Shown here in pieces: positions 1 to 64,000 of a stretch of DNA of 64,000 nt. The position numbers and the translations under genes were made by a program. This DNA is from Clavibacter michiganensis (GTDB taxonomy: Bacteria; Actinomycetota; Actinomycetes; Actinomycetales; Microbacteriaceae): assembly GCF_002151125.1 (NCBI RefSeq), contig NZ_MDJZ01000005.1:124001-188000 (forward strand), read 5' to 3'. Within the stretch, counting starts at the first letter, position 1; the number at the start of each line of letters is the position of its first letter. The notes under the pieces are model-generated. The model searched no databases. It had not been told where the DNA came from and worked only from the letters and a program-made list of their open reading frames with translations.

Positions 1-117
1 GTCCAGTGGAAGCGCTACGGCCTGCTCATGCCGCTGCTCTACTGGTGGGCGGGGCGGGATCCGCTGCAGAACCGGTTCGAGATCGAGGCCGGCCTCGAGA
101 AGGGCGGCTACCGGTGA
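1..117 (+). CDS. C-terminal fragment of an unknown protein (cut by window edge)
   Basis: Frame 1 is open from the first base to a TGA at 115-117, giving the last 38 residues of a gene that begins outside the window. The tail is aromatic and basic (two Trp in a row after LLY, then DPLQNRFEIEAGLEKGGYR). The TGA overlaps the GTG start of the next gene by four bases (GTGA), which strongly suggests a real translationally coupled gene rather than chance. The family cannot be named from this piece; a membrane-associated or lipid-modifying protein is possible but unsupported. Confidence 0.6.
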   Translation, partial: VQWKRYGLLMPLLYWWAGRDPLQNRFEIEAGLEKGGYR

Positions 118-992
118 CGGGCCAGCTGGACGGCCGCACCGTCGTGATCACAGGCGCGAGCTCCGGCATCGGCCGCATCGCCGCCCGCGAGCTGCACGAC
201 CGCGGCGCCGACGTGGTCGTCGTGGGCCGCGACCCGGAGCGGACCCGCGGCATCGCCGCCGAGCTGGGCGCCCGGCACATCCTCGCCGACATGGACCGGC
301 TGACGGAGGTGCGCGGGCTGGCGGCGACGCTGCTCGAGACGTGCCCGCGGATCCACGTGCTCGCCCTCAACGCCGGGAGCCTCGTCCCGCGCCGCACCAT
401 GACGGTCGACGGCCACGAGACCACCTTCCAGCGCAACGTCCTCGCGCCCTTCCTCCTCACGCATCTCCTGCTGCCTCGGCTCGAGGAGACGCAGGGTGCG
501 CTCCGCGCCGGGGAGAGCCCGGTGCGCGTCATCGGCACCGCGAGCCGCGCGAACCTGTGGGGCCGCGTGCGCCTCGACGACCTCGACTGGCGCAAGCGCC
601 CGTGGCTCGGCGGCTGGCAGGCCTACGGCACGTCGAAGGCGATGATGATCCTGATGATGCGCACGCTGGCCGAGCGCGTCGGCCCGCGCGGCATCGAGGC
701 GGTCTCGTTCCACCCGGGGCTCGTGCGCACCTCGTTCGGATCCGACAGCACCGTGATGAAGGCGATGCTCGCCTTGTCGATGGGCGCCTACGGCATCTCC
801 GCGGAGGCGGGTGCGGTGCCGCTCGTGCAGCTCGCGTCGGTGCCCGACATCGCCGCCCCGAACGGCACCTACTTCGACCAGCTCACGCCCGACGGGAGGA
901 CCACCGCGCAGGCCGCCGACCGGCAGCTCGGGCGCGACCTGTGGGCGGCGCTGGAGCTCGCGGCCGGCACAGATTCCTCCGCGCGGCGCTGA
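114..992 (+). CDS. Short-chain dehydrogenase/reductase (SDR family)
   Basis: NAD(P)-dependent oxidoreductase of the classical/extended SDR fold, 292 residues from the GTG at 114. The cofactor motif TGASSGIG lies at residues 13-20, the NAG motif at about 86-88, and the catalytic YGTSK (Tyr171, Lys175) in the usual place. The longer reading from an ATG at position 6 adds an arginine-rich leader with no family support, and GTG 114 makes a GTGA overlap with the preceding gene, so I chose it. The C-terminal part resembles retinol-dehydrogenase-like SDRs acting on hydrophobic or carbonyl substrates, but the substrate cannot be told. Likely co-transcribed with the truncated upstream gene. Confidence 0.88.
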   Translation: MTGQLDGRTVVITGASSGIGRIAARELHDRGADVVVVGRDPERTRGIAAELGARHILADMDRLTEVRGLAATLLETCPRIHVLALNAGSLVPRRTMTVDGHETTFQRNVLAPFLLTHLLLPRLEETQGALRAGESPVRVIGTASRANLWGRVRLDDLDWRKRPWLGGWQAYGTSKAMMILMMRTLAERVGPRGIEAVSFHPGLVRTSFGSDSTVMKAMLALSMGAYGISAEAGAVPLVQLASVPDIAAPNGTYFDQLTPDGRTTAQAADRQLGRDLWAALELAAGTDSSARR

Positions 993-1050
993 CCGCGGAG
1001 CGCCGACGGCTGAGCGCCGCGCGCGCGACGGGCCCGAGCGGGAGCCCGCG

Positions 1051-1455
1051 TCAGCGCGTCGCGAGCAGGTGCAGCAGGTCGTCGTGGCCGCCGACGTGCC
1101 CGCCGAGCAGCACGCTGACCTCGGTGACCGGGTGCTCGTCGGAGATGGGCGCGGAGAAGACCATCATCTCGCTGGCCCACGCGCCGACCGCACGGGCCAC
1201 GGCGGTCATGGGCGCGGCGGGCTCGCCGTCGATCCCGCGGCCCTCGCGCGCGATGACCGTGACGACCATGCGCGGCGGATGCGCGAGCGCCACCTCGACG
1301 GAGGCATCCGGCACCTCGACGAAGACGCTGCCGCGCGTGCACAGCGGCAGCGCGGCGAGCGCCGCCTGCGTCTCGGCGAGGCCGGTCTCGTCGGTGACGA
1401 GCAGCACCTGGCGCTTCACGTCCTTCCGGGTGCGCGAGCGGGTCGCTCCGGCCAT
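1051..1455 (-). CDS. Stand-alone SIP-domain-like protein
   Basis: A 134-residue protein encoded two bases downstream of the full siderophore-interacting protein. Its core (VLLVTDETGLAE, then SVFVEVPDAS) aligns by eye with the start of the C-terminal SIP domain of its neighbour (LLLAGDETAAPA, then AFIEVPVTGD), including the DET turn and the FxEVP strand. It lacks the N-terminal FAD-binding barrel, so it cannot be a complete ferric-siderophore reductase. The N-terminus is basic (TRSRTRKDVKR). Inference: a partner or regulator of the flavoprotein, co-expressed under iron control. It could also be a remnant of a duplicated SIP gene, but it is intact and in a tight operon. Confidence 0.75.
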   Translation of the reverse strand: MAGATRSRTRKDVKRQVLLVTDETGLAETQAALAALPLCTRGSVFVEVPDASVEVALAHPPRMVVTVIAREGRGIDGEPAAPMTAVARAVGAWASEMMVFSAPISDEHPVTEVSVLLGGHVGGHDDLLHLLATR

Positions 1456-1457
1456 GG

Positions 1458-2378
1458 TCAGGATCCCTCGGCCGCGCCCGCGCGCCAGTAGCCCATGAAG
1501 GCCACCTGGCGGCGGTCGATGCCGGTGTCGCGCACGAGGAAGCGGCGCATGGCCTTGATGCATCCGGACTCCCCCGCGAGCCACGCGTAGAGCGTGGAGC
1601 CCTCGTGGACGACCGGCGCGTCCCAGACGATGGCCTCGGCGTCGTCCTCGGCGAGCGGCTGCGCGTCGTTGGCGAGCGCGACCTCGGGGGTCGGGATGGC
1701 GCCGACCTTCACGTGGCAGTCGACCCAGTGGCGCACGGCCTCCTCGAGGCGGGATCCGTTCGGACGGCCGTCGCGCGGCAGCCAGGTGAGGTTCACGCCC
1801 TTCGGGACGCGGACGTCGAGGCGGTCGCCCGTGACGGGCACCTCGATGAAGGCGCAGCCGACCGCGTCGTCGGGCAGGGAGGACAGGATGTTGCAGATGG
1901 CGGGCGCGGCCGTCTCGTCCCCGGCGAGGAGCAGCGAGCGGGCGGCGCCCGGGTGCCACTCGATGCCGAGGCCGCGCGCGGGGCTCAGGGCGTCGGGGCC
2001 GATGAGGACCATGGGGTCGCCGACCTGCGCGGCGCCGGCCCATCGCGACGCGGGGCCCATGTCGCCGTGCAGCGCGAAGTCGACGTCGACCTCGCCGAGC
2101 TCGCGGCGGACCGCGCGGGAGGTGTACGTGCGGAGCGGGTTGCGCTCGGCGTCGGGCAGCGCGCGCCACCAGGCGAACCAGTCGTCGCCGCCGACGCCGC
2201 TGAGGTCGGGCAGCCCGTGCTCGGGCACCGGCAGCAGCAGCTTGATGCGCTGGTCGAGGCACTCGTCGCCGAAGTCGCGGAGGTCGTCGCTCTGGAACGT
2301 GATCCGCAGGAACGTCGGGCTCACGCGCTCGGTGCGGGCCACGCGGGCCTCGAACGGCCGGTAGGCGGGACGCTCCAC
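1458..2378 (-). CDS. Siderophore-interacting protein (ViuB/SIP flavoreductase)
   Basis: Cytoplasmic FAD- and NAD(P)H-dependent ferric-siderophore reductase of the ViuB/YqjH type, releasing iron from imported siderophores. The N-terminal FAD-binding barrel contains the RTYTSR flavin motif; the C-terminal SIP domain has LLLAGDETAAPAI and ends in the typical FMGYWRAG. I chose the GTG at 2378 because a GAGGAG ribosome site lies about 10 bases before it and the family begins close to YRPFEARV; an upstream GTG at 2450 would add 24 poorly conserved residues and has no clear ribosome site. Two DtxR/IdeR-like boxes lie 60-100 bases upstream. The next gene starts two bases after the stop. Confidence 0.9.
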   Translation of the reverse strand: MERPAYRPFEARVARTERVSPTFLRITFQSDDLRDFGDECLDQRIKLLLPVPEHGLPDLSGVGGDDWFAWWRALPDAERNPLRTYTSRAVRRELGEVDVDFALHGDMGPASRWAGAAQVGDPMVLIGPDALSPARGLGIEWHPGAARSLLLAGDETAAPAICNILSSLPDDAVGCAFIEVPVTGDRLDVRVPKGVNLTWLPRDGRPNGSRLEEAVRHWVDCHVKVGAIPTPEVALANDAQPLAEDDAEAIVWDAPVVHEGSTLYAWLAGESGCIKAMRRFLVRDTGIDRRQVAFMGYWRAGAAEGS

Positions 2379-2438
2379 CGCGGGTTGCTCCTCGACCACG
2401 GCCTCGACGGCCGACGTGCTGCTGGCGAGGGTCGCGGT

Positions 2439-2477
2439 GGAGGTAAGCACAGCCTAAGTATGGCATGCCTTACCTCA
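2439..2477. promoter_or_regulatory. Pair of overlapping DtxR/IdeR-like iron boxes
   Basis: Read on the minus strand, 2439-2457 is TTAGGCTGTGCTTACCTCC and 2459-2477 is TGAGGTAAGGCATGCCATA. Compared by eye with the actinobacterial DtxR/IdeR consensus TTAGGTTAGGCTAACCTAA they match at about 13 and 12 of 19 positions. They lie between the divergent siderophore-interacting protein and the TauE-type exporter, so Fe(II)-repressor binding here would shut off the siderophore genes when iron is replete, and possibly the exporter too. Confidence 0.65.
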
Positions 2478-2530
2478 GCGGTCGAGGTGCGCGGGCGGAT
2501 CGGGCGGCGGATCCACGGGAGGATGTCATC

Positions 2531-3268
2531 ATGACCGCCGTCGTCCTCGCCGCCGTGTTCGTGGGGGCGGTGGCGCAGCGGGTGACCGGCCTCGGCTTCG
2601 CGCTCGTGGTCTCCCCCGTGCTGGTGATCCTGCTCGGGCCCTTCGACGGCGTGCTCATCGTCAACCTGTGCGGCGCGCTCTCCGCGGCGATCATCCTCGC
2701 GGGCGTCCGCCGGGACGTGGAGTGGCGGCGCTACCTGTTCCTCGCGGTGCCCGCGCTCGTCGGGATCGTGCCGGGCGCGCTCCTCGCCTACCTGCTGCCG
2801 GAGCAGGCGCTCGAGATCGGCATCGGCCTGCTGCTCGTCGCGGCGCTCACCACCTCCCTCGCGCTCCGCCGGACGACCCGCGTGGTCGACGGCCCGGGCG
2901 TCATGGCGGGCTTCGGCTTCGCGTCGGGCGCCATGAACGCGGCGGCCGGGATCGGCGGGCCGAGCCTCAGCGTCTACGCGGTCGTCAGCCGCTGGGAGCA
3001 GCGCGCGTTCGCGGCGACCCTGCAGCCGTTCTTCCTCACGATCGGCGCCTCGTCGCTCCTCACGAAGCTCGTCATCGCGCCGGAGCGCTGGCCGGACCTC
3101 GGCACGGCCGCGTGGGTCGGGATCGTCGTGACGATGCTCGCGGGGATCGGCGCGGGCACGCTCCTCGGACCGCGCATCCCGACGCGCGGCGCCCGAGCGG
3201 CCGTCGTGGTGCTGGCGTTCGCCGGCGCGGTCTCGGCCATCGTCAAGGGCGTCAGCGGGCTGGTCTGA
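2531..3268 (+). CDS. TauE/SafE-family membrane exporter
   Basis: A 245-residue integral membrane protein with about eight hydrophobic segments, of the sulfite/organosulfonate exporter TauE/SafE family (DUF81). The two family half-repeats are visible: an early G(L)GFALVVSPVL segment and a later FGFASGAMNAAAGIGGPSLSVY segment, both with the small-residue/Pro pattern of the family. Start ATG 2531 has GGAGG 8-9 bases upstream; the longer open frame from 2465 lacks one. It is divergent from the iron-regulated SIP gene and shares its regulatory region, so a link to iron or sulfur supply is possible but not shown. It ends nine bases from the convergent amidase. Confidence 0.85.
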   Translation: MTAVVLAAVFVGAVAQRVTGLGFALVVSPVLVILLGPFDGVLIVNLCGALSAAIILAGVRRDVEWRRYLFLAVPALVGIVPGALLAYLLPEQALEIGIGLLLVAALTTSLALRRTTRVVDGPGVMAGFGFASGAMNAAAGIGGPSLSVYAVVSRWEQRAFAATLQPFFLTIGASSLLTKLVIAPERWPDLGTAAWVGIVVTMLAGIGAGTLLGPRIPTRGARAAVVVLAFAGAVSAIVKGVSGLV

Positions 3269-3277
3269 CCCGGCGCC

Positions 3278-4705
3278 TCACCACTGCGGCGGGTGCCGGC
3301 GCTGCCAGTGCAGCCGGCGCTCGAGCTGCCGCCCGATCGCGAGGAGCGTCGCCTCCCCGCCCGGCCGCCCGACGAGCTGCACGCCCATGGGCAGGCCGTC
3401 GTCGGTGAGGTGCACGGGCAGCGTGATCGCGGGAAGGCCCGTGACGTTCGCGAAGGACGTGTACGGCGTGTACTGCACCTGCTGCGCGAAGTTGCGCTCG
3501 CCGTCCTCGGCGTCGTACCAGCCGACAGGCCGCGGCTCCAGTGCGAGCGCGGGCGTCAGCACGGCGTCCACGTGCGCGAACTGGGCGATGACGCTGCGCT
3601 CGTAGGCGGCGAGCTGCGCGAGCGCGCGGGCCAGGTCGCGCGCGGTGAGGGCGCGGCCGCGCTCCACGAGCCACCGGGTGAGCGGTTCCAGGAGGTCGAG
3701 CTGGGCGCCCTCGGCGGGGATCCCGGCGGCACCCGCCTGCCAGATGGTGCGGAACGCGGGCGCGTAGGTCGGATCCAGGCGGAGCGCGAGGTCCTCGAGG
3801 CCGTGGCCCATGGTCGCCAGCTCGCGCACGGCGATGGCGAGCGCGTCGTCGGCGGAGGGGTCGCGGACGATCTCGTAGGCGTCGTCCCACGGCGTGGTGG
3901 TCATCACGCCGATCTGGAACCGGCCCTCGCCGCGGACGGCCGCGCCGAGCAGGTCGCCGTCGGGATCCTCGGGCGCGCGGAGCGTGAAGGGGTGCGGGAT
4001 GCGGCCGTTGACCCGGCCGATCATCGCGTCGAGCAGCATGGCCGCGTCCGCGACGCTGCGGGCGAGCGGGCCGGGCACGACGAGGCCCGCGAGCGACTCC
4101 TGGCCGGATCCGGCGGGCACGAGGCCGCGCGACGGCTTGAGGCCGACGAGGCCGGTGGCGGCCGCGGGGATGCGCACCGAGCCGCCGCCGTCGGATCCGG
4201 GCGCGAACGGCAGCAGGCCGGCGGACACCGCGACGGCCGCTCCCCCGCTGGATCCGCCGGCGCCGCGCGTCGTGTCCCAGGGCGTGCGCGCGGGCGGCGC
4301 GACGAGGCTCTCCGTGTAGGACGGCAGGCCGAACTCGGGCGCGCTGGTCTTGCCGAGGCTGATGCCGCCGGCGTCGTCGAGCGCCTGCGGGATGGCGTCG
4401 GTGCGCTCGGAGACGTGGTCGCGGAAGAGGCGGGAGCCGAACGTGGTGCGGACTCCGGCGCGCTCGGACAGGTCCTTGTCGCCGAACGGCAGGCCCCACA
4501 GCGGCGCGGTGCGCGGCACCTCGCGCTCGACGAAGCGCGCGCGCTCGAGGGCGCGGTCGGCGGTGACGGTCGTGAAGGCGCCGAGTCCCGGATCCAGCCG
4601 CTCGATGCGCTCCAGGTAGTGGGTCACGAGCTCGGTCGGGGTGACCTCGCCGCGCTGGAGCTGGTCCCACTGGTCCTGGGCGCTGAGGTGGTGGAGTTCG
4701 AACAC
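3278..4705 (-). CDS. Amidase (amidase signature family)
   Basis: A 475-residue amide hydrolase of the amidase-signature superfamily. The Ser-cisSer-Lys triad can be placed: Lys in GLPFGDKDL (about residue 76), the glycine/serine loop GAGGSSGGAA with the cis-Ser, and the nucleophile in APGSDGGGSVRIPA. The length fits a cytoplasmic acylamidase or aryl amidase. It is not likely GatA, because no gatB or gatC is adjacent and the flanking sequence around the signature differs. Substrate unknown. It appears to be a single-gene unit; the 5'-nucleotidase gene upstream is separated by a hairpin. Confidence 0.87.
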   Translation of the reverse strand: MFELHHLSAQDQWDQLQRGEVTPTELVTHYLERIERLDPGLGAFTTVTADRALERARFVEREVPRTAPLWGLPFGDKDLSERAGVRTTFGSRLFRDHVSERTDAIPQALDDAGGISLGKTSAPEFGLPSYTESLVAPPARTPWDTTRGAGGSSGGAAVAVSAGLLPFAPGSDGGGSVRIPAAATGLVGLKPSRGLVPAGSGQESLAGLVVPGPLARSVADAAMLLDAMIGRVNGRIPHPFTLRAPEDPDGDLLGAAVRGEGRFQIGVMTTTPWDDAYEIVRDPSADDALAIAVRELATMGHGLEDLALRLDPTYAPAFRTIWQAGAAGIPAEGAQLDLLEPLTRWLVERGRALTARDLARALAQLAAYERSVIAQFAHVDAVLTPALALEPRPVGWYDAEDGERNFAQQVQYTPYTSFANVTGLPAITLPVHLTDDGLPMGVQLVGRPGGEATLLAIGRQLERRLHWQRRHPPQW

Positions 4706-4753
4706 CGCTCCAGCGTAGGCCGGGGCAGGGCGGCCCTACCGGGGCCGGATGCG

Positions 4754-4796
4754 CGGACGGGGCGGGCGCCGGTCGTCCCGGCACCCGCCCCGTCCG
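4754..4796 (-). terminator. Hairpin downstream of the 5'-nucleotidase gene
   Basis: CGGACGGGGCGGG pairs with CCCGCCCCGTCCG, a 13-base stem enclosing a second GC-rich pairing (GCCGG/CCGGC). It lies between the stop of the surface nucleotidase and the start of the amidase gene, both on the minus strand. No T-tract follows, as is common in high-GC actinobacteria. Confidence 0.6.
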
Positions 4797-4813
4797 TCAC
4801 GGGCGCGCTCGCG

Positions 4814-6958
4814 TCAGCGGCGCGCGGCCGACGCCCGGCGGCGGAACGCGACGAGCGCGAGGCCGAGGGCGAGCGCCGCGAGCGAGGTGCCGAGCACGGG
4901 GCCGGCCTCGGAACCGGTGGCGGCGAGCGTCGGCTCCGTGCTCGGCGCGGGCACGACGCCCGTGCCGGACGGGACGACGGATCCGGCCTCGGTGTCGAGC
5001 GCGTAGAGCACCGAGGCGCCCGTGCTAGGGAGCAGGAACGCGAGCTGGTGGGATCCGGTGGCGAGGTCGGCCGGCACCGTGAACCGGACGCTCGCGCGGC
5101 CCTGCTCGTCGGTCGTGTCGACCACGGCGGCGTCGATCGGCGTGCGCGCGACCTCCTCGCCGTCGATGAGGGTCACGACCTCGGTGTCCTGCACGGGCGC
5201 GTTCGAGACGAGGAGCGAGGAGAGCTCGTAGGAGCGCTCCTGGCCGGCGCGCGGTGCGGCGCCCGTGGTGTCGACGATGCCGATGGAGCGCGTCGCCGAG
5301 TCGGGCTCGACGGGCGAGAACTCGGTGATGTAGTCCACGAACGCCGTGAGGTCGACGCGCCCCGAGTCGCTCTGCTCGGTCGTGTTGCCGAGCTCGGTGA
5401 AGTTGTCGCCGCCCTCCGCGAGGAAGCTGTTGGCGACCATCGTGAACACGCGTGCGGGATCCACCGGCTCGCCCTGGAAGAACACGCCCGTGATCCGCTC
5501 GCCCTGCGCGGCCGTCGGGTCGTACGTGTAGGTGAGGTCGCGCGAGAGGCCGAGCTTGAGGAACGGCCGCGACGAGCCCTCGGGCTGCCACTGCTGCTCG
5601 AGCACGGCCTTCACGCCGGCGCCCGTGATCTTCGCGGTCGTCAGCGTGTTGGCGAACGGCTGCACGATGGCGGCCTCCTTGTAGGTCACCTCGCCCTCGG
5701 AGTCGCCCGCGCCGGAGGACGCGACGGTGAGGTCCTGCCGGATGCCGCCCGGGTTCATGAACGCGATCTCGGTGCCGAGGTCGGCCTGCGTGGCCCAGAG
5801 CTGCGCGTCGGCGACGAGGTTGCCGATGGTGGACTCGCCGCCGCGGTTCTCCTCGCCGTCGGCCTGGCGGGCGCGCGTGATGTCGTCCGTGATCTCGCCG
5901 ACCGTGCGGCTGCCGATGATCTCGGCCTCGGCGACCGCGGCGTCCACGATGCGCTGCACCGCGGGATCCGCCGGGAACGCCGGCTCCCCCTCCTCCGTGA
6001 GGAGCGGGACGAGCTCCGAGGAGATGGACGTGAGGGCCTTGGTGGCGGGATCGACCGTCATCGACAGGTGCCCGAGGTTCGTGCCGTAGCTGCCGGTCTG
6101 CAGCACCGGCAGCGGCAGGTCACGGCCGGCGACGGGAAGCTCGTAGTCGTAGCCGAGGTGGGTGTGGCCGGAGACGATCGCGTCCACGTCGGCCTGGACG
6201 CCCGTCACGATGCGGCCGAAGACCGAGTCGTCGGTGAGCGAGGACTCGTCGGACGTGGACGCGCCCTCGTGGACGACGAGCACGACCACGTCGGCCTCGC
6301 CGTTCGCGTCGTCGCCGTCGCGGAGCGCGCGGGCCGTCGCGGTGGAGGCGTCGACGACGCTGCCGACGTCGATGGTCGCGAGGCCGGCGGGGCTCACGAG
6401 CTCCGGCAGCGACTCGGTGGTGGCGCCGACGAACGCGACGCGCACCCCGCCGATGTCCTGCACGTCGTAGGCCGCGTAGGCGGGCTCGGTCGTGCCCTTC
6501 TCGTAGAGGTTCGCCGAGATGTAGGGGAAGTCGGACGCGGGGACGACCCGGTCGTCGAGGTCGGCGCGGCCGAGGTCGAACTCGTGGTTGCCGACGGTGG
6601 AGACGGACAGGCCCATCGCGTTGAGCGCGTCGAGCGTCGGCTCGTCCCGCTGCGACAGCGAGGTGAACGTGGACGCCCCGATGTTGTCGCCCGCGCTGAT
6701 GAGCGTGCTGTTGGGGTTCTCGGCCTTCGCCTGCTGGAACGCGCCGGAGATCACCGCGGCGCCCGCGGTGGACGACGTGGTCTCCAGGCGGCCGTGGAAG
6801 TCGTTGATGGAGTAGACGTCGATGGCGACGTCGCCCTCCGCGGCGGACGCGGGCACGGCGCCGAGGCCGAGGACCGCGGTGGCGGAGAGTCCCGCCACGA
6901 GGGCGAGGGCGCCGGAGCGCGCGGCCCCGGACGGGCGGGGGGTGGGGGCAGAGCGCAT
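4814..6958 (-). CDS. Surface-anchored 5'-nucleotidase / 2',3'-cyclic phosphodiesterase
   Basis: A 714-residue exported metallophosphoesterase of the UshA/CpdB family. A signal peptide occupies about residues 1-39 (basic start, hydrophobic core, ASA). The metallophosphatase domain shows SINDFHGRL, GDNIG, GNHEFD and GHTH; the C-terminal nucleotide-binding domain shows NPGGIRQDL and FANTL. An Ig-like segment follows, then LAATGSE, a hydrophobic helix and an FRRRASAARR tail, a sortase signal of the LAxTG type common in high-GC Gram-positives. It should therefore be linked to the cell wall and release phosphate and nucleosides from extracellular nucleotides. It appears monocistronic, with a hairpin after the stop. 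Confidence 0.92.
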   Translation of the reverse strand: MRSAPTPRPSGAARSGALALVAGLSATAVLGLGAVPASAAEGDVAIDVYSINDFHGRLETTSSTAGAAVISGAFQQAKAENPNSTLISAGDNIGASTFTSLSQRDEPTLDALNAMGLSVSTVGNHEFDLGRADLDDRVVPASDFPYISANLYEKGTTEPAYAAYDVQDIGGVRVAFVGATTESLPELVSPAGLATIDVGSVVDASTATARALRDGDDANGEADVVVLVVHEGASTSDESSLTDDSVFGRIVTGVQADVDAIVSGHTHLGYDYELPVAGRDLPLPVLQTGSYGTNLGHLSMTVDPATKALTSISSELVPLLTEEGEPAFPADPAVQRIVDAAVAEAEIIGSRTVGEITDDITRARQADGEENRGGESTIGNLVADAQLWATQADLGTEIAFMNPGGIRQDLTVASSGAGDSEGEVTYKEAAIVQPFANTLTTAKITGAGVKAVLEQQWQPEGSSRPFLKLGLSRDLTYTYDPTAAQGERITGVFFQGEPVDPARVFTMVANSFLAEGGDNFTELGNTTEQSDSGRVDLTAFVDYITEFSPVEPDSATRSIGIVDTTGAAPRAGQERSYELSSLLVSNAPVQDTEVVTLIDGEEVARTPIDAAVVDTTDEQGRASVRFTVPADLATGSHQLAFLLPSTGASVLYALDTEAGSVVPSGTGVVPAPSTEPTLAATGSEAGPVLGTSLAALALGLALVAFRRRASAARR

Positions 6959-7075
6959 GCGGGGACATCCTCGTTCGGGCGGGCGGCGGTGCTCAATACC
7001 TTACGGAGCTGAGGTTTCCGTGGGGTTAACTCCCGGATCCGCTCCGAGCCGTCCCGCGCCCGGCGGCGCCGCGTG

Positions 7076-8425
7076 TCAGCCGCGCACGAGCCCCGCGAGC
7101 TCGGCCCGCGTGGACGCGCCCATCTTCCGCAGCAGGTTCGCGACGTGGAACTTCACCGTGTTCTCGCTGATCCCGAGGGTCGTCGCGATGGCGCGGTTGC
7201 GGGATCCGCCGGCGACGAGCGCGAGCACCTCCCGCTCGCGCGCGCTGAGCCCCGCCTCCCCCGCGGCGTCGAGGCCGGCGGCGGGCGCGTCGAGCGGCAG
7301 ACGGACGGCGATCTCGGATCCCCAGCCGGGCGTCGCGGTCACGTCGAGCGTGCCGTCGAGCGCGGCGACGCGGTCGGTGAGGCGGCGCAGCGCGTCGAGG
7401 TCGGCGGTGGTGGCGCCCGCGCCGTCGTCGCGGATCCCGACGAGCAGGTTGCTGCCGTCGCAGTCCCACTGGATGCGCACGCGCGTCACGTCCGGCTCCT
7501 CCACGAGCGCGAGCACGGCGCCGCGCACGATGGCGCGGCCGGCGTGCGCGACCTCGCCCGGGAGCGCGCGGCCGTCCACGGGCGGCTCGACGAACTGCAC
7601 GTCGAGGTCGCGGAACCGCACGAGCGGCCGGAGGTCGTCGCGGAGCCGAGCGAAGGCGCGGGCGACCGGCTCCTCGCCGAGCGAGCGGTCGCGGTCGCTC
7701 GCGGCGCGCAGCTCGACCATGGCATTGGTGGCGAGGTCGGCCGCCGTCTGGCGGGCCGCCGCGTCGCCCGTGCGGGAGGAGCGCAGCACCGCGAGGAGCG
7801 ACTCGAGCGTGGTGGCGTGCGCGTCGCCGAGCTCCGCGACCACGCGGGCGCGCTCCGACGACACCGCGCGCGCCTCCGCGAGGTAGGCCGGCGGCGCCGC
7901 GGCGACCTGCAGCCGGATCCCGTGGGCGACGCTCCGCCAGAGGGCGCGCACCAGCTCGCGGGCGGGGGGCACGTCGTCGTGGGCGGCGACCGGATCGACG
8001 AGGACGAGGAGCGCGCCCGTGTCGGCCCGCCACGCCGCCACCGTGCGGGGGCGGCCGCCGACGGGGTGCTCGACCGCCCAGGCGGCGTCGGCGTCGTCGG
8101 CGTCGGCGTCGGCGTCGTCGTCGACGTCGGCGTCGGCGAGGCTCGCGAGGATCCGGTCGAGCTCGGCGATGGTCACGTTCTCCACGACCTCGGCCTCACC
8201 CGCCTTCTTGCGCGGGCGGCCGGTGCAGTCCTCCGTGAAGATCACCAGGGCGCGGTGCGCGACCACGGGCTGCAGCAGCCGGGACAGGGCATCCGCCACC
8301 TCCTGCAGCGGCGCGGCGAGCGCGTCGTGGAGCCCGTCCAGGAGCGCGACGGCGTCGACGCCGGCGGCGAGCGCGGTGTCGACGGGACGGGCGGCGGGCG
8401 CGAGAGGGTGGGTCCGGGACGGCAT
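7076..8425 (-). CDS. LuxR-type regulator fused to a degenerate histidine-kinase core
   Basis: A 449-residue protein. The N-terminal part (about 1-185) has a leucine/alanine-rich region and an Asp-rich linker encoded by a GTC/GGC microsatellite. Residues about 188-230 look like a HisKA_3 dimerisation helix (SERARVVAELGDAHA), but the phosphoacceptor His of the usual ELHD is Gly200. A HATPase-like domain follows (RDDGAGA, then TPGWGSEIAVRLPL), ending in a NarL/LuxR helix-turn-helix (LSAREREVLALVAGG, then ISENTVKFHVANLLRKM). It thus seems to join an ATP-binding sensor core directly to DNA binding, without phosphotransfer. It is divergent from hxlB over a 120-base region with inverted repeats, so it probably controls the hxl genes and itself. 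Confidence 0.8.
   Translation of the reverse strand: MPSRTHPLAPAARPVDTALAAGVDAVALLDGLHDALAAPLQEVADALSRLLQPVVAHRALVIFTEDCTGRPRKKAGEAEVVENVTIAELDRILASLADADVDDDADADADDADAAWAVEHPVGGRPRTVAAWRADTGALLVLVDPVAAHDDVPPARELVRALWRSVAHGIRLQVAAAPPAYLAEARAVSSERARVVAELGDAHATTLESLLAVLRSSRTGDAAARQTAADLATNAMVELRAASDRDRSLGEEPVARAFARLRDDLRPLVRFRDLDVQFVEPPVDGRALPGEVAHAGRAIVRGAVLALVEEPDVTRVRIQWDCDGSNLLVGIRDDGAGATTADLDALRRLTDRVAALDGTLDVTATPGWGSEIAVRLPLDAPAAGLDAAGEAGLSAREREVLALVAGGSRNRAIATTLGISENTVKFHVANLLRKMGASTRAELAGLVRG
8083..8139. repeat. GTCGGC/GTC microsatellite inside the LuxR gene
   Basis: About 57 bases made almost only of GTC and GGC triplets. On the coding (minus) strand it encodes alternating Asp/Ala (DADVDDDADADADDADAA). 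It forms an acidic linker and could vary in length by replication slippage in whole triplets without breaking the frame. Confidence 0.75.
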
Positions 8426-8479
8426 CCGCCCACCGTACGCCCACCCGGATCCCGCCCCGGAGCGCGGGCGGCCTGCTCG

Positions 8480-8507
8480 GACGGGTAGGCGCATCCACCC
8501 GTCGGGT
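8480..8507. promoter_or_regulatory. Inverted repeats between the LuxR gene and hxlB
   Basis: GACGGGT (8480-8486) and ACCCGTC (8497-8503) form a perfect 7-base inverted repeat with a 10-base spacer. The right arm is also part of the palindrome ACCCG-T-CGGGT (8497-8507), giving three related half-sites in the 120-base divergent intergenic region. The position fits an operator for the adjacent LuxR-type regulator. This is a structural prediction only. Confidence 0.45.
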
Positions 8508-8545
8508 GGGCGACGCGTACCGTCCGCGGGGAGCACGATGATCAG

Positions 8546-9157
8546 GTGACCGACACGACGCCCGACCCCCGCCCGGCCGGCGACGCCTCCGTCGACGTGG
8601 CCGCCGCCCTCACGCTCATCGCCGACGAGAACGCCCGCGTCGCGCGCGCCCTCGCGGAGCCTCATCTCGCCGCGCGCCTCGACGAGGCCGCCCGCGTGAT
8701 CCGCGACGGCCGCCGCGTCTTCGCCCTCGGCGCCGGCCGCTCCGGCCTCGCGCTCCGCATGACCGCCATGCGGTTCATGCACCTGGGGCTCGACGCGCAC
8801 GTGGTCGGCGAGGCCACCTCGCCCGCCATCGAGGAGGGCGACGTCCTCCTGGTCGCGAGCGGATCCGGCACCACGGCCGGCATCGTCAGCGCCGCGCAGA
8901 CCGCGCACGACGTGGGAGCGCGCATCGTCGCGCTCACCACGGCCGACGACTCGCCGCTCGCCGACCTCGCCGACGTGACCGTGCTGATCCCCGCGGCCGC
9001 CAAGCAGGACCACGGCGGCACGGTCTCCGCGCAGTACGCGGGCGGGCTCTTCGAGCTCAGCGTCGCCCTCGTCGGCGACGCCGTGTTCCACGCGCTGTGG
9101 CAGGCGTCCGGCCTCTCGGCCGACGAGCTGTGGCCGCGTCACGCCAACCTCGAGTGA
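8546..9157 (+). CDS. hxlB: 6-phospho-3-hexuloisomerase
   Basis: A 203-residue SIS-fold isomerase that interconverts D-arabino-hex-3-ulose 6-phosphate and fructose 6-phosphate, the second step of the ribulose monophosphate pathway for formaldehyde fixation. The phosphosugar-binding signature is visible: ALGAGRSGLALRMTAMRFMHLG near residue 60 and VASGSGTTAGIVSAA near 105. Length and motifs fit the PHI family. It starts at a GTG directly after the divergent regulatory region and lies 59 bases before hxlA, so the two form an operon. In a soil or plant bacterium the pair may serve formaldehyde detoxification, or ribulose 5-phosphate supply by the reverse reaction. Confidence 0.92.
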   Translation: MTDTTPDPRPAGDASVDVAAALTLIADENARVARALAEPHLAARLDEAARVIRDGRRVFALGAGRSGLALRMTAMRFMHLGLDAHVVGEATSPAIEEGDVLLVASGSGTTAGIVSAAQTAHDVGARIVALTTADDSPLADLADVTVLIPAAAKQDHGGTVSAQYAGGLFELSVALVGDAVFHALWQASGLSADELWPRHANLE

Positions 9158-9216
9158 CCGACGGTCACCCGATCCCCCACCACCACGACACGCATCACGA
9201 CAGGAAGAGGAACCAC

Positions 9217-9840
9217 ATGAAGCTCCAGGTAGCCATGGACGTGCTCACGACGAAGGACGCGCTCGAGCTGGCCGGCAAGGCCGCGCCGCACGTCGACATC
9301 ATCGAGCTGGGCACGCCGCTCATCAAGGCCGAGGGCCTCTCCGCGATCACCGCGATCAAGGAGGCGCACCCCGACAAGATCGTCTTCGCCGACCTGAAGA
9401 CGATGGACGCCGGTGAGCTCGAGGCCGACATCGCGTTCTCCGCGGGCGCCGACCTCGTCACCGTCCTCGGCGTCGCGGGCGACAGCACCATCGCGGGCGC
9501 CGTCAAGGCCGCCAAGAAGCACGGCAAGGGCATCGTCGTCGACCTCATCGGCGTCCCCGACAAGGCGAAGCGCGCGAAGGAGGTCACCGAGCTCGGGGCC
9601 GAGTTCGTGGAGATGCACGCGGGCCTCGACGAGCAGGCGGAGGACGGCTACACGTTCGGCGACCTGCTGGAGGCCGGCAAGGCGTCGGGCGTCAAGTTCT
9701 CCGTCGCGGGCGGCGTGAAGCCCGGCACCATCGGCGACGTGCAGGACGCGGGCGCCGTGGTCGCCGTCGCGGGCGGCGCGATCTACTCGGCCGACGACCC
9801 GGCCGCGGCCGCCGCCGAGCTGCGGGCCGCGATCCGCTGA
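9217..9840 (+). CDS. hxlA: 3-hexulose-6-phosphate synthase
   Basis: A 207-residue TIM-barrel enzyme of the orotidine-phosphate-decarboxylase superfamily. It condenses formaldehyde with ribulose 5-phosphate to hexulose 6-phosphate. The family signatures are clear: MDVLTTKDALEL at the start, IIELGTPLIKAEG, FADLKTMDAGELEAD (Mg/substrate Asp-x-Lys-x-x-Asp), and VAGGVKPGTI in the phosphate-binding loop. ATG 9217 follows an AGGAAGAGG ribosome site. Codon use is strongly biased toward optimal GC-rich codons, suggesting high expression. It is the last gene of the hxlBA unit, followed by a strong terminator. Confidence 0.95.
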   Translation: MKLQVAMDVLTTKDALELAGKAAPHVDIIELGTPLIKAEGLSAITAIKEAHPDKIVFADLKTMDAGELEADIAFSAGADLVTVLGVAGDSTIAGAVKAAKKHGKGIVVDLIGVPDKAKRAKEVTELGAEFVEMHAGLDEQAEDGYTFGDLLEAGKASGVKFSVAGGVKPGTIGDVQDAGAVVAVAGGAIYSADDPAAAAAELRAAIR

Positions 9841-9855
9841 TCCACCCGCATCGCC

Positions 9856-9901
9856 ACGAGCGCCGCGCACCTCCGTCTCCGGACGGGTGCGCGGCGCTCG
9901 T
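9856..9901 (+). terminator. Terminator after hxlA
   Basis: ACGAGCGCCGCGCACC pairs with GGTGCGCGGCGCTCGT (16 bases) around an inner CGTC/GACG stem with a TCCG loop. It stands 15 bases after the hxlA stop and separates it from the convergent epimerase gene. It is followed by a G-run, not a T-tract. Confidence 0.75.
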
Positions 9902-9920
9902 GCGTGGGGGGGGAGCGGGG

Positions 9921-10934
9921 TCAGCGCAGGGCCGCGATGGCCGCGAGCTCCTCGTCGCGCGTGAGGCCGGATGCGCGCGGCCGGTCGAGCCCGCGCTCCC
10001 GCTCGTCCGCGAGCACGTCGCGCATCGTCTCGGCGAGCGGTCGGCGCGTGGCTCCGAGGGCGCGGATCCCCGCGTCGCTCCTCGCCATGAAGCCGGCCGC
10101 CTCGCGCGGCAGCCAGAACGGCAGGGACCTCGGGCCCGCCCAGTGCCGCACGTCCGCGGCGGCCAGCTGCTCGTCCGTCGCCACCACGCGCGCACCCGTG
10201 GATCCCGCGGCCTCCGCCGCCAGGTCCAGCACGTCGGCCAGCGGCACGCTCTCGCCCACCGCGTCGACGACGCCGTCGAGCACCCGCAGGCCGACGGCGA
10301 CGAGCAGCTCGGCGAGGTCGCGCGCGTCGATCGCCTGGGAGCGGCGGCCGGTCGCGTCGGGGACGAGCACGGGCCCGTCGCCCGCGAGCGCGAACCGGGC
10401 CGGCCAGTATCCGAAGCGGTCGCTGTCGTCGCCGGGCCCGACGACGAGGCCGGGGCGCACGATCATCCGCCGCCCGGCGAGCGCCGCGGTCACCGCGCGC
10501 TCGGCCGCCACCTTCGCCTGGCCGTACTCCTCGAGGTCCACGGGCTCCACGAGCGCCGCGTGCTCGTCGTCGCCGGGATCCGCGACGGACGCGTACACGG
10601 ACACCGTGCTCACGAGGGTCCAGTGCCGGGCCCGGTCGGCGAGCGCCGCGACCGCGCCGCGCGCGTGCTCCGCGGACGACGTGAGGTCCACGACCTCGTC
10701 CCACTCCATGCCCGCCACCTCGTCGTAGGCGTCCGGCCGGTCGCGGTCGGCCGCGACGAAGCGCGTGCCCGCGGGGGCGGATCCGCCGGTGCCGCGCGCG
10801 AGGCACGTCACCCGGTCGCCGCGCGCCGCGAGCCGCTCCGCGACGAGCCCGCCGATCCACGCCGTGCCGCCGAGGACGAGCACGTCGCGCGGCCCCGGCG
10901 ACGCGGTGCCCGGGACTGTGCCCGCACCGCTCAC
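9921..10934 (-). CDS. NAD-dependent epimerase/dehydratase-like protein
   Basis: A 337-residue Rossmann-fold protein of the extended SDR family. The nucleotide-binding loop VLVLGGTAWIGGLVAERL is at about residues 16-33, LVSTVSVYA corresponds to the catalytic Ser region, and EEYGQAKVAAE gives the YxxxK pair. The C-terminal half is substrate-binding and resembles plant CSP41/isoflavone-reductase-like epimerases. The GTG start overlaps the stop of the upstream small gene by four bases (GTGA), indicating translational coupling. Substrate unknown. Confidence 0.85.
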   Translation of the reverse strand: MSGAGTVPGTASPGPRDVLVLGGTAWIGGLVAERLAARGDRVTCLARGTGGSAPAGTRFVAADRDRPDAYDEVAGMEWDEVVDLTSSAEHARGAVAALADRARHWTLVSTVSVYASVADPGDDEHAALVEPVDLEEYGQAKVAAERAVTAALAGRRMIVRPGLVVGPGDDSDRFGYWPARFALAGDGPVLVPDATGRRSQAIDARDLAELLVAVGLRVLDGVVDAVGESVPLADVLDLAAEAAGSTGARVVATDEQLAAADVRHWAGPRSLPFWLPREAAGFMARSDAGIRALGATRRPLAETMRDVLADERERGLDRPRASGLTRDEELAAIAALR

Positions 10935-11140
10935 GACTCGCGCGCGGGCGTCGTCTTCCCGGGCCGCACCGAGGCCGTGTCGGCGACGTCGATCCGCGTC
11001 ACGCCGCCCTCCTGCTCGGTCACGTCGACGCGCTTCGCCGCGTCCGACTCGACCGCCTTGGGCGCCGCCGTCAGCTGCTCGTGCCGCTTCTCGTCGAAGT
11101 CGCGGGTCTCGTCGTGCTCCTGGTCCGGGTCCTGCTGCAT
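10931..11140 (-). CDS. Small acidic hypothetical protein
   Basis: A 69-residue soluble, charged protein (MQQDPDQEHDETRDFDEKRH at the start) without hydrophobic segments. It is likely disordered in the first third, with a VTRIDVAD beta-like stretch near residue 50. ATG 11140 is the only sensible start, and its TGA overlaps the epimerase GTG start, supporting it as a real gene. I do not recognise the family. It is divergent from the CPBP protease gene (120 bases apart). Confidence 0.65.
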   Translation of the reverse strand: MQQDPDQEHDETRDFDEKRHEQLTAAPKAVESDAAKRVDVTEQEGGVTRIDVADTASVRPGKTTPARES

Positions 11141-11260
11141 GGCTGCGCCTCTCGTCCCGTCCACCGTACGCGGCGGGGAGCGCCGGTCCGCCGCCCTCCG
11201 CCGCGCGCCCTCCGCCATCGGGTGGATCCCCGCGCGCCCCGCTCCGCGTACCGTGGCGGC

Positions 11261-12418
11261 ATGAGCGCACAGGAGCCGACCGTCCCCGATCCCGCCCCGG
11301 CCCCCGGCCCCCCGGTCGCCCCGCCCGTCGTCCCCGGTGCCCCGGCTGCCCCCGCGGCGTCCGCGATGCCCGGCGCCCCGACCCCGTTCCCGCCCGCGCT
11401 CCCGCCGCTGCCCGAGCGCCCGCCCGTCCCGTACCACCACGGCCTCCGCGACGCCGGCGGCCCCTGGCGCGGGATCCTCGCGCTCGTCCTCTTCGGCGTC
11501 GCGTTCCTCGTCCTCTCGCTCGTCTTCGGCGGCGCCGCGATCCTCATCGAGATCCTCACGGGCCGCATGGACCCCGCCGACGAGGCGTCCCTCACGACCA
11601 TGACGCCCATCGTGCTGCTCGCCACGAACCTGTCGCTGGCCGCCCTCATCCCCGTCTCGATGCTGCTGCAGCGCTGGCTCTTCGGCGTGCGGATGGGCGC
11701 CATGTCCTCCATCGCCGGCCGCTTCCGCTGGCGCTGGTTCGGCCGCGCCGCGCTCGTGATGGTGCCCGTGTTCCTCGTCTACATCGGCGTCACGTTCGCG
11801 CTCGACCCGTCGGGCGAGGTCCGGTTCGACGGCGAGGTCGTGCTCTACCTCGCGATCGTGCTCCTCACCACGCCGCTGCAGTCCGCCGGCGAGGAGTACG
11901 GCTTCCGGGGCCTCATCCAGCGCTCGGTCGGATCCTGGTTCCGCAACGCCTCCGTCGCCCTCGTCGTCGGCGCGGTCGTCTCCGGCTCGCTGTTCGCGCT
12001 CGCCCACTTCGCCGCGGACCCGTGGCTCATCGCCTACTACTTCGTCTTCGGCCTGTCGGCGACCCTGTCCGCGCGGCTCACGGGCGGCCTCGAGGCGCCC
12101 GTGCTGATCCACGCGCTCAACAACACGCTGCTGTTCATCCCCACCGTGATCCTCGGCCAGATGTCGCAGAGCTTCGACCGCAGCGCGGGCACCGGCGGCC
12201 CGTTCATGCTGCTGCCGATGGCGGTCGTGCTCGGATCCGCGCTCCTCACCGGCTGGTGGGCGCGACGTCGCCGCGTGGAGACGTTGGCGCCCCGCCCGCT
12301 CACCGCGAAGGAGGAGCGGCGGGAGCGGGAGCGGGCGTGGTGGGAGCAGGAGCGGCAGCGGCAGGCGTCGCTCGCCGCATGGCCCGCGCCCACAGCCCCG
12401 GGGACTCCGTCGGCTTGA
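11261..12418 (+). CDS. CPBP-family intramembrane glutamic endopeptidase
   Basis: A 385-residue membrane protein. Residues 1-50 form a Pro/Ala-rich cytosolic leader, then come about eight transmembrane segments. The CPBP (Abi, Rce1-like) motifs are present: EEYGFRG (EExxxR) at about 210-216, the LAHFA motif with the second metal/catalytic His, and the HALNN motif near 285. The tail is highly charged (EERRERERAWWEQERQRQ). Family members process prenylated proteins or act in bacteriocin self-immunity and stress signalling; the substrate here is unknown. Its 3' end overlaps the convergent acetyltransferase gene by 119 bases. Confidence 0.85.
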   Translation: MSAQEPTVPDPAPAPGPPVAPPVVPGAPAAPAASAMPGAPTPFPPALPPLPERPPVPYHHGLRDAGGPWRGILALVLFGVAFLVLSLVFGGAAILIEILTGRMDPADEASLTTMTPIVLLATNLSLAALIPVSMLLQRWLFGVRMGAMSSIAGRFRWRWFGRAALVMVPVFLVYIGVTFALDPSGEVRFDGEVVLYLAIVLLTTPLQSAGEEYGFRGLIQRSVGSWFRNASVALVVGAVVSGSLFALAHFAADPWLIAYYFVFGLSATLSARLTGGLEAPVLIHALNNTLLFIPTVILGQMSQSFDRSAGTGGPFMLLPMAVVLGSALLTGWWARRRRVETLAPRPLTAKEERRERERAWWEQERQRQASLAAWPAPTAPGTPSA

Positions 12419-12989
12419 GCGTGAGCTGCATGGTGACGGTGCCGAGCCAGCGCCCGAACTTCCAGCCCACGCGCCCCATGCGCCCGCTCTCCGTGAAGCC
12501 GAGCGAGGCGTGCAGCCGGATCGAGGCGTCGGCGCCCTGGTCGGCGATGACCGCGATCACCTCGCGGATCCGCGCCTCGCGGCACGCCGCGACGAGCGCC
12601 TCCAGCAGGGCGCGCCCGAGGCCCTTGCCCGTCGACGCGGCGCCGAGGTAGATCGAGTCCTCCACCGTGGTCCGCGACGAGCGCCGGTTGCCGACCGGCT
12701 CGACGAGCGCGTAGCCGAGCACCTGCCCGGACGGCGAGACGGCGACGAGGAACGGCATGCCCATCCGCTCGAGCTGGCCGAACCGGCCGCGCCACCGGGC
12801 GAGCGTCATGCGCGTCTCGTCGAAGGTGACGGTGCTGTTCATGACGTAGTGGTTGTAGATCTCGCGGATGTCCGGGAGGTCGGAGGCCGTCGCGGGCCGG
12901 ATCTCGTACGAGAACACGGGCACGGGCGGCGCGGGCTTCCGGAGGTGGGCGGGCAGGCGGCGCCTCCGCTGGTATTCCTCCTCGAGCAT
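12300..12989 (-). CDS. GNAT N-acetyltransferase (phosphinothricin-acetyltransferase-like)
   Basis: A 229-residue acetyl-CoA-dependent N-acetyltransferase. After a basic leader (LEEEYQRRRRLPAHLRK) the GNAT fold starts at IRPATASDLPDI; IYNHYVMNSTVTFDE and the acetyl-CoA loop STGKGLGRALLEAL match the PAT/MddA subfamily, which acetylates phosphinothricin, methionine sulfone or similar. The Pro/Ala-rich tail of about 40 residues lies entirely in the overlap with the convergent CPBP gene, so the functional domain ends before it. It is last in the probable S51-ung-GNAT operon. Confidence 0.82.
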   Translation of the reverse strand: MLEEEYQRRRRLPAHLRKPAPPVPVFSYEIRPATASDLPDIREIYNHYVMNSTVTFDETRMTLARWRGRFGQLERMGMPFLVAVSPSGQVLGYALVEPVGNRRSSRTTVEDSIYLGAASTGKGLGRALLEALVAACREARIREVIAVIADQGADASIRLHASLGFTESGRMGRVGWKFGRWLGTVTMQLTLKPTESPGLWARAMRRATPAAAAPAPTTPAPAPAAPPSR

Positions 12990-13041
12990 GCCGCGATCCT
13001 ACGGGGACGGCCGTGCGCGCGGCCGGATCGGATCGCGCCGC

Positions 13042-13728
13042 TCAGAGCCGCCAGTCGACGGGATCCGCGCCCTGCTCCACGAGGAGCGCGTCCGCCCGGC
13101 TGAACGGCCTCGAGCCGAAGAACCCGCGGGACGCCGACAGCGGGCTCGGGTGCACGGAGGTGATCGACGGCACGGGCGCGAGCAGCGGCGCGAGCGATCC
13201 CGCGTCCTTGCCCCAGAGGATCGCGACGAGCGGGCCGCCGCGCGCCGCCAGCCCGCGGATGGCGCACTCGGTCACGGCCTCCCAGCCCTTGCCGCGGTGC
13301 GAGGCGGGCGCGCCCGGCCGCACCGTGAGCACGCGGTTGAGGAGCAGCACGCCGCTCCGGGTCCACGCGGTGAGGTCGCCGTGCTCGGGGGTGGGGATCC
13401 CGAGGTCGTCCCGCAGCTCGCGGTGGATGTTGACGAGGCTCCGCGGCACGGGCCGCACGTCGGGCTCGACCGAGAAGGACAGGCCGACGGGGTGGCCGGG
13501 CGTGGGGTACGGATCCTGCCCGACGATGAGCACGCGCACGTCGGCGAGGGGCTGCTGGAACGCGCGCAGCACGCGATCCCCGGCGGGCAGGTAGGGGCGG
13601 CCGGCGGCGACCTCGGCGCGCAGCCACTCCCCCATCCGCGCGATGTCGTCGGCGACCGGCGCGAGCACCTCGGCCCATCCGGCGTCCATGAGGCCGCGCT
13701 CGACGAGCTCGGGCAGGGTCAGCGCCAC
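13042..13728 (-). CDS. ung: Uracil-DNA glycosylase (family 1)
   Basis: A 228-residue base-excision repair enzyme that removes uracil from DNA. The water-activating motif GQDPYPTPG (about residue 69), the uracil-contacting [15 protein letters not shown], and the minor-groove loop [14 protein letters not shown] are all intact. The length is normal. GTG start at 13728, ten bases after the stop of the S51-like gene, so probably co-transcribed with it. Confidence 0.96.
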
Positions 13729-13738
13729 GGGCGGCGGA

Positions 13739-14461
13739 TCAGGACGCGCCGGCGGAGCTGACGGTGACGCCCGTCTCCGAGCCGATGACGGACCAGACGC
13801 TGCCGCGCCCCTCGACGACCAGCTGGCCCTCGCCCACGATGAGCACGGTGCCCTCGTCGACGGCGACGCCGCCCTCGACGAGACCGGCCTCGGTCGCGGC
13901 GATGAGCCGGGTGAGGGTGCCCCGCTGGGCGGCGTGCACGTCGACCGCGACGTCGATGAGGCCGATGCCCTGTTCGACGGTGACCTCGTCGAGGTCCTCG
14001 CTCGCGGACTCCTGCACGACCTCGACGTCGCCGATGCGCCAGCCGCCGACGATGGCGGTCTCGGCGGCGACCGCGGCGCCCGCGGAGAAGCCGAGGTACG
14101 GGACCCCGGCGGTGACCTGGCGGCGGATCTCGCCGAAGACGGGCTCGAGCGCCTGGCGGTACGCGGGGGTCAGGCCGCCGCCGACGACGATGCCGTCCAC
14201 GTCCTGCAGCTGGGCGACCTCGATGGATCCGCCCTCCGGCGCGAGCACCGCGACCGGCTCGCAGGCGCCCGCGGCACGCAGCGCCGCCGCGTACTGGTCG
14301 AACCACTCGGCACCCAGGCCGTCGTGGACCAGGACCACGGCGATGCGGGCCGGCTCCAACCGGGCGGCATCGGTCGCCCTCGTCGTCGCCTCGGACAGGA
14401 ACCGCGCGAGGAGGGGGGTGTCGTCATCCGACAGGCCGCCTCCGACCAGGTGAACACTCAC
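13739..14461 (-). CDS. Peptidase S51 / cyanophycinase-like protein
   Basis: A 240-residue protein of the class-I-glutamine-amidotransferase-like fold. The nucleophile elbow [11 protein letters not shown] matches the S51 (PepE/cyanophycinase) Ser pattern, and [14 protein letters not shown] corresponds to the DxHxxxRGRxxRL motif of cyanophycinases. An early [12 protein letters not shown] segment fits the family start, so I chose the GTG at 14461 over upstream starts that would run through the tRNA terminator. It probably hydrolyses an Asp-containing dipeptide or isopeptide bond. First gene of the run S51-ung-GNAT. Confidence 0.78.
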
Positions 14462-14525
14462 CCCTCGACGGTACAGGGCCGGGCCGTGCGCCCGAGCCCT
14501 TCGGAGGCGACGCCGGAGAAGACAC

Positions 14526-14559
14526 GAGCCCGGCACCTCCGTGAGGAGGTGCCGGGCTC
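14526..14559 (-). terminator. Terminator after tRNA-Glu
   Basis: A perfect 15-base stem GAGCCCGGCACCTCC / GGAGGTGCCGGGCTC with a GTGA loop. It lies 17 bases beyond the 3' end of tRNA-Glu in its direction of transcription, and upstream of the S51-like gene. Confidence 0.8.
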
Positions 14560-14576
14560 ATGGTGCACTGCGTCTG

Positions 14577-14649
14577 TGACCCCAACCGGATTCGAACCGG
14601 TGTTACCGCCGTGAGAGGGCGGTGTCCTAGGCCGCTAAACGATGGGGCC
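14577..14649 (-). tRNA. tRNA-Glu (anticodon CTC)
   Basis: A 73-base cloverleaf on the minus strand: acceptor GGCCCCA with TGGGGTC (one G-U pair) and discriminator A; D-arm TTTAGCGGCCTAGGA; anticodon loop CTCTCAC with anticodon CTC; T-arm CCGGTTCGAATCCGG. No CCA is encoded. The terminator at 14526-14559 follows. Confidence 0.95.
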
Positions 14650-14787
14650 GTTTTTGCAACTCGTCGAGTATGCCACAGCGCGCACAGCCCGACCAAATCG
14701 AGCCCCGACCGGGCCGGATCCGCCCGCCGCGAGGAGGGATCGCGCGCCGGTTTGCCCCCGCCGCCTCGACGGTGTTGGCTCCTCATC

Positions 14788-15426
14788 ATGCGATTGACGA
14801 AGCTCGAGCACGCCGCCCTGGTCCTGGAACTCTCGGGGCGCAAGCTCTTCATCGACCCGGGCTCCTTCACCACGCCCATCACCGAGGCGATGAACGCCGA
14901 CGCCATCGTCATCACGCACGAGCACCCGGACCACTGGACCCCCGAGCAGCTGAAGCGGATCCTCGACAAGAACGAGGGCGTCCCCATCTACGCACCCGAG
15001 GGCGTCGCCGCCGCCGCGGACGGCTTCGACGTCACGGTCGTGCACGCGGGCGACACGATCGAGGTCGGCGGCTTCACGCTGCGCTTCTTCGGCGGCGCGC
15101 ACGCCGTGATCCACGAGTCGATCCCCGTGGTCGACAACCTGGGCGTGCTGGTGAACGGCACGCTCTACTACGCGGGCGACTCCTTCGTCGTCCCCGAGGG
15201 CGTCGAGGTCGACCTGCTCGCCGCTCCCGCGGGCGCGCCGTGGCTGAAGATCAGCGAGTCCATCGACTACGTCCTCGCCGTCGCGCCCCGCCGCGCGTTC
15301 CCCACGCACGAGATGGTGCTCTCGGCCGCGGGCAAGACCATGTCGAACGCACGGCTGCAGTGGGCGACGGAGCAGGGCGGCGGCGAGTTCCACGCCCTCG
15401 AGCCCGGCGATAGCATCGACCTCTAG
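14788..15426 (+). CDS. Metallo-beta-lactamase-fold hydrolase (UlaG-like)
   Basis: A 212-residue cytoplasmic MBL-fold enzyme. The metal motif THEHPDHW (HxHxDH) is at about residues 53-60; further ligands appear as FGGAHAVIHES and YYAGDSFVV (Asp). The compact size and opening MRLTKLEHAALVLE match the UlaG/YcbX-like Zn-dependent group (PF13483). Reaction unknown: lactone or phosphodiester hydrolysis is typical. It follows a tRNA region and precedes a small membrane gene by 42 bases in the same direction. Confidence 0.87.
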   Translation: MRLTKLEHAALVLELSGRKLFIDPGSFTTPITEAMNADAIVITHEHPDHWTPEQLKRILDKNEGVPIYAPEGVAAAADGFDVTVVHAGDTIEVGGFTLRFFGGAHAVIHESIPVVDNLGVLVNGTLYYAGDSFVVPEGVEVDLLAAPAGAPWLKISESIDYVLAVAPRRAFPTHEMVLSAAGKTMSNARLQWATEQGGGEFHALEPGDSIDL

Positions 15427-15468
15427 GCCCTGTTCGGGCTCTCGACGAGCGGACGCGGGGTCATTCGG

Positions 15469-15885
15469 ATGAACGGTCTCGCCGCGGCGTCGCTCATCGT
15501 CGAGTTCCTCACGTGGATCGCCCTCGTCCCCGGCGTGCTGCTGTACGTCGCCGGCCTCTCCGTGCGCCTCCTCGGTCGACGCTGGTCCGCGACCGAGGGG
15601 CTCGTCGCGGACGCGCCCGCTGTCGACGGCGCTGCACCCGCCCGCGTCCTCCGCTGGTTCGACGGCGACGGCGACGTGCACGAGGCGCCGGCCGACACCC
15701 CGGAGATCCGCGACCTCTCGGCCGGATCCGACGTGCGGGTCTGGTTCTCGCCCCGCTCCCCGTGGCGGGTCCGCACGCACGCGCCCGAGCTCGACGGCCG
15801 CGCGCTCCGCGTGACCGGGCTCGTGCTCATCGGCATCGGGGCGCTGGCCGCGGTCGTGGGCATCGCGCTGCTCTTCCTCGAGTAG
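15469..15885 (+). CDS. Small two-helix membrane protein (DUF3592-like)
   Basis: A 138-residue protein with one hydrophobic segment at about 10-37, a soluble beta-rich middle (VLRWFDGDGDVHEAP, VWFSPRSPWRVR), and a second membrane helix at 110-137 ending in LLFLE. The arrangement resembles DUF3592 proteins, whose function is unknown. It follows the metallo-hydrolase by 42 bases and may share its transcript. Confidence 0.75.
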   Translation: MNGLAAASLIVEFLTWIALVPGVLLYVAGLSVRLLGRRWSATEGLVADAPAVDGAAPARVLRWFDGDGDVHEAPADTPEIRDLSAGSDVRVWFSPRSPWRVRTHAPELDGRALRVTGLVLIGIGALAAVVGIALLFLE

Positions 15886-15959
15886 CCGCGCGAGAGGCGC
15901 GCGGGTGCGGCCGGCCCCTGGGGATCCGCCTGCATGGTCCGGAACGCTCCATGCACCCG

Positions 15960-15967
15960 TATAGACT
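15960..15967 (+). promoter_or_regulatory. Likely -10 element for the terC riboswitch transcript
   Basis: TATAGACT lies about 10-15 bases before the riboswitch 5' stem. It is the only AT-rich hexamer in this GC-rich region and matches the TATAAT-type -10 of housekeeping sigma factors. The -35 region is not obvious. Confidence 0.45.
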
Positions 15968-15973
15968 CGTGTC

Positions 15974-16130
15974 TCGAAGGGGAGTACTCCCGTCCGGCGG
16001 TCGTGTCGTCAATACGGTCGGACCACTCCGACCCGTGCGACCGGTTCCGCGAGCAGCAGCTCGCGGGGTGGAGGAGACCTTCAGTACCCCACCGGACCCG
16101 TCGAGGTCCGAGTACTGGAGAACCCTCGAA
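15974..16130 (+). ncRNA. yybP-ykoY riboswitch (Mn2+-sensing) upstream of terC
   Basis: The leader of terC carries the two conserved internal-loop strings of the yybP-ykoY class: GGGGAGTA (15979-15986) and GAGACCTTCAG (16074-16084). P1 pairs GAAGG (15976-15980) with CCTTC (16078-16082), closing an aptamer of about 110 bases with two GC-rich arms between. After it come a CGGACC/GGTCCG hairpin (16093-16110) and the GGAG ribosome site (16117-16120), which could act as expression platform. The class binds Mn2+ and often controls TerC/Alx-type Mn exporters, consistent with the gene here. Confidence 0.85.
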
Positions 16131-17228
16131 ATGGATGTCCCCTTCTGGCTCTGGGCCGCGACCCTCGCGGCCGTCCTCGGCCTGCTGGTCTTCGACTTCT
16201 ACGCGCACGTCCGCCACGCGCACGAGCCCACGATCAAGGAGTCGGCCACCTGGTCGGTCGTCTACATCGTCATCGCGCTGATCTTCGGCGTCGGCGTCGG
16301 CGTCTTCTCGAACTGGACCTTCGGCGGCGAGTACTTCGCCGGCTACGTGACGGAGAAGGCGCTGAGCGTCGACAACCTCTTCGTCTTCCTCATCATCATG
16401 TCGAGCTTCGCCGTGCCGCGGGCCTTCCAGCAGAAGGTGCTGCTCGTCGGCATCGCCATCGCGCTCGTGATGCGCGGCATCTTCATCGCGATGGGCTCCG
16501 CGATCATCGACAACTTCTCCTGGGTCTTCTACCTCTTCGGCGCCCTGCTGCTCGTCATGGCCTACAAGCAGATGAAGGAGACGCACGACGAGGACGAGTC
16601 CGACTCGAAGCTCATCCGCACGCTCCGCCGCTTCATCCCGACCTCGGACCACTACGACGGCGACAAGCTGACGACCCGCGTCGACGGCAAGCGCCTCTTC
16701 ACCCCGATGTTCCTGGTGATGCTCGCCATCGGCCTCACCGACGTGCTGTTCGCCCTCGACTCGATCCCCGCGATCTTCGGCCTGACGCAGGAGGCGTACA
16801 TCGTCTTCACCGCCAACGCCTTCGCGCTGCTCGGCCTCCGCCAGCTGTACTTCCTGATCTCCGGCCTCCTCGAGCGTCTCGTCTACCTCTCGCAGGGCCT
16901 CGCGGTCATCCTCGGCTTCATCGCCGTGAAGCTCGTGCTGCACGCCATGCACGTCAACGAGGTGCCCTTCATCAACGGCGGCGAGCCGATGCTGTGGGCC
17001 CCCGAGATCCCGATCTGGTTCTCGCTGTCGTTCATCCTCCTCACCATCACGGTGGCGACCGTCGCGAGCCTCGCGAAGACGAAGCGCGACGGCACCGCTG
17101 TCGAGGGGACGGACTCCGCCGCCTCCGTCGAGGGCGAGAAGGCGCCGGCCGACGCGGACGACGACGCGGCCCGCGGCTCCGGCCGCAGCGTGGGCGAGAC
17201 CCGCGACGCGGACGCCCCGCGCCGCTAG
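16131..17228 (+). CDS. TerC-family integral membrane protein (probable Mn2+ exporter)
   Basis: A 365-residue polytopic protein with about eight to nine membrane helices. TerC hallmarks are present: EKALSVDNLFVFLII (charged metal-site helix) and LFALDSIPAIFGL in the second half. The tail of about 50 residues is acidic and cytosolic. TerC/Alx proteins are now associated with Mn2+ export and with metalation of exported proteins. ATG 16131 has GGAG ten bases upstream. It is under the riboswitch described above, so expression should rise with Mn2+. A strong hairpin follows the stop. Confidence 0.92.
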   Translation: MDVPFWLWAATLAAVLGLLVFDFYAHVRHAHEPTIKESATWSVVYIVIALIFGVGVGVFSNWTFGGEYFAGYVTEKALSVDNLFVFLIIMSSFAVPRAFQQKVLLVGIAIALVMRGIFIAMGSAIIDNFSWVFYLFGALLLVMAYKQMKETHDEDESDSKLIRTLRRFIPTSDHYDGDKLTTRVDGKRLFTPMFLVMLAIGLTDVLFALDSIPAIFGLTQEAYIVFTANAFALLGLRQLYFLISGLLERLVYLSQGLAVILGFIAVKLVLHAMHVNEVPFINGGEPMLWAPEIPIWFSLSFILLTITVATVASLAKTKRDGTAVEGTDSAASVEGEKAPADADDDAARGSGRSVGETRDADAPRR

Positions 17229-17246
17229 CCCTCCCCCGCACCACCA

Positions 17247-17280
17247 CGACGCCCGCTCCCGGATCCGGGGGCGGGCGTCG
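17247..17280 (+). terminator. Terminator after terC
   Basis: A near-perfect palindrome CGACGCCCGC-T-CCCG-GATC-CGGG-G-GCGGGCGTCG, about 15 paired bases with one T-G wobble, 18 bases after the terC stop. Confidence 0.75.
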
Positions 17281-17343
17281 TCGCGCGCCGCCGTCGCACA
17301 CTTCCGTGCGGGCCGGCGGAGGTGCCCGGCGTACGGTCGGAGC

Positions 17344-18354
17344 ATGGAATTCAGATACCTCGGCAACTCCGGCTTCAAGATCTCCGAGATCACCTACGGC
17401 AACTGGCTCACCCACGGATCGCAGGTCGAGAACGACACCGCGACCGCGTGCGTGAAGGCCGCGCTCGAGGCGGGGATCACCACCTTCGACACCGCGGACG
17501 TGTACGCCAACACCAAGGCGGAGACCGTGCTCGGCGAGGCGCTCAAGGACGAGCGACGTGCCTCGATCGAGATCTTCACCAAGGTCTTCGGGCCCACGGG
17601 CCCCAAGGGCCACAACGACACCGGCCTGTCGCGCAAGCACATCATGGACTCGGTCGAGGGCTCGCTCCAGCGCCTGCAGACCGACTACATCGACCTCTAC
17701 CAGGCGCACCGCTTCGACTACGAGACGCCCCTCGAGGAGACGATGCAGGCGTTCGCCGACGTCGTCCGCCAGGGCAAGGCGCTCTACATCGGCGTGAGCG
17801 AGTGGACGAGCGAGCAGCTGCGCGCCGGCCACGAGCTGGCCGAGCAGCTGGGCTTCCAGCTGATCTCGAACCAGCCGCAGTACTCGGCCCTCTGGCGCGT
17901 CATCGAGGAGGAGGTCGTGCCGACCTCGAAGGAGCTGGGCATCTCGCAGATCGTCTGGTCCCCCATCGCGCAGGGCGTGCTGACGGGCAAGTACAAGCCC
18001 GGCCAGGACCTGCCGTCCGGATCCCGTGCGACCGACGACAAGGGCGGCGCGGACATGATCAAGCGCTTCATGAACGACGACACCCTGCAGCGCGTGCAGG
18101 ACCTCCAGCCCGTCGCCGACGAGCTCGACCTGTCGCTCGCGCAGCTCGCCGTCGCGTGGGTGCTGCAGAACGAGAACGTGGCGTCCGCGATCATCGGCGC
18201 CTCGCGTCCCGAGCAGGTGCACGAGAACGTGAAGGCGTCCGGCGTGAAGATCCCGGCCGAGCTCCTCACGCGCATCGACGACGCCCTCGGTGACATCGTC
18301 GAGAAGGACCCGCGCAAGACCGAGGACAGCTCGCCGAAGACCCGCGAGGCGTGA
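17344..18354 (+). CDS. Aldo/keto reductase, tandem copy 1
   Basis: A 336-residue NADPH-dependent aldo/keto reductase of the Kv-beta/YghZ group. Catalytic tetrad residues can be placed: Asp in FDTADVY, Tyr in VYANT, Lys in FTKVF, and His in YQAHRFDY. The NADPH site near the C-terminus is ASAIIGASRPEQV. It acts on aldehydes such as methylglyoxal or glyceraldehyde phosphate in this group; the substrate here is unknown. The second copy, 136 bases downstream, differs at about 45 positions by eye (roughly 87 percent identity). The terminator that follows is also duplicated. Confidence 0.92.
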   Translation: MEFRYLGNSGFKISEITYGNWLTHGSQVENDTATACVKAALEAGITTFDTADVYANTKAETVLGEALKDERRASIEIFTKVFGPTGPKGHNDTGLSRKHIMDSVEGSLQRLQTDYIDLYQAHRFDYETPLEETMQAFADVVRQGKALYIGVSEWTSEQLRAGHELAEQLGFQLISNQPQYSALWRVIEEEVVPTSKELGISQIVWSPIAQGVLTGKYKPGQDLPSGSRATDDKGGADMIKRFMNDDTLQRVQDLQPVADELDLSLAQLAVAWVLQNENVASAIIGASRPEQVHENVKASGVKIPAELLTRIDDALGDIVEKDPRKTEDSSPKTREA

Positions 18355-18379
18355 TCCGCAGGGTCCGCTGACCGCACCC

Positions 18380-18416
18380 GACGGCCCCGCTCGAGCACCG
18401 CTCGGGCGGGGCCGTC
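18380..18416 (+). terminator. Terminator after aldo/keto reductase copy 1
   Basis: GACGGCCCCGC-T-CGAGC-ACC-GCTCG-G-GCGGGGCCGTC, about 17 paired bases. It shares its sequence with the hairpin after copy 2. Confidence 0.78.
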
Positions 18417-18490
18417 CGTGCACCCGCCGTCCTCCTCGTGGACAGCTCGCGTGCCGTCGCCGTCCAGCGCTCGCGGCGTAGGCTCGGAGG

Positions 18491-19501
18491 ATGGAATTCC
18501 GCTACCTAGGCAACTCAGGCTTCAAGATCTCCGAGATCACGTACGGCAACTGGCTGACCCACGGGTCGCAGGTCGAGAACGACACCGCCACGCAGTGCGT
18601 GCAGGCGGCCCTCGAGGCCGGCATCACCACGTTCGACACCGCGGACGGCTACGCGAACACCGTCGCCGAGAAGGTCCTCGGTGACGCGCTCAAGGGCGAG
18701 AACCGCGACGGGCTCGAGATCTTCACGAAGGTCTACTTCCCGACCGGCGCCAAGGGCCACAACGACACCGGCCTCTCGCGCAAGCACATCATGGCGTCGA
18801 TCGACGGCTCGCTCGAGCGCCTCCAGACCGACCACGTGGATCTGTACCAGGCCCACCGCTACGACTACGAGACCCCGCTCGAGGAGACGATGCAGGCCTT
18901 CGCCGACGTCGTCCGCCAGGGCAAGGCGCTCTACATCGGCGTCAGCGAGTGGACCCCGGAGCAGCTCCGCGAGGCGCACGGCCTCTCCCGCGAGCTCGGC
19001 TTCCAGCTCATCTCGAACCAGCCGCAGTACTCGGCCCTCTGGCGCGTCATCGAGGAGGAGGTCGTCCCGACGTCCGCCGAGCTCGGCATCTCGCAGATCG
19101 TCTGGTCCCCCATCGCGCAGGGCGTCCTCACCGGCAAGTACAAGCCCGGCCAGGACCTGCCGCAGGGCTCGCGCGCCACGGACGACAAGGGCGGCGCCGA
19201 CATGATCAAGCGCTACATGAACGACGACACGCTGACCCGCGTGCAGGAGCTGCAGCCGGTGGCCGACGAGCTCAACCTGTCGCTGGCCCAGCTCGCCGTC
19301 GCCTGGGTGCTCCAGAACGAGAACGTCGCCTCGGCGATCATCGGCGCCTCGCGTCCCGAGCAGGTCCACGAGAACGTCAAGGCGTCCGGCGTGAAGATCC
19401 CCGCGGAGCTCCTCACCCGCATCGACGACGCCCTGGGTGACGTCGTGGAGAAGGACCCGTCGAAGACGAGCGACAGCTCGCCGAAGGGGCGCCTCGCCTG
19501 A
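18491..19501 (+). CDS. Aldo/keto reductase, tandem copy 2
   Basis: Same length (336) and family as copy 1, with the tetrad Asp/Tyr/Lys/His kept (FDTADGY, GYANT, FTKVY, QAHRYDY). Most differences cluster at residues 40-80 and 155-170, around the cofactor entrance and a surface helix; the core strand blocks such as TPLEETMQAFADVVRQGKALYIG are identical. It has its own start region and a terminator, so it can be expressed independently. The differences suggest diverged substrate range rather than a very recent copy. Confidence 0.92.
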   Translation: MEFRYLGNSGFKISEITYGNWLTHGSQVENDTATQCVQAALEAGITTFDTADGYANTVAEKVLGDALKGENRDGLEIFTKVYFPTGAKGHNDTGLSRKHIMASIDGSLERLQTDHVDLYQAHRYDYETPLEETMQAFADVVRQGKALYIGVSEWTPEQLREAHGLSRELGFQLISNQPQYSALWRVIEEEVVPTSAELGISQIVWSPIAQGVLTGKYKPGQDLPQGSRATDDKGGADMIKRYMNDDTLTRVQELQPVADELNLSLAQLAVAWVLQNENVASAIIGASRPEQVHENVKASGVKIPAELLTRIDDALGDVVEKDPSKTSDSSPKGRLA

Positions 19502-19517
19502 TCCGCACCACTGAACA

Positions 19518-19563
19518 CGACGACGGCCCCGCTCGAGCAGATGCCCGGGCGGGGCCGTCGTCG
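19518..19563. terminator. Terminator after aldo/keto reductase copy 2
   Basis: CGACGACGGCCCCGC pairs with GCGGGGCCGTCGTCG (15 bases) around TCGAGCAGATGCCCGG. It separates copy 2 from the convergent GIY-YIG gene and may work both ways. Its core matches the hairpin after copy 1. Confidence 0.78.
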
Positions 19564-19583
19564 TTCCCAGGAAGGCGCGATTC

Positions 19584-20396
19584 CTAATTCCGGTTGAGCC
19601 CGTGCGGCCGTGTATCGAGCGCAATCTTGAAGTGACTCTCCGCAGCGTCGATCACGGTCGTCGGCGTGGAGGGGTCGAACACGCGCAGGAGCGAGTACCG
19701 GAAGCTAGCCGGATCCAGACCGCGCAGCTCAACGTTCCCCCCGTGCCCGTTCACCGCGTACACGTGCCACCGCTGACGGATGTTCTCGGCGCCGTCCGCT
19801 TTCCCCACGTACTGGCGACCGTCGCGGGTATCGGTGATGAGGTAGATGCCCACCACGGAGGCGAGCGCTGTCCGCCAGGACGCGTAGCGATGCTCCTGCA
19901 TGACCGCCTGCAGCTGCGCGTAGTCGACGACGAGTCGATCGAATCCAGGGAATGGCACCGGCTGGGCGTCCTCGATCCCGACGACCGGGTACGTCGCTGC
20001 CGTGAGTGCCCGCATCCACCACGAACGAGGAGATCGCCAGCCGATCACGAGCCGCTCGCGGAGGTCCGCCATGTGGTCGGAGACGACGACGTCGAACATC
20101 CGGAGGGTGCCGTCATCGGAGATCTCGCCCCGGTTCTCCACGACCGCCCAGAACCGCGCGCGATCGCCGCCCTCGCGGATGAACACGACCCAGAATCGCG
20201 GCGGTGTCCGCGGGAAACGTTGCACGTCCGACGACTGCGACCGGGTGTATTCGAGGACCTCGGCGTCCGTCGAGTCGGCGTGTACGCCCTTGAGCCCGCT
20301 GTCCTCGTGTTCACGGACGTAGGCGTGTCTGATCACCAGTGCATCCGGGATGTGGATTCCCGCGTCGAGCATGATCGGGCCGAGCGTCAACGCCAT
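19584..20396 (-). CDS. GIY-YIG nuclease-domain protein with unknown N-terminal domain
   Basis: 270 residues. The C-terminal third is a GIY-YIG nuclease: GIYLI at 183-187, RQYVGKA at 194-200 (the YVG is the YIG equivalent), an Arg in ENIRQRW at about 206-211, and the metal Glu in AAESHFK at about 249. The first 170 residues (RHAYVREHED, FWVVFIREGG, FPGFDRLVVDYAQLQAV) form a domain I know only as a recurrent uncharacterised partner of this nuclease type. The gene is visibly lower in GC than its neighbours and sits beside tRNA-Gln, suggesting horizontal gain. A defence or DNA-processing role is possible but unproven. Confidence 0.8.
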   Translation of the reverse strand: MALTLGPIMLDAGIHIPDALVIRHAYVREHEDSGLKGVHADSTDAEVLEYTRSQSSDVQRFPRTPPRFWVVFIREGGDRARFWAVVENRGEISDDGTLRMFDVVVSDHMADLRERLVIGWRSPRSWWMRALTAATYPVVGIEDAQPVPFPGFDRLVVDYAQLQAVMQEHRYASWRTALASVVGIYLITDTRDGRQYVGKADGAENIRQRWHVYAVNGHGGNVELRGLDPASFRYSLLRVFDPSTPTTVIDAAESHFKIALDTRPHGLNRN

Positions 20397-20482
20397 GTGA
20401 GGTCCTCGAGTCGGGTCGTCCGTCGAGTCCAGGAGGACGACCAGAGGCGCAGGTCATGCGCGCTGGCGGACGGGCGCAGGGG

Positions 20483-20511
20483 AAAAAGGAAAAGGCCCGG
20501 AGAACCGGGCC
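20483..20511 (-). terminator. Rho-independent terminator after tRNA-Gln
   Basis: On the minus strand GGCCCGG-TTCT-CCGGGCC (20494-20511) is followed by TTTTCCTTTTT (20483-20493). It is one of the few hairpins in this window with a classic T-tract. Confidence 0.88.
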
Positions 20512-20534
20512 TGTTATTTCCTGCTGTTTCAGTG

Positions 20535-20606
20535 CTGGGGTACCTGGACTCGAACCAAGAACAAAAGAATCAGAATCTTCCGTGTTGCCAATTACACCAT
20601 ACCCCA
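20535..20606 (-). tRNA. tRNA-Gln (anticodon CTG)
   Basis: A 72-base cloverleaf on the minus strand: acceptor TGGGGTA with TACCCCA, discriminator G; D-arm GTGTAATTGGCAACAC; anticodon stem GAAGA/TCTTT with loop TTCTGAT (anticodon CTG); T-arm CTTGG-TTCGAGT-CCAGG. No CCA is encoded. The rho-independent terminator at 20483-20511 follows, then the GIY-YIG gene. Confidence 0.95.
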
Positions 20607-20697
20607 AGGCCCCGATGCGCGATCGGGCCTCGTCGAGTGTAGCCCATCGGCCGGATCCGCGCCAAACCGGCGGGCGCCCGGCGGGCCGCGAGACGCG

Positions 20698-21648
20698 TCA
20701 GATCACGGGCAGCAGGTCGCGGTTGATCGCGCTGGCCGCACGCGCTCCGAAGCCGGCCGCGATGATCAGCTGCTGCGGGCCCGGCTGCGAGCTGTCGCCC
20801 GCCGCGTAGACGCCCTGGTGCGACGTGCGGCCCTCGGCGTTGACGGCGATGTGGCCGTCGTCGTCGGTGTCGAGGTCGAGCCCCGAGAGGAAGTCGAGCG
20901 CGGTCGAGTAGCGGGGGCGCACGAAGCCGCCCGAGCGCGGGACGACGGAGCCGTCCTGCATCCGGATGCCGGTGACGACCGCACGCTCGCCCTCGATGTC
21001 GGCGACGGGCCGGCGGTCGACGCGGATCCCGAGGGACGCGAGCCCGCGCTCCCCCGCCTCGTCGATCTCCGCGACGCCGTTGGTGAACACGATGATGTCG
21101 CGCGACCACTGCGAGAGAAGCAGCGCGCGCTCCACGAGGTCGTCGGTCTCGCCGATGAGGAAGAGCGGCTCGTCGCGCTTCTCGTAGCCGTCGCACTCCA
21201 TGCAGCTGTGCACGGCGGTGCCGTAGTAGGCGCGGATGCTCGGCAGGTCCGGCAGCGTCTCCACGAGGCCCGTGGCGATGAGGATCCGGCGCGCGTGCAC
21301 CTCGCGGTCGGGCGCGCGACGCACGCCCTTCGCGCGGATCGTGAAGCCGCCCTCGGCGGGCTCCGCGGACTGCACGACGGCGAGCTGGAACTCGCCCTCG
21401 TCGTACGCCTCGACCTCGACCTGGCCGAGCTTGCGGAGCTCGAGCGGGGAGATCCCGTCGCGCGTGACGAAGCCGTGCGACATGAGCGTCGCGGCGTTCC
21501 GCGGACGGCTGCTGTCGAGCACGAGGGTGCGGCGACGGGCGCGCACGAGGTTCAGCGCGCCGGACAGGCCCGCGGGGCCGGCGCCGATGACGACGACGTC
21601 GTAGGAGCCGCCCGTCGCGGTGGATCCCGCGACACCGGCGTCAGGCAC
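20698..21648 (-). CDS. Thioredoxin-reductase-like FAD oxidoreductase with CMEC centre
   Basis: A 316-residue FAD/NAD(P)-binding protein of the TrxR/AhpF-like family. The FAD loop [15 protein letters not shown] is at about 18-32, the FAD C-terminal motif [14 protein letters not shown] near 282. The redox pair is C149-M-E-C152 ([10 protein letters not shown]), in place of the usual CATC or CPYC. The NADPH loop is degenerate ([13 protein letters not shown] rather than GxGxxA). It starts eight bases inside the end of gltX, so it is co-translated with it. It is probably not the housekeeping thioredoxin reductase; a partner with a special low-molecular thiol or ferredoxin is possible. Confidence 0.8.
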
Positions 21649-23161
21649 CGAGCATCCCCGCGAGGCGGTCGAGGCGCGCGATGGTCTCGTCCTTGCCGAG
21701 CAGCACCATCGACTCGAACAGCGGCGGCGAGATCCGGCGCCCGGAGACGGCGACGCGCAGCGGTCCGTAGGCGAGGCGCGGCTTCATCCCCATGCCGGTG
21801 ATGAGCGTGTTCTGCAGCATCTCCTGCACCAGGTCGACGTCCCACTGCGTGTGCGGGACGCCGTCGAGCGCGCCGCGGCTGGCGGCGAGGACCCCGCCGG
21901 CGTCGTCCTTGAGCGCCTGGACGGCCGCGTCGTCGTAGGGCAGCGCGTCGGCCGTCGTGAAGAGGAACGACAGCAGATCCGGCGCCTCGCCCAGGAGCTG
22001 CATGCGCTCCTGCACGAGCGGCGCCGCGGCGTCGAGCATGCGCTTCTCGTCGTGCGTGAGCTCGGCGCCGACGACGTCCGCCGCCTGCAGGTACGGGACG
22101 AGGCGCTGGGCGAAGTCGTCGAGCGCGAGCAGGCGGATGTGGTCGCCGTTCAGCGACTCCGCCTTCTTGAGGTCGAAGCGCGCCGGCGCGGGCGTGACGT
22201 CGGCCACGTCGAACGCGGTGACCATCTCCATCCGCGAGAACACGTCGCGGTCGTGGGTGAGCGACCAGCCGAGGAGCGCCAGGTAGTTGATGAGGCCCTC
22301 GGGGATGAAGCCGCGGTCGCGGTGGTGGAACAGGTTCGACTCGGGGTCGCGCTTGGAGAGCTTCTTGTTGCCCTCCCCCATCACGTACGGCAGATGGCCG
22401 AAGCGCGGGATGGCGTCCGCCACTCCGATGTCGATGAGGGCGTGGTACAGCGCGATCTGCCGGGGCGTCGACGAGAGGAGGTCCTCGCCGCGGAGCACGT
22501 GAGTGATCCCCATGAGCGCGTCGTCCACGGGGTTCACCAGCGTGTAGAGCGGGGCGCCGTTGGGGCGCACGAGCACGAAGTCGGGGAACGACCCGGCGGG
22601 GAACGTGACCGTGCCGCGCACGAGGTCGTCGAACGAGAGGTCGGTGTCCGGCACGCGGAGGCGGAGCGCCGGCGAGCGGCCCTCGTCGCGGAACGCCTGG
22701 CGCGCCTCCTCGGTGAGGTCGCGCTCGAAGTTGTCGTAGCCCATCTTCGGGTCGCGGCCGGCGGCGCGGTTGCGGGCCTCGATCTCCTCGGCCGTCGCGT
22801 AGCTCTCGTAGAGGTGGCCCGACTCGGTGAGCCTGCGGATCACGTCGAGGTAGAGGTCGGTGCGCTGCGACTGGCGGTACGGCGCGTGCGGGCCGCCGAC
22901 GCCCTCGCCCTCGTCCCAGTCGATCTCCAGCCAGCGCAGCGCCTCGATGAGCTGCCCGTAGCTCTCCTCGCTGTCGCGCGCGGCGTCGGTGTCCTCGACG
23001 CGGAACACGAGCTTGCCGCCGGTGTGGCGCGCGTAGGCCCAGTTGAACAGGGCCGTGCGGATGAGCCCCACGTGCGGCGTCCCGGTCGGGGACGGGCAGA
23101 ACCGGACGCGGACGTCGGTGCCGGAAGCGGTGGTCACGGGGTGCGCGGTTGTCTCAGTCAT
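21641..23161 (-). CDS. gltX: Glutamyl-tRNA synthetase
   Basis: A 506-residue class I aminoacyl-tRNA synthetase charging tRNA-Glu. The HIGH signature appears as PHVGL ([19 protein letters not shown]) and the KMSKS signature as KLSKRD (about 228). The tRNA-binding helical C-terminal part is complete. The length is normal. It follows a lipoprotein gene by 13 bases and overlaps the TrxR-like gene, forming part of a long minus-strand cluster from leuB. In actinobacteria GltX often also misacylates tRNA-Gln for GatCAB. Confidence 0.97.
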
Positions 23162-23174
23162 CCTGGATCCGATT

Positions 23175-23942
23175 CTAGGGCTCGGGCTGCGGCTCCCCGT
23201 CGGCCGCGGGCGCCCCGTCCGCGCAGTACGGCTCGAGCAGGTCCCACCTGTCGTACTGGTCGCCGGGCGGCACCCCGCACTCGAGGAGGACGGCGCCGCC
23301 GTACCGCATCGGATCGATCCCGGCGAGGGTGCCGGACGAGCGGAACGCGCCCTCGCAGCCGGTGACCGTGAAGCGCACGGACTGCGTCGCCCCGAGGTAG
23401 CCGATGACGTAGCGCGCGGCCCGATCGGCGACCGGGTCGAAGGAGACGAGCTGCAGGGAGCGCCCGAAGCGCGGCGGCACGATGTCCCGGTCCCGCAGGT
23501 CGCCGAGGAGGTACGACGCCCACGCCGGATCCGGCGTCAGCGGGTCGACGACCGTCGCGGATCCGTCCTCCGCCTCGTCGACCGCGAGGCCGACGGGCGG
23601 CACCAGCTCGGTGTCGGTGCGGGTCACGCTCTGCCGGGTGGAGCCGAGGCCGGGCTGCTCCCCCGGTCCGGGGACCCGCACCTGCATGACGCGGACGGCG
23701 AGGAGGTCGTCCGCAGCACCCGCCACGGGCTCCGACCAGTCGACGGCGAGGTCGGACGGCACGCAGCCCGCGGGCAGGTCGAGCGCCGGGGGCTCGTCCA
23801 CGACCGGGGTCGCCGTCGGGGAGCCGTCGGCGGGATCCGGCGTCTCGAGCCCGTAGTCGGACACGTCGTAGACGCAGCCCGCGAGCAGCGCGACCGCCGC
23901 GGCCGCCAGCGCGACGCGCGCCGGACGGCCGAGGCGGGTCAC
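23175..23942 (-). CDS. Putative lipoprotein of unknown function
   Basis: 255 residues. A basic start and hydrophobic stretch lead to the lipobox LLAGC (Cys near residue 22), so it should be lipid-anchored on the outer face of the membrane. A Thr/Pro-rich linker follows, then a globular part with four Cys that could form disulfides (AGCVPS, VTGCEG, LLECGV, EPYCAD). I recognise no family. It starts three bases after the FAH-family gene and ends 13 before gltX. Confidence 0.75.
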
Positions 23943-23945
23943 GGG

Positions 23946-24719
23946 TCAGGCGCGGGCGCGCGCGGGGTTCGAGAGCGTGCCGATCCCCTCGATGGAGACC
24001 TCGACGACCTGGCCGTCGGTGAAGGGCCCGACGCCGGCGGGCGTGCCCGTGAGGATCACGTCGCCGGGCAGCAGGGTCCACACGCGCGAGGCGAACGCGA
24101 TGAGCTCGGGCACGGTGTGCACCATCTCGCTCGTGCGGCCGGACTGGCGGAGCTCCCCGTCGACGCGCGTCTCGATGAGCGCGTCCTCGAACGAGCCCTC
24201 GGTCTCGATGACCGGGCCGAGCGGGCAGAAGGTGTCGTACCCCTTCGCGCGCGCCCATTGGCTCTCGGAGTGCTGGATGTCGCGCGCGGTGACGTCGTTG
24301 CCGATCGTGTAGCCGAAGATCGAGCGGCACGCGTCCTCCACGGACACGTCGCGCGTGATCCGCCCGATGACGACCGCGAGCTCGCCCTCGTGCTCCACCT
24401 GCTGGCTGTCGGCGGGGAGTCGGATGGCGTCGTCGGGTCCGACGACGGAGGTGTTGGGCTTCAGGAAGATGAGCGGCGTGCTCGGCGCCTCGCTGCCGTG
24501 CTCCGCCGCGTGGGCGGCGTAGTTGCGGCCGACGGCGACGACCTTCGAGCGCGGGATCACCGGCGCGAGCAGCCGCGCGTCGGCGAGCGGCACGCGCTCC
24601 CCCGTCGTCTGGTAGCCGCTGAACATCGGGTCGCCGGTGAGGACGACCAGGTGGCCCTCCTCCTCGTCGAGGATGCCGAAGCGGGGGTCGTCACCGGTGC
24701 TGAATCGCGCGATCTTCAC
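23946..24719 (-). CDS. Fumarylacetoacetate hydrolase family protein
   Basis: A 257-residue metal-dependent hydrolase, decarboxylase or isomerase of the FAH superfamily. Metal ligands are visible in HEGELAVVIGR (two Glu) and NDVTARD (Asp), and the LTGTPAGVG C-terminal motif is intact. Homologues act as acylpyruvases, oxaloacetate decarboxylases or in aromatic catabolism; without a catabolic cluster nearby, acylpyruvate or oxaloacetate housekeeping is likelier. GTG start. It lies between ilvE and a lipoprotein gene. Confidence 0.88.
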   Translation of the reverse strand: MKIARFSTGDDPRFGILDEEEGHLVVLTGDPMFSGYQTTGERVPLADARLLAPVIPRSKVVAVGRNYAAHAAEHGSEAPSTPLIFLKPNTSVVGPDDAIRLPADSQQVEHEGELAVVIGRITRDVSVEDACRSIFGYTIGNDVTARDIQHSESQWARAKGYDTFCPLGPVIETEGSFEDALIETRVDGELRQSGRTSEMVHTVPELIAFASRVWTLLPGDVILTGTPAGVGPFTDGQVVEVSIEGIGTLSNPARARA

Positions 24720-24773
24720 GCTGACGACCCTAGCCGTGCGGGCGGCGCCCGGCCGCCCGCACGAGCGGACCCG

Positions 24774-25907
24774 CTACGCGTCGAGGCGCGTGAGCCAGCC
24801 GTGGCGGTCCGGGATGCGGCCGTACTGGATGTCCGTGAGCTCCTGGCGCAGCGACATCGTCAGCTCGCCGGCGGGCGCGTCGATGTCGCCGACGTCGAGG
24901 CCCTCGCCGAGCAGCCGTCCGATGGGCGTGATCACCGCAGCGGTGCCGCACGCGAACACCTCGGTGATCTCGCCCGACGCCACACCCTCGACCCACTCGG
25001 ACAGCTCCACGCGCCGCTTCTCGACCGTGAGGCCGCGGTCGCGCGCGAGCTCGAGGATCGAGTCGCGCGTGATGCCCTCGAGGATGCTCTCCGAGTCGGG
25101 CGTGACCAGGCGTCCGTCCCGGTAGACGAGCACGATGTTCATGCCGCCGAGCTCCTCGAGGTAGCGGCCCTCCTCGGAGTCGAGGAAGAGCACCTGCGCG
25201 CAGCCGTGCGACGCGGCCTCGGCCTGCGGGAGGAGCGACGCGGCGTAGTTGCCGCCGCACTTGGCGGCGCCCGTGCCGCCCTTGCCCGCGCGGGAGTACT
25301 GCGTCGACAGCCAGATGGACACCGGGGCGACGCCGCCCGTGAAGTACGCGCCCGCGGGGCTCGCGATGACGTAGTAGCCCACGCGCTGGGCGGCGCGCAC
25401 GCCGAGGAAGCTCTCGTTGGCGATCATGAACGGGCGGAGGTACAGGCTCTGCTCCGCGGCCGTCGGCACCCAGCCGAGGTCGGCGCGGACCAGCTGGCGC
25501 ACCGACTCGACGAAGTCCTCGGTGGGCAGCTCCGGCAGCGCGAGGCGGCGGGCCGAGCGCTGCAGGCGGGCGGCGTTCCGGTCGGGGCGGAAGGTCCAGA
25601 CGGATCCGTCGGCGTGGCGGTACGCCTTCATGCCCTCGAAGATCTCCTGACCGTAGTGCAGCACGCTCGCGGCGGGATCCAGCTGGAGCGGCCCGTACGG
25701 GACGACGCGGGCGTCGTGCCAGCCGGCGTCGAGGGTCCAGTCGACCTGGACCATGTGGTCCGTGAAGTGCTTGCCGAAGCCGGGGTCCGCGAGGATCGCC
25801 TCCCGCTCGGCGTCGGCGCGGGCCGTCTCCGAGGGGGTCTGCGCGAAGGACAGGGGGAAGGCGGCGCCGGTGCTGCTGGTGGAGGCCGTGCTGCTGGTGG
25901 AGCTCAT
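24774..25907 (-). CDS. ilvE: Branched-chain amino acid aminotransferase
   Basis: A 377-residue class IV PLP transaminase, catalysing the last step of leucine, isoleucine and valine synthesis with glutamate as amino donor. FEGMKAYR, the PLP Lys context GTGAAKCGGNYAAS (near 223), EELGGMNIVLVY and FACGTAAVITPIG are conserved. The Ser/Thr-rich leader of about 20 residues is extra to the fold. ATG 25907 lies eight bases after the leuB stop, so leuB-ilvE are an operon. Confidence 0.95.
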   Translation of the reverse strand: MSSTSSTASTSSTGAAFPLSFAQTPSETARADAEREAILADPGFGKHFTDHMVQVDWTLDAGWHDARVVPYGPLQLDPAASVLHYGQEIFEGMKAYRHADGSVWTFRPDRNAARLQRSARRLALPELPTEDFVESVRQLVRADLGWVPTAAEQSLYLRPFMIANESFLGVRAAQRVGYYVIASPAGAYFTGGVAPVSIWLSTQYSRAGKGGTGAAKCGGNYAASLLPQAEAASHGCAQVLFLDSEEGRYLEELGGMNIVLVYRDGRLVTPDSESILEGITRDSILELARDRGLTVEKRRVELSEWVEGVASGEITEVFACGTAAVITPIGRLLGEGLDVGDIDAPAGELTMSLRQELTDIQYGRIPDRHGWLTRLDA

Positions 25908-25915
25908 GGGGTCCT

Positions 25916-26983
25916 TCAGTGGTTCGTGGAGAGGGCGCGGAGCACGGCGTCGCCGACCTCCGCGGTGGATCGGAGTGCCGCGTCGCCCGCGGCCCGCGCG
26001 GCGAGGTCGGACGAGACCGCGGCGGTGACGCGCGCCGCGGCCTCGGGGAGGCCGAGGTGGTCGAGCAGGAGCGCGACCGAGAGGATCGCCGCGGTCGGGT
26101 CGGCCTTCTGCTGGCCGGCGATGTCGGGCGCGGATCCGTGCACCGGCTCGAACATGCTCGGGAACGCGCCCGTCGGGTTGACGTTGCCCGACGCGGCGAG
26201 GCCGATGCCGCCCGAGACAGCCGCGGCGAGGTCGGTGATGATGTCGCCGAACAGGTTGTCCGAGACGATCACGTCGAAGCGCGACGGGTCGGTGACCAGG
26301 AAGATCATCGTGGCGTCGACGTGCAGGTAGTCGACCGCGATGCCGGGGTGCTCGGCGGCGACGCGGTCGACGGTGCGCTGCCACAGGGATCCGGCGAAGG
26401 TCAGCACGTTGGTCTTGTGCACGAGGGTGACGCGCTTGCGGTCGCGCTTCTCCGCGAGCTCGAACGCGAACCGCACGGTGCGCTCGACGCCGTGCGCCGT
26501 GTTCACGGACACCTCGGTCGCGATCTCGTGCTCGGTGCCGCGCCGCAGCACGCCGCCGTTGCCCGCGTACGGCCCCTCGGTCCCCTCGCGGACGACGACG
26601 AAGTCGACGTCGCCGGGCGCGGCGAGCGGCGAGACGACGCCGGGCAGCAGGGTCGTGGGCCGCAGGTTGACGTAGTGGTCGAACGCGAAGCGCAGCTTCA
26701 GCAGCAGGCCGCGCTCGATGATGCCGCCGGCGAGGCGCGCGTCGCGGGGGTCGCCCCCGACCGCGCCGAGCAGGATCGCGTCGTGCCGGGCCAGCGCCGC
26801 CAGGTCGGAGTCCGTGAGGATCTCGCCGGTCTCGAGGAAGTGCCCGGCGCCGAACGGGTACTGCGTGGTGTCGAGCGACACGTCCGCGGGGACCGCCTCC
26901 CGCAGCACGCGCAGGGCCTCGTGGACGACCTCCGGGCCGATGCCGTCCCCGGGGACGACGGCGAGCGAGATGGTGCGGGGCAT
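25916..26983 (-). CDS. leuB: 3-isopropylmalate dehydrogenase
   Basis: A 355-residue NAD-dependent oxidative decarboxylase of leucine synthesis. [24 protein letters not shown] (substrate arginines), [11 protein letters not shown] and the NAD-site [10 protein letters not shown] are all present, as is the [12 protein letters not shown] metal-site block. Length is normal. First gene of the minus-strand cluster leuB-ilvE-FAH-lipoprotein-gltX-TrxR-like. leuA, leuC and leuD are not in the window. It is divergent from a small membrane gene over 115 bases. Confidence 0.96.
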
Positions 26984-27098
26984 GGATCCTCCCGGGGCTC
27001 GGTGGGTGTCGGGCCAGGTTACCCGTCCGTCGCTGGCGCCCGCGCGCTACGGTGGAGGCACCCGACCGCCCCGACGGGCACGACAGAAGGACACACCC

Positions 27099-27353
27099 AT
27101 GAGCATCGGACTCGGCATCTTCCTCGTCGTCGTCGGCGCGATCCTCGCGTTCGCCGTCGACCTCACGGTCCCCGGCGTCGACCTGCAGCTGGTCGGCTAC
27201 ATCCTCATGGGCGGCGGCGTGCTCGTGATCATCATCGGCATCGCGCTCCTCGCCCGCCGCCGCACGGCCGTCAGCGAGACCCGCACGCGCATCGACCCCG
27301 CGACGGGCCAGCGCGTCACGCGCAGCGAGCGCTCCGACGACAACGTCGTCTGA
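27099..27353 (+). CDS. Small DUF6458-like membrane protein
   Basis: 84 residues with two membrane helices (GIFLVVVGAILAFAV and LMGGGVLVIIIGIALLA) and a charged cytosolic tail (RTRIDPATGQRVTRSERSDD). It fits the small actinobacterial DUF6458 proteins of unknown role. ATG 27099 has AGAAGGA eight bases upstream. It is a single-gene unit with a strong terminator. Confidence 0.8.
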   Translation: MSIGLGIFLVVVGAILAFAVDLTVPGVDLQLVGYILMGGGVLVIIIGIALLARRRTAVSETRTRIDPATGQRVTRSERSDDNVV

Positions 27354-27370
27354 TCCGCTCCCCTGCACGC

Positions 27371-27406
27371 ATCGGGCCCGTCACCTCTCGAGGTGACGGG
27401 CCCGAT
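27371..27406. terminator. Bidirectional terminator (DUF6458-like / MFS)
   Basis: A perfect 16-base stem ATCGGGCCCGTCACCT / AGGTGACGGGCCCGAT with CTCG loop, between two convergent genes. Confidence 0.82.
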
Positions 27407-27437
27407 CCGCGTCCGCGCACCCGCGCGGCGCCCGGGA

Positions 27438-28979
27438 TCAGTCGTGCGAGCTGGCGCGGCGGAGGCTCGTGAGCGAGATGACGATCGCGCCCGCCATCAG
27501 CGCGGCGCCGATGATCGAGGTCGTCACCACGCCGCCGTCGAAGGCCGTGTGCGCCGACTCGAGGAGGGCGGCGCCCACGTCCGCCGGCACGCGCTCGGCG
27601 ACCGACACCGCACCCCCGAGGGTCTCGCGCGCCGCGACCGAGTCGCCGTCGGACAGGCCGGCGGGCAGCACGAGGCCCGTGCGGTAGCTGGCCGTCAGGA
27701 TGCTGCCGAGCACGGCCGTTCCGAGCACCGCTCCCACCTCGTACGCCGTCTCCGATACCGCCGACGCGGCGCCCGCCTTCGCCGGCGGGACGGCCGCGAT
27801 GATCAGGTCGTTGGAGATCGTCTGCGAGGCGCCGATGCCCGCACCCAGCAGGCAGAAGGCGAAGACGAGGAGCCCGACCGACGCGCCCCGGCCGGTCACC
27901 GCGAGCAGCACGTAGGCGACGGCCGAGAACGCGAGCGCGATGGCGACCACCCGGGACGGGCGGGCGCGCGCCACGATCGGCACGATCACGAGGCCCGACA
28001 CGATGACCACGACGGATCCCGGGATCAGCGCGAGGCCCGCCGCGAGCGGGTCCAGCCCCGCGACCAGCTGCAGGTGCTGCGTGACGAAGAAGAGGAAGCC
28101 GACGAGCGAGACGACGCTCAGCAGGTTGACGAGAACCGCGCCCGTGAACACGGGCTCGCGGAACAGCGCCACGTCGAGCATGGGGTTCCGCGCCCGGGAC
28201 ATGCGGCGGACGAAGAGGATGCCCGCGACGACGCCGACGACCGGCGCCGCGATCGCGAGCGGCGTCACGCCCTCGGTCGCGAACGTCTTGATCGCGTAGA
28301 CGATGGGCGCGACCGTCGCGAGCGACAGCAGGATCGCGACCACGTCGATGGGGCCGGGCGCCGGGTCCTTCGACTCGGGCACGAGCACGGGCGTGAGGAT
28401 CAGCAGCGGCAGCAGCACGGGCACCGCGACGAGGAACACGGATCCCCACCAGAAGTGCTCGAGCAGCACGCCGCCGACGAGCGGGCCGAGCGCGGATCCG
28501 CCGGAGAAGCCCGACGCCCAGATGGCGATGGCGAGGCGGCGCTGCTTGCGGTCGGTGAAGATCGAGCGCAGGAGCGAGAGCGTGGAGGGCATGAGCATCG
28601 CGCCGAAGAAGCCCAGCAGGGCGCGGGCGCCGATGAGCTGCGACGCGTCGGTCGCGAACGCGGCGAGGGCCGAGACGAGGCCGAAGCCGGCGGCGCCGAT
28701 CATGAGGAGGCGACGGCGGCCGTAGCGGTCGCCCATGTTGCCCATGGCGACGAGGAGGCCCGCGAGCACGAGCGGGTAGGCGTCGATGATCCAGAGCTGG
28801 GCCGCGCCCGACGGCTCGAGGTCGCGCGCGATGGACGGCATCGCGAAGCTCAGCACCGTGTTGTCGATGGAGACGAGGAGCACCGGGAGCATGAGCACCA
28901 CGAGCGCGGCCCACTGCCGGCCGCCCGCGCGGCCGGGGGCGGCGATCTCGGGGACGGATGCGGTGCGGGGGCTGGACAT
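27438..28979 (-). CDS. MFS drug-efflux transporter (DHA2, 14-helix)
   Basis: 513 residues with about 14 hydrophobic segments, of the DHA2 proton-coupled multidrug exporter family (QacA/EmrB/LfrA-like). Motif D1 appears as LLVSIDNTVLSFAMPSI in helix 1 and motif A as GNMGDRYGRRR after helix 2; the LGPLVGGVLL stretch fits motif C. It is divergent from a TetR gene with a 22-base palindromic operator between them, which predicts derepression by a ligand of the regulator. Likely role: efflux of quaternary ammonium or similar cationic drugs. Confidence 0.92.
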   Translation of the reverse strand: MSSPRTASVPEIAAPGRAGGRQWAALVVLMLPVLLVSIDNTVLSFAMPSIARDLEPSGAAQLWIIDAYPLVLAGLLVAMGNMGDRYGRRRLLMIGAAGFGLVSALAAFATDASQLIGARALLGFFGAMLMPSTLSLLRSIFTDRKQRRLAIAIWASGFSGGSALGPLVGGVLLEHFWWGSVFLVAVPVLLPLLILTPVLVPESKDPAPGPIDVVAILLSLATVAPIVYAIKTFATEGVTPLAIAAPVVGVVAGILFVRRMSRARNPMLDVALFREPVFTGAVLVNLLSVVSLVGFLFFVTQHLQLVAGLDPLAAGLALIPGSVVVIVSGLVIVPIVARARPSRVVAIALAFSAVAYVLLAVTGRGASVGLLVFAFCLLGAGIGASQTISNDLIIAAVPPAKAGAASAVSETAYEVGAVLGTAVLGSILTASYRTGLVLPAGLSDGDSVAARETLGGAVSVAERVPADVGAALLESAHTAFDGGVVTTSIIGAALMAGAIVISLTSLRRASSHD

Positions 28980-29051
28980 GACGGGGCTTCCTGACGTCGG
29001 GAGGAGACGGCGCGGGGCGCGCGGACGGGCCGCGGGAGCGGCCGGGGATCA

Positions 29052-29073
29052 CTGTACCGTCCGGTCGGTACAG
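29052..29073. promoter_or_regulatory. TetR operator (22-base palindrome)
   Basis: CTGTACCGTCCGGTCGGTACAG is a near-perfect inverted repeat (10 of 11 positions pair). It contains the ACCGnnCGGT half-sites common for TetR regulators and lies between the divergent MFS and TetR genes, near both starts. Confidence 0.8.
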
Positions 29074-29100
29074 CGGGCAACCCGCCGCTACGCTGGATCC

Positions 29101-29736
29101 ATGCCCGCCACACCACCCGACGACGCCGCCCCCGAGCCGGACGCCGCACCCGAGCCCGCCGCCGCACCCGACGCGGCGCCCTCCCCCGGCGGCACCGCAC
29201 GCGACCGCATCCTCGACGCCTTCGAGGAGCTGCTCGTGCAGCAGGGAGAGCGCGGCACGACCCTCGAGGCCGTCGCCGCCGCGGCCGGCGTCTCCAAGGG
29301 CGGGCTGCTCTACCACTTCGGCGGGAAGGAGGCCCTCGTCGAGGGGCTGCTCGCCCGCATGTCCGCGCTGGCGCAGGCGGACGTCGCGCGCCTCCGGGCC
29401 GCCGAACGGGGACCGGTCGACCGGTGGATCCGCAGCTCGCTGTCCACGGCCACGCCGTTCGACCGCGCCTACGTCGCGACCTCCCGCCTCGCGCAGGGCA
29501 ACCACCCGCGCGCCCGCGACACGCTCACGCACCTCCAGGACGAGTGGGCCGCCGTCATCCTGGAGGCCGTGGGCGACCCGGCCGTGGCGCGGGCCGTGCT
29601 CCTGATCGGCGACGGCCTGTACTACAACTCGGCGCTGCAGCCCTGGCTCGGTGGATCCGCCCCCGCGGACGACGCGCTCGACGAGCTCATCCGCGTGGTC
29701 GACGACCTCGTGCGGATGCGCTCCACCGGCGCCTGA
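29101..29736 (+). CDS. TetR-family repressor of the MFS gene
   Basis: 211 residues. A Pro/Ala/Glu-rich leader (1-30) precedes the TetR DNA-binding domain: RILDAFEELL, TTLEAVAAAAGVSKGGLLYHFGGKEALVEGLL (helix-turn-helix near 60-80). The C-terminal ligand domain ends in DDLVRMRSTGA and resembles the TetR_C_6/YcdC-like group. It is divergent from the 14-helix drug exporter with a shared palindrome, so it should repress the exporter and itself. Confidence 0.92.
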   Translation: MPATPPDDAAPEPDAAPEPAAAPDAAPSPGGTARDRILDAFEELLVQQGERGTTLEAVAAAAGVSKGGLLYHFGGKEALVEGLLARMSALAQADVARLRAAERGPVDRWIRSSLSTATPFDRAYVATSRLAQGNHPRARDTLTHLQDEWAAVILEAVGDPAVARAVLLIGDGLYYNSALQPWLGGSAPADDALDELIRVVDDLVRMRSTGA

Positions 29737-29752
29737 CCCGCCCGGACGCACC

Positions 29753-29784
29753 GCGAGGGCGGCCGCCGCAGCAGCCGCCCTCGC
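29753..29784. terminator. Bidirectional terminator (TetR / serA)
   Basis: GCGAGGGCGGC pairs with GCCGCCCTCGC (11 bases) around a 10-base loop, between the convergent TetR and serA genes. Confidence 0.68.
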
Positions 29785-29804
29785 CGGGGTCCGTCCGACC
29801 GGGA

Positions 29805-31394
29805 TCAGTCGGCGATGTCGATCTCGCGCAGCGACGTGGCCTGGATGGCCCGGCGCACGTTCTCCAGCACGCCGTCCGGCACGGGCGAGTCGACGCTGAG
29901 CACGCTGAGCGCGCGGCCGCCGGCCTCCTGGCGGGCGATCTGCATGCCCGCGATGTTGACCTCGGCGTCGCCGAACTCCTTGCCGTAGACCGCGACGATG
30001 CCGGGGCGGTCCTCGTACTTCATGACGATGAGGTGGCGGCTGAAGGGCACCTCGACGTCGTAGCCGTCGATCTCGACGAGCTTCTCGATCTGCTTGGTGC
30101 CCGTGAGCGTGCCGGAGACCGACACCTGCGTGCCGTCGGAGAGCGCGCCGCGGATGCTGAGCACGTTGCGGTACTCCTCCGAGACGGCGTCCGTGATCAG
30201 GCGCACCTCGAGCCCGCGCTGCTCGGCCAGGAGCGGCGCGTTGACGTAGGAGACGTTCTCGCTCACCACGTTCGTGAACACGCCCTTGAGCGCCGCGAGC
30301 TTGAGGACGCTGACGTCGTAGCCGGCGAGCTCGCCGCGGACGACGACGTCGATGCTCGTGAGGGCCTCGTGCGCGAGACCCGAGAACACCTGGCCGAGCT
30401 TCTCCATCAGCGGGATGCCGGGGCGCACGTACGGGTCGATGACGCCGCCCGCGACGTTCACGGCGTCCGGCACGAGCTCGCCGCCGAGGGCCAGGCGCAC
30501 GCTCTTGGCGACCGAGACCCCCGCCTTCTCCTGCGCCTCGTCGGTGGAGGCGCCGAGGTGGGGCGTGACGATGATGTTGTCGAGCTCGAGCAGCGGGGAT
30601 CCCGTGGGCGGCTCGCTCACGAACACGTCGAGGCCGGCGCCCGCGATGCGCTTCGACTTGAGCGCCGTGTAGAGCGCGTCCTCGTCGATGATGCCGCCGC
30701 GGCTGGCATTGACGATGCGCAAGGACGGCTTCGCGAGCGCGAACTGCTCCGTGGAGATGAGCCCGGTGGTGTCGGGCGTCTTGGGGATGTGGATCGTGAT
30801 GAAGTCCGAGACCCGCATGAGCTCGTCGAGCGGGAGCAGCTGCACGCCGAGCTGCTGCGCGCGGGCCGGCGTGACGTAGGGGTCGTAGGCGACGAGCGTG
30901 GCGCCGAAGCCCGCGAGGCGCTGGGCGACGAGCGTGCCGATGCGGCCGAGGCCGACGATGCCGATGGTCTTCTCGTAGAGCTCGACGCCCGTGAACGAGG
31001 AGCGCTTCCAGAGGCCCTGCTTGAGCGACGCGCTCGCGTCGGGGATGAAGCGGGCGAGCGAGAGGATGTGGCCGATGGCGAGCTCGGCGGCCGAGATGAC
31101 GTTCGAGGTCGGCGCGTTCACGACCATGACGCCCGCGGTGGTCGCGGCCTTGATGTCGACGTTGTCGAGGCCGACGCCGGCGCGGGCGACGACCTGGAGG
31201 CGCGGGGCGGCGGCGATGGCCTCCGCGTCGATCCTCGTGGCGGACCGGACGAGCACGGCGTCCGCATCCGCGAGGGCCGCGAGCAGAGCCGGGCGGTCGG
31301 TGCCGTCGACGGATCGGACGTCGAAGTCGGGCCCCAGGGCGTCGACGGTGGCGGGCGAGAGTTCTTCGGCGATCAACACGACGGGCTTCGTCAA
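29805..31394 (-). CDS. serA: D-3-phosphoglycerate dehydrogenase
   Basis: A 529-residue long-type PGDH, first step of serine synthesis. NAD loop GLGRIGTLVAQRL near 150; catalytic Arg, Glu and His in VNASRGGI, LDVFVSEPP and VTPHLGAS. An allosteric substrate-binding domain and a C-terminal ACT domain (LIVMKYEDRPGIVAVYGKEFG) complete the mycobacterial type, usually feedback-inhibited by serine. The start is TTG 31394 (AAGGA 11 bases upstream), because the family begins with the TKPVVLIAEE segment; no ATG fits. The gene lies downstream of the ilv block on the same strand. Confidence 0.95.
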   Translation of the reverse strand: MTKPVVLIAEELSPATVDALGPDFDVRSVDGTDRPALLAALADADAVLVRSATRIDAEAIAAAPRLQVVARAGVGLDNVDIKAATTAGVMVVNAPTSNVISAAELAIGHILSLARFIPDASASLKQGLWKRSSFTGVELYEKTIGIVGLGRIGTLVAQRLAGFGATLVAYDPYVTPARAQQLGVQLLPLDELMRVSDFITIHIPKTPDTTGLISTEQFALAKPSLRIVNASRGGIIDEDALYTALKSKRIAGAGLDVFVSEPPTGSPLLELDNIIVTPHLGASTDEAQEKAGVSVAKSVRLALGGELVPDAVNVAGGVIDPYVRPGIPLMEKLGQVFSGLAHEALTSIDVVVRGELAGYDVSVLKLAALKGVFTNVVSENVSYVNAPLLAEQRGLEVRLITDAVSEEYRNVLSIRGALSDGTQVSVSGTLTGTKQIEKLVEIDGYDVEVPFSRHLIVMKYEDRPGIVAVYGKEFGDAEVNIAGMQIARQEAGGRALSVLSVDSPVPDGVLENVRRAIQATSLREIDIAD

Positions 31395-31457
31395 GAGGCG
31401 GTCCTTCGGGCGGGGGCGGCTGGGACCCTCACATGCTAGTGGCCCCAGAATGGCCGG

Positions 31458-31859
31458 ATGAGCGATGAGACGTGGGCTGCGATCCAGCTCGCCGTGCGGA
31501 TCCTGCTGGCCCTCGTCTTCGTCGGGATGGGCGTGAACCACTTCGTCCCGAAGGCCGCCAGGGCCATGGCGGCGATCATCCCGCCCTCGTTCCGGCGGCC
31601 CGGCGTGCCCTCTCCCCTGGCGCTCGTGCGCATCACGGGCGTGTGCGAGATCGCGGGCGGCGTCGGCCTCCTCGTGGAGCCGGTGCGCCTCGCGGCGGGC
31701 ATCGCGCTGGCGGTGTTCCTCGTCGCCGTGTTCCCCGCGAACGCGTTCGCGGCCCGGCACCCCGAGCGCTTCGGGCGCATCGCGATCCCGCTGGTCCCGC
31801 GCCTCGTCGCCCAGGCGGTGCTGATCGGGCTGGTGCTGTTCGCGGGCTGGCCGCTCTGA
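31458..31859 (+). CDS. DoxX-family membrane protein
   Basis: 133 residues with four hydrophobic segments and the DoxX pattern (RILLALVFVGMGVNHFVPKAARAM early, GVCEIAGGVGLLVEP in the second repeat). Family members accompany oxidoreductases and respond to thiol/oxidative stress in mycobacteria; the role is not settled. It is divergent from serA (63 bases) and ends ten bases from the convergent membrane gene. Confidence 0.85.
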   Translation: MSDETWAAIQLAVRILLALVFVGMGVNHFVPKAARAMAAIIPPSFRRPGVPSPLALVRITGVCEIAGGVGLLVEPVRLAAGIALAVFLVAVFPANAFAARHPERFGRIAIPLVPRLVAQAVLIGLVLFAGWPL

Positions 31860-31869
31860 CGACGCGTCG

Positions 31870-32232
31870 CTAGAGCAGCGGCAGGAGGGCGGCGAGGCCG
31901 ACCGTCAGCGCGCTCGCGGCGGCGAGTCCCGCCAGCATGACCAGGACCCGCGCGGCCACGGGGCGGCCGCGCGTCGCGCGCGCCGCGAGGACGAACGCGA
32001 CGACGGGCACGAGGATCGCGCCGACGAGCGCGGCGAGGGTGCCCGAGCGGAGCGACCCGCCGAACGCCGTCGCGATGTCGCGGAAGGCCGTGTACTGGTC
32101 GACGGCCTGCCAGACGAGGATCCCGTGGGCGAGCGCGCCGAGGATCCCCACGACCCAGCCGGCGCGCCTGGGACGGCGGCGGCGCACCCCTGCGGGCGCG
32201 GGGATCCCGGCGTCCGCCGGCTCGGCGCTCAT
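31870..32232 (-). CDS. Hypothetical membrane protein
   Basis: 120 residues: an Arg/Pro-rich cytosolic leader (RRRRPRRAG) and about three membrane segments (VVGILGALAHGILVW, TLAALVGAILVPVVAFVLA, MLAGLAAASALTVGLAALL). Its ATG overlaps the stop of the gene before it by four bases, so the pair is co-translated. No family recognised. Confidence 0.7.
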   Translation of the reverse strand: MSAEPADAGIPAPAGVRRRRPRRAGWVVGILGALAHGILVWQAVDQYTAFRDIATAFGGSLRSGTLAALVGAILVPVVAFVLAARATRGRPVAARVLVMLAGLAAASALTVGLAALLPLL

Positions 32233-32771
32233 CGGACCACCAGCCAGGGCCACGGGAACAGGACCACGGCGCCCGTCGCGAGCACGAGCATGCGTCCGGC
32301 GAGGCGCATCCCGCGTCCGGCGGCGACGACGGCGACCAGCCACAGCACGGGCGCGAGCACCGTGAGCGCCTCCGTCGCCTGCGCGACGCCGACCTGGAAC
32401 GCGGATCCCGCGTTCGACGGGTTGTCGCGCACCACGAAGAACCAGGCGATGGCCTCGAGGATCGCGACGGCGCCGAAGAAGGCGAGCCCCACGACCTCGG
32501 GCGACGCCTCGGGCGCGGCCGGGTCGTCGTCGGCGACCAGGCGGGAACGCGGCCCGTCGGGGGCGGACGCGGCGGCGGAGCCGGTGCCGGATCCGGCGGC
32601 GGCCCGGCGCGCGGCGGTAGCGCCGAGGGCGGATGCGCGGCCGGTCCCGGTCGTGGCAGCGGCGTCGGGGCGCCGGCGCGGGACCGCGCGCTGCGGCTCG
32701 GGCGAGCGGGCGAGGGTGGGATCCCCCTCCTCGCCTGCCCAGGTCAGGGCGTCGTCGTCGGGGGTGGGCAT
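32229..32771 (-). CDS. Hypothetical membrane protein with disordered N-terminus
   Basis: 180 residues. The first half is low-complexity and Ala/Arg/Pro-rich, the second has four short hydrophobic segments (VVGLAFFGAVAILEAIAWFFVV, ALTVLAPVLWLVAVVAA, MLVLATGAVVLFPWPWLVV). ATG 32771 is chosen because the upstream part of the open frame runs into the ilvC terminator. It overlaps the next membrane gene by ATGA. The pair looks like a small membrane module of unknown role. Confidence 0.68.
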   Translation of the reverse strand: MPTPDDDALTWAGEEGDPTLARSPEPQRAVPRRRPDAAATTGTGRASALGATAARRAAAGSGTGSAAASAPDGPRSRLVADDDPAAPEASPEVVGLAFFGAVAILEAIAWFFVVRDNPSNAGSAFQVGVAQATEALTVLAPVLWLVAVVAAGRGMRLAGRMLVLATGAVVLFPWPWLVVR

Positions 32772-32841
32772 CCCCCGATGGTACGTGCTCGGATCCGCAC
32801 GCCCGCCGCGGGCCGCGGGCTCCTGGGCACCCGCGGACGCG

Positions 32842-32876
32842 CGGACGCCCGGTCGCACGAGGCGACCGGGCGTCCG
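32842..32876 (-). terminator. Terminator after ilvC
   Basis: A perfect 15-base stem CGGACGCCCGGTCGC / GCGACCGGGCGTCCG with a five-base loop, 19 bases after the ilvC stop. Confidence 0.8.
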
Positions 32877-32894
32877 GTGGAGCGGGGGCGTCGG

Positions 32895-34064
<1,170 letters not shown>

Positions 34065-34574
34065 CTAGGCGGTGCGGAAGACGCGGTCGGTGATGGACTT
34101 GGATCCGCGGCCCATGGCGAGGAGCCCCGACTGCGCGAGCTCCTTGATGCCGAAGGGCTCGAGCACGCGGAGCAGGGCCTGCACCTTCCCCGAGTCGCCG
34201 GTGACCTCGATGATCAGCGCGTCGGTGGCCACGTCGACCACGCGGGCGCGGAACAGGTTGACGGCCTCGAGCACCTGCGAGCGGGTGGTGTTGTCGACGC
34301 GCACCTTGACGAGCAGGTGCTCGCGCTCGACGGCCTGGCCCGGATCCAGCTCCACGATCTTGATGACGTTGATCAGCTTGTTGAGCTGCTTCGTCACCTG
34401 CTCGAGCGGGAGGGCCTCGACGTCCACGACGACCGTGATGCGCGAGAGGCCCTCGATCTCGCTCGCGCCGACGGCGAGCGACTCGATGTTGAAGCCGCGG
34501 CGGGCGAACAGCCCCGCGACGCGGGTGAGGAGACCCGGCTTGTCCTCCACGAGGAGGCTCAGGATGTGGCTCAC
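34065..34574 (-). CDS. ilvN: Acetolactate synthase, small (regulatory) subunit
   Basis: 169 residues. An N-terminal ACT domain ([31 protein letters not shown]) binds valine for feedback control; the C-terminal ALS_ss_C domain ([22 protein letters not shown]) follows. The GTG start overlaps the ilvB stop by four bases, giving equal production of both subunits. Confidence 0.97.
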
Positions 34575-36454
34575 TTCTCGGTCCTCCCGGTCTCCGCGAG
34601 GTCGTCGTCCCAGTCGGGCGCGTGGTCGCGGGCGTACTGCACGGCGCTGTTGCTGAGGCCCTGCGGGACCATCGGCCACACCATCGCGTCGCGGCTGACC
34701 ACGAAGTCGATGACGACGGGCCGGTCGTTGGTGGCGAGCGCCAGGCGGATCGCGTCGTCCACCTCCTCCGGCTTCGTCACGCGGATCCCGAGGGCGCCGT
34801 ACGCGTCCGCCATCTTCACGAAGTCGGGCACCATGCGGGTGCCGCCCCCCGTGTTGAGGTCGGTGTTCGAGTAGCGGCCCTCGTAGAAGAGGGTCTGCCA
34901 CTGGCGCACCATGCCGAGCGACGAGTTGTTGATGATCGCGACCTTGATGGGGATGTCGTTGATCGTGCAGGTGGCGAGCTCCTGGTTGGTCATCTGGAAG
35001 CAGCCGTCGCCGTCGATCGCCCACACGTCCCGGTCGGGCTGGGCGACCTTGGCGCCCATCGCCGCGGGCACCGAGTAGCCCATGGTGCCGGCGCCGCCGG
35101 AGTTGAGCCACGAGTTGGGGCGCTCGTACTTGATGAACTGCGCGGCCCACATCTGGTGCTGGCCGACGCCGGAGGCGAAGACGCCCTCCGGGCCCGTGAT
35201 CTCGCCGATGCGCTGGATGACGTACTGCGGCGCGAGCTGGCCGTCCGCGGGCGGCGTGTAGCCGAGCGGGAACTCCTCGCGCAGGCCGTCGAGGTAGGTC
35301 CACCAGTCGGTGATGTCCTGGCTCAGCTCGGACGCGGCCTTCGCCTCGCGGAACGCGACCACCAGGTCGGCGATGACGTCCTTCGCGTCGCCCACGATCG
35401 GGACGTCGGCGATGCGGATCTTGGAGATCTCGGCCGGGTCCACGTCCACGTGGACGACCTTCGCGTGCGGCGCGAACAGCGACGCCTTGCCGGTGACGCG
35501 GTCGTCGAAGCGCGCGCCGAGCGACACGAGCAGGTCGGACTCCTGCAGCGCGAGCACCGCGGGGACCGTGCCGTGCATGCCGGGCATGCCGAGCTGCTGC
35601 GGGTGCGAGTCCGGGAACGCGCCGCGCGCCATGAGCGTCGTGACGACGGGGGCGCCGACCGCCTCGGCCAGCGCGAGCAGCTCCTCGTGCGCCTTGGCGC
35701 GGATCACGCCGCCGCCCACGTAGAGGACGGGCTTCTTCGCCTCGAGGAGCAGCTGCGCGGCGGCCTGGATCTGCTTGCCGTGCGCCTTGACGACGGGGCG
35801 GTAGCCGGGCAGGTCGATCTTGGGCGGCCAGTGGAACGGCGCCTCGAGCTGCTGCGCGTCCTTCGTGATGTCGACGAGGACGGGGCCCGGACGGCCCGTG
35901 GAGGCGATGTGGTACGCCGACGCGATGGTGGACGGGATGTCCTCGGGCCGCGTGACCAGGAAGCTGTGCTTCGTGATGGGCATCGTGATGCCCACGATGT
36001 CGGCCTCCTGGAAGGCGTCGGTGCCCATGAGGGTGGAGAAGACCTGGCCGGTGATCGCGAGCAGCGGGACCGAGTCCATGTACGCATCCGCGATGGCCGT
36101 GACGAGGTTGGTGGCGCCGGGGCCGGAGGTCGCGATGCAGACGCCGGTGCGTCCGCTCGAGGACGCGTAGCCCTCGGCGGCGTGTCCGGCGCCCTGCTCG
36201 TGGCGGACGAGGATGTGGCGCAGCTTCGTCGAGTCCATGAGCGGGTCGTAGGTGGGGAGGATGGCGCCGCCGGGGAGGCCGAAGATGTCGTCGACCCCGA
36301 GGAGCTCGAGGGTGCGGACGACCGCCTCGGCCCCGGTGAGGATCTCGTCGCCCTGGTGGGCGGTCGGCGCCTGCGGCGTGGGGGGCGGGGTGGGCAGAGC
36401 TGGCATGGGTGCGCGATTCCTGGGAGAGGGTGCTGGAGGTGAGGAGGGGGTCAT
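34571..36454 (-). CDS. ilvB: Acetolactate synthase, large (catalytic) subunit
   Basis: About 627 residues; ThDP- and FAD-dependent condensation of pyruvate (or with 2-oxobutyrate), first common step of branched-chain amino acid synthesis. The activating Glu is in [16 protein letters not shown], the FAD region in [11 protein letters not shown], and the ThDP-Mg motif in [18 protein letters not shown] chose ATG 36454 because it overlaps the ilvD stop by four bases (ATGA); ATG 36406 is an alternative that removes a Pro-rich leader. Middle gene of ilvD-ilvB-ilvN. Confidence 0.95.
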
Positions 36455-38145
36455 CCCGTGATCGCGCCCTCGGCGGCCGAGTGCACGAGCTTGGCGTACT
36501 TGGCGAGGACCCCGCGTGTGTAGCGCGGCGGGAGAGGTGCCCACCCCTCACGGCGGGCGGCGAGCTCGGCCTCGTCGACCAGTAGGTCGAGCGTGCGAGC
36601 GGCGATGTCGACGCGGATCCGGTCTCCATCGCGCACGAAGGCGACGGGACCTGCGTCCACCGCTTCGGGAGCCATGTGGCCGATGCACAGTCCGGTTGTG
36701 CCGCCTGAGAATCGACCGTCCGTCAAGAGTAGTACATCCTTGCCGAGGCCGGCGCCCTTGATGGCGCCCGTGATGGCGAGCATCTCGCGCATCCCGGGGC
36801 CGCCCTTCGGGCCCTCGTACCGGATCACGATGACGTCGCCCTTCGAGATGCGGCCCTCGGTGAGCGCGTCCATGGCGGCGCGCTCGCGCTCGAAGACGCG
36901 GGCCGGGCCCTCGAACACGTCGAGGTCGAAGCCGGCGGTCTTCACGACCGCGCCCTCGGGGGCGAGCGAGCCGTGCAGGACGCTGATGCCGCCGGTGGCG
37001 TGGATGGGGTCGTCCATCTTGCGGAGGACCGTGCCGTCGAGGTCCGCGAGGTCCATCGACTCGAGGTTCTCCCGCATGGTGCGGCCGGTGACGGTCATCA
37101 CGTCGCCGTGGAGGAGGCCCGCGTCGAGCAGCGCCTTCATGACGACGGGGACGCCGCCGACGCGGTCGACGTCGTTCATGACGAAGCGGCCGAACGGCTT
37201 GAGGTCGCCGAGGTGCGGCACGCGGTCGGCGATGCGGTTGAAGTCGGACAGCTGCAGGTCGACCTCGGCCTCGCGCGCGATGGCGAGGAGGTGGAGGACC
37301 GCGTTGGTGGATCCGCCGAACGCCATGACCACGGAGATGGCGTTCTCGAACGCCTCCTTGGTCATGATGTCGCGCGCCGTGATGCCCTTCGCGATGAGGT
37401 TGACGACGGCCTCGCCGGAGCGGTGCGCGAAGTAGTCGCGGCGGCGGTCGGCGCTTGGCGGGGCGGCGGATCCGGGGAGGCTCATGCCGAGGGCCTCGGC
37501 CACGCTCGCCATGGTGTTCGCGGTGTACATGCCGCCGCAGGCGCCCTCGCCCGGGCAGATGGCCTTCTCGATGCGGGTCAGGTCCTCCTGGCTCATCGTG
37601 CCGGCCTTGCACGCGCCGACGGCCTCGAAGGCGTCGATGATGGTGACCTCCTTCTCGGTGCCGTCCGAGAGCTTCACCCAGCCGGGCGCGATGGATCCCG
37701 CGTAGAGGAACACCGAGGAGAGGTCGAGGCGGGCCGCGGCCATGAGCATGCCGGGCAGCGACTTGTCGCAGCCCGCCAGGAGCACGGATCCGTCGAGGCG
37801 CTCGGCCATCATCACGGTCTCGACGCTGTCGGCGATGACCTCGCGCGAGACGAGCGAGAAGTGCATGCCCTCGTGGCCCATGGCGATGCCGTCGCTGACG
37901 GAGATGGTGCCGAACTGGAGCGGGTAGCCGCCGCCCGCGTGGACGCCCTCCTTGGCGCCCTGCGCGAGCCGGTCGAGGCTGAGGTTGCACGGGGTGACCT
38001 CGTTCCACGAGCTGGCGACGCCGATCTGGGGCTTCTCCCAGTCCTCGTCGCCCATCCCGACGGCGCGGAGCATGCCCCGCGAGGAGGTGGCCTCGATCCC
38101 GTCGGTGACGTCGCGGCTCCGGGGCTTCATGTCGATCTCAGGCAT
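36451..38145 (-). CDS. ilvD: Dihydroxy-acid dehydratase
   Basis: A 564-residue Fe-S dehydratase, third step of valine and isoleucine synthesis. The cluster cysteines are in [12 protein letters not shown] and [16 protein letters not shown], with another Cys in GACKAG. The C-terminal swivel domain carries [23 protein letters not shown]. It heads the minus-strand ilvD-ilvB-ilvN-ilvC order and starts 66 bases from the end of the Mrp operon, so its promoter must lie in that short gap. Confidence 0.97.
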
Positions 38146-38211
38146 GGCATGAGTTTACGTCCTGGCGTGGAGCAGTCCCGGCGCCTGGGGGCGCCAGCCG
38201 GAGGGCCCGGG

Positions 38212-38793
38212 TCAGCCGATGCCCGGGGGCAGGCGGCCAGCGTCCGCGTCGCCGTCGGGACCCTCGTGGCCCGGGTCGGCGGGCGTGGGAGCCGCCACGG
38301 GCGAGACCGCGTCGCGCGGACCGGCACCGCCCGCCACGTGGCCGGCCTCCTCGGCGGCGATGTTCTCGGCGGACCCGACGGGGAGCGTCGACGCGTCCAC
38401 GTCCTCGGCCGCGCCGAGCTCGTCGTGCGCCCGGTCGATCGCCTCCTCCAGCTCGTCGACGAGGAGGTCCTCGCGGAGGAAGTGACGGAGGCGGTAGCCC
38501 GCGCGCCCGACCATGTGCGCCGAGATCGGCGCCGTCAGCATCTGGAAGAGGAGGACGGGCACGAGCATCACCGCCGTGCTGAGGCTCTGCGACTGGAGGG
38601 CGAGGGCCAGCAGCACGAGGATCACGCCGAGGATCTGCGGCTTGGTCGCCGCGTGCATGCGGGCGAGCGGATCCGGGAAGCGGAGGAGGCCCACGCCCGC
38701 CGCGACGGAGAGCACGCCGCCGAGGACGAGGAGCACGAGGCTCACGACGTCGAGGGCGTCGGCCAGCGGGCCGGACACGAGGATGTCGTTCAC
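38212..38793 (-). CDS. mrpG: Na+/H+ antiporter subunit G
   Basis: 193 residues: three membrane helices in the first 100 (VSLVLLVLGGVLSVAAGVGLLRFPDPLARMHAATKPQ is the MnhG signature region), followed by an unusually long acidic C-terminal tail of about 90 residues. Typical MrpG is about 110-130, so the tail is extra. It overlaps mrpF by four bases and is the last gene of the antiporter operon. Confidence 0.9.
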   Translation of the reverse strand: MNDILVSGPLADALDVVSLVLLVLGGVLSVAAGVGLLRFPDPLARMHAATKPQILGVILVLLALALQSQSLSTAVMLVPVLLFQMLTAPISAHMVGRAGYRLRHFLREDLLVDELEEAIDRAHDELGAAEDVDASTLPVGSAENIAAEEAGHVAGGAGPRDAVSPVAAPTPADPGHEGPDGDADAGRLPPGIG

Positions 38794-39065
38794 GAGGGGT
38801 CCTGCTTCGAGACGTAGCGGGCGACGGCGACCGTGGCGAGGAACGCGGTCATGGCGAGCACGAGCATCACGGGCACCGTGCGGGTGTGGCCGTTGTAGAT
38901 CATCTCGGCGCCGAGCACGCAGATGAGCGTGGTGAGCAGCACGTCGGACGCGATGATCCGGTCGAGGATGCTCGGGCCGCGCACGATGCGCACGAGCGCC
39001 ATCGCCGCGGTCGAGAAGAAGAGGGCGCCGACGACGACCCAGCCGACCTGCATGACGATGCTCAT
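38790..39065 (-). CDS. mrpF: Na+/H+ antiporter subunit F
   Basis: 91 residues with three membrane helices. MALVRIVRGPSILDRIIASDVLL is the MnhF signature (GPxxxDRVxAxD). Normal length. ATGA overlaps with both neighbours indicate coupled translation within the Mrp complex. Confidence 0.93.
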   Translation of the reverse strand: MSIVMQVGWVVVGALFFSTAAMALVRIVRGPSILDRIIASDVLLTTLICVLGAEMIYNGHTRTVPVMLVLAMTAFLATVAVARYVSKQDPS

Positions 39066-39736
39066 GCGAGCTCCTCCCCCGTGGTGGTGATGAGGCCCGC
39101 CTCGAGGTCGCGGTCGCGCACCAGCTCGTGCGCGCGCTGCTTCCGCGTCTGCAGCAGCGGCTCGCGGCCGGACTCGCGCCGCTCGCGGTTGACGCGCCAG
39201 ACGTCGTCCGGGGTGCCGAGCGTGTACACGATGCGGCTCTCGACCTGGAGGGTGCGCATACGCACGTGCTCGACGTCCTCGCGGGTCTCGGTGCCGAGCG
39301 CGTGCAGGTAGAGGATGGACCGCTCGCGGTCGGCCTCCACGACGATGGATCCCGGCACGAGGGAGACGACCTCGGCCGTCAGCGTCATGACGAAGTCGCT
39401 CCGCGTGTGCAGGTGGACGGCGATGACGGAGTTGGTGGGCACGCGGCGCCAGTCGAAGGCGAGCGCGGCCACCTGGAACGACGCGCGGACGAGGTCCGCC
39501 GCGAAGTGCCCGAGCAGGATGAACGCCCAGCGGATGTCGAAGCGCCCCGACAGCTCGACGGGCGGCAGGTAGAACACCCGCGTCACCAGGAGCGCGAGCA
39601 CGACGCCCGAGAGCACCGAGATGACCGTGACGTGCCCCCAGAGCAGCAGCCAGAGGATCACCAGCCAGACGAGCAGGGGCAGCTGGACGAGGAGCGACAG
39701 GCGCTCGGCGCGCGCCCGGGCGCGGTGCGGGCTCAC
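39062..39736 (-). CDS. mrpE: Na+/H+ antiporter subunit E
   Basis: 224 residues. Two or three helices at the N-terminus (VWLVILWLLLWGHVTVISVLSGVVLALLVTRVFY), then the MnhE cytosolic part (TNSVIAVHL, LTAEVVSLVPGSIVVEAD, LYLHALGTE). The charged tail of about 55 residues is longer than usual (typical 160-170). The GTG start overlaps the mrpD stop by four bases. Confidence 0.92.
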   Translation of the reverse strand: MSPHRARARAERLSLLVQLPLLVWLVILWLLLWGHVTVISVLSGVVLALLVTRVFYLPPVELSGRFDIRWAFILLGHFAADLVRASFQVAALAFDWRRVPTNSVIAVHLHTRSDFVMTLTAEVVSLVPGSIVVEADRERSILYLHALGTETREDVEHVRMRTLQVESRIVYTLGTPDDVWRVNRERRESGREPLLQTRKQRAHELVRDRDLEAGLITTTGEELA

Positions 39737-41325
39737 TCGATGCCTCCCGGGAAGACGGTGTCGACGTAGCCCTGCTCGCCCGAGCCGACGCCGGAGCCCG
39801 GGCCGGTGAGGCTCTCGCCCGCGCGCTCCGCGAGGGCGTAGACGGGACCCGCGAACACCGTGAGCGCGACGCTCACGGCGACCATGCCCATGGTGGCGCC
39901 CGTCATGAGGACTGGGGTCTTGCGCACCGTCTGCACGCCCTCGCCGCCCGGGCGCTCGGAGAGCTGGTCGAGCAGCGGCGACTCGTAGTCCTCGACCTCG
40001 TCCGCGTCGCGCCAGAACGCCATGTTCCAGACTCGGGCGAGGGCGTAGAGGGTGAGGAGGCTCGTGGCGGCGCCGGCCGCGATGATCACGTAGGTCAGCC
40101 AACCGCCGACCTCGGCGCCCGAGTCGAACAGAGCGACCTTGCCGATGAAGCCCGAGAACGGCGGGATGCCGCCGAGGTTGAGCGCGGGGATGAAGAACAG
40201 GATCGCCATGAGCGGCGCCGCCTTGAGCAGGCCGCCCAGCCGGTTGATCGACGTGCTGCCGCCCGTGCGCTCGATGAGGCCGGACGCGAGGAACAGGGTG
40301 GTCTGCACGACGATGTGGTGGATCACGTAGTAGATGGTCGCGGTCATGCCCGCCACGGTGTTGAGCGCGATGCCGAAGATCATGTAGCCGATGTGGCTGA
40401 CGAGCGTGAACGACAGCAGCCGCTTGATGTCCGCCTGGGCCACGGCGCCGAGGATCCCGACCACCATGGTCAGCCCCGCGACCACCATGAGCGCGGTGGA
40501 GAGCTGGTCGGTCGGGAACATGACCGTCTCGGTGCGGAGGATGGCGTACACGCCGACCTTGGTGAGGAGGCCCGCGAACACCGCGGTCACGGGCGCGGGC
40601 GCGGTCGGGTAGGAGTCCGGCAGCCAGAACGACAGCGGGAACACGGCCGCCTTGATGCCGAACGCGACGAGCAGCATGACGTGCAGGATCAGCTGCACGT
40701 CCGGGGGTATCTCCGCCAGCCGCACCGAGATCTGCGCGATGTTCACCGTGCCGAGGGCGCCGTAGATCATGGCGATCGAGGCGAGGAACAGCACGGACGA
40801 GACGAGGCTGACCACGATGTAGGTGACGCCGGCACGGATCCGGGCCTCCGTGCCGCCCAGCGTGAGCAGCACGTAGCTCGCCACGAGCAGGATCTCGAAC
40901 CCGACGTAGAGGTTGAAGAGGTCGCCCGCCACGAAGGCGTTGAACACGCCCGCCGCGAGGATCAGGTAGGTCGGGTTGTAGATGGAGACGGGGGTCTCGC
41001 CGTCGCCGTCCTCGAGTCCCTGGCCGATCGAGAACATGAGGACCGCGAGCAGCACGATCGACGAGATCACGAGCATCAGCGCCGAGAGCCGGTCGACCAC
41101 GAGCACGATGCCGAACGGCGCCGCCCACCCGCCGACCTGCACCGACTGGCCGCCCTGCTGGTCCACCAGCACGAGGAGCACGCCGCTGATCACCACGACG
41201 ACGAGGAGCGCGAGCACCGACACGGCGACCTGCAGGCGGCGCTGACGCGCGGCGACGAGGGCGGCCGCGGCGCCGAGCAGGGGCACGAGCACGACGAGCG
41301 GCACGAGGGCCTGGAACACGGTCAT
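39733..41325 (-). CDS. mrpD: Na+/H+ antiporter subunit D
   Basis: 530 residues with about 14 helices, homologous to complex I NuoM/N. Key motifs: YVGFEILLVASYVLL (helix-5 Glu), FGIKAAVFPLSFWLPDSYPTAPAPVTAVFAGLLTKVG (helix-7/8 Lys and proton path), VAQADIKRLLSFTLVSHIGY. It is a proton- or Na-translocating core subunit. It overlaps mrpC and mrpE by four bases each. Confidence 0.96.
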   Translation of the reverse strand: MTVFQALVPLVVLVPLLGAAAALVAARQRRLQVAVSVLALLVVVVISGVLLVLVDQQGGQSVQVGGWAAPFGIVLVVDRLSALMLVISSIVLLAVLMFSIGQGLEDGDGETPVSIYNPTYLILAAGVFNAFVAGDLFNLYVGFEILLVASYVLLTLGGTEARIRAGVTYIVVSLVSSVLFLASIAMIYGALGTVNIAQISVRLAEIPPDVQLILHVMLLVAFGIKAAVFPLSFWLPDSYPTAPAPVTAVFAGLLTKVGVYAILRTETVMFPTDQLSTALMVVAGLTMVVGILGAVAQADIKRLLSFTLVSHIGYMIFGIALNTVAGMTATIYYVIHHIVVQTTLFLASGLIERTGGSTSINRLGGLLKAAPLMAILFFIPALNLGGIPPFSGFIGKVALFDSGAEVGGWLTYVIIAAGAATSLLTLYALARVWNMAFWRDADEVEDYESPLLDQLSERPGGEGVQTVRKTPVLMTGATMGMVAVSVALTVFAGPVYALAERAGESLTGPGSGVGSGEQGYVDTVFPGGIE

Positions 41326-41882
41326 CGTCCCTCGCCCCCGTCCTTCTCGGCGCGCTTCGTGCGGAAGTCGCGGTGGTCGTCGTCGTCGGCGGAGTCGTCG
41401 ATGGCCTCCTCCAGGTCGGATCTGTTGTCGCGGAGCTTCCGGGCGGAGGCGATCGCGGCCTCGGCGTTGGTGCCGAACTCGGTGTCGTCGTCGTCGGGGA
41501 CCGTGGGCTCCTCGCCCAGGCCCGTGCGCGGGCCGCGCAGCGCGAGATCGTCGGCGTCGTCGGTGACCACGTCGGCGTTGGCGAGCCGCCACGAGCGGTA
41601 GATGAGCGCCATGAGGAACGCCGAGACGCCGAAGGTGATCACCACGGCCGTGAGCATGAGCGCCTGCGGCAGCGGGTCGGCGTACTCCGACGGATCCACC
41701 GACTCGTCGTAGATGGGGGCGAGGCCCACCCGCCCAGACATGATGAGGATGAGGACGTTGGTCGCGTTGCCCACCAGCAGGAAGCCGAGGAGCACGCGCG
41801 TCATGCTGCGCTCGAGCATGAGGTAGATGCCCGTCGCGTACATGGCGGCCATGATCACGATGAGGGTGACGGAGACGCTCAC
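41322..41882 (-). CDS. mrpC: Na+/H+ antiporter subunit C
   Basis: 186 residues. The first 100 are the NuoK-like three-helix protein (SMTRVLLGFLLVGNATNVLIL, PLPQALMLTAVVITFGVSAFLMALI). The last 85 are a highly acidic tail with an Asp run (DDADD, DDDDTE, DDSADDDD) that most MrpC proteins lack. The GTG start overlaps the mrpA stop. Confidence 0.93.
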   Translation of the reverse strand: MSVSVTLIVIMAAMYATGIYLMLERSMTRVLLGFLLVGNATNVLILIMSGRVGLAPIYDESVDPSEYADPLPQALMLTAVVITFGVSAFLMALIYRSWRLANADVVTDDADDLALRGPRTGLGEEPTVPDDDDTEFGTNAEAAIASARKLRDNRSDLEEAIDDSADDDDHRDFRTKRAEKDGGEGR

Positions 41883-44800
41883 ACGCTCACCCCCTGCTCG
41901 GTCTCCATGCCGTCCGCTCCCTGCTCGACCGTCCGGTCGCTCTCCTCCTGACGGTCGACCTCCGCGCCGAGGCTGCGGAGGACGTCGAGCGTGAGGCCGA
42001 CGACCACGAGGTACACGCCCACGTCGAAGAAGGTGCTCGTGACGAACTCGACGTGGCCGAGGAAGGGGACCTCCGTGTCGATCCACGTGGAGGTCAGCGC
42101 GTCGGCGCCGAAGAGGAGGGGGACGGCGGCGGTGCCGACCGTGAAGACGAGGCCCGTGCCGAGCACGCGTCCCGCGTCGACCGGCGCCGCGGCGCCCAGC
42201 TCGTAGCGACCGCCCGCGAGGTAGCGCGCGACGAGGGCCATACCGGCGAGGAGCCCGCCCGCGAAGCCGCCGCCCGGGAGGTTGTGCCCGGAGAAGAGCA
42301 GGTACACGGACACGACGATGAGGCTGTGGAAGAGGAGCCGGACGACGACCTCGAGGAGGATCGACCGGTTCTGCGGCGCGAGCGTGCGCCCGGCGAGGAG
42401 CCACGGGCTGCGCTCGGTGCGCCCTGCGTCCTTGACCGCGAGGCGGGCGTCGGACCGCGGGCCCTCGGTGCCGCTCTCCATCTCCAGGTCCTCCCCGAGC
42501 CCCGGGTCGCGACGGCCCGACAGGCGCGCGATGAGGCTGCGGCGCGACGGCGCGGTGAGGCGGGGCAGGGAGTCGGTGCGGCGGTTGAGGAAGATGAGGC
42601 TCGCCACGCCGGTCGCCGCGACGATCAGGACGGCGATCTCGCCCATGGTGTCCCAGCCGCGGAGGTCGACGAGGGTCACGTTGACGACGTTGCTGCCGTG
42701 GCCCTGCTCGTACGCGAGGCGCGGGAACTCGAGGGAGATGGGATCCGCGACCCGGGCCCCGAGCGCCACCACCGCGACCGTGGACATGAGCGCGGCGACG
42801 GCGATGCCGATGCCCGCGCGCCAGATCGGGTGCACCGAGCGGTTCCGCTCCCCCAGCCGCACGGGCAGGCGGCGGAGCACGAGGACGAACGCGACCAGCG
42901 TGATCGTCTCGATGAGCACCTGCGTGAGCGCGAGGTCGGGGGCGCCGTGCAGGGCGAACAGCGCGGCCATGCCGTAGCCGGTGACGCCGACGAGCACGAC
43001 GGCCTGGAAGCGCTTGCCGGCGCGGGCCGCGGCGATGGCGGCGACGACCATCACGATGCCGATGACGGGCTGCGCCGGGTGGTCGAAGGGCACGGCCGAG
43101 GTCGGCCAGGAGCGGTTGAGCGCGAGCGCGGAGCCCACGGATCCGATGAGCACCAGCAGGATCACGCCGAGGTAGAAGGGCAGCGATCCGCGCTGCGTCG
43201 TGGCGGTGGTGCGCGCGGCGACCCGGTCGATGAGGCGCATCGAGGCCCAGTAGATGCGGGCCGCGTCGATCCACGACGGCACGCGCGACTGCAGCGCGAA
43301 GACCCCGTCGCGGAGGCGGAACATCGCGAGACCCACGACGAGCGTGCCCGCCGAGATGAACAGCGCCGGCTCCAACCCGTGCCAGAGCGCGAGGTGGTAC
43401 GTGTGGTCGGGCTCCCCGGAGGCCCCGGAGCTCACGGCCGGGAGCGTGTCCGCGTAGCCGGCGATCCAGCCGTCGACGGACGACGCGAGGAAGCCGAGCA
43501 CGAGGCCGGTGGCGGCGAGCACGGCGGGCGGCACCAGGAAGTCGAGGTGCTCGTGCACGGGCTGGACCTCGTCCACGCCGCGCTTGCGGGCGAACGCACC
43601 CCACATGAAGCGGGCGCTGTAGGCGACCGTGAGGCAGGATCCGACCGAGACGCCGACGAGCGCGACCCAGCCGAGGCCGCCGCCGAGCTCGGCGTCGAGG
43701 AGGAGCGCCGAGAGCACGGCCTCCTTCGCCACGAACCCGAGGAAGGGCGGTAGCCCGGCCATGGAGGCGAGGGCGAGCGCGGTGATCACCGCGAGCACCG
43801 GCGCCTTGCGGCCGAGACCGCTGATCTTGCGGAGGTCGCGCGTGCCTGCCCGGTGGTCGACGACGCCGACGACCAGGAACAGGGTCGCCTTGAACAGCGC
43901 GTGCGCGAGGAGCAGCGCGACGCCCGCCAGCGCGGCGTCGCGCGTGCCGTACCCGACGACCACGGTGAGGAAGCCGAGCTGGCTGACCGTGCCGTAGGCG
44001 AGGACGAGCTTCAGGTCCATCTGCTTGAGCGCGCGCCAGCCGCCGACGAGCATCGTCGCCACTCCCAGCGAGACGAGCAGCACGCGCCAGCCGGGCACGT
44101 CGGCGTAGCCCGGCGCGAGGCGGGCGATGAGGTAGATGCCCGCCTTCACCATCGCGGCGGCGTGCAGGTAGGCGCTCACCGGCGTCGGCGCGGCCATCGC
44201 GGCGGGCAGCCAGAAGTGGAAGGGGACGAGGGCCGACTTCGAGAGCGCGCCCAGGAGGATCAGCACGATCGCGATGGGGATCAGCGAGCCGCCAGGCGGA
44301 TCCGCCACCAGCGCGGCGAGGCTCGTCGTGCCTCCGGTGACCGAGAGGATCACGAGGCCCACGAGCATCGCGAGCCCGCCCGCCGTGGTGACGAGGAGCG
44401 CCTGCAGCGCGGCGCCGCGACTGGCCTTCTTGCCCGTGTAGTGGCCGATGAGGAGGTAGGAGAGGACGCTCGTCGCCTCCCAGAAGGTGAAGAGCACGAA
44501 CACGTCGTCGGCGAGCACGAGGCCGTACATGACGCCCGCGAACGCGACGAGGAGGCCGGCGAAGCGCCCCAGCCCCTCCTCCGAGCTCCGGAAGTAGCGC
44601 GCGCAGTAGAGGAGCACGAGGGCCCCGACGCCCGTGACCACGAGCGCGAGCAGCCAGGACAGCGCGTCCATCCGCATGTCGAGCGTGATGCCGAGCGAGG
44701 GGATCCACTCGACGCGCTCGACGACCTCGCCGTCCGGGAGCACCGTCGGGGCCTGCGCGATCGTGTAGGCGAAGGCGGCGGCCGGCACGAGGGCGGCGAC

Positions 44801-44884
44801 GAGGAACGCGCGGACGCCCATCACGCGGGCGAGCAGCGGGATGCCGACGGAGGCCAGCAGGAACACCGAGAGGAGGACGATCAC
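41879..44884 (-). CDS. mrpA: Na+/H+ antiporter subunits A and B, fused
   Basis: 1001 residues. NuoL-like core in the first 500 (WEATSVLSYLLIGHY, KSALVPFHFWLPAAMAAPTPVSAYLHAAAMVKAG, ALFKATLFLVVG), then the MrpA C-terminal region with DLALTQVLIETITLVAFVLVLRRLP and AVLIVAATGVASLIFLNRR, and finally an MnhB domain (LFHSLIVVSVYLLFSGHNLPGGGFAGGL) up to about 970. The A-B fusion is usual in many actinobacteria. First gene of mrpAB-C-D-E-F-G, which exports Na+ (or Li+, K+) for protons and sets pH and salt tolerance. Confidence 0.95.
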   Translation of the reverse strand: MIVLLSVFLLASVGIPLLARVMGVRAFLVAALVPAAAFAYTIAQAPTVLPDGEVVERVEWIPSLGITLDMRMDALSWLLALVVTGVGALVLLYCARYFRSSEEGLGRFAGLLVAFAGVMYGLVLADDVFVLFTFWEATSVLSYLLIGHYTGKKASRGAALQALLVTTAGGLAMLVGLVILSVTGGTTSLAALVADPPGGSLIPIAIVLILLGALSKSALVPFHFWLPAAMAAPTPVSAYLHAAAMVKAGIYLIARLAPGYADVPGWRVLLVSLGVATMLVGGWRALKQMDLKLVLAYGTVSQLGFLTVVVGYGTRDAALAGVALLLAHALFKATLFLVVGVVDHRAGTRDLRKISGLGRKAPVLAVITALALASMAGLPPFLGFVAKEAVLSALLLDAELGGGLGWVALVGVSVGSCLTVAYSARFMWGAFARKRGVDEVQPVHEHLDFLVPPAVLAATGLVLGFLASSVDGWIAGYADTLPAVSSGASGEPDHTYHLALWHGLEPALFISAGTLVVGLAMFRLRDGVFALQSRVPSWIDAARIYWASMRLIDRVAARTTATTQRGSLPFYLGVILLVLIGSVGSALALNRSWPTSAVPFDHPAQPVIGIVMVVAAIAAARAGKRFQAVVLVGVTGYGMAALFALHGAPDLALTQVLIETITLVAFVLVLRRLPVRLGERNRSVHPIWRAGIGIAVAALMSTVAVVALGARVADPISLEFPRLAYEQGHGSNVVNVTLVDLRGWDTMGEIAVLIVAATGVASLIFLNRRTDSLPRLTAPSRRSLIARLSGRRDPGLGEDLEMESGTEGPRSDARLAVKDAGRTERSPWLLAGRTLAPQNRSILLEVVVRLLFHSLIVVSVYLLFSGHNLPGGGFAGGLLAGMALVARYLAGGRYELGAAAPVDAGRVLGTGLVFTVGTAAVPLLFGADALTSTWIDTEVPFLGHVEFVTSTFFDVGVYLVVVGLTLDVLRSLGAEVDRQEESDRTVEQGADGMETEQGVSV

Positions 44885-44958
44885 GTGCGGTCTCCTCTCA
44901 CGAGTCGGCTATCTCCCCAGAGTACCTGAGCCCTGCCTGAGAGACCGGGACGCGCAGG

Positions 44959-45786
44959 TCAGTCCGGCTGCACGGCGGGTTCGGCGCGGAGGTCCGCGAG
45001 CACCTGCAGCACGCGCGCGACGTCGTGCGGGCCGTCGACGCGGAAGTCCGCGGCCGTGGCCCCCGTGCCGCTCTTCAGCCCGAGGTCGCCGGCCTGGAGC
45101 GCGGCGAACGCGTCCTCGTCGGTGACGTCGTCGCCCGCGTAGAAGACGGCCGTCGCCTCGGCGTACCGCCTGAGGTGCTCGACGGCCTCGCCCTTGGTGG
45201 CGTGCCGGACGCTGAACTCCAGCACGTCCTTGCCGGAGCGCACCTTGAGGCCCTCGACCTCCGCGTGCGCCTCCTGCGTGGCGACGAGGTGGGCGATCCT
45301 GCTGTGCTTCTCGGTCGCGAGGCGCGTGTGGAGGGCGAAGCCCGCGGGCTTCTCCTCGATCCACACCTCGTCGAGGGAGTCGGCGACCTGGCCGAGCACG
45401 TCGGAGAGCACGCCGCGCTGGGCGAGCTCGCCCTCGTCCAGCGTGAGCTCGATGTCGTCGCTGTCGAGGCGGATCTCCACCCCGTGGGATCCCACGAGCA
45501 GCACCTCGTCGGGCAGGTCGGCCACGGCCTCGAGGCTCCGCAGGGCACGGCCCGAGACCAGCGCGACGCGGGTCTCCGGGAGCGCCAGGAGCGCCAGCAC
45601 CGCGGCGCGCGCCTCGGGGACGGCGCGGGCCTTCTCGGGGTCGTCGACCTCCGGGGCGAGCGTGCCGTCGAAGTCGAGCGCGACCAGGAGGCGGGGCGTC
45701 CGCGCGAGCTCCGTGAGGGCCTCGAACAGTCGTCCCGGGAATCCGCGGCCGCCCGTGGCCTGGATGTCGGTGGTGAGCTCGACCAC
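44959..45786 (-). CDS. otsB: Trehalose-6-phosphate phosphatase
   Basis: A 275-residue HAD phosphatase that completes trehalose synthesis. Motif I is VALDFDGTLAPEVDDPE (nucleophile Asp near 41), motif II LVSGR, then GSHGVEIR, and motif IV GDDVTDEDAF. GTG start five bases after the otsA stop, forming an otsAB operon. Trehalose is both osmoprotectant and a precursor of cell-wall glycolipids in actinobacteria. Confidence 0.95.
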   Translation of the reverse strand: MVELTTDIQATGGRGFPGRLFEALTELARTPRLLVALDFDGTLAPEVDDPEKARAVPEARAAVLALLALPETRVALVSGRALRSLEAVADLPDEVLLVGSHGVEIRLDSDDIELTLDEGELAQRGVLSDVLGQVADSLDEVWIEEKPAGFALHTRLATEKHSRIAHLVATQEAHAEVEGLKVRSGKDVLEFSVRHATKGEAVEHLRRYAEATAVFYAGDDVTDEDAFAALQAGDLGLKSGTGATAADFRVDGPHDVARVLQVLADLRAEPAVQPD

Positions 45787-45791
45787 GGTCG

Positions 45792-47387
45792 CTACCAGCC
45801 CTCGTCGAGAGCCGGCTCGACGACCTCTTCGTCGGGGCCCTCGTGGATCGAGGCGGCGTGCGTGCGCCCGAGGTCGGCGAGGAAGGAGCTCGACCACGCC
45901 GCGACGTCGTTCTCGAACACGCGCTTGCGGAGCGACCGCATGCGCTTGCGCTGCTCGGCCTTCGGCATCTCGATGGCGCGGAGGATCGCCTCCTTGAGAC
46001 CCTCGATGTCGTGCGGGTTCACGAGGAGCGCGGCCTTCAGCTCGTCCGCGGCGCCCGCGAACTCGCTCAGCACCAGGACGCCCTCGTTCGAGTGCTTGGT
46101 GGCCACGTACTCCTTGGCGACGAGGTTCATCCCGTCGCGGAGGGCGGTGACGAGCATGACGTCCGCCGCGAGGCACAGCGCCACCATCTCCTCCTTCGGG
46201 TACCCGTGGTGCAGGTAGCTGATGGCGGTGTGGCTGATGGATCCGTAGTCGCCGTTGATCCGGCCGACCGTGAGCTCGATCTCGTCGCGCAGCTGCCGGT
46301 ACGTCTCGACGCGCTCGCGGCTGGGGCTCGCGACCTGCACGAGCGTCGCGTCCTCGACCGAGACGCGGCCCTCGGCGAGGAGCTCGCCGAACGCCTTGAG
46401 GCGGTGGCCGATGCCCTTCGTGTAGTCGAGCCGGTCGACGCCCAGGAGGATCGTCCTCGGGTCGCCGAGGTCAGCGCGGATCTGGCGGGCGCGCTCCTGG
46501 ATGGCCGGGTCCTTGGCCATCTCCTCGTAGCTGCGCGCGTCGATGGAGATCGGGTAGTGCTTGGCGACGACCTGGCGGGTTCGCAGCTCCCGCACCGGCT
46601 TCGACGGCTTGGTGCCGGGGACGGTGAGCGGGACGCCGCCGCGCACGGGCACGTCCACCGTGGATCCGCGGGTCGTGTACCCGAAGAGCCGCCGGACCGC
46701 GCGGGTGAAGTTGCCGGCGTCGGCCACGCGCTGGAAGCCGATCACGTCCGCCCCGAGCAGGCCCTCGATGATCTGCGTGCGCCACGGCAGCTGCGAGTAG
46801 ATGCCGTAGGGCGGGAACGGGATGTGGTTGAAGAAGCCGATGGTGAGGTCCGGCCGCTGCTCGCGGAGCATCTTCGGCACGAGCTGCAGCTGGTAGTCCT
46901 GCACCCAGACGGTGGCGCCGGGAGCCGCGGCCTTCGCGGCCGCGTCGGCGAAGCGCTGGTTGACGGTGACGTAGGTGTCCCACCACTCCCGGTGGTAGCT
47001 CGGCTGCGCGATGACGTCGTGGTAGAGCGGCCAGAGGGTGTCGTTGGAGAAGCCCTCGTAGTACTCGGCGAGGTCCTGCTCGGAGAGCGTGACGGGGATG
47101 ATCGAGATGCCGTCGTCGACGAAGGGCTCGACGTCGTGGTCGGCGATGCCCGGCCAGCCGACCCACGCGCCCTCGTTGGCGCGCATCACCGGCTCGAGCG
47201 CCGTGACCAGGCCGCCCGGCGAGTGCCGCCAGGAGGTGGTGCCGTCGGCGGCGACGACGCGGTCGACCGGGAGGCGGTTGGAGACGACGACGAGGTCGTA
47301 GGCGCCGGGCTCGACGTGGTCGCCGTCGTGCGCGTCGGCCGTGGTGGGCTCGGTCGCGGAGGGCGTGGATGAGGGTGGCGGAGTCAC
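45792..47387 (-). CDS. otsA: Trehalose-6-phosphate synthase
   Basis: A 531-residue GT20 enzyme joining UDP- or ADP-glucose with glucose 6-phosphate. [11 protein letters not shown] near the start, [27 protein letters not shown]-type loop, [21 protein letters not shown] and [13 protein letters not shown] are all present, covering both substrate sites. The leader of about 25 residues and the acidic end are outside the fold. Operon with otsB. Confidence 0.96.
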
Positions 47388-47487
47388 GGTTCCCGTCTCG
47401 GTTGCGCAGAGCTCTGTGGTACCTGCTCGATGGGTCGAGGCTACCAGCCCGACCGCGGCGTGACCGGGGGTCGCGGGTCGATCGGCG

Positions 47488-48315
47488 TCACATCCGGAGC
47501 ACCGCGCGGGCCGCGTCGTGCAGCGCGTCGCCGTAGGACGGGCCGTGCGAGGCGGCGTGCACGGCGAGCGGATGGAGCTGGTGCAGGCTCACGCGGGTGC
47601 GCCATCCCGCGGCGAGGGATCCGGTGTCGGCGTAGGCGCCGAGCAGGTCGTCGAGGCCGGGGCAGCCGAAGAGCGCGAGCATGGCCAGGTCGGTCTCGCG
47701 GTGGCCGCCGTGCGCGGCCGGGTCGATGAGCACCGCGCCGGCGTCCGTCCACTGCACGTTGCCGGACCAGAGGTCGCCGTGGATCCGCGCGGGCGGCGCG
47801 CCGTCGTCGAACCGGCCGTCGGCCGCGACGGCGCACGCGCGCTCGACGTCGGCCGCCTGGCCCGCGGTCGCGTTGCCCGCGTCGACCGCCCGGCGGAGGT
47901 AGGGCAGGACGCGCTCGCGGGCGTACCAGGCGCCCCAGCCCTCGTCCGCGCCGCCCGATCCCGCTCCCCCCGGGTCACGGACCGACAGCGGCTGGCGCCC
48001 GATGAACGCCGGCCCGTCGAGGCCCGCGGGCGGGGATCCGAAGGCGGGAGCGCCGGCGTCGTGGGTGACGGCGAGGGCCGCGCCGAGCGCGCGGGCCGCC
48101 TCCCGGGTGGGCCGGGCGGTCGCGAGGCGCTCGAGGTCGATCCGGCCGGGCGCCACGTCGAGCACCCGCACCACGCGCGCTCCCCCGTCGGGCTCCGCCT
48201 CCCGGAGCCACGCGAGCCCGGCCGCCTCCGCCTCGAAGAAGCCGGACGGCGCCTCGGGCCGCTCCTTGCGGAAGGCCTCCCCGCCGCCGTGCCCGCCGGA
48301 TCCCGCAGCCGCCAT
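47488..48315 (-). CDS. Fructosamine kinase family protein
   Basis: 275 residues of the FN3K/aminoglycoside-phosphotransferase fold. The catalytic loop [12 protein letters not shown] (Asp near 194) and the metal motif [22 protein letters not shown] are characteristic of fructosamine/ribulosamine-3-kinases, which begin the repair of glycated proteins. The ATP-binding N-lobe is short ([11 protein letters not shown], with a Lys). It is divergent from the sugar isomerase gene. Confidence 0.9.
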
Positions 48316-48462
48316 GTCCGCTCCCTCGCCTCGCGGGCGGCGCGCGGCCGCCCTCCCGTCCGATCCAGCATGCCGCCCGCCGCTGTCCGCGTCGCGCACC
48401 CGACACGCGCCGGACGGCCCGCGTACCCCGGGGGCCCAGCGGCGGCGGGTACGCTCGCCGAC

Positions 48463-49338
48463 GTGATCCGAGTAGGCATGAGCACGACCTGCGTGTACCC
48501 CCAGCCCGTCGAGAACGCCTTCGTCATGGCGAAGCGCGCCGGCTTCGACGGCGTCGAGATCATGGTGACGAACGACGAGGTCACCCAGGACGCCGCCGCC
48601 CTCCGCGCCATGTCGGAGAAGCACGGGCTGCCGATCCTCTCCATCCACGCGCCCGTCCTGCTGCTCACGCACTTCGTGTGGGGCCGCGACCCCAAGGTGA
48701 AGCTGGAGCGATCGGCGGAGCTCGCCCGCGCGGTCGGTGCTCCCGCCGTCGTCGTGCACCCGCCGTTCCGCTGGCAGGCCGGCTACGCGGAGTCGTTCCT
48801 CGAGATCGTGCGCTCCATCCAGACGGAGACGGGCGTGGAGATCGCGGTCGAGAACATGTTCCCGTGGCAGGTCGCGGGTCGCAGCATGAAGGCGTACGCG
48901 CCCGGCTGGGATCCGCGCGACATGGACTGCGACGCCACCACCCTCGACTTCTCCCACGCCTCGCTCTCCGGCCAGGACGCGCTCGAGATGGCCAAGGCCC
49001 TCGGCCCGCGCCTGCGCCACGTGCACCTGTGCGACGGATCCGGCTCGCAGGACGACGGCCGCATCCTCGACGAGCACCTGCTGCCCGGTCGCGGCACGCA
49101 ACCCGTCGCCGAGACGCTCCGCTGGCTCGCCGAGCAGGGCTGGCAGGGCGGCGTGGTCGCCGAGGTGAACACGCGCAAGGCCAAGACCGAGGAGCAGCGC
49201 CTCGCGATGCTCATCGAGACCCGCGAGTTCGCGCAGCGCCAGCTCCGGCTGGACACCGCGCCCGAGAGGACGCCCGTGGCGCCGCCCGTGGTGTCCGGGT
49301 ACCAGCGGCTCCGCACCGCGCTCCGCCGCGACAGGTGA
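48463..49338 (+). CDS. Sugar phosphate isomerase/epimerase (AP-endonuclease-2 fold)
   Basis: A 291-residue TIM-barrel protein of the xylose-isomerase-like family. Metal ligands are placed in FDGVEIM (Glu), VVVHPPF (His), IAVENMFP (Glu), LDFSHASLSG (Asp, His), and VVAEVN (Glu). GTG 48463 or ATG 48478 could be the start. Substrate unknown; often sugar acid or inositol derivatives. The C-terminal basic tail (YQRLRTALRRDR) is extra. Confidence 0.85.
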   Translation: MIRVGMSTTCVYPQPVENAFVMAKRAGFDGVEIMVTNDEVTQDAAALRAMSEKHGLPILSIHAPVLLLTHFVWGRDPKVKLERSAELARAVGAPAVVVHPPFRWQAGYAESFLEIVRSIQTETGVEIAVENMFPWQVAGRSMKAYAPGWDPRDMDCDATTLDFSHASLSGQDALEMAKALGPRLRHVHLCDGSGSQDDGRILDEHLLPGRGTQPVAETLRWLAEQGWQGGVVAEVNTRKAKTEEQRLAMLIETREFAQRQLRLDTAPERTPVAPPVVSGYQRLRTALRRDR

Positions 49339-49518
49339 TCCGCGGGGCGTCCCCATCGGATGCCCGCGCCGCCGGCCCGGGGCGCGTCCGACACGCCCAC
49401 CCGAGCTCTTCGGGACTGTCGCGCAGCCGCGCGGGGTTGGATGTGTCAGGGGATCGTCCCCGCACATGATCGACGCCGCGCGTGGCCCCGCCCGCCCGAC
49501 GTCGGGACCGGAGACACC

Positions 49519-49821
49519 ATGAGCACCACCGTGCACCTCGAGATCCAGGTCGACGAGAGCCGTCTGTCCGACGTCGCCGACGTCCTCGCCGAGACGCTGC
49601 AGGCCACCCGCGCCTTCGCGGGCAACGAGGGCCTCGACGTCCTCGTCGACGACGCCGACCCCGCGCGCATGGTCGTCGTGGAGCACTGGGCGTCGACCGC
49701 CGACCACGACGCGTACGTCGCCTGGCGCGCCACGCCCGAGGGCGCCGCCCGCCTCGGTGAGGTGCTGGCCGCGCCGCCCGTCACCCGCGTGTTCAGCGGG
49801 CGCATCGCGCTCGCGCTGTAG
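49519..49821 (+). CDS. Antibiotic biosynthesis monooxygenase (ABM) family protein
   Basis: A 100-residue ferredoxin-like dimeric alpha/beta-barrel: TVHLEIQVDESRLSDVADVL, then RAFAGNEGLDVLVDD, VVVEHWASTADHDAYVAWRATPEG matches the PF03992 pattern (EHWxSxxxHxxY). Members are cofactor-free quinol oxygenases or heme-related enzymes, and many have unknown activity. It is 180 bases after the isomerase gene, with a strong terminator following. Confidence 0.87.
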   Translation: MSTTVHLEIQVDESRLSDVADVLAETLQATRAFAGNEGLDVLVDDADPARMVVVEHWASTADHDAYVAWRATPEGAARLGEVLAAPPVTRVFSGRIALAL

Positions 49822-49836
49822 CTGCGCGCACCGCAC

Positions 49837-49877
49837 GACGACGACGGCCGCCCGGCGACCGGGCGGCCGTCGTCGTC
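49837..49877. terminator. Bidirectional terminator (ABM gene / beta-propeller gene)
   Basis: A perfect 19-base stem GACGACGACGGCCGCCCGG / CCGGGCGGCCGTCGTCGTC with a CGA loop, one of the longest in the window, between two convergent genes. Confidence 0.85.
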
Positions 49878-49894
49878 TCGCCGGCGGATCCCGG

Positions 49895-51205
49895 TCAGCG
49901 CCCGCTGAGGTCGTAGGGGCGCTGGTGCGGATCCACCGTGGCGAGGTAGCCGCCGTCCGCGAGCGCGGACGGGACGGCGATCGTGCCGCGCACCGTCGCC
50001 GTCGTGCCCGCGACGTCGATCTCGAGGACGGATCCCGTGCCCGCCCGGGACAGGAACAGCTCGGATCCGTCGTCGGACGCGGCGAGGAAGCGCGCCGCGG
50101 ATCCGGCGCCCGGCGACTGCCCGAGCGCCGGCAGCCGCACGGTCGTCACGGCGCCGTCGTACAGGCCCGAGCGCCCGCGGGCGACGAGGGACAGCGTGTC
50201 CGTGCCGCCCGCGGTCACGACGGCGGCCGCGTACCCGGGCGTGACGACCGCGCGCGTCGACGCGCCCGATCCGAGCGCCACGCTCGCGACGCCCGCGCCG
50301 TGCATCGACGACGACGTGAGCAGCGTGGGCGCGCCCGGCCCCGTGCCGGTCTGCGTCCCCACGGCCGTCTCGCCGTCCGGCGCCAGGCGCGGCCGGTAGC
50401 TCTGCACGGCGGGCTCGGGGTAGGGACGCGTGACGGGAGCGCCGAACCCGTCGCGGGTGATCGGCATGGTCTCGATCCCGTCGTGCAGCGTGGAGCCGAT
50501 CGCGGTGCCGTGCGCGTCCGCCACGGGCCCGTGCGGATACGCGCCCAGCGGGGTCGTCGCGACGGGCGTCGGCGCGGTGTCGCCGCGGAGGATGGCCGCC
50601 ACGTCGTACGCGTCGAAGCGGCCGCCCGCGCTCACGACGAGCCGGAGCGGCGACCCGACGAGGAACGTCTCCATCTCCTCGGTGCCGCGCTCCCCCGTCG
50701 TGGCGAGCGTGACCTCGCTCGTGCGGATCGTCGCGGTGCTCGCCATCCGCCTGCGGGTGTCGACCACCGTGACCTGCTGCGTGGTGGATCCGTCGATGTC
50801 CGAGCCGACCGCGACGAACCGGTGCCCGGGGTCGTCCGCGATCCAGCCCGCCCGGGTCCACGCGCCCGCGACGGCCGGGATCGGCGTGGAGGAGGCGATG
50901 CGCGGGACGCCGGAGGAGGCGATGTCGACGACGTCTAGGCGCGGTCCGGACTCGTCGACGAAGGCCACGCGGCCGTGGCCCATCTGGATCACGCCCGCAT
51001 GAGTGCCGAGCACCGCGCCGGGCAGCGCGCCGGTGATGCGCCCGGTGGCCGCGTCCACCACGGAGACGGCGTGCGCGGACGGGTCGGCGACGAGCAGCCA
51101 GCGCGCACGCGGTGCCGCGTCGGCCGCGGGGGCGGGGGCCGCGAGGGATCCCGCGACGAGGCCGAGGGACGCGAGGCCGACGGCGAGGAGGGAGGGGATG
51201 CGCAT
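49895..51205 (-). CDS. Secreted beta-propeller protein (possible AztD-like zinc chaperone)
   Basis: 436 residues. A signal peptide (MRIPSLLAVGLASLGLVAGS, then APAADAAPRA) directs export. The mature part has repeated blades such as WLLVADPSAHAVSVVDAATGRI and FVAVGSDIDGSTTQQVTVVDT, a YncE/NHL-like beta-propeller. A TGAGAAT-GG-TTCTCA Zur-like palindrome stands 14 bases before the start. Secreted beta-propellers under Zur control include AztD, the zinc chaperone for AztC, but there is no aztABC next to it here. The functional call is inference; fold and export are well supported. Confidence 0.7.
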   Translation of the reverse strand: MRIPSLLAVGLASLGLVAGSLAAPAPAADAAPRARWLLVADPSAHAVSVVDAATGRITGALPGAVLGTHAGVIQMGHGRVAFVDESGPRLDVVDIASSGVPRIASSTPIPAVAGAWTRAGWIADDPGHRFVAVGSDIDGSTTQQVTVVDTRRRMASTATIRTSEVTLATTGERGTEEMETFLVGSPLRLVVSAGGRFDAYDVAAILRGDTAPTPVATTPLGAYPHGPVADAHGTAIGSTLHDGIETMPITRDGFGAPVTRPYPEPAVQSYRPRLAPDGETAVGTQTGTGPGAPTLLTSSSMHGAGVASVALGSGASTRAVVTPGYAAAVVTAGGTDTLSLVARGRSGLYDGAVTTVRLPALGQSPGAGSAARFLAASDDGSELFLSRAGTGSVLEIDVAGTTATVRGTIAVPSALADGGYLATVDPHQRPYDLSGR

Positions 51206-51217
51206 GGTGCCCGCTTT

Positions 51218-51234
51218 CTGAGAATGGTTCTCAG
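51218..51234 (-). promoter_or_regulatory. Zur-like operator before the beta-propeller gene
   Basis: CTGAGAA-TGG-TTCTCAG is a perfect 7-3-7 palindrome, resembling actinobacterial Zur boxes of the TGAnAATnATTnTCA kind. It is AT-rich in a very GC-rich neighbourhood and lies where a repressor would block the start region. Confidence 0.65.
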
Positions 51235-51398
51235 GAGGTTACGGGTGCCGCGCCGGGCCGCGGGCGCGCTGTCCACGGTCCCGCCCCCGCGCCCGGCCGA
51301 TGGCGACCGCCCCACGGCGACCGCCCGACGCGGGACGGTCGCCGTGGACCGATCCCCGGGGCCCTGTCGCCGCGCGCCGGCGTCGGACCGCGCCGGCG

Positions 51399-53294
51399 TC
51401 AGACCGCGACGGCGACCGAGGACGGGGCCGCGCCGGGCACCAGCCCGAGGCTCCGCGCCCGGCGCGACCGACGCGTCACGAGGTACGACACCGCGAGGCT
51501 CAGCAGCAGGAACACGGCGAGCACGCCGGCCGCTCCCCAGGCGAGGTCGGGCGCGCCGCCCGCGATGATCGCCTGCATGCCGGACGCCGCGTAGGTCAGC
51601 GGCAGGAAGGGGCTGATGGCCTGGAACGGCGCGGCCACGAGCTGGAGCGGCACCACCCCGCCGAGCGCCGCGGCCTGGACGGCCAGCAGGATCAGCGACA
51701 CCACGAGCCCGGCGCGGCCGAAGGCCTGGCGGAGCAGGTAGTGGATCGCCGTGAAGGCCGCCGCGGTGACGGCCGCGAACCCGAGGGTCGCGGGCAGCAG
51801 CGCGAGGGACAGGCCGAGCGCCGCGTGCACGAGCGCCACGAGCAGCACCACCTGGGCGAGCGCGATCAGGGCGGCGCGGGCGAGCACGCGCCCCATCACG
51901 CGGCCGGTCGCCGCCGAGGAGGCGAGCAGCCGGCGGGCGGCGGGACGCAGCACGAGGAAGGTCGCGAACGCGCCGAGCCACAGGCCGACGGGCACGAAGA
52001 TCGCGGCGATCGCGTCGCCCGGGCTGCCGATCTCGTTCTCGCGCTCCACCGTCAGGCCGACCGGATCCGCGACGACGCCCGATGCGGACGCGGCCTGGTC
52101 GGCGTCGAGCGACGGGATCTGCTCCGCGCCCTGGCTGAGCCCGGTGCCGAGCTCGGTCGCGCCGGAGGACAGCGCGTCCGCGCCGGTCGCGAGGTCGCCC
52201 GCGCCCGTGGCCGCGGAGGTCGTGCCCGTGCGGAGCTGGCCGAGCCCGTCGCTGAGCTGGCGGGCGCCGGAGACGAGCGCGCCGCCGTTGGCCGCGAGCT
52301 GCGACGCGCCGGACGCGCTCTGGCCGATGCCCTGCTGGACGCCCTGGATCCCGGCGGCCGCCTGGGTCGCGAGGGTCCGCCCCTGCGCCGCGTACTGGTC
52401 GAGCCCCTGCTCGAGCGGCTGGAGCTGCGCGGCGAGCGGTGCGGTCTGCGGGTCGGCCGACAGCTGCTGCCGGATCCCCTGCACCTGGGCCGCGATCTGC
52501 CCCGCCCCGCCCGCGTACTGACCGACCCCGTCGGACACCTGCGAGAGGCCCGCGGCCCCCGCCTGCAGCTGGTCGAGCCCCGAGGAGAGCTGCGAGACCC
52601 CGCCCGTGTAGGTGCCGAGGCCGTCGGCGAGCTGCGATGCGCCCTGCTGCGACTGCCCGACCCCGTCGCCGAGCTGCGTGATCCCGTCGCCGAGCGAGGT
52701 CGCGCCCTGCGAGAGCTGCGTGGCGCCGTCGGCGAGCTGGTCGGCTCCGTCGCCCGCGTCGGTCAGCGAGCCCTTGAGCCCGTCGAAGGTCGTGTAGATG
52801 CCGGAGACGAACTGCGAGGTGATCGCGTTGCCGAACACGCTCGTCATGCCGACGCCCACGGCCTGCGTCGCGGCGCCCGTCAGGTAGCCGTGCGCGTCGT
52901 CCGTCTTCACGCTGATCTGCGCGCGCTCGGGGGTCTCGGTCGACAGGGAGACGATGGAGGCGGAGAAGTCCTCCGGCACGGTCAGCACCGCGTAGACCTC
53001 GCCGTCGTCGAGCATGCGCTCGGCCTCGTCGGCGTTGGTGATGGTCCAGTCGAAGGCCTGGTTGTCGTCGGAGGTGAGCTGCGTGACGAGCAGGCGGCCG
53101 GCGAGCACGGGCGACTCGGTGCCGTCGGGCGCCGTCTGCTGCACGATCTCGTCCTGGTTGACGATCGCGGCGGGCACCCGCTCGACGCCCTCCGTGACGT
53201 CCGAGAGCGAGCCGATGAAGAGGCCGGCGACCGCGAGGGGCACGATCGCGACGAGGGCGACGGCGAGCCGTCGGCGTACGGAGCGGGTGGTCAT
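51399..53294 (-). CDS. YhgE/Pip-family membrane protein (ABC-2-type exporter-like)
   Basis: 631 residues. One helix at 12-32, a large extracellular part of about 380 residues rich in heptad- and undecad-like repeats of the form GxxQLxxGaxxL (QLADGATQLSQGATSLGDG, GVSQLSSGLDQLQAGAAGL), then five C-terminal helices like ABC-2 permeases (LWLGAFATFLVLRP, LLALVHAALGLSLALLPA, ISPFLPLTYAASGMQAII). This is the Pip/YhgE plan (phage-infection-type proteins, also linked to Esx-like or glycolipid export). It overlaps the MMPL gene by four bases and is the last gene of TetR-MMPL-Pip. Confidence 0.88.
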   Translation of the reverse strand: MTTRSVRRRLAVALVAIVPLAVAGLFIGSLSDVTEGVERVPAAIVNQDEIVQQTAPDGTESPVLAGRLLVTQLTSDDNQAFDWTITNADEAERMLDDGEVYAVLTVPEDFSASIVSLSTETPERAQISVKTDDAHGYLTGAATQAVGVGMTSVFGNAITSQFVSGIYTTFDGLKGSLTDAGDGADQLADGATQLSQGATSLGDGITQLGDGVGQSQQGASQLADGLGTYTGGVSQLSSGLDQLQAGAAGLSQVSDGVGQYAGGAGQIAAQVQGIRQQLSADPQTAPLAAQLQPLEQGLDQYAAQGRTLATQAAAGIQGVQQGIGQSASGASQLAANGGALVSGARQLSDGLGQLRTGTTSAATGAGDLATGADALSSGATELGTGLSQGAEQIPSLDADQAASASGVVADPVGLTVERENEIGSPGDAIAAIFVPVGLWLGAFATFLVLRPAARRLLASSAATGRVMGRVLARAALIALAQVVLLVALVHAALGLSLALLPATLGFAAVTAAAFTAIHYLLRQAFGRAGLVVSLILLAVQAAALGGVVPLQLVAAPFQAISPFLPLTYAASGMQAIIAGGAPDLAWGAAGVLAVFLLLSLAVSYLVTRRSRRARSLGLVPGAAPSSVAVAV

Positions 53295-56251
53295 CGGCGG
53301 GTCTCCTTGCCGGTCGTGACGGGCTGGTCGATGTCGGTGCGGTCGCCGGCGAGGTCGTCGCCCGCGTCCGGCGCGTCCGGCGCGTCGTCCGCGGCGAGGC
53401 GGAGGCGCACGGTCGGGCGGCCGGGGATCCCGTGCTCGTCCGGGAACCACGGCGCGCCCAGGACGACGGTCGTGCTCTCGTGCACGAGCGCGGGCAGGGC
53501 GGCGAGGAACGCGCGCTCGGCGGCGGCGTCCGGGAAGGGGTCCACCACGTCGAGCACGAGCACGGGGGCGCGTCCCGAGGCGGCCATCGCGGTGAGGGCG
53601 ATGGCGCGCTCGAGCGGGAGCAGGGATCCGACGGGGTCGTCGGCGGCGATGCGACCGGATCCCGCGGCGTCGGCCGCCTGGTCGATCCGCGCGAGCCACT
53701 CCGCCCGCCGCGCCCGGGCGCCGCGGCGGCGGCCCATCGGCTCGGACAGGTCGATGCGCTCGGCCAGGAGGTCGCCGACGGTGACGCCCGAGTCGACGCG
53801 GTCGACGCGGCCGAGGTCGGCCATGGCGACGCTCGTGAGCACGCGGCCGGCCTCGGAGGCGAGCGGGTGGCCGGCGACGTGCGCGCGGCCGGACAGCGGC
53901 GCGAGCCGGGCGCCCAGCGTCGCACCGAGGAGGCGGCGGTCGGCGACCTCGCCCTCGACGAGCACGAGGGATCCGGCCGGCGCGCTGAGGTCGACGGGCA
54001 GGAGCCGGCGACCCGGCGCGCCCACGACGAGCCGCTCGGCCGCGACGGCGGCGCCGGACGCGTGCGCCCAGTCGACGTCGTCCTGGTGCTCGCGGAGGCC
54101 CTCGCCCTCGATGTCCACGTCCGGCAGGATCCGGTCGAGCCAGCGCGGGATCCACCACGCCCGCTTCCCGAGCAGCGCCATGGCGGCGGGCACCAGGGTC
54201 ATGCGCACGAGGAACGCGTCGAAGAAGATGCCGACCGCGAGGCCGAGCGCGATGGTCTTGATCACGCCCGCGCCCTCGGGCACGAACGCCGCGAAGACGA
54301 AGAACATGATGAGCGCGGCCGCCGTCACGACGCGCGCCGCGCCCGAGAAGCCCGTGACGATGGCGCGCCTCGCGTCGCCGTGGTGCACGAAGTCCTCGCG
54401 CATCCCGGAGACGAGGAACACCTCGTAGTCCATGGCGAGCCCGAACAGGATCGCCATGAGGAGGATCGGCATGAAGCTGAGGATGGGGCCGGGCGTCACG
54501 CCGAGCACGTCGGCGAACAGGCCGTCCTGGAAGATCAGGACCACGGTGCCGAACGAGACGATGACGCTCAGCAGGAAGCCGACCGCGGCCTTGACGGGCA
54601 CGAAGATCGAGCGGAACACGATCATCAGCAGGATGATCGACAGCCCCACCACGACGATGCCGAACGGCACGAGCGCCTGGTCGAGCCGCTGCGAGATGTC
54701 GTTCTGCACGGCCGTGGTGCCCGTGACGGACACGCGCGTGTCGTAGCGGTCCTGCAGCCCGGGCGCGAGGTCGCGGATGGACTGCATGAGCGCCGTCGTC
54801 TCCGCCGACTCGGGCGCGCTGTCCGGCACGACCTGGATGATCGCGGTGTCGACCGACGGGTTCGGCGTGCCGGTGCCGACGAAGGCAACGTCGTCGAGGC
54901 CGCGGATCTCGTCGCCGATGTCCCCCAGCACCCCGATCGGGTCGGTGGTCTGCGTGATGTCGACCAGCACGACGAGCGCGCCGTTGTAGCCCGGGCCGAA
55001 CGCGTCCGAGACGGTGTCGTACGCGACGCGGCTGGTGGATCCGGCGGGGTCGGTCGCCCCGCTCGGCAGCCCCAGCTGCAGCTGCGACGCGGGGACGGCG
55101 AGGAGGCCGGCGATGCCGACGACGATGACGACGGGGATGATCGGCACCTTCGTGACGATCTTCACCCAGCGCGCGCCGAGCGTGCGCTGGGTGCCCTCGG
55201 CCTGCGCCTTCGCGCGGCGCGCGGCCCGCGAGCCCTCCTTCGGCCGGAGCCGCTCGCCCGCGAACCCGAGCATCGCGGGCAGCAGGGTCGTCGCGACGCC
55301 CATGGCGAGCAGCACGGCGAACGCCGCGCCGAGGCCCATGACCGTGAGGAACGGGATCTGGACCACGAGCAGCCCGAGCAGCGCGATGATCACGGTCACT
55401 CCCGCGAAGATCACGGCGCTGCCCGCGGTCGCCACCGCGGTCGCCGCCGAGCGCTCGACGGGCATGCCGTTGGCGAGCTGCGTGCGGTGCCGCATGAGGA
55501 TGAAGAGGGCGTAGTCGATGCCGACCGCCAGGCCGATCATCACGGCGAGCAGCGGCGACGCGCTCGACACAGTGACGAACCTCGCGGCGGCGAGCAGCGC
55601 GCCCGCGGACGCCGCGACGCCGACCAGCGCGCCGATGAGCGGCAGCCCGGCCGCGAGCATCGACCCGAAGGTGAGCACGAGCACGAGGCCCGCGAACAGC
55701 ACGCCGAACGCCTCCGTGACCGTGACGCCGTAGTGGATGTCCTGGAAGACCTGCCCCCCGAACGAGACGGTGAGGCCGGCGTCCGTCGCGGCCTGCGCCG
55801 ACTCCTTCAGCGCGTCGAGCGTGGCGGTCGTCACCTGGTCGCTCTGCCCGGCGAACTGGACGGTCGTGATCGCCACGGTGCCGTCGTCGGACACCGCGTC
55901 GGTCGCGTACTCGGAGAAGGGCGAGAGCGCCGTCTCGACGCCGTCGACCTCGCCCGCGGCCGTCGCGGTCGCCTCGATGGCGGCCTTCGGGCCGTCGTCG
56001 GTGACCCTCTCGCCGGCCGGCGCCTCGGTCACGATCTGCGCGCTCGCGCCCGCGGCCTGCGGGAACACGGCGGCGAGCCGGTCGATCGCCTCCTGCGACT
56101 CGGTGCCCGGGATCGAGAACGACTCCTGGGTCTTCCCGCCGAGCGCGAGGCCGCCGCCCAGCAGGATGCCGAGGACGAGGATCCACGCGGCGACGACGCG
56201 CCACGGGTGGAGGAACGAGATCCGGCCGAGCCGGTACAGAAGCGTGGCCAT
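53291..56251 (-). CDS. MMPL/RND transporter fused to a degenerate ABC-ATPase-like domain
   Basis: 986 residues. Two RND halves of the MMPL family: helix 1 at 17-37, extracellular loop, helices 2-6 with AVGIDYALFILMRHR near 250; second half with LFGLAMDYEVFLVSGMRE near 600 and the helix run to about 720. The C-terminal 250 residues, absent from MMPL, show an ABC-like order: LLPVDLSAPAGSLVLVEGE (Walker-A strand without the GKS/T loop), VTVGDLLAERIDLSEP, LLPLERAIALTAMAAS (signature-like helix), RAPVLVLDVVDPFPD (Walker-B-like). It likely cannot hydrolyse ATP. Proton-driven lipid or drug export with the YhgE partner is inferred. Confidence 0.88.
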   Translation of the reverse strand: MATLLYRLGRISFLHPWRVVAAWILVLGILLGGGLALGGKTQESFSIPGTESQEAIDRLAAVFPQAAGASAQIVTEAPAGERVTDDGPKAAIEATATAAGEVDGVETALSPFSEYATDAVSDDGTVAITTVQFAGQSDQVTTATLDALKESAQAATDAGLTVSFGGQVFQDIHYGVTVTEAFGVLFAGLVLVLTFGSMLAAGLPLIGALVGVAASAGALLAAARFVTVSSASPLLAVMIGLAVGIDYALFILMRHRTQLANGMPVERSAATAVATAGSAVIFAGVTVIIALLGLLVVQIPFLTVMGLGAAFAVLLAMGVATTLLPAMLGFAGERLRPKEGSRAARRAKAQAEGTQRTLGARWVKIVTKVPIIPVVIVVGIAGLLAVPASQLQLGLPSGATDPAGSTSRVAYDTVSDAFGPGYNGALVVLVDITQTTDPIGVLGDIGDEIRGLDDVAFVGTGTPNPSVDTAIIQVVPDSAPESAETTALMQSIRDLAPGLQDRYDTRVSVTGTTAVQNDISQRLDQALVPFGIVVVGLSIILLMIVFRSIFVPVKAAVGFLLSVIVSFGTVVLIFQDGLFADVLGVTPGPILSFMPILLMAILFGLAMDYEVFLVSGMREDFVHHGDARRAIVTGFSGAARVVTAAALIMFFVFAAFVPEGAGVIKTIALGLAVGIFFDAFLVRMTLVPAAMALLGKRAWWIPRWLDRILPDVDIEGEGLREHQDDVDWAHASGAAVAAERLVVGAPGRRLLPVDLSAPAGSLVLVEGEVADRRLLGATLGARLAPLSGRAHVAGHPLASEAGRVLTSVAMADLGRVDRVDSGVTVGDLLAERIDLSEPMGRRRGARARRAEWLARIDQAADAAGSGRIAADDPVGSLLPLERAIALTAMAASGRAPVLVLDVVDPFPDAAAERAFLAALPALVHESTTVVLGAPWFPDEHGIPGRPTVRLRLAADDAPDAPDAGDDLAGDRTDIDQPVTTGKETRR

Positions 56252-56298
56252 GGGCTTGTGGCTCTCCTTGCGTGGGGGCGTGCTGATGCGGTGCGGGG

Positions 56299-56877
56299 TC
56301 AGGCGGAGCGGGTGCCGAGGGGGGCGAGGAGCTCCCCCACGACCACGACGAGAGCAGCCCTGATCTCGTCGTCGGGCAGCGGTTCGTTGGTGGACCAGTC
56401 GTCGCTCGCGGCGAGGATGTACGCCGCGCCGCCGAGGGCGACGCCGAAGCGCAGCTGGTCCAGGGTGCTGTCGAGCGCACCGGCGGTCTCGCCCAGCGTG
56501 CGCACGAGGTCGTTCGCCCGCTCGATCACGGCGAGGTGCCCGAGCGAGCGGCCCTGCGTGATGAAGAGGGCCACCTCGTGCCGGTGCAGCAGGAGGAAGT
56601 CGATGAAGCGCTCGACGAACCCGCGACGCGCGTCGGCGTCGCCCTGGATGGAGTCGGCCCGGTCGATGATCTCGGCGAGCGCGTCGATCGTCGGCTCGAG
56701 CAGGGCGTCGAGCAGCGCCTCCTTGGAGGCGAAGTGGTACAGCACGCTCGACTTGGAGTACCCCGCCTCGTCCGCGATCTGCTGCAGCGACGTCGCCTGG
56801 AACCCGTCGCGGGCGAAGCGCGCCGCGGCGATGGGGCGCAGCTCGTCGCTCGCGGATGCGCGGGGGGTCCTGGTCAC
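56299..56877 (-). CDS. TetR-family regulator of the MMPL-Pip operon
   Basis: 192 residues. Classical TetR helix-turn-helix in the first 50 (ARFARDGFQATSLQQIADEAGYSKSSVLYHFASKEALLDALL), then a ligand domain of unknown type. GTG start. It is 47 bases upstream of the MMPL gene and the same strand, so the three form an operon that the regulator probably represses through the GACCGATCGGTC palindromes upstream. Confidence 0.92.
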   Translation of the reverse strand: MTRTPRASASDELRPIAAARFARDGFQATSLQQIADEAGYSKSSVLYHFASKEALLDALLEPTIDALAEIIDRADSIQGDADARRGFVERFIDFLLLHRHEVALFITQGRSLGHLAVIERANDLVRTLGETAGALDSTLDQLRFGVALGGAAYILAASDDWSTNEPLPDDEIRAALVVVVGELLAPLGTRSA

Positions 56878-56893
56878 CCGGCGAGCCTATGCC

Positions 56894-56926
56894 GACCGAT
56901 CGGTCAGGTCCTGCACGATCGGTCAG
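56894..56926 (-). promoter_or_regulatory. Operator repeats before the TetR-MMPL-Pip operon
   Basis: GACCGATCGGTC (56894-56905) is a perfect palindrome, and its half with flank recurs at 56916-56926 as CGATCGGTCAG, 22 bases on. Two helical turns separate the centres, fitting two regulator dimers. The site is 17 bases upstream of the TetR start codon. Confidence 0.72.
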
Positions 56927-56959
56927 ACTGCCAGCCGCCTGACAGGTGGGGACGCCCGG

Positions 56960-58114
56960 TCAGCGGGTGAGGACGAAGGCCAGCATCGCGAGCCCGACCG
57001 TGAGGGGAGCGACCACGAGGCCGAGCAGCACGTACCGCGACCACCGGATGTGCACGCCCATGCTCACGAGCCGCTCGTGCCAGAGCAGCGTGGCGAGCGA
57101 CGCCCACGGCGTGACGAGCGGACCGGCGTTGACGCCCACGAGGATCGCGACGAGCCGCTCCGGGGATCCCGCGACGGGCTCGAGCGCGAGGTACGCCGGC
57201 AGGTTGTCCACCGCGTTGGCGCTCAGCGTCGCGACGCCGGCGAGCCGGAACAGCGCGGCGGCGTCCTGGCCCTGCCCCGAGACCGCGGCCATCACGGCCG
57301 TGAGCCCGAGCGACTGCGCCGCCTCCATGACGATGAAGAGACCCGAGGCGAACACCACGAGCTGCCACGGGAGCAGACCCAGTCGAAGCACGCGCGGGCG
57401 GCGGACGGCGGTGAGGATCGCGAGCACGACGGCGGCGGCGAGCGCGGGGATCCACACCTCGACGCCGGAGACGAGCGCCGGCACCAGCAGCCCCACCACC
57501 ACGGCGCTGCCCACGAGCAGGACGCGGTCGGTCGGCGCGGTCGTCGCCCCGACCTCGTAGCGCGTGAAGAGGTCCCTGCGGTGGATCACGAGGATCGCGA
57601 GCACGGGCACCGCGATGGCGACGAGCGCGGGTGCGACCGTGAGCGCCGCGAACCCGGCGGGGCCCAGACCGCCGAGCTCGTGCTCGGCGAGCAGGTTGGT
57701 GAGGTTGGACACGGGCAGCAGGAGCGACCCCGTGTTGGCGAGCCACACCGTCGTGAGCGCGAACGGCAGCGGCGGCAGCCCGCAGTGCCGCGCGAGCACG
57801 ACCACCACGGGCGTGAGCAGCACGGCCGTGGTGTCGAGCGACAGGAAGATCGTGCAGAGGCAGGCGAGCACGACGGTCGCGAGCCAGAGCGCCCAGGTGC
57901 GTCCGCACCCGAGGCCCGCGGCGCGCTCGGCGATCCAGGTGAACAGGCCCGCCTCGCTCGCGAGCTCGGTGACCACGGTGATCGCGACCACGAAGAGGAG
58001 GATCGGCCAGACCCGCTCGGTGAGGACGCCGAGGTCGTCGAGCGGGAGGGCTCCGGTGGCCACGGCGACGGCGCCGACGACGAGGAGCACCACCCCGATG
58101 AGGGCTGTGCGCAC
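56960..58114 (-). CDS. SLC13/ArsB/NhaD-like anion or arsenite transporter
   Basis: 384 residues with about ten to eleven helices of the ion-transporter superfamily. Helix-breaking segments LSLDTTAVLLTPVVVVLARHCG and ANTGSLLLPVSNLTNLLA are the two-fold repeat hallmarks (SNxTN, TPV) of ArsB/SLC13; GVNAGPLVTPWASLATLLWHERL is the second. Without arsR or arsC nearby the substrate is uncertain: arsenite, Na+ or a dicarboxylate. GTG start at 58114 gives a short N-terminus. It ends 82 bases before the TetR gene. Confidence 0.85.
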   Translation of the reverse strand: MRTALIGVVLLVVGAVAVATGALPLDDLGVLTERVWPILLFVVAITVVTELASEAGLFTWIAERAAGLGCGRTWALWLATVVLACLCTIFLSLDTTAVLLTPVVVVLARHCGLPPLPFALTTVWLANTGSLLLPVSNLTNLLAEHELGGLGPAGFAALTVAPALVAIAVPVLAILVIHRRDLFTRYEVGATTAPTDRVLLVGSAVVVGLLVPALVSGVEVWIPALAAAVVLAILTAVRRPRVLRLGLLPWQLVVFASGLFIVMEAAQSLGLTAVMAAVSGQGQDAAALFRLAGVATLSANAVDNLPAYLALEPVAGSPERLVAILVGVNAGPLVTPWASLATLLWHERLVSMGVHIRWSRYVLLGLVVAPLTVGLAMLAFVLTR

Positions 58115-58279
58115 GGGCGCCTCCTGTCTGATCCGCGATCACTGTACTCATGGCCCGCCGTGCGTCCGCGCGGGCTGCGGAGAGGGGACGCCGCGCGCGA
58201 CGTGACGCCGCCGGCCGGCCACGCGCCGTCGGACGCGGGGGCCGGATCCCGGTACCGTGGAAGCACACTGGGAGGTGTC

Positions 58280-58468
58280 ATGCGCAAGTACATCCTGAAC
58301 GGCAGCGTCCTCAGCGCCCTCGTGGGCGGCTGGAGCACCATGCAGACGACCCGTCGGGGTCCGCGCGACTGGAAGCTCGGCCTCATGTGGCTCAGCTGGG
58401 CCATCACCGTGGCCATCGCGGTCGGCACCGTCGTCGAGGACTCGCGCGACGGGCAGCTCGGCAACTAG
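58280..58468 (+). CDS. Small membrane protein
   Basis: 62 residues (MRKYILNGSVLSALVGGWSTMQ start) with a hydrophobic helix LMWLSWAITVAIAVGTVV and short charged ends. ATG 58280 is preceded by GGAGG at six bases, an ideal ribosome site. I do not know the family. It is divergent from the SLC13-like gene and followed by a convergent hairpin. Confidence 0.72.
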   Translation: MRKYILNGSVLSALVGGWSTMQTTRRGPRDWKLGLMWLSWAITVAIAVGTVVEDSRDGQLGN

Positions 58469-58482
58469 CCGGCCACACCTGC

Positions 58483-58512
58483 GACGCGCACGCCCTCCGG
58501 GGCGTGCGCGTC
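58483..58512. terminator. Bidirectional terminator (small membrane gene / MscS)
   Basis: GACGCGCACGCCC pairs with GGGCGTGCGCGTC (13 bases) with a TCCG loop. Its last two bases overlap the TGA of the convergent mscS-like gene. Confidence 0.75.
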
Positions 58513-59740
58513 AGTCGTGCGTGCGCCAGCGGTCGCCGTCGACCTCGAGGTCGATGCGCTCCGCGTCCGGGACGGTCGAGATCGGCCCGGTGAACTGGCT
58601 CGCGCGCGAGTCGCCCTGCGCCGTCCCCGAGAACAGGCCGGTCGGCTCGTCCTCGGCCGCGCGCCGTCCCCCGCGGGGACCGTCGGCCCGCTCGCGCGGA
58701 TCCACCATCTGCACGCGCGTGCGCGGCAGCGACTGCGGGCTCTGCTCGTGCAGGAACGCGACGAGGCGCTCGCGCACGAGGCAGCGCAGGTCGAACAGCG
58801 TGGGCGCGTCGACGGCGGAGACCAGCACGCGGATCCGGACGAAGCCGCCCGTCGCGTCCGTCACCTGGAGCACGGAGACGCGGCCGTCCCAGAGGTCGGT
58901 CGTGGCGAGCACGCGGTCGAGCTCCTCGCGCATGCTGCCGGGCGTCGCGCGCCAGTCCAGGTCGAGCTCCACCGCCCCCAGCAGCTCCGACTTGGTGCGG
59001 GTCCAGTTCTGGAACGGCGTGGTCGTGAAGTAGGTTGACGGCAGCACCATCCGCCGGTCGTCCCAGATGTGGACGACCACGTAGGTCAGCGTGATCTCCT
59101 CCACGCGTCCCCACTCGGTCTCGACGATCACGACGTCGTCCACCCGGATCGCGTCGCTGAAGGCGAGCTGCATCCCCGCGAACACGTTGGCGAGCGTCGA
59201 CTGGGCCGCGAGGCCGGCGACGATCGACACGAGGCCCGCCGAGGCGAGGACGCTCGCGCCCGCCGTGCGGGCGCCCGGGAAGGTGAGGAGGATCGCGCCG
59301 ATCGCGATGACCACGATCGCCACCACCGTGAGCCGCCGGATGATGAGCACCTGCGTGCGCACCCGGCGCGCGACCCGGTTGTCGGCGACGTCGACGCGGT
59401 AGCGGCTGAGCCCGAGGTCCTCGAAGAAGATGGCGAGCGCGCAGACGAACCACGCGGCCGCGACGATCGTGATCACGTGCAGCAGGTGGCCCAGCCCGTC
59501 GCGCACCTCGCCCGGCGCCATGGAGGCGCGGAGCGCGATCCAGACGGCGAGCACCACGAGGAGCACGCGGAAGGGGCGGCGGGCGCGGGCGACGAGCTGC
59601 GCCGCCCACTCCCGACGGCGGGCGACGACGCGGACGGCGAGGGCGACGACGGCGGTGACGAGCAGCGCGGCGGCCACGGCGGCGAGCAGCGTGACGGTCA
59701 CGGCCACGGCGGGCACGGCGAGCAGGGCGGGCAGGTCCAC
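58511..59740 (-). CDS. MscS-family mechanosensitive ion channel
   Basis: A 409-residue channel relieving hypo-osmotic stress. Four helices at the N-terminus; the pore-lining TM3 and upper beta-domain read SIVAGLAAQSTLANVFAGMQLAFSDAIRVDDVVIVETEWGRVEEI. The cytosolic vestibule follows (LPSTYFTTTPFQNW), with a charged tail. GTG 59740 has GGAGG seven bases upstream. It resembles the YbdG/MscM-size group rather than the 280-residue MscS. Confidence 0.92.
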   Translation of the reverse strand: MDLPALLAVPAVAVTVTLLAAVAAALLVTAVVALAVRVVARRREWAAQLVARARRPFRVLLVVLAVWIALRASMAPGEVRDGLGHLLHVITIVAAAWFVCALAIFFEDLGLSRYRVDVADNRVARRVRTQVLIIRRLTVVAIVVIAIGAILLTFPGARTAGASVLASAGLVSIVAGLAAQSTLANVFAGMQLAFSDAIRVDDVVIVETEWGRVEEITLTYVVVHIWDDRRMVLPSTYFTTTPFQNWTRTKSELLGAVELDLDWRATPGSMREELDRVLATTDLWDGRVSVLQVTDATGGFVRIRVLVSAVDAPTLFDLRCLVRERLVAFLHEQSPQSLPRTRVQMVDPRERADGPRGGRRAAEDEPTGLFSGTAQGDSRASQFTGPISTVPDAERIDLEVDGDRWRTHD

Positions 59741-59989
59741 GGATCCTCCGGACGGGTCGGGCGGGTCGGGCGGACCGCGCTGTCCGGGACGTCCAGTCTC
59801 GCAGGCGCTCCCCGGCCGCGAGCCGGGAGCCGCGCGGGACGCGGGCCGCGGGCCGCGCGGCGGAGCGCGACCAGGGGCGCGTCGCGACGCCCCCGCCCCG
59901 GGATCACCGGCGTGTCGCGGGCGAACCCGGGCGTGTCGCGCACGAGGATGATCCTGATCGCGGCGGTGCGATCGGGGAGGCCGTGGATC

Positions 59990-60643
59990 ATGTTCCGGTG
60001 GCGCAGAGGCAAGTCCGTCCCGACCGAGGCCGCGCCCGCGGCGTCCGACCCGAGGCCGCTGGGTCGCGGATCCGCCGACGGGCCCTCCACCCCGCCGCCC
60101 GTCGTCTCGACCGCCACCGGCGAGCTGGCGGCGATCGCCGCGCGGCTCCACGGCGGCCCCGTGCGGCCTACCCACGTCCCGGCGCACAAGGCCGAGCCCG
60201 ACGAGCCGACCGCCAGGACGGCAGGCGCCGCCGCGGGCGCAGCCGACGCGAGCGCCGCGCCCTACGCCGTCCCCGAGCCGGACCTCCGCCCGCTGGCCCT
60301 CGTCGTGCAGGCCGCGCTCGCGCACCACTTCGGCCCCGACGGCGCGTGGGCGCTCGTCCGCCGCACCCCCGACACGACCGCCGGCTTCTTCGACGAGCTC
60401 ATGACGGCGCACATCGCCCGCGACGTGGCGCTCGCCCTGGGCGCCTCCCCCGCCACGGCCGGGCTGCCGCTCGAGGACGCCCGGGCGACGGGATCCCCCG
60501 AGCGCGGCACGCCCGCGCGCCAGGATGCGGTGGCCCGCGAGCTCGCCGTCTTCGACGCGGACCCGTTCGACGACGTCATGGCCGCGCTGGCCGGCGACCG
60601 GCGCCGCGTCCCCGCGACGCTCCGGTCGATGCGCAGGGCCTAG
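59990..60643 (+). CDS. Hypothetical protein
   Basis: 217 residues. A basic start (MFRWRRGK), then a disordered Ala/Pro/Thr-rich half (about 20-110), then a helical domain (LRPLALVVQAALAHHFGPDGAWALVRRTPDT, FFDELMTAHIARDVALALG). ATG 59990 is preceded by GGGGAGG at nine bases; an ATG at 59948 is possible but has no clear site. No membrane segment and no known family. Divergent from the MscS gene over a 249-base region in which I see only GC-rich sequence. Confidence 0.65.
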   Translation: MFRWRRGKSVPTEAAPAASDPRPLGRGSADGPSTPPPVVSTATGELAAIAARLHGGPVRPTHVPAHKAEPDEPTARTAGAAAGAADASAAPYAVPEPDLRPLALVVQAALAHHFGPDGAWALVRRTPDTTAGFFDELMTAHIARDVALALGASPATAGLPLEDARATGSPERGTPARQDAVARELAVFDADPFDDVMAALAGDRRRVPATLRSMRRA

Positions 60644-60668
60644 GCGCCCACCGGCCGACGCGGGGGCG

Positions 60669-62051
60669 TCAGCCCTTCGGCGCGATCTGCGGGCCGTCCC
60701 ACGGCCCCGCGGATCCCGCCGGGTACTCCTCGAGCGGCACCTCGCCCGCGCGCCATGCGGCGACGACCGGCTCGACGATGCGCCAGCACTCCTCGGCCGT
60801 GTCGCCGCGGACCGAGAGCGCCTCGTCCTCCGAGATGATGCCGTCGATGACCTGCCCGTACGGCGGCAGGTCCCCCGGGTCGAACGCGGTGACGAGCTCG
60901 GCGCGGTCGATCACGTCGGGGTCGGCCGGGCCGTTGACGTTGAGCTCCAGGTGCAGCTCGTCGGGCGCGAGGAGGATGCGGATCCGGTCGGGCTCGTGCG
61001 CGCCCGAGAGCCCGGTGGGCACGTGCGGCGCGGGTTGGAAGGTCACGACGATCTCGCGCCGGTGGTCCTGCAGCGCCTTGCCGGAGCGCAGCCGGAACGG
61101 CACGCCCGCCCAGCGCCAGTTCGCGATCTCGACGGTCATCTCGGCGAGCGTCTCCGTGCCGCGGTCGGGATCCACGCCCGCCTCGTCGGCGTACGCCGGC
61201 AGCTCGCGCCCCTCCACGGCGCCGGCCGCGTACCGGGCACGACGCGACGACGCCACCGGGTCGCCGCCCCACGGCCGCGTCGCCCGGAGCACGAGCGCCT
61301 TCTGGTCGCGCACGTCGCGCGCGGAGGTGGTGGCGGGCGCCTCCATCGCGAAGACGGCCATCACCTGCAGGAGGTGGCTCTGGATCATGTCGGCCAGCGC
61401 TCCCGCGCCGTCGTAGTAGCGGGCGCGGCCCTCGAGGGCGAGCTGCTCGTCGTAGACGATCTCGACGCTCGCGATGTGCTGCGCGTTCCACACGGGCTCG
61501 AGCAGCCGGTTCGCGAAGCGCAGCCCGAGGAGGTTCCGCACCGTGGACCGGCCGAGGAAGTGGTCCACCCGGTGCGTGCGCTCCTCGGGGACGAGCGTCG
61601 CCAGGAGGCGGTTGAGCGCTCGGGCGCTCGCGAGGTCGGTGCCGAAGGGCTTCTCCAGCGACAGCGACGTGCCCTCGGGCAGCGTGATCCGGGTCATGGC
61701 CTCGCACGCCTTCTCCGTCACCGCGGGCGGGAGCGCGAAGTAGACCGCGGGCGCGGCCTCGCACGCGGCGAGCAGCCGCTCGAGGTCGGCCTCCGCGGTG
61801 ACGTCGGCGGCCTGGTACGTGGTGCCCGCGAGCACGCGGTCGACGGCGGGTCCCTCGGCGCCGAGCGACGCGAAGGAGGTGCGGACGACCTCCCGCCACC
61901 GCTCGTCGTCCCACTCCTCGGTGCCGGCGCCGACCAGCTGGAGGTCGAGGTCGGGGCGGAGCGCGAGGAGCTCGCCGAGGCCGGGCAGGAGGAGGCGTGC
62001 GGAGAGGTCCCCGCTGGCGCCGAGGACGAGGAGCGTGGAGGTCGCGGGCAT
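60669..62051 (-). CDS. Glucose-6-phosphate dehydrogenase paralogue
   Basis: 460 residues of the Zwf family, which oxidises glucose 6-phosphate with NADP+ (or NAD+) at the head of the pentose phosphate pathway. NADP loop LLVLGASGDLSARLLLPGL near 7-25; catalytic segment RVDHFLGRSTVRNLL (canonical RIDHYLGKETVQN), with His retained and Lys changed to Arg; SLEKPFGTDL and the C-terminal RSGKAL also present. The changes suggest a divergent paralogue rather than the main housekeeping copy. Divergent from the GH15 enzyme (57 bases). Confidence 0.88.
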   Translation of the reverse strand: MPATSTLLVLGASGDLSARLLLPGLGELLALRPDLDLQLVGAGTEEWDDERWREVVRTSFASLGAEGPAVDRVLAGTTYQAADVTAEADLERLLAACEAAPAVYFALPPAVTEKACEAMTRITLPEGTSLSLEKPFGTDLASARALNRLLATLVPEERTHRVDHFLGRSTVRNLLGLRFANRLLEPVWNAQHIASVEIVYDEQLALEGRARYYDGAGALADMIQSHLLQVMAVFAMEAPATTSARDVRDQKALVLRATRPWGGDPVASSRRARYAAGAVEGRELPAYADEAGVDPDRGTETLAEMTVEIANWRWAGVPFRLRSGKALQDHRREIVVTFQPAPHVPTGLSGAHEPDRIRILLAPDELHLELNVNGPADPDVIDRAELVTAFDPGDLPPYGQVIDGIISEDEALSVRGDTAEECWRIVEPVVAAWRAGEVPLEEYPAGSAGPWDGPQIAPKG

Positions 62052-62108
62052 GCGGCCAGGCTACGCGCGGCGGCAGGGAGCCGTCAGGGCGCCGTGGGAC
62101 CATGGCGC

Positions 62109-63977
62109 ATGGCCATGCGCATCGAGGACTACGCACTCATCGGGGACTGCCACACGGGAGCGCTGGTCGGCCGCGACGGCTCCATCGACTGGCTGTGCCT
62201 CCCGCGGTTCGACTCCGCCTCCATGTTCGGGGCGCTCCTCGGCACGGACGAGCACGGATCATGGCGCCTCGCCCCGGCGCATCCCGACGCCTCGGTGTCG
62301 ATGCGCACCTACCTCGGCAACACGTTCGTCCTCTGGACCCGGTGGGAGACCCCCGACGGCGCCGTCGAGGTCACCGACTTCATGTCCATGGGCGACCGGC
62401 GGGCGGACGTCGTCCGGCGCGTCCGCGGGATCAGCGGCACGGTCCGGATGCAGGGCGACCTCCGCCTGCGCTTCGGCTACGCGACGGCCCTGCCGTGGAT
62501 CCGCAAGCTCGACGACGGCGACCCGCGCCTCGTCGCCGTGGCCGGCCCCGACGCCGTGGTCGTCCGCGGCCCCGAGCTCACCGCGACGAACCACCACCAC
62601 GGCGTGGCCTTCGACGTCGCGGCCGGCGAGACCGTCGACCTCACGCTCACCTGGTACCCCTCGCACCGCAGCGAGCCTCCCGCGTTCGACGTGGACGCGG
62701 CCCTGGAGCACACGACCGAGTGGTGGGAGAGCTGGGCGAGCTCCATCGAGCACGCCGGCCCGCACCAGGCCGCCGTCCGCCGGTCCCTGCTGGTGCTCCG
62801 CGCGCTCACCCACGAGGACACGGGCGGCATCGTCGCCGCCGCGACCACGAGCCTCCCCGAGCAGTTCGGCGGATCCCGCAACTGGGACTACCGCTACGTC
62901 TGGCTCCGCGACGCGTCGCTCACCCTCGAGGTGCTGCTCGCGCACGGCTTCGACGACGAGGCCGACGAGTGGCGCACGTGGCTCCTGCGGGCCATCGCGG
63001 GGGATCCGGGCGACGTGCAGATCATGTACGGCCTGAGCGGCGAGCGGTACCTCCCCGAGCGCGACCTCGACAGCCTCCCCGGCTACCAGGGGTCGGGTCC
63101 GGTGCGCGTGGGCAACGGCGCGTTCGAGCAGTACCAGGCCGACGTGATCGGCGAGGTGATGCTCGCGCTCCAGGCGGCGCGCGACGCCGGCGTCGGCGAG
63201 ACCGAGTTCTCCTGGCCGCTGCAGCGCGCGCTCATCGGCTTCGTCGAGGAGAACTGGGAGCGGCAGGACAGCGGCATCTGGGAGATCCGCGGCGCCGAGC
63301 AGCACTTCACGCACTCGCGGGCGATGATCTGGGCCGCGCTCGACTGCGCGGTGCAGGGCGTCGAGCGGCACGGGCTCGACGGGCCCGTGGAGCAGTGGAA
63401 GGACCTGCGCGACCGGGTGCGCGACGAGATCCTCGACAGGGGCGTGGATCCCGCGACCGGCGCCTTCCGCCAGCACTACGGCACGACCGAGGTCGACGCC
63501 TCGCTCCTGATCCTCGCCCAGGCCGGCTTCTGCGCCTACGACGACCCGCGCATGCTCGCGACCGTCGAGGTGATGGAGCGGACCCTCATGCACGAGGGCT
63601 TCCTGCTGCGCTACGACACGAGCGCGGGCGTCGACGGCCTGCCTGCGGGCGAGTACCCGTTCCTCGCCTGCTCGTTCTGGCTCGTCGAGCAGTACGCCCG
63701 GTCCGGCCGCGAGGCCGACGGACGCGAGCTGATGGACCGGCTGGTCGCCCTGTCCAACGACGTCGGCCTGCTCTCCGAGGAGTACGACCCGGTCGGCCGG
63801 CGCCAGGCGGGCAACGTGCCGCAGGCGCTGTCGCACCTCGCGCTCGTGCGGGCGGCGGATGCGCTGGAGGCCGCGGCCGCCGCGCACCCCGACGACCTCG
63901 ACTGCGCGCACCAGGACGGGAGCGCCGCCCTGGCCCACGCCGAGGCGGCGCGCGGCGACTCCGTCCCGGCGGCCTGA
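62109..63977 (+). CDS. GH15-family glucoamylase/trehalase-like enzyme
   Basis: 622 residues. The N-terminal beta-sandwich (IEDYALIGDCHTGALVGRDGSIDWLCLPRFDS) is typical of actinobacterial GH15; the (alpha/alpha)6 barrel includes WDYRYVWLRDASLTLEVLL, then GIWEIRG (acid Glu) near 396 and LLSEEYDP...GNVPQALSHLALV (base Glu) near 555. Both catalytic Glu are present. Many such proteins are trehalases rather than glucoamylases, which would fit the otsAB genes. ATG 62109 chosen; 62115 is an alternative. No signal peptide, so it acts in the cytosol. The last 23 bases of the window after the stop contain nothing evident. Confidence 0.92.
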   Translation: MAMRIEDYALIGDCHTGALVGRDGSIDWLCLPRFDSASMFGALLGTDEHGSWRLAPAHPDASVSMRTYLGNTFVLWTRWETPDGAVEVTDFMSMGDRRADVVRRVRGISGTVRMQGDLRLRFGYATALPWIRKLDDGDPRLVAVAGPDAVVVRGPELTATNHHHGVAFDVAAGETVDLTLTWYPSHRSEPPAFDVDAALEHTTEWWESWASSIEHAGPHQAAVRRSLLVLRALTHEDTGGIVAAATTSLPEQFGGSRNWDYRYVWLRDASLTLEVLLAHGFDDEADEWRTWLLRAIAGDPGDVQIMYGLSGERYLPERDLDSLPGYQGSGPVRVGNGAFEQYQADVIGEVMLALQAARDAGVGETEFSWPLQRALIGFVEENWERQDSGIWEIRGAEQHFTHSRAMIWAALDCAVQGVERHGLDGPVEQWKDLRDRVRDEILDRGVDPATGAFRQHYGTTEVDASLLILAQAGFCAYDDPRMLATVEVMERTLMHEGFLLRYDTSAGVDGLPAGEYPFLACSFWLVEQYARSGREADGRELMDRLVALSNDVGLLSEEYDPVGRRQAGNVPQALSHLALVRAADALEAAAAAHPDDLDCAHQDGSAALAHAEAARGDSVPAA

Positions 63978-64000
63978 CCCGGGGCGCTCGGGGCACCCGT

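What the first reader, a model, noticed from the sequence alone, without database searches (positions are those of the whole stretch)
51399..56926. MMPL transporter with built-in pseudo-ATPase, plus Pip/YhgE and TetR
The MMPL protein has a 250-residue C-terminal domain with the strand order of an ABC ATPase but no Walker-A GKS/T. It is coupled by ATGA to a YhgE/Pip protein, which resembles an ABC-2 permease without an ATPase. The fused, inactive nucleotide-binding-like domain could dock the permease to the proton-driven pump, giving a hybrid export machine.
Basis: partly seen in the sequence, partly recalled or inferred. Interest (0 to 1): 0.75.

Follow-up and report, generated by a model that had tools for sequence, protein, structure and literature searches.

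The report
Proton pump fused to dead ATPase
A membrane pump of a proton-driven family carries at its tail a dead copy of an ATP-burning engine part borrowed from a neighbouring transporter, and wherever this tail was found the second transporter's gene lies right behind it, which suggests that the two work as one export machine.

The parts
56890..56925 (-). Probable TetR operator, two copies of a GACCGATCG-centred site upstream of the TetR start
   Evidence: Both sites present in the window and, by exact match, in 5 of 6 congener loci scanned (L058 had none); function inferred
56299..56877 (-). TetR-family regulator, 192 aa
   Evidence: TetR_N E 1e-13; on the same strand in 107 of 107 family fusion loci where a TetR was detected; none detected in the other 5 of 112
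54050..56251 (-). MMPL transporter core, residues 1-734
   Evidence: PF03176 E 2.5e-85, two stretches
55511..55516 (-). Proton-relay pair D246-Y247
   Evidence: Asp-Tyr in 51 of 51 fused and 17 of 17 unfused MMPL cores; role taken from MmpL literature
54425..54430 (-). Proton-relay pair D608-Y609
   Evidence: Asp-Tyr in 51 of 51 fused and 17 of 17 unfused cores
53294..54049 (-). ABC-ATPase-like tail, residues 735-986 (ordered 735-955)
53930..53953 (-). Degenerate Walker A site, residues 767-774 (GEVADRRL in place of GxxGxGK[ST])
   Evidence: Lys position: R 107, T 3, A 2 of 112
53756..53761 (-). E831-R832, conserved in dead, live-fused and stand-alone domains; putative permease-facing helix
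   Evidence: E 85/96/100%, R 92/85/100% in 112 tails/55 stand-alone/14 intact fusions; facing YhgE is inferred
53606..53623 (-). Signature-motif position, residues 877-882 (LLPLER in place of LSGGQ)
   Evidence: No LSGG/SGGQ-like string in 112 tails
53540..53560 (-). Walker B strand, residues 898-904 (LVLDVVD); Asp901 kept, catalytic Glu absent
   Evidence: D901 97 of 112; no hhhhDE in 112 tails
53294..53386 (-). Low-confidence end, residues 956-986
   Evidence: pLDDT under 50 at model residues 230-233 and 235-252; dN/dS 0.785
53291..53294 (-). ATGA stop/start overlap of MMPL and YhgE genes
   Evidence: Read directly; ATGA (83) or GTGA (20) overlap with the start codon in the YhgE frame in 103 of 112 family loci
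51399..53294 (-). YhgE/Pip protein, 631 aa, ABC-2-type membrane part with xxxLxxG repeats
   Evidence: TIGR03061 and TIGR03062 above cut-off, TIGR03057 8 stretches; ABC2_membrane_3 E 2.6e-16
52122..52796 (-). Long helical (coiled-coil-like) part of YhgE, residues 167-391
   Evidence: AlphaFold helices 167-247, 250-279, 282-391; whole-model pTM only 0.46

Best explanation
The gene pair makes a composite exporter. The MMPL part is a proton-driven pump with an intact proton relay. Its cytoplasmic tail is a nucleotide-binding domain taken from the ATPase subunit of a YhgE-type ABC system, fused to the pump once in an actinobacterial ancestor. In this lineage it has lost the ATP-binding motifs but kept its fold, so it most likely acts as a fixed adaptor that holds YhgE (an ABC-2-type membrane protein with a long helical hairpin) against the MMPL pump. 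The proton gradient drives export; YhgE supplies a second membrane part and probably the coiled-coil extension across the envelope that this MMPL lacks. The TetR next door controls the operon. Shown by computation: domain origin, lost motifs, purifying selection, common descent of the fused pumps, gene coupling with YhgE. Inferred: physical docking, joint export, role of the hairpin, regulation, a hydrophobic or lipid-like substrate.
For: ABC fold and profile homology (EcfA 3.8e-8 over profile 3-217); profile match to YhgE-partner ATPases, probability 99.7, E 7e-26. Walker A Lys in 0 of 112 tails. Purifying selection: dN/dS 0.11 in the fold, 0.10 in the core, 0.785 in the loose end; 15 pairs of 6 genomes. 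Intact proton-relay pairs in 51 of 51 fused cores. YhgE downstream in 112 of 112 family fusions, 9 of 9 short-tail fusions and 14 of 14 intact fusions. Of 30 MMPL loci from 18 genomes, 13 of 13 fused have YhgE; of 17 unfused, 16 have about 1.3-1.4 kb downstream in view and none shows a YhgE gene. Fused MMPL cores fall on one side of a branch, 100/100; so do YhgEs of fused loci, SH-aLRT 96. E831-R832 conserved across dead, live-fused and stand-alone domains.
Against: The fused tail in one lineage (g85 and f9) is cut to 168-223 aa and lost part of the helical region, so a complete docking surface is not always needed. Operon coupling alone could reflect co-regulation. YhgE's model is weak (pTM 0.46) and its PDB matches poor. 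Among 17 Clavibacter genomes with a whole tail in view (18 searched; one cut by a contig end), 2 have the tail frame interrupted (real or sequencing error not tested).
Confidence: 0.6

Rival explanations
1. The tail is a regulatory or oligomerisation domain of the MMPL pump alone (self-association, or binding another cytoplasmic protein as acyl carrier proteins bind mycobacterial MmpL4/5), and YhgE is only co-transcribed.
For: Short tails survive in g85 and f9; mycobacterial MmpL4 and MmpL5 co-purify with acyl carrier proteins (PMC12803245, passages); no direct test of YhgE binding.
Against: The tail's nearest relatives are ATPases encoded next to YhgE; tail and YhgE gene co-occur in the loci checked; YhgEs of fused loci separate from those with stand-alone ATPases.
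Confidence: 0.22
2. The tail still binds or slowly turns over nucleotide through an altered site (Arg-Arg in place of Lys-Thr), acting as a sensor or weak engine.
For: R772 and R773 are conserved (107 and 96 of 112); many stand-alone partners carry GR[ST] instead of GK[ST] (38 of 55); Asp901 is kept (97 of 112).
Against: The P-loop glycine before the Lys position is mostly replaced too (commonest D, A, S, E, R), no LSGG-like string and no hhhhDE in 112 tails.
Confidence: 0.12
3. The tail is a decaying relic of an ABC ATPase with no present function.
For: Motifs lost; frame interrupted in 2 of 17 congeners with a whole tail in view; shortened in other lineages.
Against: dN/dS 0.11, as low as the pump; fold predicted with high confidence; an open tail in 112 family loci with a new conserved pattern (RR, GxPLPS).
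Confidence: 0.03

Closest known systems
MmpL/MMPL RND transporters (MmpL3, MmpL4/5)
   Same: MMPL domain and both Asp-Tyr proton pairs
   Different: C-terminal ABC-type domain fused on; the core of 734 aa is 60-98 aa shorter than nine of the 17 unfused MMPLs compared, of which the four scanned carry inserts that match coiled-coil proteins; YhgE as operon partner, where MmpL4/5 have MmpS (PMC12803245, abstract)
YhgE/Pip family proteins (phage infection protein; EsaA relatives)
   Same: Both YhgE/Pip models above cut-off; EsaA N-terminal match at E 1.7e-9 but below its cut-off
   Different: Gene-coupled to an MMPL pump with a fused NBD; Pip is known from work on phage infection (PMC4999554, search listing only)
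YhgE-partner ABC ATPases of actinobacteria (stand-alone)
   Same: Same domain family, same LxxLER-like and Asp-rich Walker B style, next to YhgE
   Different: Separate genes with G[KR][ST] at the P-loop; the window's tail is fused and lost it
MMPL::NBD fusions of genus g213 (family f45) and two genomes of genus g284 (family f35), unnamed
   Same: Same fusion, YhgE downstream, cores in the same group
   Different: GxxxxGK[ST] intact in 14 of 14; in f45 a TetR was detected in 9 of 12 loci, always on the other strand
Degenerate NBDs of ABC transporters (for example one half of asymmetric exporters; recalled)
   Same: Loss of catalytic motifs with fold kept
   Different: Those lie in ABC transporters; here the dead NBD hangs on a proton-driven RND-type pump

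Membership tests
MMPL family | PF03176 above gathering score | tested here: met
   286.8 bits against 20.5
MMPL family | Two Asp-Tyr proton-relay pairs in the membrane part | tested here: met
   D246-Y247 and D608-Y609; 51 of 51 fused cores; DY role from PMC12803245 passages
MMPL family | Proton-driven export activity | not testable with these tools
   Needs transport assays
YhgE/Pip family | TIGR03061 and TIGR03062 above cut-off | tested here: met
   123.7 against 96.15; 156.9 against 102.2 bits
ABC transporter ATPase (NBD) superfamily, by fold and descent | ABC ATPase fold | tested here: met
ABC transporter ATPase (NBD) superfamily, by fold and descent | Sequence-profile similarity to ABC ATPases | tested here: met
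   Profile A1 to EcfA 3.8e-8; A1 to stand-alone partners E 7e-26; the window's tail alone has no Pfam hit
Active ABC ATPase | Walker A GxxGxGK[ST] | tested here: not met
   Absent in the window; GxxxxGK[ST] in 0 of 112 family tails
Active ABC ATPase | LSGGQ signature | tested here: not met
   0 of 112
Active ABC ATPase | Catalytic Glu after Walker B | tested here: not met
   0 of 112 hhhhDE; residue 902 is Val in the window
Active ABC ATPase | ATP hydrolysis | not testable with these tools
   Needs protein

The most novel reading that the evidence does not exclude
A class of mixed-origin exporters exists in actinobacteria in which one polypeptide joins a proton-driven RND-type pump to an ABC ATPase and works on a YhgE permease. 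In genus g213 it may be powered by both ATP and the proton gradient, while other lineages, Microbacteriaceae among them, have turned the ATPase into a pure scaffold (twice, if the best tree is right) and run on protons alone.
Probability: 0.2. Interest if true: 0.9.

Novelty: new variant of a known kind. Interest (0 to 1): 0.68.

Why it matters
Primary (ATP) and secondary (proton) transporters are usually treated as separate machines. A fusion joining their parts, kept with an intact P-loop in some genera and with a dead one in others, gives a natural series for asking what an ABC engine domain does when it no longer burns ATP, and how an MMPL pump recruits partners. It also gives the poorly understood YhgE/Pip family a concrete partner and a testable role.

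Tried and rejected
Searches used the tail in the wrong reading frame (coordinates off by one or two bases); their null results and the 'TGA inside' notes are discarded, and repeat the questions in the right frame. The loci that fetched (L005-L023) are real; re-read them in the right frame for the congener count.

The idea that the tail is a separate gene in congeners (suggested by the false TGA codons) was dropped.

Relic hypothesis: rejected by dN/dS. Chance resemblance to ABC ATPases: rejected.

A first count of the stop/start overlap (104 of 112) did not check the YhgE frame; one search does and gives 103 of 112.

A single loss of Walker A was tested: AU p 0.113, so two losses are favoured by the tree but one is not excluded. 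The NBD tree groups all dead tails together (SH-aLRT 91), against two losses, though long branches could cause that.

YhgE structure: model pTM 0.46; Foldseek gave MmpL5-S5-AcpM at 1.2e-4 and an ABC-2 domain (3cni) at 2e-3 among coiled-coil rows; read as weak.

Rows dropped: L059 and L172 from the tail counts (frame interrupted; contig end). L247 from the structure alignments A4 and A5, and L276 from A5. L353 from the NBD tree (short stretch). L369, L375, L376 (long branches) from the careful core tree. L059 from dN/dS. The trees used chosen subsets: 31 family tails and 28 family cores, from the 112 plus L237 and L238. L371 shows only 50 bases downstream, so it is left out of the unfused count for YhgE. 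In L378 the YhgE profile also hits inside the MMPL frame itself (E 1e-6), at a coiled-coil-like insert; this was not counted as a YhgE gene.

Off-site strings: GxxxxGR[ST] occurs in 2 of 112 tails, near their C-terminal ends; L130 has a GKT elsewhere; one of 55 stand-alone and one of 9 short tails have an SGG string away from the signature position. None was counted as a motif.

Not examined: about 17 further short-frame rows, and several long-frame rows (for example G374, G384, G1129, G1134), which may hold further fusions or ordinary ABC exporters.

A plasmid search for a named intact fusion gave 125 records with partial matches, none covering 80% of the query; the 15 shown are ABC ATPases where annotated.

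Literature: searches of the open-access library. None of the listings described an MMPL-ATPase fusion; only two papers hold both 'YhgE' and 'MMPL'. Subscription papers are mostly not in that library.

Full report
OBSERVATION. On the minus strand the window carries TetR (56877-56299), MMPL (56251-53291, 986 aa) and YhgE/Pip (53294-51399, 631 aa), the last two overlapping as ATGA. Families: MMPL E 2.5e-85, ABC2_membrane_3 E 2.6e-16, TetR_N E 1e-13; TIGR03061 and TIGR03062 above cut-off and eight xxxLxxG stretches in YhgE. The MMPL tail, residues 735-986, has no match of its own in Pfam and only chance-level PDB matches by sequence.

IT IS DEAD, BUT KEPT. Of 121 family loci (120 fetched plus the window), 112 are fused loci counted; 7 hold stand-alone ATPases, and L059 (frame interrupted) and L172 (contig end) were left out. 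At the Walker A lysine position the 112 tails have R 107, T 3, A 2; at the next position R 96. GxxxxGK[ST], LSGG/SGGQ and hhhhDE occur in 0 of 112; Asp901 of Walker B is D in 97 of 112. In six Clavibacter genomes (15 pairs) dN/dS is 0.10 for the pump core, 0.11 for the ordered tail, 0.785 for the loose end and 0.14 for YhgE. The ordered domain is therefore under selection. Of 18 congeners searched, 15 have the tail in one open frame, the window's included, 2 have it interrupted and 1 is cut by a contig end.

WHERE IT CAME FROM. A search of 299 genomes of the family found a match at E up to 0.001 in 127, in 43 of 85 genera, separate ATPases included. Strong hits mostly sit in frames of about 900-1240 aa, weak ones mostly in frames of 230-380 aa. 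Seven of the weak ones were fetched, and all seven are separate ABC ATPases next to YhgE. The tails and these seven compare at probability 99.7, E 7e-26. Of the matches elsewhere in the order and class, those fetched as stand-alone are again next to YhgE: 23 of 23 in L204-L226 (L225 belongs to the window's own family) and 19 of 19 in L284-L302. These partners are odd ABC ATPases: of 55 examined, 11 have GxxxxGK[ST] and 38 GxxxxGR[ST]; 1 has an SGG string, away from the signature position; Asp is the commonest residue at the catalytic Glu position (82%).

FUSIONS WITH A LIVE P-LOOP. A class search (296 genomes) and family searches (120 and 150 genomes) found the same MMPL fusion in 12 genomes of genus g213 and in 2 of genus g284 (a third g284 genome, G1089, gave only a short-frame match). 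All 14 have GxxxxGK[ST] and YhgE behind. A third set (7 loci of genus g85, 2 of family f9) has short tails of 168-223 aa without P-loop. The 51 fused MMPL cores in the tree lie on one side of a branch, against 14 unfused ones, with 100/100 support; live fusions do not form a group of their own (2% of 200 bootstrap trees), two of them being nearest to dead ones. The simplest history is one fusion with a live P-loop, then two losses; one loss is not excluded (AU p 0.113), and the NBD tree groups the dead tails together (SH-aLRT 91). YhgEs of fused loci also split from those with separate ATPases (SH-aLRT 96, 48 against 34).

LINK TO YhgE AND ENERGY. YhgE lies downstream in 112 of 112 fused family loci; in 103 the start codon overlaps the stop codon as ATGA (83) or GTGA (20), in the YhgE frame. 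Among 30 MMPL loci from 18 genomes, 13 of 13 fused have YhgE. Of 17 unfused, 16 have 1.29-1.45 kb downstream in view and none shows a YhgE gene; the other, L371, ends after 50 bases. Both Asp-Tyr pairs that are held to couple MmpL transport to protons (PMC12803245, passages) are present in 51 of 51 fused cores. So the proton relay is intact and the ATP site is not.

MECHANISM. In ABC systems the NBD is the part that grips the permease (established knowledge, recalled). E831-R832, in the segment that follows the Q-loop position (assignment by analogy), is conserved in dead tails, live fusions and separate partners; that this face meets YhgE is inference. The best reading is an adaptor that holds YhgE to the pump. 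YhgE's long helical part (residues 167-391) resembles in kind the coiled-coil domain of some MmpL proteins. Unfused paralogues of this MMPL, including the window genome's own (L377), have inserts that match coiled-coil proteins (4 scanned), while the fused core is shorter (734 aa against 832 for L377). YhgE may supply this part in trans; the YhgE model is too weak to prove it. A functional hint: in Saccharopolyspora hirsuta, YhgE/Pip F1721_04135 and MMPL F1721_04140 (consecutive tag numbers) rise 3.8- and 3.3-fold with cholesterol (PMC9782250, passages and table), pointing to hydrophobic substrates; whether that MMPL has a tail is not known.

KNOWN OR NEW. MMPL, YhgE/Pip and ABC domains are known. 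Their combination is not described in any listing of my literature searches (open-access library only). It is a new variant of MMPL transporters, with a novel reading (a machine of mixed ATP and proton origin) that the live fusions make testable.

LIMITS. No interaction, transport or nucleotide assay; no two-chain prediction. Fused loci were found by their tails, so their share among all MMPLs is not measured. Genomes with intact fusions are unnamed. The window's genus is read from named Clavibacter records whose contigs have the same lengths as those of genomes that one search lists as 'same genus' (for example L244 and G016, L247 and G006; lengths).

Noticed in passing
window 56890-56925: Two GACCGATCG-type sites upstream of TetR, found in the same arrangement in 5 of 6 congener loci scanned: likely TetR operator.
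   Followed up: partly
L241 (own genome C16:55000-68000), L377: The genome's second MMPL (41-42% identity) has no ABC tail and no YhgE in view, but an insert near residues 98-229 that matches coiled-coil proteins.
   Followed up: partly
L059 and L020 (G002); L021, L023 and L247 (G006): Two Clavibacter genomes with the tail reading frame interrupted; real change or sequencing error not tested.
   Followed up: partly
L204-L226, L284-L302: A family of YhgE-partner ABC ATPases without LSGGQ, most of them with Arg in place of the Walker A Lys.
   Followed up: partly
L350, L351: Tandem ATPase-YhgE-TetR-ATPase-YhgE arrays in family f35.
   Followed up: no
L227-L235: MMPL fusions in genus g85 and family f9 with shortened tails (168-223 aa) and a TetR-like frame on the other strand in 9 of 9.
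   Followed up: partly
L373: An unfused MMPL with a separate ABC ATPase-like frame downstream (E 8e-11) in G1125.
   Followed up: no
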